The notes below the pieces were generated by a model. It saw only the letters and a program-made list of their open reading frames with translations. It was not told where the DNA came from and did no database searches. Source: a virus. From it: a stretch of DNA of 21,568 bases. The translations under genes and the position numbers were made by a program. Shown piece after piece: positions 1 through 21,568 of this stretch (positions within the stretch are counted from its first letter, which is position 1; each line of letters begins with the position of its first letter). The stretch is taken from IMG/VR virus record IMGVR_UViG_3300021437_000096, positions 1 through 21,568 of that record. One strand, written 5' to 3'.

Positions 1-179
1 TCTGCCCTACTCAGGTTTGCATTACTCAGGTCTGCCCATCTCAGGTCTGCCCGTGATTTACCATCCGCAATTTCTTTTCGGATAAACTCCTTTACGGTTT
101 CTGCAATTGTGTTATTTTCTTTTGAGTATTCAAAAATAACCTTGCCTGTAAATCTGTTTTTTATTTCTATTTTTACCAT
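1..179 (-). CDS. Pentapeptide-repeat protein, N-terminal part (cut by window edge)
   Basis: Leftward reading frame opening at the ATG complementary to 177-179 and still open at base 1, so only about 59 residues are visible. An N-terminal segment of about 40 residues (starts MVKIEIKNRF) is followed by tandem five-residue units of the form A(D/N)LXX: RADLR, WADLS, NANLS. These are visible as the repeated CAGACCTGAG/CAAACCTGAG on the minus strand. Pentapeptide repeats fold into a right-handed quadrilateral beta-helix. Proteins with this kind of short N-terminal lead are common accessory genes of phages, usually without assigned function. It lies 4 bases after the stop of the gene at 184-456 and is probably co-transcribed with it. 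Repeat assignment is firm; function is unknown. Confidence 0.8.
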   Translation of the reverse strand, partial: MVKIEIKNRFTGKVIFEYSKENNTIAETVKEFIRKEIADGKSRADLRWADLSNANLSRA

Positions 180-183
180 GATT

Positions 184-456
184 TCAGTCCATTGAATTTA
201 AATTGTAAATGTCATTTTGCAGTGCTTCAATTTCTGAATGCTGCTCCAAAATCAGTTCTGTAATTTCTGCACTGGCAGGGAAAACCAATTCGTTTAACTT
301 TTGAAGTTCCAGTTTTGCAAGATTGATTTGATGGGTCATTTCTGCTAAGTCAGGTTGCCCGTTGTCTTGCTCCATGCTGGCAGCAAATGCCCTTTCAAAG
401 TGAGTGTTAATATCACTTGTTAGGGTTGTGATTTGGGATAATTGTTCGGTATTCAT
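184..456 (-). CDS. Small hypothetical protein, helical
   Basis: A 90-residue leftward gene of unknown function. The frame extends upstream to 486, but that ATG overlaps the promoter -7 element at 473-480, so the ATG at 456 (MNTEQLSQ) is the better start. The protein is acidic and rich in E, L, Q and N, with two stretches that look like amphipathic helices, one in the middle (HQINLAKLELQKLNEL) and one near the C terminus (ITELILEQHSEIEAL). This suggests a small coiled-coil or helical-bundle protein. There is no signal peptide or membrane segment. It has its own promoter and precedes the pentapeptide gene, so the two probably form an accessory unit independent of the tail-like genes upstream. 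Confidence 0.6.
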   Translation of the reverse strand: MNTEQLSQITTLTSDINTHFERAFAASMEQDNGQPDLAEMTHQINLAKLELQKLNELVFPASAEITELILEQHSEIEALQNDIYNLNSMD

Positions 457-472
457 TTTGTGTTTGACGTAG

Positions 473-505
473 CAAAGATAAAACAAAAGTATTCACAAAA
501 CCAAA
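473..505 (-). promoter_or_regulatory. Bacteroidota-type promoter for the gene at 184-456
   Basis: On the minus strand TTTG (505-502), a 21-base spacer, then TATCTTTG (480-473). This matches the Bacteroidota housekeeping consensus TTTG-N19-21-TAnnTTTG. The start codon at 456 lies 16 bases past the -7 element, leaving a leader of roughly 12 bases. Confidence 0.75.
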
Positions 506-527
506 TAAAAAGCAAACAAAAAGTAAA

Positions 528-1121
528 TTATTTTTTGAAGGCCGACTTTAATTCAACCATGACGGCATATCCAAGGGCTTTGGAAAGTAGTTCCGACAAT
601 GCACTTGCCGATTGGGGTGCAACAGATTTGAGAAAATCGGAGCCTTTATGCCCAAAACGTGCAATTGTGCCGCGTTTGCCAATGGCATACTGGATTCGTT
701 TTGCCATGTTGCGTCTGCGTTGCAATACGGTCAATTTCGATTCCTGGTTATTTTCACGAACCTGAATCCCTTTGAAGGTAATCCAGTCCTCAATGGCTTT
801 TAATGGCGGTCTTTTTCCTGCTTTTCTGCCTTCCTCTGCATATATCCAATGCGGGTCTGCCAATAGCCGGAACCGTACAACATTATTGCCACGGGTCACA
901 ACATCCATACCGATGGATTGCAGCAATTGCTTTGAGGCATTCAGGCCCTTGTCGGTAATTGATTTTTTGATTGCAGGGATAAAGTCTGATTCACCCCACA
1001 GCTTGACAATTTCCTCAACTACACTGTCATAATCCAATGTGTCATTGGGATTGCTGCCAATTTTGCTGAGTAGTCCTGAGTTGATTAACCGGCTTTGTGC
1101 ATCACGAATATTGATTGCCAT
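528..1121 (-). CDS. Putative HK97 gp10-like tail-completion / neck protein
   Basis: A 197-residue protein that reads like the gp10-like morphogenesis proteins sitting at the head-tail junction. The clearest feature is the middle motif HWIYAEEGRKAGKRPP followed by an AIxxW(I)xxKGI helix. It corresponds to the family's 'aromatic-x-x-x-E-x-G-(T/R)... PP...AI..W' segment. The C-terminal 60 residues are basic (RRRNMAKRIQYAIGKRG). The start ATG at 1121 lies 13 bases after the stop of the chaperone-like reading frame, so it belongs to the same leftward transcript. It is unusual for such a gene to be transcribed opposite to the head genes and to follow the chaperone pair. Assignment by motif only; another minor virion role is possible. 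Confidence 0.5.
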   Translation of the reverse strand: MAINIRDAQSRLINSGLLSKIGSNPNDTLDYDSVVEEIVKLWGESDFIPAIKKSITDKGLNASKQLLQSIGMDVVTRGNNVVRFRLLADPHWIYAEEGRKAGKRPPLKAIEDWITFKGIQVRENNQESKLTVLQRRRNMAKRIQYAIGKRGTIARFGHKGSDFLKSVAPQSASALSELLSKALGYAVMVELKSAFKK

Positions 1122-1134
1122 GCCAATAAATAGC

Positions 1135-1437
1135 CTATTGCAACCCGATGGAGTATTTCATGAGAAAATACGTTGCCGATGCTGCATCTTTGTCCTTCAA
1201 CTCTTCGAGCAATGCCCGTTTGTTTGAAGTGTGACGCGAAATAGTATTGAAAAATTCGGTAAGTTTCATGGCCCACAGTTCCTTTTCGAAATCGCGGTTA
1301 TTGCGGCTTATCTCACCAACAAGTCCGATCCACATTGATGCGGTTTCTGAAATTGTCAGGGTTTTGGGTTCGGTTCCGTCGGCTGGCTTGCTGAATAGGC
1401 CGGGCCACTTTTTGCAAAATTTGTCCAAAGATTCCAA
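1135..1437 (-). CDS. Downstream (T-like) part of tail assembly chaperone, reached by -1 frameshift
   Basis: A 100-codon open frame that overlaps the 3' end of the upstream gene by about 80 bases in the -1 frame. Its only possible initiation codon near the 5' end is a TTG (1437-1435) lying inside the T9 run. The frame is closed upstream by a stop at 1482-1480 and no ATG lies between them. Independent translation is therefore unlikely. Slippage on T TTT TTT joins it to the first 167 codons of the upstream gene as a fusion of about 267 residues. This is the gpG/gpGT arrangement of tail assembly chaperones, which coat the tape measure during tail assembly. The visible protein is helical (ETASMWIGLVGEISRNN onward) with no known catalytic motif. 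The frame layout is seen; the chaperone role is inferred. Confidence 0.6.
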   Translation of the reverse strand: MESLDKFCKKWPGLFSKPADGTEPKTLTISETASMWIGLVGEISRNNRDFEKELWAMKLTEFFNTISRHTSNKRALLEELKDKDAASATYFLMKYSIGLQ

Positions 1438-1937
1438 AAAAAAAGAGCCGTTCCGTGTGCATGGTAAGCAGAAAGATGCTTATTGAACAACTCGACACGC
1501 TTGGCCCAATCTCTTTGACCTAAGTATATTGGAAAATATTCAGCCTTGACATTGCCGGCCTTGTCATATTTACGGATTGAAAAAAGTCGTACCGGTTCAG
1601 AAATTGCAGCCATGATTTCAGCCAGGTTGTAAATAATTCCCTCTTTGCCTGAGTACGATGCAACGATTGTAAACTTATCGCCGTCGATTGTGGAAGGGTC
1701 GAGATTGACCTTGTAAAGACCTTTAATCCACAGCCTTTTAGCAACGCGATTTGGATATGTTTTTGTCCAGTCATTTTTCTTTGACCATGCGGCAAGTTTT
1801 TTCCAACTCACTTTAATCGGGTCAACACCTGTGAGGTATTCGAATAGTGTCAATGACTTGGCAGCCACGTCACCCTCCGATGTCTGAAGCCGGTAAATGT
1901 CGGCAAATTGCTGAAGGGATATTTTTTTCCAACTCAC
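1356..1937 (-). CDS. Putative tail assembly chaperone, G-like
   Basis: A 193-residue leftward gene beginning at GTG 1937 (VSWKKISLQQFADIYRL). The longer frame upstream to 2090 crosses the promoter and is rejected. The N-terminal pattern W-K-x-I-(S/T)-L-x-Q-(F/Y)-x-x-I-Y-x-L followed by a KSLTLFEYLTGV helix is typical of tail chaperone/tape-measure-upstream proteins I associate with Bacteroidota phages. The centre (FTIVASYSGKEGI..NLAEIMAAISEP) fits the same family. The frame runs through CTT TTT TTT TGG at the T9 run and ends 28 codons later in a low-complexity tail (SQPTEPNPKP), as expected of the unshifted product. The GTG lies 4 bases past the -7 element, suggesting leaderless translation. 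No tape measure gene is visible downstream. Confidence 0.55.
   Translation of the reverse strand: MSWKKISLQQFADIYRLQTSEGDVAAKSLTLFEYLTGVDPIKVSWKKLAAWSKKNDWTKTYPNRVAKRLWIKGLYKVNLDPSTIDGDKFTIVASYSGKEGIIYNLAEIMAAISEPVRLFSIRKYDKAGNVKAEYFPIYLGQRDWAKRVELFNKHLSAYHAHGTALFFWNLWTNFAKSGPAYSASQPTEPNPKP
1436..1444 (-). other. Slippery T9 run: predicted programmed -1 frameshift site
   Basis: Minus-strand CTTTTTTTTTGG read as CTT TTT TTT TGG in the zero frame gives the heptamer T TTT TTT, an X XXY YYZ slippery site. After a one-base backward slip the next codon is TTG (1437-1435), the first codon of the open -1 frame ending at 1135. The site sits about 80 bases before the zero-frame stop, where tail-chaperone shifts are normally placed. 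Confidence 0.65.
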
Positions 1938-1941
1938 AGTG

Positions 1942-1973
1942 CAAACATAAAACAAAAATAAATAAAAACCAAA
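1942..1973 (-). promoter_or_regulatory. Promoter for the leftward tail-like genes
   Basis: Minus-strand TTTG (1973-1970), 20-base spacer, TATGTTTG (1949-1942). The GTG start at 1937 follows after only CACT, so the predicted transcription start is at or next to the start codon. The divergent protease gene starts at 2000 with no comparable plus-strand promoter in the gap. Confidence 0.7.
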
Positions 1974-1999
1974 CAAAGCAGTCCGGCTATTTATAAGCG

Positions 2000-2632
2000 A
2001 TGGACAATTTGCCGATTTATGAAATGGTTTGCACGGGTCAGGAAGTTGACAAGGGGCTGGCCGCTGTGGCATTGGTTGATGACCCCGCAATTCAGCAACA
2101 TTTTTTAATGTTCAAAAATGCCGTACCGATGGCATTTGCCGTGACCGATGCGGAGCAGCGCATTATCACAGGGCCGGTAATGATTCCTGACATGCCATTG
2201 ATGCGAAACCAGCCATTGAAGGAAGGCGGTGAGCCTGTCAAGTTTATGACGTTCGCCTCAAAGGAAACCGTTGCCAATACCTGCAAAATGTTTTCACGTA
2301 ATGGCAAGTTGTCAAGCGTAAACATCATGCACGAATCGGATTTGGTTCCTGAGAATGTTTTCCTGTTTGAATCATGGATTAGCGATTCTGCCAAAGGCAA
2401 ACCCAATCCCATAGGTTTTGAACACTTGCCGGACGGCACCTGGTTCATGTCATTTATCTGTGACAATGATGCGGTTTGGACTGCTGCCAAAGACGGCAAA
2501 TTGAATGGTTTCAGCCTGCAAGCTGTGTGGGGTTTAAAAGCCATGCAATTTAGAAATGATGAAGATGCGCTGATTGATGAATTGACGGAGGTTTTTCAAA
2601 AAATCAAAGACTCAGGGGCAATTGCTATTTAA
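2000..2632 (+). CDS. XkdF-like prohead protease
   Basis: A 210-residue protein matching the XkdF family of phage serine proteases, which act inside the procapsid to remove scaffold before packaging. His111 lies in SVNIMHESD and Ser172 in LNGFSLQ, the expected catalytic His and Ser. They are separated by VFLFESWISDSAKG, a GTWFMSFICDNDAVW strand pair and KDGKLNGFS, all family hallmarks. The start ATG at 2000 is the first in the frame and gives the full N-terminal domain. It opens the head operon, followed 4 bases later by the scaffold-like gene and then the major capsid gene: the usual protease-scaffold-capsid order. Unusually the portal is downstream rather than upstream. Confidence 0.75.
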   Translation: MDNLPIYEMVCTGQEVDKGLAAVALVDDPAIQQHFLMFKNAVPMAFAVTDAEQRIITGPVMIPDMPLMRNQPLKEGGEPVKFMTFASKETVANTCKMFSRNGKLSSVNIMHESDLVPENVFLFESWISDSAKGKPNPIGFEHLPDGTWFMSFICDNDAVWTAAKDGKLNGFSLQAVWGLKAMQFRNDEDALIDELTEVFQKIKDSGAIAI

Positions 2633-2636
2633 TGCC

Positions 2637-3221
2637 ATGAGTGATAAAAAAAGCAAATTGATGCAGTTGATTGATGAGGTGAAACTCATTTTTTCAGCCG
2701 ACCCAACACCTGCGCCGGAGCCACCCGCTGAGGATAAAAACGAAGTAACCCTTGCCGATGGCACTATGTGGCAATGCGATGCTGCACCCGCTGAAGGCGT
2801 AAAGGTTTCTGCATTGGGAGCAGAGGGAGTTGTACCCGTTGCCGCTGGTGATTACACCGATGAAGCAGGAAACATCATAACTGTTGATGACAACAGCACC
2901 ATTGTAAGCATTAAAGCCGTTCAGGCACCTGTTGCTGCTTCAGCAGAAGAGGTTCAGGCTCAATTCAATGCTTTCAAGGCAGAGGCAGAATTGAAATTTC
3001 AAGCCCTTACCGAAAAGGTTGAGGCAAGCGAAAAAACCAATAACCTGCTGATTGCCAAATTCAAAGAAAGCGGCGAATCGGTTGCAAACATGATGCTGGC
3101 ATTTAAAGAATATGCAGAGCAGGCACCTGAACCGATTGTCAAAACCGAAAACACAACAAAACGTCCGTTGCAAGCATGGGAAAAAGTTGCCCAATCGCAC
3201 GGCTATGTGCCACAAAATTAA
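2637..3221 (+). CDS. Putative capsid scaffold protein
   Basis: A 194-residue protein starting at ATG 2637; a TTG 15 bases upstream is in frame but overlaps the protease stop. Three regions are visible: a short charged N terminus with a proline-rich link (PAPEPPAED); a beta-rich repeat-like segment (VTLADGTMWQ..., then AGDYTDEAGNIITVDDN); and an Ala/Glu/Lys-rich predicted coiled coil (AEEVQAQFNAFKAEAELKFQ...). Position between protease and capsid gene, together with the coiled coil, points to a scaffold that is later degraded. The lipoyl-like 'LADGT/DEAGN' segment also occurs in other Bacteroidota phage head clusters as I recall them. Role inferred from context. Confidence 0.55.
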   Translation: MSDKKSKLMQLIDEVKLIFSADPTPAPEPPAEDKNEVTLADGTMWQCDAAPAEGVKVSALGAEGVVPVAAGDYTDEAGNIITVDDNSTIVSIKAVQAPVAASAEEVQAQFNAFKAEAELKFQALTEKVEASEKTNNLLIAKFKESGESVANMMLAFKEYAEQAPEPIVKTENTTKRPLQAWEKVAQSHGYVPQN

Positions 3222-3249
3222 AAAAATAAATAATAGGAGAAAATAACAA

Positions 3250-4194
3250 ATGTCATTCGACGTAAGCGCCCTAAACAACTGGTTCGATGAATCCTCAAAC
3301 AAAGCTGGTTTCATCACCAAATCACTGCTCGGAAATGATACCGGAGCACTGGTTAAGAAAGTGACTGGTATCAAATACAAAACCCCTTTAAACGGATTCT
3401 ATGCCTCCGCTACGATTGTAGCCGGTGGATGCGATGACAGCGCAAGCGGCACATCCACATTCACTCAGCGTGTCCTTGAGGTTATCGACCAAAAAGACGT
3501 AGAGCTGATTTGTGCCAAAGATTTGCTTCCAAAATGGATGAACGCAAAAATGTCAGCAGGTTCACCCGATGCAGTACCTTCAGAAATTGCCAGCATAATC
3601 ATGGCTGAGAAAGCCCGTGCCTTGGCAAATGCAAATGAAATTGCATACTGGCAGGAAACATCATTGTTTGATGGCTGGTTGAAATTGCTTGCTGATTTAG
3701 GTTTTGGAGGTGGAGGCGACCCAATTAAGGGCAACCCCGACGACATCACTGTTGGAACTGGAATTGTTGCCAGCAACATCATGACCATTATGGATAAGCA
3801 ATGGGCACTGGTTCCTGCAAAGGTTAAATCTTCGCACCGTGGCGAAATTGTTTCCTTCGTTGGATATGACACTTTCACCACATACGGTCTGAAAATGCGC
3901 GATTTGAACCTGTTCCATACCCCTCCACCCGCTGGCCTTGAAATGGGGTTTGTACATCCTGGCACCGGCCTTATTGTTTACCCTGTGGGTGGACTTGACG
4001 GCACACACCAAATTGTGACCACTTGGAAAGAAAACCTGATTATCGGTTGTGACGTTGACGGCGAAGATACTCAGAGCCGTTGGATTGAAGTAAACGACAA
4101 AGATTATGAAGGCGTTAAACTGAAAACCGAATGGAAAGCAGGCGTTCAAATCGCATTGCCTGAAGAGGTTGTTTATTTCAAACTACACGCATAA
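3250..4194 (+). CDS. Major capsid protein
   Basis: A 314-residue protein in the capsid position after protease and scaffold. It has no catalytic motif. The C-terminal third (LIIGCDVDGEDTQ, then a charged loop and strands ending in LPEEVVYFK) looks like the spine and periphery of an HK97-fold capsid protein of the Bacteroidota phage type. It has one of the clearest Shine-Dalgarno sequences in the window (AGGAG at 3235-3239, 10 bases before the ATG), fitting a highly expressed gene. A strong terminator follows 30 bases after the stop. The fold is inferred; alternative decoration or tail-tube roles are less likely given size and order. Confidence 0.7.
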   Translation: MSFDVSALNNWFDESSNKAGFITKSLLGNDTGALVKKVTGIKYKTPLNGFYASATIVAGGCDDSASGTSTFTQRVLEVIDQKDVELICAKDLLPKWMNAKMSAGSPDAVPSEIASIIMAEKARALANANEIAYWQETSLFDGWLKLLADLGFGGGGDPIKGNPDDITVGTGIVASNIMTIMDKQWALVPAKVKSSHRGEIVSFVGYDTFTTYGLKMRDLNLFHTPPPAGLEMGFVHPGTGLIVYPVGGLDGTHQIVTTWKENLIIGCDVDGEDTQSRWIEVNDKDYEGVKLKTEWKAGVQIALPEEVVYFKLHA

Positions 4195-4223
4195 GATTTT
4201 CAAACTATAAGTAAAACCAACAC

Positions 4224-4251
4224 AAGGGGCGGGTAAAAAGCCCGCCCTTTT
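4224..4251 (+). terminator. Rho-independent terminator after the capsid gene
   Basis: Stem AAGGGGCGGG (4224-4233) with CCCGCCCTTT (4241-4250), a 10-bp helix with one G-U pair and a 7-base loop, running into T residues. It would cap the capsid message or attenuate transcription into the next structural genes. Confidence 0.8.
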
Positions 4252-4275
4252 AATTAAAAAAGGAGAAAATAAAAT

Positions 4276-4794
4276 ATGTCATGTACTTTAGCAACCGGAA
4301 TTGCACTGGACACCTGCAATGGTAACGGTGGGTATAAAAGATTGAAAGTTACTGCCAAGTCGAACATTGCCACATGGGCAGATGCTTCAAGCGTAATCAC
4401 AGCAACAGCGACCGACACATCAAAGATTTATGAAATTGTCGTTCCACAGGATATGATCGGCGCATATTCAACACAGCAGGACACCCGCGACAACAATGTG
4501 GCACCTGTTTATGACCATATCGTAACTGTGATGACACAGAAAAACAGTGCTGCAAATCGCACCTTCCTGAAGTTATTGGGACTGAATGAAGTTGTTGCAT
4601 TTGCCTTGGACAATAACGGCGACTGGCTTGCATTCGGCGACATCAATCGCGGACTCAGAACAGTTGTAAAGGGCAAAGACCACAAAAAGCCCGGTGATGC
4701 TTACGGACAAGAGGTTGAACTCAAGGGCACAGGATTGCTGAACCCTGAGGGTAAAATCACAACGGGCGCATTGCTTACGGCATTAGATACATAA
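4276..4794 (+). CDS. Putative virion structural protein (head decoration or tail tube)
   Basis: A 172-residue protein with a near copy of the capsid gene's leader (AGGAGAAAATAA before the ATG), implying similar high expression. The N terminus MSCTLATGIALDTC, followed by NGGYKRLKVTAKSNIATW, resembles small structural proteins of environmental and Bacteroidota phages. In those a Cys-containing start precedes a GG(I/Y)K segment, and they are usually annotated as tail-tube or capsid-associated. No catalytic motif is present. It is enclosed by two terminators (4224-4251 and 4822-4855), so it can be expressed as a single abundant message. Structural role is likely; exact position in the virion is uncertain. 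Confidence 0.5.
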   Translation: MSCTLATGIALDTCNGNGGYKRLKVTAKSNIATWADASSVITATATDTSKIYEIVVPQDMIGAYSTQQDTRDNNVAPVYDHIVTVMTQKNSAANRTFLKLLGLNEVVAFALDNNGDWLAFGDINRGLRTVVKGKDHKKPGDAYGQEVELKGTGLLNPEGKITTGALLTALDT

Positions 4795-4821
4795 GCCCAC
4801 TCTCAATTCCTTCCATAAGCC

Positions 4822-4855
4822 GCAAAGTGCCCGATAGCAATATTGGGCATTTTGC
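4822..4855 (+). terminator. Terminator-like hairpin
   Basis: GCAAAGTGCCC (4822-4832) pairs with GGGCATTTTGC (4845-4855), 11 bp with one G-U and a 12-base loop. No long T run follows, so termination may be partial, allowing read-through into the portal genes. Confidence 0.55.
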
Positions 4856-4866
4856 TATTTATACGC

Positions 4867-5043
4867 ATGGCAAACGAAGAATCCGGCACCACAGAAGAAA
4901 AAGCATCCAAAAAAGATGTGATAAACCCTGCATTTATTGGAGTGACAATTCATCTTCAGGGCAACCGTTCAATTGTGATTCACGATACGAAGGATTGCAT
5001 TGCGTCAATTAAAAAATTGGGCCTTCAACATTTATTGATGTGA
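4867..5043 (+). CDS. Small hypothetical protein of the head operon
   Basis: A 58-residue protein from ATG 4867; in-frame TTG 4843 upstream falls inside the terminator hairpin and is rejected. The first 17 residues are charged (MANEESGTTEEKASKKD) and the rest is a compact alpha/beta-looking segment ending KKLGLQHLLM. It ends in a GTGA overlap with the next gene, so translation of the two is probably coupled. I do not recognise the family; context suggests a minor virion or assembly factor. Confidence 0.5.
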   Translation: MANEESGTTEEKASKKDVINPAFIGVTIHLQGNRSIVIHDTKDCIASIKKLGLQHLLM

Positions 5044-5393
5044 TCCTATCACGTGAAACCAATACCACTGTCAGGTGCAGGCTGTACGATGCAACAGGCG
5101 AAGGAACACCCGAATACAGGCTTCGAATCTTTTCGCGCTATGACGAAGCGTACCTGATTGAAACCGATGAACTTGAAGACTTGAGTGATGTGCCAGCCAG
5201 GTATAATGAATTTGAAATTGACAAGGATATTTTACAAATAATCCCTCCTGGCAATTACAAGTATCAGTTCGTTGATGCAGCGGATGACAATAGAATTTTG
5301 GAAAGAGGCAGGCTGAGAATTGAAAATAATAATGACGAATTAATAACCTATAATGGAATCGACACAATTATCCGACAAACCGTCACAGCATAA
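5040..5393 (+). CDS. Hypothetical structural-operon protein
   Basis: A 117-residue protein starting with GTG at 5040, overlapping the stop of the preceding gene (GTGA), and running 41 bases into the portal gene. It is predicted to be all-beta: TTVRCRLYDATGEGTPEYRLRIF, a RYNEFEID segment, then PPGNYKYQFVDA and ERGRLRIE. The pattern RYNEF(E/Q)I followed by a P-G-x-(Y/W)-x-Y strand is one I associate with small beta proteins encoded beside Bacteroidota phage structural genes. It is probably a minor virion or assembly component. There is no signal peptide, so it is not a secreted adhesin. Confidence 0.5.
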   Translation: MILSRETNTTVRCRLYDATGEGTPEYRLRIFSRYDEAYLIETDELEDLSDVPARYNEFEIDKDILQIIPPGNYKYQFVDAADDNRILERGRLRIENNNDELITYNGIDTIIRQTVTA

Positions 5394-7251
5394 AGGCTTC
5401 CATTTGGTTCGCCTGAATTTCAGCGATGACAAATTGCCGGAATTCAAAGAGATAAAATCAAAAGATATTGTTTGGTTTGGCAAGGACAATGACTACCCTA
5501 CCAAACTACTTGAATATTTCAACCGGTCTGCTTTCCACAATGCTATTATCAACGGTAAGGCGAACTTCATTTCCGGTGCTGGCATTGAATACAATCCGCA
5601 ATTGCCTCCAAATGAAAAGGCCATTGTTGAACAATACATCAAGGCACCAAATAAGTTCATGACGCTTGAGGAATTGATTTACCGCGATGCGATGTCGCTG
5701 GTAATATCGGGGTCAATTCCACATCAAATAGCCTGGAACAATTCTAAAAAGGGATTCAAAGTTTATCCGGTACCGTTCGAGCATGTTCGAATGAATAAGG
5801 AAATGACCAAATTTTACGTGAAACCCGAATGGAAAAAAGGTCAAACAAATGATGTTGGGACTCCTTATTCTGCATTCAATCCGTTGACGGCAAAATCCGC
5901 TGAATCACAGATACACTACTTTAAAATGTTCCGGCAAGGGGCTGTGACTTATGCGCTTCCTGAGTATATCGGTGCAATTCAATGGCTTGGAATTGATACC
6001 GAGATTGCAAATTTCCATTATAACAACCTGAAAAATGGTTTTGCAGCCGGTACTATGGTTGAAATCATGGTCGGCACCGGATTGGATGACCAATCAAAGG
6101 ACATAATCGAAAGAAAGTTCAAGCAAAAAACAGGTGGAAGCGATAGGGGCGGGGAGATTCTGTTAAACTTCATTGAAGATCAGAATCAAAAATCGAACGT
6201 CATTCCAATGCGTCCGAATGATTTGGATAAGCAGTTTGAACAATTATACCAACAGGCAATGAAGGCAATTTTTACCGGACACGGAGTTACTTCACCGGTA
6301 TTGTTTGGCATTGCAACTGAAGGGGCGTTGGGGCAACGTCAGGAAATGCTCGATGCTTATGAACTATTCTTTGCAACTTACGTCGAGATGCGTCAGCGCA
6401 TCCTGGAGAATCTGCACAATAGCTACCTGAAGCAAATGGGAGTTAGTGATCCGCAACTGAAAATCAAAAAATCACAGCCAATCTCAATGGATGCGATTAT
6501 GCTTTTCGAAAAGGGATTGCTATCAAAAGAGGCCGCTGCTGCACGTTTGGGCATAAGCAAAGAGGAATTGCCTGTGGCAGTTCAAGCCCCAGCGGCACAA
6601 CCGGTTAAATTTTCAGCCATTCCAAAGGATTATGAAGCCCCTGAAGATGCCGACAAATGGAAGGATGAAGACCATGAAATATTTGCCCAATTCGGTGAAA
6701 ATGAGTCCGACTTTGAAACCATTGGACAACTGGAGCATGATTGGTTCACCGAATCTGAAGGCGTTGGATTTCAGTTTGCCAATCTCGATGACATGGAGGC
6801 AAAGATTTTAGACCTGATTGCCAAGAATCCCAAATTGAATATCACTGACATTGCCGATGCAGAAAACATGACCGTTGATGAAATTGGACAAATTGTGTCC
6901 AAACTGGCTGAACGTAAATTGTTAAAGACCGGCGATGGCGGTTCAATGGTAATTACACCCCGTGGCAATATCGAAATTCAGGACTTTGGCAAAGAGTTTA
7001 GAAATATTTATGTGAAGTATAAGTATAACGGGCCAAAGGATGACAGGAACCGTCCCTTTTGCGCCGAAATGCTGAAAATGGGCAAGGTCTATTCAAGGGC
7101 GGAAATTGATAAATTGTCATTGCTATTGGGTTATAATGTATGGAAGCGTCGGGGTGGGTGGATGACAGTAGCAGGAAGTGAACCTGCATTGCACTTGCCT
7201 TATTGCCGTCACACATGGAGTCAGGTTGTTTTACGAAAACGAATAAATTAA
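5353..7251 (+). CDS. Portal protein with C-terminal winged-helix-like and minor-head-like extension
   Basis: A 632-residue protein. Residues 1-430 look like a phage portal: N-terminal DKLPEFKEI..DIVWFGKDNDYP, a long helical centre, HGVTSPVLFGIATEGALGQ and the stem helix QEMLDAYELFFATYV. Portals form the dodecameric channel through which the terminase packages DNA. Residues about 477-537 read as a small winged-helix (ILDLIAKNPKLNITDIADAENMT, then KLAERKLLKTG and a turn ITPRGN). Residues about 545-632 form a Cys/His-containing domain (RPFCAEM..KVYSRAEI.., then WMTVAG and YCRHTW) like the C terminus of minor head/MuF-type proteins. The arrangement suggests a portal fused to a minor-head domain. 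The order portal-after-capsid is unusual. The portal call is confident; domain names for the extension are inferred. Confidence 0.75.
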   Translation: MESTQLSDKPSQHKGFHLVRLNFSDDKLPEFKEIKSKDIVWFGKDNDYPTKLLEYFNRSAFHNAIINGKANFISGAGIEYNPQLPPNEKAIVEQYIKAPNKFMTLEELIYRDAMSLVISGSIPHQIAWNNSKKGFKVYPVPFEHVRMNKEMTKFYVKPEWKKGQTNDVGTPYSAFNPLTAKSAESQIHYFKMFRQGAVTYALPEYIGAIQWLGIDTEIANFHYNNLKNGFAAGTMVEIMVGTGLDDQSKDIIERKFKQKTGGSDRGGEILLNFIEDQNQKSNVIPMRPNDLDKQFEQLYQQAMKAIFTGHGVTSPVLFGIATEGALGQRQEMLDAYELFFATYVEMRQRILENLHNSYLKQMGVSDPQLKIKKSQPISMDAIMLFEKGLLSKEAAAARLGISKEELPVAVQAPAAQPVKFSAIPKDYEAPEDADKWKDEDHEIFAQFGENESDFETIGQLEHDWFTESEGVGFQFANLDDMEAKILDLIAKNPKLNITDIADAENMTVDEIGQIVSKLAERKLLKTGDGGSMVITPRGNIEIQDFGKEFRNIYVKYKYNGPKDDRNRPFCAEMLKMGKVYSRAEIDKLSLLLGYNVWKRRGGWMTVAGSEPALHLPYCRHTWSQVVLRKRIN

Positions 7252-7252
7252 A

Positions 7253-7843
7253 ATGAGCACAACAAAACTATTGATTAGCCCTGCCTATGTGAAGCAACGT
7301 AGGCGCGAAATGGATGAGAATATCAATGATGGCCCTATCGAGTCAGCAATCCGACAGGCTCAGGACCTGGATATTATACCCATAATCGGGTCGGGTTTGT
7401 TCAATCAAATCAAATCCCAATTGCCAACAGAGCAAGGCGGTGAAGATTCATTGTCAGACTTGAACAAAACCCTTTGTGACGATTATCTGAACCCCGCCCT
7501 TGCCGAATATGCCTTTGCCCGTGCATTGCCAGCGATACATCTTAAAATAACGCAAAAAGGCATCATGAGCCGCAAAGCAGAATTTGCCGATCCGGTTGAA
7601 AGCGGGTTGATTAAAGGCATGATAAAAAGTGCTGAAGCAGTTGCCAATCAATACGGACAGCGTTTGGTGGATTATTTACGGGCACATTCAATAGATTATC
7701 CGCTTTACATGAATCCAGGCCAGGGCGTTGACGTAATCGCAGGGGACGGAAATCAGATACGCAATGCCGGAGGTATTCATTTGGGTGGGGATTGGTCATT
7801 TAACAACAAGGAACTTACGCCGAATAAGCGATATGGAGGATAA
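7253..7843 (+). CDS. Head-tail connector (DUF6712-like)
   Basis: A 196-residue protein directly after the portal stop. The beginning (KLLISPAYVKQRR, then QAQDLDIIPIIGSGLFNQI) followed by LCDDYLNPALAEYAFARALP matches the mostly helical adaptor proteins (DUF6712-type) that sit under the portal in Bacteroidota phages. These have a conserved 'D..I.p.lG..ly..i' helix and a 'yi.p.l....yaf...lp' helix. A glycine-rich C terminus (DWSFNNKELTPNKRYGG) ends the protein. It would bind the portal ring and close the filled head. Recognition is by pattern and by position between portal and tail-completion genes. Confidence 0.6.
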   Translation: MSTTKLLISPAYVKQRRREMDENINDGPIESAIRQAQDLDIIPIIGSGLFNQIKSQLPTEQGGEDSLSDLNKTLCDDYLNPALAEYAFARALPAIHLKITQKGIMSRKAEFADPVESGLIKGMIKSAEAVANQYGQRLVDYLRAHSIDYPLYMNPGQGVDVIAGDGNQIRNAGGIHLGGDWSFNNKELTPNKRYGG

Positions 7844-7970
7844 AAAGGAAGCTGCCAAAGACCGTAAGGCCCGTGAAGCCGCTGAAGCGTTATTGAAATT
7901 CATCAACGAAAATAAACCCGATGCCACAACCAAACCCGATAACAATAAGGTACCTGATAAATCAGTTTGA
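7833..7970 (+). CDS. Very short charged protein of the neck operon
   Basis: A 45-residue frame from ATG 7833, overlapping the connector stop by 11 bases and the next gene by 50 bases. It begins MEDKKEAAKDRKAREAAEALLKF and is strongly helical, with a disordered Lys/Asp/Asn tail. The overlap layout and GGA/AGG-rich upstream context make expression plausible, but no family is recognised and it could be non-coding. Similar tiny helical proteins sit in phage neck operons. Confidence 0.35.
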   Translation: MEDKKEAAKDRKAREAAEALLKFINENKPDATTKPDNNKVPDKSV

Positions 7971-8370
7971 GGCAATCGCAATTGCGGGAGGTTCTATTAA
8001 GACTTTTTTTCAAGGGCCCAAATTTGATGTTGATGAGAATGTAAAGAATTTCCCGGCATTGGTATGTGATTCGGAAAGCTATAATCCGAACTTTCCTGAT
8101 TACCCGCAAACGGTTGAATTTTCGTTTTTAATCATGCTGATTGATTTGGTGAACGAAGACCTTACCAATGAAAATGATGTGTGCAGCCGATGCGCCACAA
8201 TGATTGATGAATTTATCAGTGCTGTAAATAAGTTTACCCGCGATGAGAATCAATTATGGAGTATCTCAAGGGTGCAGGGACGGCAAAAGATTTTAGATGC
8301 CACTACTACAATTGTAGCAGGGTGGGTAATTGAATTATTTATAGTTGCGCCGTTTGCAAATTGCAGTTAA
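7921..8370 (+). CDS. Putative tail-completion / tail-terminator protein
   Basis: A 149-residue protein from ATG 7921. It has the layout of small neck or tail-terminator proteins: an N-terminal helix (PITIRYLINQFEAIA); a strand with FPALVCDSES; a central TVEFSFLIMLIDLVNEDLTNEND strand-loop; then a helix with CSRCATMIDEFI and a final strand pair. Such proteins cap the tail or join the tail to the head. It follows the connector and ends the recognisable head-to-neck series, 12 bases before the next small gene. The pattern is weak and only family-level. The two adjacent cysteines (CSRC) are unusual. Confidence 0.45.
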   Translation: MPQPNPITIRYLINQFEAIAIAGGSIKTFFQGPKFDVDENVKNFPALVCDSESYNPNFPDYPQTVEFSFLIMLIDLVNEDLTNENDVCSRCATMIDEFISAVNKFTRDENQLWSISRVQGRQKILDATTTIVAGWVIELFIVAPFANCS

Positions 8371-8382
8371 ATTGCAGGCTGC

Positions 8383-8634
8383 ATGGATGAAGCACTGATT
8401 TGCACAGTTTATACAGAGGCGGTTTTACAATCTGTTGAATGGGTGCAAATGGGTATCATTCCACCAGATGCTGAACTTGCTGAAATAGCAGTACCTTTCC
8501 ACAATATCAGGTACATTTTATCACATCCATGCGGCTGCAAATTCAAATTAATGACCGGCGAAGATTTCGTGTCAACCATGCCAGTGAACGAAGCGTTTTC
8601 TGCATTCGTAAAATGGCTGAAGCGGGGTTTATAA
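8383..8634 (+). CDS. Hypothetical protein at the end of the head/neck operon
   Basis: An 83-residue protein of unknown function, starting at ATG 8383, 12 bases after the neck gene. Features visible are an N-terminal helix (ALICTVYTEAVLQSVEWVQMG), a proline turn and a Cys pair (SHPCGCKF). No family is recognised. It is the last gene before the recombination region, and tail genes would be expected to follow in this direction. Their absence suggests a module border here. Confidence 0.5.
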   Translation: MDEALICTVYTEAVLQSVEWVQMGIIPPDAELAEIAVPFHNIRYILSHPCGCKFKLMTGEDFVSTMPVNEAFSAFVKWLKRGL

Positions 8635-8640
8635 ATGCCC

Positions 8641-8852
8641 CAAATCGTACCCCTTGGCATTGTCAGATATGCAAATGTGCTGTCAGATATGAGATTCAGC
8701 ACATAAATACTAAGTCCGGTTCCGACCTCTAAATGACATTTTTTGGAACATTCTAAAACACCGAAAACCCTGTAAATTGGGGTTTTATTGTTTTAAATTG
8801 TTTTGGAGTGTTTCAAAATGTTGCCTAAAATCGTACCCTGAACAGTACCCCT
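8641..8852 (+). other. Integrase-proximal repeat region, candidate attP
   Basis: No convincing gene. Direct repeats: AAATCGTACCC at 8642-8652 and 8828-8838, with a third GTACCCCT at 8845-8852 matching 8647-8654; and TGTCAGATATG at 8661-8671 and 8681-8691, exactly 20 bases apart. An imperfect 15-base inverted repeat (8747-8761 with 8808-8822, 13 of 15 paired) flanks a terminator hairpin. Short repeated sites around an A+T-rich core just upstream of a tyrosine integrase are typical of attP with arm-type sites, but the core cannot be named without the host junction. Confidence 0.45.
8764..8790 (+). terminator. Terminator hairpin between head operon and integrase
   Basis: AAAACCC (8764-8770) pairs with GGGTTTT (8780-8786), with a 9-base loop and a T-rich tail (8788-8794). 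The A/T flanks make it potentially active in both directions, insulating the integrase from head-operon transcription. Confidence 0.6.
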
Positions 8853-10019
8853 ATGAATGGAATTTCATTTTATCTGAAGGACAAAAAGAATCCGACATCA
8901 ATACGGATGCGAATATATATCAGGGGCAAGGCACATCATTACCCGACATTTGTTTCAATCAATCCGACCCATTGGTGCACAGAAAAAGGAGTATTGTTTC
9001 AGCGTTCATTGACCGGCAAAATGTTTCCCTGGGGTTACAATATCAACATGAAGCTGAACCGAATTGAAAGTGCTGCTGAACGGGTGCGGTCAAAGATGGA
9101 TGAAGGCTTTACCTATGCAGAATTTAAAGAGGCATTGGACATCGAATTGCAGCGCAAAAAGAAATCAATACAGGATTTTTGGGCCTATGTGCATGGCTTC
9201 ATTGACAATGTGGTAAAGACAAGGCCGGAACTGAAGGCTGGCAGGAATAGCATTTTAAACAGTTACAATCAGACCATTGATTTACTTCATGCCTTTGAGT
9301 CCAAATTCGGACGGCTTGAGTTTGAAAGGTTCGATGCTGATTTTTATAAGCGGTTCCTGAATTATTGCCACAGCGTAAAGGGGTTCAAGCCAAACACAAC
9401 CGGAAGGCATGTCAAAACTTTGAAAACCTGGTTGAATGCAGCAACGGCTGAAGGGGTAAATACATCATTGAAATACAAGGGATTCAAGGTACTCAGGGAA
9501 AGGACGGCTGAAATTTATTTGTTGCCACAGGAAATCCGGCAAATTGCCGAATCAGCGTTGCACCCAATCACAAGGGATATTTTCATTTTTGCATGTTGGA
9601 CTGGACTCAGGTATGTTGATTATGTGCAGGTAACAGCAGCAAACATTCGGGACGGCTCGTTGATGTTTTACCAGTCAAAGACCGGCAATCCGGTTGTTAT
9701 TCCACTTCGTCCTGAGTGCATGGAGATTTTAAGCCGTTATGGCGGTCAATTGCCAAAGGTGCCACACAATCAGGTGATGAACCGTTATTTGAAAGAAATT
9801 GCACATGCAATCGGTATGCCTTCAACAAGGGCATCAAAACTGAAAACGCATACTGCAAGGCGTTCCTTTGCGACAAACCTTTTTTTATCCGGTTTCCCTG
9901 CACATGACATCATGAGAATCACGGGCCATAAAACCGAAAAATCATTTTTGCTTTACATCCGGCATGACAATCAGGACAGTGCCGACCGGCTAAGAAAGCA
10001 TTGGGGACTATCTGAATAG
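8853..10019 (+). CDS. int: Tyrosine recombinase / phage integrase
   Basis: A 388-residue integrase that inserts and excises the element by strand exchange at attP/attB. The N terminus (SFYLKDKKNPTSIRMRIYIRGK) is the arm-type DNA-binding domain common in Bacteroidota integrases. Residues about 115-210 form the helical core-binding domain. The catalytic domain shows Arg253 in WTGLRYVDY, a Lys in QSKTGNPVVIPL, His333-x-x-Arg336 in HTARRSF, His359 in ITGHK and the nucleophile Tyr368 in LLYIRH, so all active-site residues are present. It begins 167 bases before no other gene and 1 base after the third GTACCCCT repeat. It converges with the repressor gene, the two stops overlapping by 12 bases. No TAnnTTTG promoter is seen upstream. 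Confidence 0.92.
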   Translation: MNGISFYLKDKKNPTSIRMRIYIRGKAHHYPTFVSINPTHWCTEKGVLFQRSLTGKMFPWGYNINMKLNRIESAAERVRSKMDEGFTYAEFKEALDIELQRKKKSIQDFWAYVHGFIDNVVKTRPELKAGRNSILNSYNQTIDLLHAFESKFGRLEFERFDADFYKRFLNYCHSVKGFKPNTTGRHVKTLKTWLNAATAEGVNTSLKYKGFKVLRERTAEIYLLPQEIRQIAESALHPITRDIFIFACWTGLRYVDYVQVTAANIRDGSLMFYQSKTGNPVVIPLRPECMEILSRYGGQLPKVPHNQVMNRYLKEIAHAIGMPSTRASKLKTHTARRSFATNLFLSGFPAHDIMRITGHKTEKSFLLYIRHDNQDSADRLRKHWGLSE

Positions 10020-10868
10020 GTACTTTGAATAATTGCGGTTTGTGTCGTGTTTCTGCACGAAATACCAAACCTCAAGGCAGTCCTTCAGGCTGATTTCGAA
10101 GTCTTCGTAATAGTCATTGATTGACCTGAGTGTGAGAATGTCGTCATGCTGACTCTTGACAAGTTTGATTAGCAGTCCCTTTTCATTGTGCAGGATCACA
10201 AAGATGTGACCTGGGTGAAACTTTTTCCAATGCACGGGGTCAAGGCTTTTGGCATCAACCAGGCAACCGGATGGAAATTCAGGTTCCATTGAATCTCCTT
10301 TTACTTCGAACGTCCGGTATTTACCGGATTCATCAACGTAGATAATGTGTTCAGGCAAGTTCATAATATAGTTGTTATCGTTGTGGCCCTGTAAATAACC
10401 TGCATACGATTGAGCATGAACTATACGGGAACGGGTAAACTTGTTTTCATCTAAATCAGGCAGGGCTACAACGTTAGAAACATTTGCATTTTTGTCTGTC
10501 ACGAAAATGTCAATTCCTATTTGCTTGAACCTTTCTTTGAATCGCGATGAAATTACGGCCCTGTTGAACATATTGGTAATGTTTTGGGCATCAATGTTGA
10601 GTTTTTTGGCAATATCCGTGTTTGATATACCTCTTTCCCTGAGATATTGTTTCAGCATATTACCTTCACCGGTCAATATAGGTTCCTCTGCCTGGATAGG
10701 TACGCCCATTTCTTTGAGCATCCAACGCCGTTCTGTTGGAAGCGTTTCACAGTTCATCCAATAGACGACAGTATTGCGGTAAACCCCGCAAGCCTTGCCG
10801 AATTCTGCAATGTTTCGATAATGCTTATTGACCCACTCTTTAAGCAATTCTCCTTCATGTATAGCCAT
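10008..10868 (-). CDS. S24-family CI-like repressor with two HTH segments
   Basis: A 286-residue LexA/CI-type repressor. There are two DNA-binding-like segments: residues about 8-50 (NIAEFGKACGVYRNTVVYWMN) and about 71-105 (ISNTDIAKKLNIDAQNITNMF). The C-terminal S24 peptidase-like domain has Ser193 in VKGDSMEP and Lys235 in GLLIKLVKS as the catalytic dyad. An Ala156-Gly157 bond in SYAGYL sits where such repressors self-cleave. RecA-stimulated cleavage would thus induce the prophage. The gene is leftward, divergent from the small regulators at 10945, and overlaps the integrase 3' end by 12 bases. The antirepressor at 20190 is a likely antagonist. Tandem HTH segments in one repressor chain are less usual. 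Confidence 0.88.
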   Translation of the reverse strand: MAIHEGELLKEWVNKHYRNIAEFGKACGVYRNTVVYWMNCETLPTERRWMLKEMGVPIQAEEPILTGEGNMLKQYLRERGISNTDIAKKLNIDAQNITNMFNRAVISSRFKERFKQIGIDIFVTDKNANVSNVVALPDLDENKFTRSRIVHAQSYAGYLQGHNDNNYIMNLPEHIIYVDESGKYRTFEVKGDSMEPEFPSGCLVDAKSLDPVHWKKFHPGHIFVILHNEKGLLIKLVKSQHDDILTLRSINDYYEDFEISLKDCLEVWYFVQKHDTNRNYSKYLFR

Positions 10869-10882
10869 GTTAATATGTTTTA

Positions 10883-10914
10883 TTTGCTTTTGTTATATTT
10901 TTTACTTTACTTTG
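10883..10914 (+). promoter_or_regulatory. Rightward promoter of the lysogeny switch
   Basis: TTTG (10883-10886), 20-base spacer, TTACTTTG (10907-10914), one mismatch from TAnnTTTG. It would start transcription near 10918, 27 bases before the ATG at 10945, and lies in the repressor upstream region where operators are expected. Confidence 0.5.
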
Positions 10915-10928
10915 CTACTTGAATATTA

Positions 10929-10936
10929 CAAATATA
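10929..10936 (-). promoter_or_regulatory. -7 element for the repressor gene
   Basis: Minus-strand TATATTTG (10936-10929) is an exact TAnnTTTG match; no TTTG at the usual distance is evident. Transcription would begin near 10925, overlapping the rightward promoter, so the two promoters probably interfere with each other. Confidence 0.4.
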
Positions 10937-10944
10937 TAGAAAAC

Positions 10945-11163
10945 ATGGCTACAAAGTATAAGCATGTAAGGCAATCAGGTCATCCTGATATATCGAAAGG
11001 TTGGTATTATGGCCTGGTTCGTGACGTTCACAAGTCAACTGGACTGAGCAAACCCACGATTACCTATGCGCTGCGAAATAATGATACATCCACCAGCGAA
11101 AGGCATCAGGCCGTGGCATGTGCATTGAAATTAATCAAAGAACGTCAAGAGGAAGTAGCATAA
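10945..11163 (+). CDS. Small HTH regulator, Cro position
   Basis: A 72-residue basic protein divergent from the repressor. ATG 10945 is chosen because it lies just past the promoter; the frame upstream crosses the operator region. The centre (DVHKSTGLSKPTITYALRNNDTS) reads as a helix-turn-helix: 'hxxxTGLSKxTITYAL'. The C-terminal helix carries KLIKERQEE. By position and size it is the Cro or early-activator counterpart of the repressor. It abuts the next gene directly (stop 11161-11163, start 11164). Confidence 0.65.
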   Translation: MATKYKHVRQSGHPDISKGWYYGLVRDVHKSTGLSKPTITYALRNNDTSTSERHQAVACALKLIKERQEEVA

Positions 11164-11403
11164 ATGCTCACCCCTGAAGACATACAGACAATCAGGCAAA
11201 TCTTTCGTGAAGAGATTCAGGCAGCAGCCAACGGAAGCCGCCTGCTATCTCACAAAGATGTAACTTTAAAGTATGGTATCAGCCGTTCAAAACTGTACCG
11301 TCTGTGGGATGAAGGTATGTTGTTTCCTGTGAAATTGCACGGTTCAACGAAGTGGCGTGAATCGGACTTAAAAAGTTTGACAAGCCAGTTGAAAGTGAGT
11401 TAA
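11164..11403 (+). CDS. MerR/AlpA-type HTH protein, possible excisionase
   Basis: A 79-residue protein with an N-terminal helix (TPEDIQTIRQIFREEIQ) and a winged helix-turn-helix of the excisionase/AlpA type: LLSHKDVTLKYGISRSKLYRLWDEGMLFPVKL, then WRESDLKSL. In this family the 'GISRSKLYRL' helix contacts DNA and the 'KW' residues begin the second helix. Such proteins bend DNA at att sites or activate early genes. It is translated with the preceding gene with no gap and followed by a good terminator, so the two form a short early operon. Confidence 0.75.
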   Translation: MLTPEDIQTIRQIFREEIQAAANGSRLLSHKDVTLKYGISRSKLYRLWDEGMLFPVKLHGSTKWRESDLKSLTSQLKVS

Positions 11404-11428
11404 AATATTTTGGTTTGACATCAGCATG

Positions 11429-11459
11429 ATCCGGTTTGAGAAATCAGGCCGGATTTTTT
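11429..11459 (+). terminator. Strong rho-independent terminator
   Basis: ATCCGGTTTGA (11429-11439) pairs with TCAGGCCGGAT (11444-11454), 11 bp with two G-U pairs closed by a GAAA loop, followed by T6. It ends the two-gene regulator operon. Confidence 0.85.
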
Positions 11460-11472
11460 ATTTAAACTTTTA

Positions 11473-11504
11473 TTTGTTTTATATTTATTTTTGTTATATC
11501 TTTG
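11473..11504 (+). promoter_or_regulatory. Early promoter for the replication region
   Basis: TTTG (11473-11476), exactly 20 bases, TATCTTTG (11497-11504): a full consensus match. The ATG at 11519 lies 14 bases past the -7 element. Confidence 0.85.
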
Positions 11505-11518
11505 CTTCATTAAACATT

Positions 11519-12154
11519 ATGGCAATAAACGCAACAAACACAGCGCAAGTTAAGGAATTGATACCCGCTGGCAACTATGTAGCACGATGCTACCAAATGA
11601 TTCAAATTGGCACCGTTGATGAATTGGTCAACGGCGAAAAAAAGACCATGCACAAGTGTCGCATTGGCTGGGAGCTTCCAACGGAGCAAAAGGTTTTCAA
11701 AGAGGAAAACGGATTGCAGCCCTTGGTAATTTCAAAAGAATTTACCTTATCAATGCACGAGAAATCAAACCTGAGAAAAGTTTTGGCATCATGGCGCGGC
11801 AAGGATTTCAGCGAAGAGGAAGCAAAAAGTTTCGACATCACAAAATTATTGGGTGCTCCCTGCATGTTGAACATTATTCACAAGCCTTCCAAAGACGGCA
11901 GCAAAATTTATCAGGAAATTGGCAGCATTTCTCCTATACCAAAGGGTTTTGAAGTCCCTGCACAAATCACCCCTTCAATGGTGCTCGAATATGACGATTT
12001 TGATACCGCTGTTTTTGAACGTTTGCCGGATTTTATTAAGGATAAAATCAAAAGCAGTGCTGAGTTCAAAAAAATGCTGGCACCGCAAGAGTCAATTCTT
12101 GACGACAAGTTTGATTTTCCTGAAGCAACCCCAAACGCTGATTTACCATTTTGA
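11519..12154 (+). CDS. NGO0469-like phage replication protein
   Basis: A 211-residue protein starting at ATG 11519, fixed by the promoter; the frame further upstream runs through the promoter. It has the recognisable order of the NGO0469/phage replication-initiation-associated family: LIPAGNYVARCYQMIQIGT, HKCRIGWELP, ISKEFTLSMHEKSNLRKVL.SWRGK, ITKLLGAPCMLNIIHK, then a P(I/K)GFEVPAQ stretch and a C-terminal acidic tail ending in PNADLPF. The beta-rich core and the acidic tail with final hydrophobic residues suggest a single-strand DNA-binding role, as in SSB. It starts the early replication operon. Confidence 0.7.
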   Translation: MAINATNTAQVKELIPAGNYVARCYQMIQIGTVDELVNGEKKTMHKCRIGWELPTEQKVFKEENGLQPLVISKEFTLSMHEKSNLRKVLASWRGKDFSEEEAKSFDITKLLGAPCMLNIIHKPSKDGSKIYQEIGSISPIPKGFEVPAQITPSMVLEYDDFDTAVFERLPDFIKDKIKSSAEFKKMLAPQESILDDKFDFPEATPNADLPF

Positions 12155-12156
12155 TT

Positions 12157-12429
12157 ATGAACCCTCACATGACAGACGAAGATTGGCTGCAATACATCCA
12201 AACCTTTGAACCCGCCAATGAAGATGAAGCGATCCAATATTTGAAGGATTTAAAAGGCTTTGCCAGCGGCGGCAATATCAGTGCCGGTCTTTCCGAAATG
12301 AGGGCCAAGCGCACCTCTGTAAAGTGGCCTGTAATTAAAACGCTGCATGACTTCAATCAGATTGTTCATAAATCCAAAGAGCATCAGGTTGAAATCCAGG
12401 ATGGGTTTTTACAAAATACTTTCGGATAA
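12157..12429 (+). CDS. Hypothetical early protein
   Basis: A 90-residue protein of unknown function from ATG 12157, two bases after the previous stop; TTG 12151 in frame overlaps that stop and is rejected. A second ATG lies 12 bases in. It has an acidic N-terminal half (DEDWLQYIQTFEPANEDEA) and a more basic C-terminal half (MRAKRTSVKWPVIKTLHDFNQ). It is co-transcribed with the NGO0469-like gene; the next gene has its own promoter. Probably a replication or recombination accessory. Confidence 0.5.
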   Translation: MNPHMTDEDWLQYIQTFEPANEDEAIQYLKDLKGFASGGNISAGLSEMRAKRTSVKWPVIKTLHDFNQIVHKSKEHQVEIQDGFLQNTFG

Positions 12430-12432
12430 AAG

Positions 12433-12464
12433 TTTGCTTTTTATATATTTTTTATATAAGTTTG
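12433..12464 (+). promoter_or_regulatory. Promoter of the structured replication leader
   Basis: TTTG (12433-12436), exactly 20 bases, TAAGTTTG (12457-12464). Predicted transcription start is near 12468, at the first base or two of the 5' arm of the leader's long inverted repeat. Confidence 0.8.
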
Positions 12465-12466
12465 CC

Positions 12467-12575
12467 ACAGCCAAAGCATCGAATGAATTATTCAACAAAA
12501 GAAAATATTACAAGGGGCGTTTGCGGCGTTTCGCTGCACGGTGCTTTGGCTGTCATCGTAGCCCCTTGTTTTTTT
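12467..12575 (+). ncRNA. Structured leader RNA with interleaved stems and terminator
   Basis: A 15-bp inverted repeat, ACAGCCAAAGCATCG (12467-12481) with 12539-12553, contains one G-U and is otherwise perfect. It interleaves with CAAGGGGC (12511-12518) and GCCCCTTG (12561-12568), the latter followed by T7. Between them is a small hairpin GCGGCG-TTT-CGCTGC (12523-12537). The order A, B, hairpin, A', B' means the two long stems cross: they form a pseudoknot or compete. B:B' with T7 is a terminator, so the leader can end as an RNA of about 105 bases before the replication gene at 12589. This suggests RNA control of replication or an independent small RNA. Confidence 0.7.
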
Positions 12576-12588
12576 AATACAGTCAATT

Positions 12589-13302
12589 ATGCCAAAAAGA
12601 TTTATTGATACAGGGTTTTTTAAATCACCCTTTGTAAGGGGCTTGGAAGGGTCATTAAAGAGCCTTTATACCTTCATTATTTGCGATTGTGAAGCCTCTG
12701 GAATTTGGGTCAAGGACTTAGATGTTGCGACAGTTTATACTGGATTTAAATTTACTGATGAACAATTTCATAAACATTTTGTTGAAACCGGAAAAGCAGT
12801 CGATTTGGGCAATGGTAAATATTTTTTTCCTGATTTTATTGAACATCAATATCCAAAAGGGCTTTCTGAAAAAAACATTGCACACAATAATATTATTCCT
12901 ATCTTATTAAGTCTTAATCTTTTAGATGAATCATTAAAGCCCCTTAAACGACCCTTTGAAGGGTCTAAGGTAATGGTAAAGGTAAAAGAAGAGGTAAAGG
13001 AAATGGTAAAAGAGCCAAAAATTAAAAAAATTGATTTTGAATTGTTTTATGATCCTTATCCAAGAAAACAAGCAAAAATTGACGGCCAAAAGGCTTGGAA
13101 TAAACTTACTGAAGACGAAAAGAAATTAGCTATTGATTGTTTGCCAAAATTTATTGCGGCAACAGATCCAAAATATTACCCATTACCAGCAACATTTTTA
13201 AATGGTAAACGCTGGCTTGATGAATTTAAACCGAAAAAACCGGAATTCAAATCAGAAAACACAAAAAAATTAACAATCGAATATGGAACAACTCATTTTT
13301 GA
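12589..13302 (+). CDS. Phage replication initiation-type protein
   Basis: A 237-residue protein behind the structured leader. The N-terminal part (RFIDTGFFKSPFVRGLEGSLKSLYTFIICDCEASGIW) is a winged-helix-like domain of phage replication proteins of the DnaD/O class. A Lys/Val/Glu linker (KVKEEVKEMVKEP) is encoded by GGTAAA-type near-repeats around 12970-13010. The C-terminal part (YPRKQAKIDGQKAWNKL...KYYPLPATFLNGKRWLDE) is a motif common in phage replication proteins. It probably binds the origin and hands over to the loader encoded next (20-base overlap). Its DNA is visibly richer in A+T than its neighbours, with A/T-ending codons, suggesting separate acquisition. Confidence 0.65.
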   Translation: MPKRFIDTGFFKSPFVRGLEGSLKSLYTFIICDCEASGIWVKDLDVATVYTGFKFTDEQFHKHFVETGKAVDLGNGKYFFPDFIEHQYPKGLSEKNIAHNNIIPILLSLNLLDESLKPLKRPFEGSKVMVKVKEEVKEMVKEPKIKKIDFELFYDPYPRKQAKIDGQKAWNKLTEDEKKLAIDCLPKFIAATDPKYYPLPATFLNGKRWLDEFKPKKPEFKSENTKKLTIEYGTTHF

Positions 13303-13870
13303 CGCGATACTGAAAAAAATTCAGCAAGAGCCGAAACCACAACCCCGCCCGAAAACGGACATAAAACAAATTGTTGACTTGGCTGCCAATGCTGCAATAA
13401 ACAAAGGTTTGATTTGGGAGCATGGTGAATTAGAGGCCGCTGCAATGGATGCTATTTTTAATTGTCCAGGGGCACTGCTAATGGGAAAAAAAGGAACAGG
13501 GAAAACGCTGTGCTTAGAACTTGCTGCAAAGATTTGGGGTTATTACCGTGGCAAATACGGATTCATTTCAACAGAAAAGTTGAGCCTCAAATATTCACAG
13601 ATTGGCAGTGAGGCAATTTTGAACCTTGACAGAATCCCTTTGTTTTTGGATGACTTAGGCATTGAGGAACCTTCGTACAATAGCTACGGCAATAAAATTG
13701 ACGCTATTTCAACACTGCTGTTGATGCGATACGAAAACAAGGCACCGACATTTTGCACCACGAATTTAAATATTGAACAACTCACTGAACGCTATGGAGA
13801 CAGGCTGTCCGATCGGTTTAAGCAAATGTTCAAAATTGTACTGTTTACGGGAGAATCAAAACGAAAATAA
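13283..13870 (+). CDS. DnaC-like AAA+ helicase loader
   Basis: A 195-residue ATPase. Walker A is G68-K-K-G-T-G-K-T75, Walker B is IPLFLDDLG (Asp123, Asp124), sensor-like residues lie in CTTNLN, and the arginine-finger segment is RYGDRLSDRF. These are the marks of DnaC/IstB-type loaders, which place the host replicative helicase on DNA. The N-terminal 30 residues are Pro/Lys-rich and may contact the helicase. It overlaps the preceding initiator gene by 20 bases and is followed after 7 bases by a DnaA-domain gene, together forming an origin-melting and helicase-loading set. No phage helicase or polymerase is visible, so host enzymes are likely recruited. Confidence 0.8.
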   Translation: MEQLIFDAILKKIQQEPKPQPRPKTDIKQIVDLAANAAINKGLIWEHGELEAAAMDAIFNCPGALLMGKKGTGKTLCLELAAKIWGYYRGKYGFISTEKLSLKYSQIGSEAILNLDRIPLFLDDLGIEEPSYNSYGNKIDAISTLLLMRYENKAPTFCTTNLNIEQLTERYGDRLSDRFKQMFKIVLFTGESKRK

Positions 13871-13877
13871 ATAAATT

Positions 13878-14231
13878 ATGAGATACGAAATAGAAAAAAT
13901 TAGCACCACAATTGCCAAAGAATTAGGCATTGAGTTAGAAGCACTAAAAACAAAATCACGTAAACAGGAATTAAAAGAGGCGCGCCATTGGTGCATGTAT
14001 TTTTGCTGTATTGAAAGGGCCGGCACTTTAAACGAAATTGGTTTATTCTTTGGCGGGCGTGACCATTCAACCGTTATCAATGCAAGGCGCACCATTCAAG
14101 ACCATATCCAAGTCGAAAGGCAATCGAAGCGAATTTTTGAACGGTTAAAAATATGTTTAGACCCTGTGTTAAACACAAATAACATTGACCCCGTATCAAT
14201 GGCAATGTTGAGCATGGCAAGTTTTGCATGA
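13878..14231 (+). CDS. Stand-alone DnaA domain IV-like protein
   Basis: A 117-residue protein carrying the DnaA C-terminal DNA-binding signature: TLNEIGLFFGGRDHSTVINARRTI, with GRDHSTV as the DnaA-box recognition helix. The preceding helices (IAKELGIELEALKTKSRKQELKEARHWCMYF) fit domain IV. There is no ATPase domain, and about 35 residues after the motif are unique. Such proteins could bind DnaA-box-like sites in the phage origin or compete with host DnaA. It sits directly after the DnaC-like loader and overlaps the next gene by ATGA. Confidence 0.75.
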   Translation: MRYEIEKISTTIAKELGIELEALKTKSRKQELKEARHWCMYFCCIERAGTLNEIGLFFGGRDHSTVINARRTIQDHIQVERQSKRIFERLKICLDPVLNTNNIDPVSMAMLSMASFA

Positions 14232-14452
14232 AACATGATAACCCCAATGCAGAAAGAATTGATAAGCGAACATTGTCATACACAATTGGGGGCGCTTATC
14301 GCTATCATGGAGGCAATAGAGAATTCATACTTCAGGAAGTGATACACGAAGGGACGGTTTTTCGGTTTGAGTGTGGCCATTGGTGCACCGACAATGTTTT
14401 TGTTGACCTTATTCAAATCAATCATAAATCAAAACAGCTTGAATTATTTTGA
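14228..14452 (+). CDS. Hypothetical early protein
   Basis: A 74-residue protein, starting in an ATGA overlap with the DnaA-like gene and ending in a TTGA overlap with the nuclease gene. It looks beta-rich (TLSYTIGGAYRYHGG, VIHEGTVFRFECGHWCTDN) with a Cys-x-x-x-Cys that could bind metal, and ends KSKQLELF. The last residues (QLELF) resemble a clamp-binding motif (QLxLF), which would let it dock on the beta sliding clamp; this is an inference from five residues. Function unknown. Confidence 0.55.
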   Translation: MKHDNPNAERIDKRTLSYTIGGAYRYHGGNREFILQEVIHEGTVFRFECGHWCTDNVFVDLIQINHKSKQLELF

Positions 14453-14814
14453 AAAACCCTGAATCAAACCTGCAAATTGCCTGTGTAAAATGGTTCCGGT
14501 TGCAATACCCGCAACGAATCATTGCCGCAATACCCAACGGAGGCAAACGCGGAATTATTACCGCATCCATCATGAAGGCTGAAGGGGTTTTGGCAGGAAT
14601 GCCTGATTTGATTATTCCCGAACCCTGTGAAGATTTTCACGGCATGTTCATTGAAATGAAAACGCCAACGGGAACAACATCGCCACATCAAAAAGAAATC
14701 CTTCGAAGGCTCAATAATTCAGGCTATGCCGTTTTTGTGTGCCGGTCGTTCGAAGATTTTCAAGCCGCTGTCAACAAATATTTTCAACAAACGTCAAAAA
14801 CAAATAAAATATAA
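14449..14814 (+). CDS. VRR-NUC endonuclease
   Basis: A 121-residue single-domain nuclease starting with TTG 14449 in a TTGA overlap. The start is supported because the first helix (ESNLQIACVKWFRLQYP) is part of the fold. Motifs of the VRR-NUC/PD-(D/E)XK family are in order: AAIPNGGKRGI, AEGVLAGMPDLII (Asp), GMFIEMKTPTG (E-x-K), SPHQKEILRRLNNSGYAVFVCRS. Phage VRR-NUC proteins cut branched DNA such as Holliday junctions and help resolve replication intermediates. It ends the early operon; the next gene's promoter overlaps its stop. Confidence 0.85.
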   Translation: MKNPESNLQIACVKWFRLQYPQRIIAAIPNGGKRGIITASIMKAEGVLAGMPDLIIPEPCEDFHGMFIEMKTPTGTTSPHQKEILRRLNNSGYAVFVCRSFEDFQAAVNKYFQQTSKTNKI

Positions 14815-14817
14815 ATA

Positions 14818-14825
14818 TATCTTTG
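14818..14825 (+). promoter_or_regulatory. -7 element for the sigma-like gene
   Basis: TATCTTTG at 14818-14825 is an exact TAnnTTTG match, with no good TTTG 19-21 bases upstream. The GTG at 14829 follows after three bases, as at the GTG of 1937. Confidence 0.55.
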
Positions 14826-14828
14826 CAA

Positions 14829-15623
14829 GTGTTGAACCGTGATAGCATAATATCGTTTGTTTATACCGACCCTGAACACAGGCTTGAACGGTTTTGCAAA
14901 ACGGTTACAAAGGGGCAGCTCAATGGAGATTGGGAGCAGCTCTTCAGCATCGTACTTGAAAAACTGTGCAGCCTTCCACACGATCAGGTTCATGACCTTT
15001 GGCAAATAAAACCAGGTTGTAAAACCCCGCTGATTTGGATTTGGCTTTACAACACTGCAAAGATTCAGGCAACCGGCAACCGTACACAGTATGAACGCGA
15101 AGTGCTCAAGCCAGCAGAGCAATTGCGCCACAACATTGACGACATTGCCGGAAATCTCGAATATGAGTTCAACCTCACCGACCGGCTGAACTATGAAAAC
15201 AATCTGATTGCGGCACAGGAAAAGTTCGAAACTCTTGTCAGCAGGTCTGCACCCCTTACCCGCATCATTTTAGAATCGTACCTGATTGGCAATATGAATG
15301 CCTCTGAGATTTGCCGCAAGGCAGGAGTGCCGTACAACTACTACCTGTCACAACTGCATGAAATTCATGGCATGGTAGAGGTATCGCTTGGCATTCACAG
15401 GCCACATCGGGCACCAAAAATCACACATATTCCAAGACCTTCGACCGGATGCAAGCGGTTAATTTACGTCTGTACGCATTTTAAGCGCGCCTGTGACGTT
15501 CCAAACTGGAAAAAGGTATCTTCAACCTTTGTAAGCAGAGAAAAACGCTTATATCGTCAAAAAACACTGTTTCCAATAAAACAGTTTTTGCCAAGGATTT
15601 ATCAAAACTTAGCGATTGTATGA
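14829..15623 (+). CDS. Putative sigma-70-like factor
   Basis: About 264 residues from GTG 14829. ATG codons are absent near the 5' end; TTG 14823 lies inside the promoter and TTG 14832 is a close alternative. The N-terminal half (DWEQLFSIVLEKLCSL, then LIWIWLYNTAKIQATGNRTQYER) resembles a divergent sigma region 2 of Bacteroidota phages. The HTH at ILESYLIGNMNASEICRKAGVPYNYYLSQLHEI fits region 4. It may direct late transcription: the head operon has no TAnnTTTG promoter. The last 60 residues (from CKRLIYVCTHFK) are basic and less protein-like, and contain a terminator hairpin, so the true end of the functional protein is uncertain. Confidence 0.5.
   Translation: MLNRDSIISFVYTDPEHRLERFCKTVTKGQLNGDWEQLFSIVLEKLCSLPHDQVHDLWQIKPGCKTPLIWIWLYNTAKIQATGNRTQYEREVLKPAEQLRHNIDDIAGNLEYEFNLTDRLNYENNLIAAQEKFETLVSRSAPLTRIILESYLIGNMNASEICRKAGVPYNYYLSQLHEIHGMVEVSLGIHRPHRAPKITHIPRPSTGCKRLIYVCTHFKRACDVPNWKKVSSTFVSREKRLYRQKTLFPIKQFLPRIYQNLAIV
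15561..15589 (+). terminator. Terminator-like hairpin inside the sigma-like gene's 3' end
   Basis: ACTGTTT (15566-15572) pairs with AAACAGT (15579-15585), extended by AAAA (15561-15564) with TTTT (15586-15589) around a bulged C; loop CCAATA. It lies about 35 bases before the annotated stop. Confidence 0.5.
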
Positions 15624-15850
15624 CAACACAACGGACTATACTTGGCCATCCATTTACGGAAGATGACATTATAACAACAACCAGTGTAAAGTCTTTCGAT
15701 AAGGACGGGAATCCCATTATTATAAGCAGTGTTCAACTGAACGGGGAATTCATCGGTAATAAAATTATAACTGCTCGAACACCCGATGAAGTCAAAGCGA
15801 CCGAACACATTACAGGAATGATTGTAGGCCCTGATAAACCAACACAATGA
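15620..15850 (+). CDS. Small hypothetical protein
   Basis: A 76-residue protein starting in an ATGA overlap with the sigma-like gene. It is Thr/Ile-rich and looks beta-stranded (TEDDIITTTSVKSFDKDGNPIIISSVQLNGEFIG), with no membrane segment and no recognised motif. The overlap on both sides places it in one operon running to the terminase genes. Confidence 0.55.
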   Translation: MTTQRTILGHPFTEDDIITTTSVKSFDKDGNPIIISSVQLNGEFIGNKIITARTPDEVKATEHITGMIVGPDKPTQ

Positions 15851-16113
15851 CCGACTTCATCATAACCCAGCTTTCAATCATTGCCCCGATTCAATTGGTG
15901 CTGTCATTGACGGGTATAATTCGCACCTTGAAGTATCGCATGTACGGTGCTGATTGGATTTCAAAATCATGGAAACCCTTCGATTGCCCTTTGTGTTTAA
16001 CATTTTGGGTGAGCCTGATTGTCAACTGCTATTTATACGGGATCGTTGGCTTTACAGTAGCCTGTATCAATGCCATGATCGCAGCAGAATTGGAAAGATA
16101 TTTTAAAAGATGA
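15847..16113 (+). CDS. Small membrane protein with CPLC motif
   Basis: An 88-residue protein with an N-terminal hydrophobic helix (IIAPIQLVLSLTGII), the motif FDCPLCLTFWVSLIV beginning a second helix, and a third hydrophobic stretch (LYGIVGFTVACINAMIAA). It has two or three predicted membrane passes. The (F/G)-x-CPLC-x-x-FW pattern occurs in small inner-membrane proteins of phages and bacteria. A holin-like role is possible by size, but the Cys pair and the lack of an adjacent lysin make that uncertain. ATGA overlaps at both ends. Confidence 0.55.
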   Translation: MTDFIITQLSIIAPIQLVLSLTGIIRTLKYRMYGADWISKSWKPFDCPLCLTFWVSLIVNCYLYGIVGFTVACINAMIAAELERYFKR

Positions 16114-16295
16114 AAGCATCACAACATAAAAGATTGCGAAAAATTGCCAAAAGAGCAACAAAACGCGATGACAAGCCTGGATTTTCCAGATTATACAAAG
16201 CCATGAAAAAGGTTTTTATTAGCAACGGCAAGGCCGGAATCAACAAATCAACAGGGCGTGGAGTAGTCCTTGCCTTTGAAAAAGTAATACAATGA
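16110..16295 (+). CDS. Small basic protein
   Basis: A 61-residue, strongly Lys/Arg-rich protein (SQHKRLRKIAKRATKRDD) with ATGA overlaps on both sides. Its charge suggests nucleic-acid binding, perhaps in packaging given the neighbouring terminase. No family recognised. Confidence 0.5.
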   Translation: MKASQHKRLRKIAKRATKRDDKPGFSRLYKAMKKVFISNGKAGINKSTGRGVVLAFEKVIQ

Positions 16296-16600
16296 AATTC
16301 ACCACTGAACAAATAGAAATTATCGAAGCCGCCCGTCCTGCATGGGAGGGACTTCAACATGCCGGCACAATCAATCTCGGCACAATGGCAATGAGCAACC
16401 TCAAAGACCTTTACAATTCAACCTTTGGCAAAGACGGCAAGAATCCCGAATGGTCACACGGTTGCATTGATTGCGTTATGAAGTGCATGGCGAAGTTTTA
16501 CAAAGACCCCAACGGGTTAGAAGCGGCCAGCATTGCAGGCGATGAGCAACCGGAAGCAAAGCCAACAAAGCCCGGCAAGAAAAGTTCCACCAAAAAGTGA
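16292..16600 (+). CDS. Hypothetical protein with Cys cluster
   Basis: A 102-residue protein in an ATGA overlap. It begins with a helix (TEQIEIIEAARPAWEGLQ), then GTINLGTMAMSNLKDLYNSTFGK, and a SHGCIDCVMKCMAKFYKD segment with three closely spaced Cys. It ends in a Lys/Pro-rich tail (KPGKKSSTKK). It lies just before the small terminase gene; similar 'H-x-C-x-x-C' small proteins precede terminases in other Bacteroidota phages as I recall. Function unknown, possibly metal binding. Confidence 0.5.
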   Translation: MKFTTEQIEIIEAARPAWEGLQHAGTINLGTMAMSNLKDLYNSTFGKDGKNPEWSHGCIDCVMKCMAKFYKDPNGLEAASIAGDEQPEAKPTKPGKKSSTKK

Positions 16601-16604
16601 AGCA

Positions 16605-17030
16605 ATGGGAGAGGTTGGGCATCCAAGAAACTTCAAAACCCCTGAAGACTTGGAAAGAGTTTGGAATGACTTTAAAAAGCATGTCGAAGATGTTGAATCT
16701 TTGAAATGGGAAAAAGTTCAGTATGTCGGTAAAGACGGCGACAGGGTAACTGATAATTTAAAAATTCCTTTAACAATTGAAGGATTCAAGCGATATTGCA
16801 GGGAAAATGGATATGGACTTGTGCAGCATTATTTCGATAATCAGGACAATCTATACACAAAATACATTGAAATCTGCCGCGCAATCAAGGAAGAGGTAAG
16901 GGAAAATCACATTATTGGAGGGTTGTTAAATGTGTTCAACCCATCCATTACACAACGTCTTCACGGCCTTACGGAAAAGCAGGAAACCAAACACGAAGGC
17001 GGTATTTCAATTAACATCAAAGAGGTGTGA
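16605..17030 (+). CDS. terS: Terminase small subunit
   Basis: A 141-residue protein starting at ATG 16605, just after the previous stop; the frame is open further upstream but overlaps that gene. The pattern GHPRNFKTPEDLERVWNDFKKHVE, PLTIEGFKRYCRENGYG, and IEICRAIKEEVRENHIIGGLLNVFNP fits terminase small subunits of the type in which a helical DNA-binding core is followed by an oligomerisation helix and a C-terminal tail (GGISINIKEV). It recognises the packaging site and recruits the large subunit, encoded next with a GTGA overlap. It is far from the portal gene (9 kb), an unusual separation. Confidence 0.75.
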   Translation: MGEVGHPRNFKTPEDLERVWNDFKKHVEDVESLKWEKVQYVGKDGDRVTDNLKIPLTIEGFKRYCRENGYGLVQHYFDNQDNLYTKYIEICRAIKEEVRENHIIGGLLNVFNPSITQRLHGLTEKQETKHEGGISINIKEV

Positions 17031-18220
17031 CGGATGTCGAAGTTGAAGTATCGACAGTCTTTACCAAAACCCGCAACACAACAAAGCGGATTGTAATCAA
17101 TCGCGGCGGTACCCGTTCAACAAAAACAGTTTCTTATGCACAGCTAATTGCACTGTGGTTGATTACCGGAATTCATTCAAAGAAAATGAAGCCGGACGAA
17201 TCAGGCGTGTTTACCATATTCAGACGGTTTAAGGCTGACATCGAACGAACGGTTTTAAACGATTGGCTTTTTGCGCTGGATCAACTTGGCATAACCGGAA
17301 TCATTGACGAAAACAAAACCCTAAAAACATACAGATTCGGGAAGCGTGTTGTTCGATTCATGGGTTGCGATGACGAAGCGGCTTTGCGTGGTTATGCTTC
17401 AACACATGCCTACATCAATGAAGGCGACCAGTGTTCATATTCTGCATTCACGCAAATTGCAGTCCGTACTTCAGGCAGGATTCACATCGACTTCAATCCC
17501 GACGATGAAGACATTTGGATAAACACTGAACTTGAGCAAAAAAGGGCCGTGCAAAAGGGTGATGTTGAAGTGATTATTTCAAGCTACCTGGACAATAGAT
17601 TTCTGTCAACGGAGCAAGTCGAAGAGATTGAGTGGCGCAAAGACAATGACCCGCAATGGTGGGCTGCATTCGGCATGGGCCAGTATGCCAGCAAACGTGG
17701 CAGAATATTCCAGTTTGACATAATTTCTGAAGTTCCACACGGCACAGAGTTCAAAGGGTATGGCCTTGACTTTGGATTTACCAATTCAAAAACGGCATTG
17801 ATTAAGTGTTGGGAAACGGAACGTGATTTATATTTTCAGGGATTGCTGTACGAATCCGGCCTGCAAAATCAGGATATTGTTGATAGGTTTGGTGAATTGG
17901 GAATTTCAAAAAAGGATTACATCGCTGCTGATTGGGCAGAGGCAAAAACAATTGAATTCATAAAACAAAAAGGGTACAACATCCACAATGCCAATAAGGA
18001 CGTTGAGTATGGTATCAGCTACATGAAGGGCAAGCGCATTCATTTGGTTGCCGGTGATGAAAACCTGCAAAAGAATTTCCGTGGCTACAAGTGGAAAGAG
18101 GATAAAAACGGAGTGAGCCTGAATGAACCAATAAAAATTGACGACCACTATCCAGATGCAGGCCGATATATCGCTACTTTCCGATTTATCAAACGCAGAC
18201 CTGAAGATTTTTTTCGATAA
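17027..18220 (+). CDS. terL: Terminase large subunit
   Basis: A 397-residue packaging motor starting with GTG 17027 in a GTGA overlap with terS. The ATPase domain has a deviant Walker A GGTRSTKT (residues 27-34), FRRFKADIERTV, and a Walker B-like AYINEGD (Glu132 catalytic). The nuclease domain has Asp248 in GYGLDFGFTNSKTA, an acidic residue in AADWAEAKT and Asp residues in DDHYPDAGRY. This is the PBSX/Terminase_3-like arrangement. The enzyme translocates DNA into the head through the portal and cuts concatemers. The gene ends the early-to-packaging operon; a 538-base region without a conventional gene follows. Confidence 0.9.
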   Translation: MTDVEVEVSTVFTKTRNTTKRIVINRGGTRSTKTVSYAQLIALWLITGIHSKKMKPDESGVFTIFRRFKADIERTVLNDWLFALDQLGITGIIDENKTLKTYRFGKRVVRFMGCDDEAALRGYASTHAYINEGDQCSYSAFTQIAVRTSGRIHIDFNPDDEDIWINTELEQKRAVQKGDVEVIISSYLDNRFLSTEQVEEIEWRKDNDPQWWAAFGMGQYASKRGRIFQFDIISEVPHGTEFKGYGLDFGFTNSKTALIKCWETERDLYFQGLLYESGLQNQDIVDRFGELGISKKDYIAADWAEAKTIEFIKQKGYNIHNANKDVEYGISYMKGKRIHLVAGDENLQKNFRGYKWKEDKNGVSLNEPIKIDDHYPDAGRYIATFRFIKRRPEDFFR

Positions 18221-18234
18221 ATTTATATCTTTTA

Positions 18235-18266
18235 TTTGTTTTTTATATATATTTGACTTTAATTTG
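18235..18266 (+). promoter_or_regulatory. Promoter before the RNA-rich region
   Basis: TTTG (18235-18238), 20 bases, TTAATTTG (18259-18266), one mismatch from consensus. An exact TATATTTG at 18248-18255 is an alternative -7 element without a matching upstream TTTG. Start near 18270. Confidence 0.45.
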
Positions 18267-18452
18267 CATCAGTTCTTTGAAAGTAACATTATAATCCGGT
18301 TATAGGACTTTAAAGCCGGAAAGTAATATAAGATAGTTGCTTTTGGTTGTAATTGCCGCAAGGTGATTGACAGTTAATCGAAAAGGTAAGACACTGTATT
18401 TTTGGGTAAAACCATTAAAGGAGATTTTCTCGATTACAACCAAAGGCAATAA

Positions 18453-18580
18453 ACATAGGTGGCGAAATTGGTAAACGCTAACGGAGCAAAGCGCGGATAG
18501 GCATTAAACGAACTGTACTACTGTCGAGGTAGGTAAATATCGTCCGAATGTCATGCAAGGTTCAAACCCTTGCCCTATGT
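18453..18580 (+). tRNA. tRNA-Leu-like element with enlarged centre
   Basis: Acceptor arms ACATAGG (18453-18459) and CCTATGT (18574-18580) pair perfectly. The D arm is TGGCGAAATTGGTAAACGC (18460-18478), as in bacterial tRNA-Leu. The T arm is CAAGG-TTCAAAC-CCTTG (18556-18572), extendable by G18555-C18573. The centre between D and T arms is 77 bases, against about 32 expected. No clean 5-bp anticodon stem with a T33-containing loop is visible, so the anticodon cannot be read. No 3' CCA is encoded. It may be an interrupted tRNA, a degenerate one, or a tRNA-like domain of the larger RNA. Confidence 0.5.
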
Positions 18581-18619
18581 TTCCCCCTTCAACCTTAATC
18601 AGTTGTGGGGGAGCAAAGC
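18483..18619 (+). repeat. 10-base direct repeat GGAGCAAAGC in the RNA region
   Basis: Copies at 18483-18492 (inside the tRNA-like centre) and 18610-18619 (3' side of the C5/G5 hairpin), 127 bases apart. Could mark a duplicated RNA module. Confidence 0.5.
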
Positions 18620-18758
18620 CAGAAGCACACGGCATCTTGAAAGTGGGAAATAATGGCTAAACAATAGCCAAGTAGTGCTTAAAAATCGTGACAACTGGAA
18701 AGACAGTCCCCTTGCCCCGTAGTTTAAACGCTACGGGGTGTAGGGCGTAGAAAGAAGT

Positions 18759-18932
18759 ATGAAATTACCAATTTATATACCAGCGAATCGCAGATTTTCA
18801 AACAAATTGCATTTGGCAATTTGGAATTGTGGCAGACGGCCTCAAACATTTTGGCAAGCGGTAAGAGATACAAGAATTACTCTGCGAAAAAACAACAAGC
18901 CAATTTTGGTTATTAAAAAAGGAGATGTTTAA
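18759..18932 (+). CDS. Small basic protein (57 residues)
   Basis: ATG 18759 to TAA 18932 encodes a 57-residue protein starting MKLPIYIPANRRFSNK and ending PILVIKKGDV. It is rich in Arg/Lys and Trp/Phe (WNCGRRPQTFWQAV). It is only three bases from the next start, and the next gene's Shine-Dalgarno (AAAAAAGGAG) is inside its last codons, which supports a real coding pair. The upstream AAAGAAG is a weak ribosome site. Function unknown; small and basic, so possibly nucleic-acid binding. Confidence 0.5.
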   Translation: MKLPIYIPANRRFSNKLHLAIWNCGRRPQTFWQAVRDTRITLRKNNKPILVIKKGDV

Positions 18933-18935
18933 AAT

Positions 18936-19187
18936 ATGAAATCAATAATATATCAAGCGGACGAAATTGAAGTAAAGGGGGAAATGGCTCAGTGGCTAAA
19001 CAATGATATTTATTTAATAGACTTGGAAGACCATGAACCCACATTTACAACAGCGGTGAAAACGTATTTGGATGAATGTTATTTGTTCCAAAAAGCGACC
19101 GGAATGAATGTATCAGAGTGGCTTTGCAAAAATCACCCTGAAATTTTTAATTCAGTAAAAGACACCATTTTTGGTAACAAAGATTAA
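18936..19187 (+). CDS. Hypothetical acidic protein
   Basis: An 83-residue protein with a clear AAAGGAG ribosome site 12 bases before the ATG. It is acidic, with a beta-type N terminus (IIYQADEIEVKGEMAQWL, DIYLIDLEDHEP) and a helical C-terminal half (TGMNVSEWLCKNHPEIF). No family recognised. It follows the 57-residue gene with a three-base gap and may use the promoter at 18235. Confidence 0.5.
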   Translation: MKSIIYQADEIEVKGEMAQWLNNDIYLIDLEDHEPTFTTAVKTYLDECYLFQKATGMNVSEWLCKNHPEIFNSVKDTIFGNKD

Positions 19188-19247
19188 ACTATGGAATGGA
19201 TTAATTGCTTATATTTATGGGCTTAGTAAAACATCAGGAGGGTTTAT

Positions 19248-19442
19248 ATGGAAAACGAATGGATTAAAGTAGAAGATAGGTTGCCAGACGTTAGTCAATT
19301 TGTGTTGGCTTATATTGGAGCCGAATGCCCAGTTTTATGCAATTACAAAGGGGACGGTCAGTTCTTGGCCTTAGATTACGTAATTTGGGATTTAGGGAAT
19401 ATTACCCATTGGATGCCATTACCCGAACCCCCTAAACAATAA
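19248..19442 (+). CDS. DUF551-like small protein
   Basis: A 64-residue protein with the DUF551 pattern: N-terminal WIKVEDRLPDVSQFVLAYI and C-terminal NITHWMPLPEPPKQ. These small phage and prophage proteins (sW...LP....vL........ThWmPLPepP) are widespread with no known function. It has a near-perfect Shine-Dalgarno (AGGAGG at 19236-19241), rare for Bacteroidota genes and suggesting high expression or transfer from an SD-using host. Confidence 0.75.
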   Translation: MENEWIKVEDRLPDVSQFVLAYIGAECPVLCNYKGDGQFLALDYVIWDLGNITHWMPLPEPPKQ

Positions 19443-19446
19443 ACCA

Positions 19447-19824
19447 ATGACAAAAGAAGATATTTTAGAAATATTCAATAAGAACACGGAAACTGCAAAA
19501 TTGGGGAGTGATGGGGAATATGAAACAATTAGGTGTATTTATAGCGAAGATTATGTTTCTATTGCAGAAACGATTTCCGAACTATGGCAGTCCGAAAACC
19601 TGAAAGAGATTGAAGCGAAAAACAAAAGGATTGCAGAATTGGAAGCGGGGTTTACCAGTTTCGGCAACTACCTTCTGTCAGACCGGCGCAAACAGTTGTT
19701 CCAGGAAAGTTACGATCAGGCAATCCAAGACGGTCAAAATCCTGTCCCTGTTGACGAAGCAATGAAGGGCGTGTGGCATTCTGACATTGAAAACTGGAAG
19801 GCCGAAATTGACAATGAAAAATAA
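19447..19824 (+). CDS. Hypothetical protein with coiled coil
   Basis: A 125-residue acidic protein four bases after the DUF551-like gene. An N-terminal helical part (TKEDILEIFNKNTE) is followed by a coiled coil (ENLKEIEAKNKRIAELEAGF) and a C-terminal segment VDEAMKGVWHSDIENWKAEI. Short phage proteins with such an 'x-x-K-x-x-R-I-A-E-L-E' coil are common accessory genes. Function unknown. Its last codons overlap the TTTG of the next promoter. Confidence 0.55.
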   Translation: MTKEDILEIFNKNTETAKLGSDGEYETIRCIYSEDYVSIAETISELWQSENLKEIEAKNKRIAELEAGFTSFGNYLLSDRRKQLFQESYDQAIQDGQNPVPVDEAMKGVWHSDIENWKAEIDNEK

Positions 19825-19825
19825 A

Positions 19826-19858
19826 TTTGCATATCTCGTTCCTGTGGATTTACCTTTG
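19826..19858 (+). promoter_or_regulatory. Promoter of the antirepressor leader
   Basis: TTTG (19826-19829), 21 bases, TACCTTTG (19851-19858). Predicted start is about 19862-19864, exactly at the 5' arm A1 of the leader RNA. Confidence 0.8.
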
Positions 19859-19862
19859 TGAT

Positions 19863-19998
19863 GCTGAAATACCAATGTTGGTCAACAACCATAAATCTTT
19901 AATTAAATCCTCGGAAGCGGGTAGGAGCAATCCCCCGAAAATGCCTTCATTGGTGTTTCAGCCTTCCGAGGATTTGTATGTTTATGCTGAAACACCAA
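19863..19998 (+). ncRNA. C4-like antisense/leader RNA of the antirepressor operon
   Basis: Segments in order: A1 GCTGAAATACCAA (19863-19875); B AAATCCTCGGAAG (19905-19917); a hairpin CGGG/CCCG + GGA/TCC with GCAA loop (19918-19937); A' TTGGTGTTTCAGC (19950-19962); B' CTTCCGAGGATTT (19963-19975); A2 GCTGAAACACCAA (19986-19998). B:B' is a perfect 13-bp complement, A':A2 is perfect, and A1:A' has one G-U. B' contains the Shine-Dalgarno GAGGA (19968-19972) and A2 begins at the G of ATG 19984. Segments A1+B (about 75 bases) could act as an antisense RNA on the A'-B' target. This is the logic of P1/P7 c4-icd-ant; homology to the C4 family is inferred. Confidence 0.7.
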
Positions 19999-20193
19999 TC
20001 AACAACAGGTGCCGGTTTAGGAATTGAACCGGTAGTAATTATCAAGGTTAGCTTGCCTTCCACCAAAAAGCCCAATCACAAAGCTGCCACTCAGCTTGTT
20101 TTTAACACTTACCTTATCGAGCACGAAGACCCAATCGAATCAGAGGCGGTACTTGCTGCATTCAATCACTTACTGGAGGGAGGTACAATATGA
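19978..20193 (+). CDS. Small leader ORF coupled to the antirepressor (Icd-position)
   Basis: A 71-residue protein from ATG 19978, five bases after GAGGA; ATG 19984 in frame is a second possible start. Sequence: beta-type (EPVVIIKVSLPSTKKPNHKAATQLVFNTYL) then an acidic helix (DPIESEAVLAAFNHLLEG). No family recognised. Its ribosome site lies in B' and its first codons in A2 of the leader, so folding or antisense pairing would block it. It ends in ATGA with the antirepressor start, so blocking it would also lower antirepressor translation, as with icd in P1. Any cell-division effect is not implied. Confidence 0.6.
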   Translation: MFMLKHQSTTGAGLGIEPVVIIKVSLPSTKKPNHKAATQLVFNTYLIEHEDPIESEAVLAAFNHLLEGGTI

Positions 20194-20939
20194 AACAACT
20201 CATTCCAATAATGGAAAAGGGCAACACCCGTGCTGTCAATGCGCGTGACCTTCACATTTTCTTGGCCCCAAAATCCAGGTTCGATACATGGATTGTCAGA
20301 ATGCTTGAGTATGGCTTTGTCGAGAATCAGGACTTCTGCACAATTTTGGGCGAAAGTAATGGAGGCCGCAGACCAAAGGATTTTGCATTGACTTTGGATT
20401 GTGCCAAAGAAATAGCAATGCTTCAAAGGACGGACAAAGGCAAACAAGCCCGACAGTATTTTATTGAATGCGAAAAAGCGATGAAGCAAGTACAGCCATT
20501 AACAGAAGACCAATTGTTGGCACAGGCAATGAATGTTTTGAACCGCCGTTTGGAAGCATCAAACGAAAAGGCCGTCCTGCTCGAAGCAGAAATCAAAAAG
20601 CAAGCCCCGAAAGTTCAGTACGCAGAGGAAGTGCTATTGTCTGAATCGTGCTTTACCACAACAACAATTGCCAAAGAAATTGGCATGTATGCAGCAGACC
20701 TGAACAAGTTTTTACAATGGATGCGGGTTCAGTTCAAACATGAAGACCATTGGGTATTGTATCAGAACCACAACAACAAAGGACTGACAAAAACACGAAC
20801 CCACACTTACACCGACAGCGAAGGCCGGAGCAAAACATCAATTCAAATGGTTTGGACTGAACGTGGCCGTGCCTGGATTCATAAACTGTGGCGCGATGAA
20901 GCCGGAGGCTGGTTGAACAGAAAGAATAAATCTGCTTAA
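20190..20939 (+). CDS. ant: AntA/AntB-KilAC antirepressor
   Basis: A 249-residue protein with an N-terminal AntA/AntB domain. Visible are NARDLHIFLAPKSRFDTWIVRMLEYGFVENQDF, RRPKDFALTLDCAKEIAMLQRTDKGKQARQYFIECEK. A coiled linker (MNVLNRRLEASNEKAVLLEAEIKKQAPK) is followed by a C-terminal KilAC DNA-binding domain (CFTTTTIAKEIGMYAADLNKFLQWM, WTERGRAWIHKLW). Such antirepressors bind and inactivate phage repressors to trigger lytic growth. It has its own GGAGGGAGG site at 20175-20183 but overlaps the preceding ORF by ATGA, so translation is probably coupled. A terminator follows at 20997. The family is the same as P1's AntA/B. Confidence 0.9.
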   Translation: MKQLIPIMEKGNTRAVNARDLHIFLAPKSRFDTWIVRMLEYGFVENQDFCTILGESNGGRRPKDFALTLDCAKEIAMLQRTDKGKQARQYFIECEKAMKQVQPLTEDQLLAQAMNVLNRRLEASNEKAVLLEAEIKKQAPKVQYAEEVLLSESCFTTTTIAKEIGMYAADLNKFLQWMRVQFKHEDHWVLYQNHNNKGLTKTRTHTYTDSEGRSKTSIQMVWTERGRAWIHKLWRDEAGGWLNRKNKSA

Positions 20940-20944
20940 CTTTG
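20913..20944 (+). promoter_or_regulatory. Promoter at the antirepressor 3' end
   Basis: TTG (20913-20915), 21 bases, TAACTTTG (20937-20944), overlapping the antirepressor's last codons. The ATG at 20949 follows after CACC, a leaderless-like layout. Confidence 0.5.
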
Positions 20945-20948
20945 CACC

Positions 20949-21011
20949 ATGCACCCGCGATTTGCATGGATATTTGACCTGATTCGATGGATTTTTAAAA
21001 GGCGTTGGTAA
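20949..21011 (+). CDS. Possible 20-residue amphipathic peptide
   Basis: ATG 20949 to TAA 21011. It starts MHPRFAWIFD, has three tryptophans and three phenylalanines, and ends in a basic run (FKRRW): a hydrophobic/cationic amphipathic peptide. It lies between a promoter (20913-20944) and a terminator whose stem contains the stop codon, making a transcription unit of about 80 bases. Type I toxins and some phage inhibitors look like this, but a chance frame in the antirepressor 3' region is equally possible. Confidence 0.3.
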   Translation: MHPRFAWIFDLIRWIFKRRW

Positions 21012-21026
21012 TTCAGCGCCTTTTTT
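20997..21026. terminator. Bidirectional rho-independent terminator
   Basis: AAAAGGCGTTG (20997-21007) pairs with CAGCGCCTTTT (21014-21024), 11 bp with one T-G pair and a 6-base loop, followed by T residues. The A4/T4 flanks allow function in both directions, between the converging antirepressor and lipoprotein genes; the lipoprotein stop overlaps its edge. Confidence 0.8.
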
Positions 21027-21561
21027 ATTTGAATGGCACGTTGTAAACCTTGAACTTACTTCGTTTGTTATCAATAGTTGATACCATATAAACGATAAAC
21101 GGGAATGGCGGCATTTTGGATTTGTCCCTGAAGAATATTATATCCGTGCCTGTCCATTGTGTTATGCCGTAAACAACGCTAACACGAGGAGTAAAAGAAT
21201 TCCCTTTCTGCCTTAAATATTCTTTTGTTCCCGTTGAATCCTTAATTATAAAAATGGAATTTTCAGGATCGGCATAAGCCAAGGTGAATCCCCATGGATT
21301 TAAAATCAATTCACCACCTTCAGGAACTTTGGAATATTCGATTTGCGCTTCACTGTCTGACATCATTTGCGCTGCCACTTTTTCTTTGACCTCTTTCATT
21401 AAGTATTCGTATGGGAAATATTGAACCATTCCGTTGTTCATACACGAATCGCATTTGATTTTATTCCCTTTCCGGTTGTACGGATTTTCATAGACATCAT
21501 AATACGTCATGGCACAACCGGTCAAAAGTAGGCCCACAATTCCTATCAATAAGTATTTCAT
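21025..21561 (-). CDS. Predicted lipoprotein
   Basis: A 178-residue leftward protein with a lipoprotein signal: MKYLLIGIVGLLLTGC, lipobox LTGC with Cys16 as lipidation site. The mature protein has a Cys-x-x-Cys (IKCDSCMNNG), a helical part (EYLMKEVKEKVAAQMM) and mostly beta C-terminal segments (ISVVYG-type strands, FPFIVYMVSTI). No family recognised. Leftward membrane-anchored lipoproteins at prophage ends are often lysogenic-conversion or superinfection-exclusion genes; that role is inferred from context. The promoter would lie outside the window. Confidence 0.65.
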   Translation of the reverse strand: MKYLLIGIVGLLLTGCAMTYYDVYENPYNRKGNKIKCDSCMNNGMVQYFPYEYLMKEVKEKVAAQMMSDSEAQIEYSKVPEGGELILNPWGFTLAYADPENSIFIIKDSTGTKEYLRQKGNSFTPRVSVVYGITQWTGTDIIFFRDKSKMPPFPFIVYMVSTIDNKRSKFKVYNVPFK

Positions 21562-21568
21562 AATACAA

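Follow-up and report, generated by a model that had tools for sequence, protein, structure and literature searches.

A probable C4-type antisense control element in the leader of an antirepressor operon of a Bacteroidota phage

The antirepressor operon and its leader

The window analysed here, a stretch of 21,568 nt of viral DNA (IMG/VR record IMGVR_UViG_3300021437_000096), carries close to its 3′ end an antirepressor gene (ant), which is preceded by a promoter sequence, a leader with mutually complementary segments and a small open reading frame (ORF):

19826–19858, plus strand: Bacteroidota-type promoter from the pattern scan; TTTG (19826–19829), 21-base spacer, TACCTTTG (19851–19858)
19863–19877, plus strand: A1, upstream target copy (a1-like) at the expected 5′ end of the transcript; pairs with A′, covaries in relatives
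19904–19976, plus strand: candidate c4-like antisense RNA (closing stem B:B′, GNRA-capped hairpin, A′), from the c4-2 alignment, the fold and the P1 c4 plan
19904–19917, plus strand: B, 5′ arm of the closing stem; computed helix, closing stem covaries in relatives
19918–19937, plus strand: hairpin 1 with a GGA-GCAA-TCC core; RNA fold and c4-2 alignment
19948–19962, plus strand: A′, antisense stretch; pairs with both A1 and A2
19963–19976, plus strand: B′, 3′ arm of the closing stem; computed helix
19986–19999, plus strand: A2, target over the start of the small ORF; perfect 14 bp with A′, at the ATG in relatives
19984–20193 (69 aa) or 19978–20193 (71 aa), plus strand: small leader ORF in icd-like position; ORF reading
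20190–20939, plus strand: ant, antirepressor with AntA (PF08346) and KilAC (PF03374) domains; ATGA overlap with the small ORF
20997–21024, plus strand: intrinsic-terminator-like hairpin after ant; terminator scan

The product of ant scored above cut-off against both PF08346 (88.4 bits, E = 4.9e-25) and PF03374 (100.1 bits, E = 1.1e-28) and is closest to antirepressors of Riemerella phages, with 52% identity. By analogy with the AntA/KilAC family it would antagonise the phage repressor; an S24-peptidase repressor candidate lies in the window at 10008–10868. No homologue of the small ORF was found, and P1 Icd gave no alignment with it. An earlier note, made from the sequence alone, had described an ORF of 71 residues starting at A2 and coupled through ATGA to the gene of an AntA/KilAC antirepressor. 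The position of A2 and the coupling stand, but in relatives A2 and the ORF start together, and by this register the ATG at 19984 (69 aa) is a better candidate for the start than the one at 19978 (71 aa). From their arrangement, leader, ORF and ant are likely to share one transcript. The Shine–Dalgarno sequence placed in B′ by the same note is present as GAGG, but is weak evidence, since Bacteroidota make little use of Shine–Dalgarno sequences.

A promoter firing straight into the leader had also been proposed, and TTTG-N21-TAccTTTG is indeed found, ending four bases before A1. Six matches to this consensus were obtained in the window by the pattern scan against 1.25 expected, two of which directly precede the two modules described here. 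Another exact TTTG-N-TAnnTTTG match, at 11473–11504, is located within the first codons of ORF 11426–12154, suggesting that the true start of this ORF is the internal MAINATNTAQ.

Helix computation on the leader confirmed the three helices of the earlier note, with revised lengths: A1:A′ comprises 15 bp including one G–U (19863–19877 with 19948–19962), B:B′ 14 bp, 13 of them Watson–Crick (19904–19917 with 19963–19976), and A′:A2 14 perfect bp (19949–19962 with 19986–19999). The segments follow each other in the order A1-B-hairpin-A′-B′-A2. As A1, B, A′ and B′ thereby cross, A1:A′ and B:B′ cannot both form in a simple nested fold. In the order scan the leader scored 100.5, compared to 71 for the best of 3000 dinucleotide-preserving shuffles, of which only 20 gave any score. 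The pairing is thus real and far above chance. When up to one mismatch is allowed, three copies of the A core are all that the window contains. A minus-strand match of the scan at the leader is the mirror image of the symmetric pattern and nothing more, and a candidate module at 14199–14398 (score 64.5) was dropped, its arms being overlapping and badly placed. We additionally observed that A1 has an ATG of its own, the start region of the ORF being duplicated there; the frame it opens, within 19861–19902, runs for 13 codons to a stop just before B and is not kept in all relatives.

Order scan and feature scan revealed a second module of the same design in the window, with different letters (A1 ACAGCCAAAGCATCG):

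12433–12464, plus strand: second-module promoter, TTTG-N20-TAAGTTTG; pattern scan
12467–12586, plus strand: second c4-like module
12467–12481, plus strand: A1 of the second module
12510–12518, plus strand: B of the second module
12539–12553, plus strand: A′ of the second module
12561–12569, plus strand: B′ of the second module
12579–12586, plus strand: A2 of the second module
12589–13302, plus strand: replication-initiation-like gene (phrog_9327, phrog_270)

Here, B′ runs directly into T7, and A2 comprises 8 bp with one G–U, just before the replication-initiation-like gene. Relatives of this gene in two further sequences (L272, L273) likewise have upstream modules.

Related modules and their covariation

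The module design was followed through 9358 windows of DNA by a feature scan that also rewarded a TAnnTTTG promoter, an ATG at A2 and a U-run following B′. The leader studied here scored 122.5, the modules of Riemerella phages and R. columbina 112–109, a metagenomic virus (L145) 104 and the second module of the window 100, compared to a maximum of 82 among 4679 shuffled windows; some non-module matches in repetitive DNA reached 80–97, without the promoter and ATG features. Modules recur before the antirepressors of Riemerella phages and R. columbina, and in further viruses too. The Riemerella phages RAP44 and CRP6 display the same order before their antirepressors in unrelated letters, and RAP44 contains two modules (13723–13896 and 30395–30556) with different A letters, each preceding a small ORF and an antirepressor, so that the second module comes with a second antirepressor. 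In L145 (1568–3112), a single module and an HNH-like ORF precede two tandem ant genes. The modules of the window, of Weeksellaceae, of L145 and of two further sequences (L124, L035) all have A2 starting right at the start codon of their first ORF.

Searches of viral contigs for close relatives of the leader (as DNA), the 71-aa ORF or ant found none, and neither of two close contigs obtained by a terminase search had an ant or leader match. A Riemerella-type covariance model reached 13.1 bits on the window (E = 0.1), which is not significant, and gave nothing significant across 296 Bacteroidota genomes. The plan is consequently common to these leaders while sequence homology is not shown, and homology of the window leader to any single known c4 family is likewise not proven. 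For the window leader itself, the case is built on a structure improbable in its own right, the position upstream of ant, the c4-2 alignment given below and the shared plan.

Covariation among homologous leaders had been suggested by the earlier note as a check, and it is present, in three ways, in the Riemerella-type relatives. The alignment comprised 12 distinct leaders, which share the plan of the window leader and are not aligned copies of it. Among them, A1:A′ and A′:A2 were paired in 132 of 132 cells for each helix, and in both helices 8 of 11 pairs had changed on both sides, without G–U intermediates. The covariation score of 0.683 compares to 0.14 in shuffles and to about 0.10 at most when the segments were slid, and nine A letter sets could be distinguished. 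The c4 fold of the relatives was 98.5% paired with two-sided changes at 14 of 24 pairs; within it, the closing stem was 100% paired (8 of 11 pairs changed on both sides) and hairpin 1 showed such changes at 5 of 8 pairs. The first codons of the leader ORF vary together with A′, while the residues that follow (ETTAPTANNSSEVQ in RAP44) are nearly fixed. Taken together, paired cells, two-sided changes and codons tracking the A letters reflect selection on RNA pairing. With relatives keeping the pairing while the letters change, the leader is almost certainly a working lysogeny switch. By computed energies, in which accessibility and proteins are ignored, the cognate c4:target duplex was the strongest in 10 of 12 modules.

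The three occurrences of the 14-base word, which include both orientations, could also be DNA operators of a phage regulator, the P1 operon likewise having a repressor operator, or inverted repeats for DNA inversion. This is very improbable, however. In RAP44, as in the first module of the window, the A word occurs exactly three times per module, with no further copies in the window or in RAP44, which counts against operators; A2 moreover falls within the ORF, at its start codon, and the covariation of B:B′ and hairpin 1 is that of RNA stems, often with a U-run at their end.

The candidate antisense RNA and its proposed action

The segment 19904–19976 folds at −33.2 kcal/mol. From B to B′ it is built of a closing stem, a GNRA-type hairpin, a weak hairpin 2 and A′ placed against the 3′ arm; as in C4, a closing stem with internal hairpins and an unpaired antisense stretch is present, with hairpin 2 being weak. 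The Rfam family c4-2 aligns over its full model length to 19907–19975 with 30.2 bits (E = 0.0012, computed against all 4227 Rfam families), which is below its curated gathering cut-off of 41 bits. The match to Rfam C4 that the earlier note had suggested looking for did not appear, as RF01695 gave no covariance-model match in the region. C4 RNA is processed by RNase P at a GG start to about 77 nt; inspection of 19900–19985 revealed neither the GG start nor the CCACC end that serve as RNase P signals in P1 c4. The sRNA-Xcc1 family (RF02221) gave no covariance-model match in the window. Matches to STnc40, mir and riboswitch families in the Rfam search were below cut-off and were judged to be chance.

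From the comparison with P1 c4 and the span of the c4-2 alignment, the antisense RNA is placed at B-hairpin-A′-B′, with A2 and A1 as its targets. The earlier note had instead taken A1+B (about 75 bases) as the antisense RNA and A′-B′ as the target. Both segments are indeed complementary to the adjacent A′-B′, but 27 bases part A1 from B here and up to 93 do so in relatives, both the Rfam match and the conserved fold of c4 run from B to B′, and the start codon sits in A2 rather than in A′-B′. This assignment is hardly credible, and we abandon it. The core of the earlier note, a C4-icd-ant-like antisense switch on the antirepressor of a Bacteroidota phage, is upheld by the P1 layout, the c4-2 alignment and the three-way covariation of the related modules.

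We propose a model in which the leader is very probably a C4-type antisense control element of the small ORF and the antirepressor. One promoter would give a transcript carrying A1, the c4-like RNA, A2 at the ORF start, the ORF and the coupled antirepressor. The c4-like RNA would be cut out of or released from this transcript, displaying A′ beside its closing stem, and A′ would pair with A2 of other transcript copies and cover the start codon, so that the small ORF and with it the coupled antirepressor would be stopped. In a lysogen, the antirepressor would be kept off, and superinfecting phages that share the A letters would have their antirepressor messages blocked. Within one transcript, A1 and A2 would compete for A′, which may protect a newly made message from silencing by its own c4 segment. 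We infer the production of the RNA, its action in trans, repression and immunity from this architecture. For this leader, the energies computed for the two folds, c4 and A1:A′, with accessibility and proteins ignored, lie close together (−43.0 and −42.2 kcal/mol, a difference of less than 1 kcal/mol), and such energies would fit the c4 mechanism.

The near-equality of the two folds can also be read as transcriptional attenuation in cis, in which B:B′ with a U-run is an intrinsic terminator hindered by the earlier-forming A1:A′ helix, and the leader sets read-through into the ORF and ant, while the terminated RNA may double as a c4-like antisense RNA. A1 always lies at the promoter, and B′ runs into T's in most Bacteroidota modules (TTTTTT in RAP44, R. 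columbina, L145, T7 in the second module of the window). The U-run of the first module is weak, however (TTTGTATGTT), the terminator scan does not list its B:B′, and A′:A2 is conserved equally strictly although attenuation does not need it. We therefore consider attenuation a possible but rather unlikely main mode of action; given the U-run after B′ in most relatives, it could act as a second layer.

Likewise, all three segments lie on one transcript and pair as would be required if A′ masked A2 of its own transcript unless A1 took A′, that is, in a purely cis translational switch with no free RNA. Such a switch does not need the self-contained c4 fold, whose closing stem and hairpin 1 covary separately, and computed cis A′:A2 pairing was near zero in nearly all leaders. 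P1 c4, for its part, acts in trans after processing (PMC5320573, citing Citron and Schuster). Consequently, a cis switch is clearly improbable compared to the trans-acting element proposed here.

Going further, with more doubt than conviction, the modules could represent a general, re-codable c4 cassette of Bacteroidota phages, two per phage, and not a single antirepressor switch; the same scaffold with other letters would control antirepressors and replication initiators. Its closing stem would also serve as terminator and A′ both as antisense stretch and as antiterminator partner of A1, while the letters would diversify and set immunity groups. Lysogeny control in Bacteroidota phages is poorly understood. 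The proposed trans-acting element predicts that phages with matching A letters are mutually immune at the antirepressor step and others are not, which the nine Riemerella-type letter sets make directly testable. Matched cassettes might also be of use as orthogonal RNA regulators.

Comparison with known c4-class systems

The closest parallel in layout is the C4 system of P1/P7 (RF01695, with c4-a1b1, RF03163), which shares with the window the order of target copy, c4, target, small ORF and ant behind one promoter, and the ATGA overlap. The P1 record gives a1, b1, c4 RNA, a2, b2, icd and ant1, with an icd of 73 aa that overlaps ant1 by ATGA, and P1 scored 68.8 against RF01695. The P1 c4 fold consists of a long closing stem, a tetraloop hairpin and a hairpin 2 with b′ in its loop, with a′ directly before the 3′ arm; closing stem, hairpin 1 and an antisense stretch before the 3′ stem arm are found in the window as well. 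RNase P cuts P1 c4, which binds via a′ and b′ and occludes the ribosome-binding site, and a four-base difference separates P1 from P7 (PMC5320573); c4, icd and ant form one operon, and full repression of ant requires c4 (PMC8198154). While P1 uses two short, separate patches (a′, b′) at the ribosome-binding region, the window leader has contiguous 14–15 bases at the start codon. Unlike P1, it is also without RNase P signals (by inspection) and without an RF01695 match, and its small ORF is not homologous to icd.

The c4-2 family (RF02944), which belongs to the Rfam clan of C4, scored above cut-off in 7 of 296 Bacteroidota genomes, with as many as six copies in one genome, and in none of 249 Pseudomonadota genomes; classical C4 was found in none of 247 Bacteroidota genomes, with five matches in the Yersinia check genome. 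The earlier note, which knew of no described Bacteroidota case, has to be corrected here, as c4-2 already lives in Bacteroidota, before other genes. It resembles the window in its host group, its TAnnTTTG-type promoter before the target copy and its a1b1-c4-a2b2-ATG plan, and at its loci the hairpin-2 loop and both targets change together. In contrast, the fixed TCCTAA/TAGGA element of c4-2 is missing from the window, and the c4-2 loci examined precede a small gene of undescribed function instead of an antirepressor. In such sequences (L172–L191), c4-2 sits between two target copies, the second at the ATG of this conserved small gene (MSTNTLSKE...), and where a genome has multiple c4-2 copies (up to six), they differ in their hairpin-2 loops.

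In Bartonella, sRNA-Xcc1 (RF02221) lies before ant genes in A1-B-A′-B′-A2 order, with A letters that change at all three sites; its sequence is unrelated to the window, and its A2 is upstream of the start codon. The ant leaders of several Bartonella loci match it (L014, L044, L134, L159, L018), with A1/A′/A2 letters changing together in about five sets. sRNA-Xcc1 may belong to the c4 class, which is not stated in the Rfam clan assignment. To our knowledge, sar of P22 has no upstream target copy and does not lie within one c4-ORF-ant transcript. It shares with the proposed element an antisense RNA acting against an antirepressor, which sar restrains in P22 (PMC12197685).

With c4-class RNAs of Bacteroidota already in Rfam, the novelty of the window leader is that of a variant, with a single uninterrupted antisense stretch directed at the start codon. 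It would extend the c4 principle of P1/P7 from Proteobacteria to the antirepressor operons of Bacteroidota phages.
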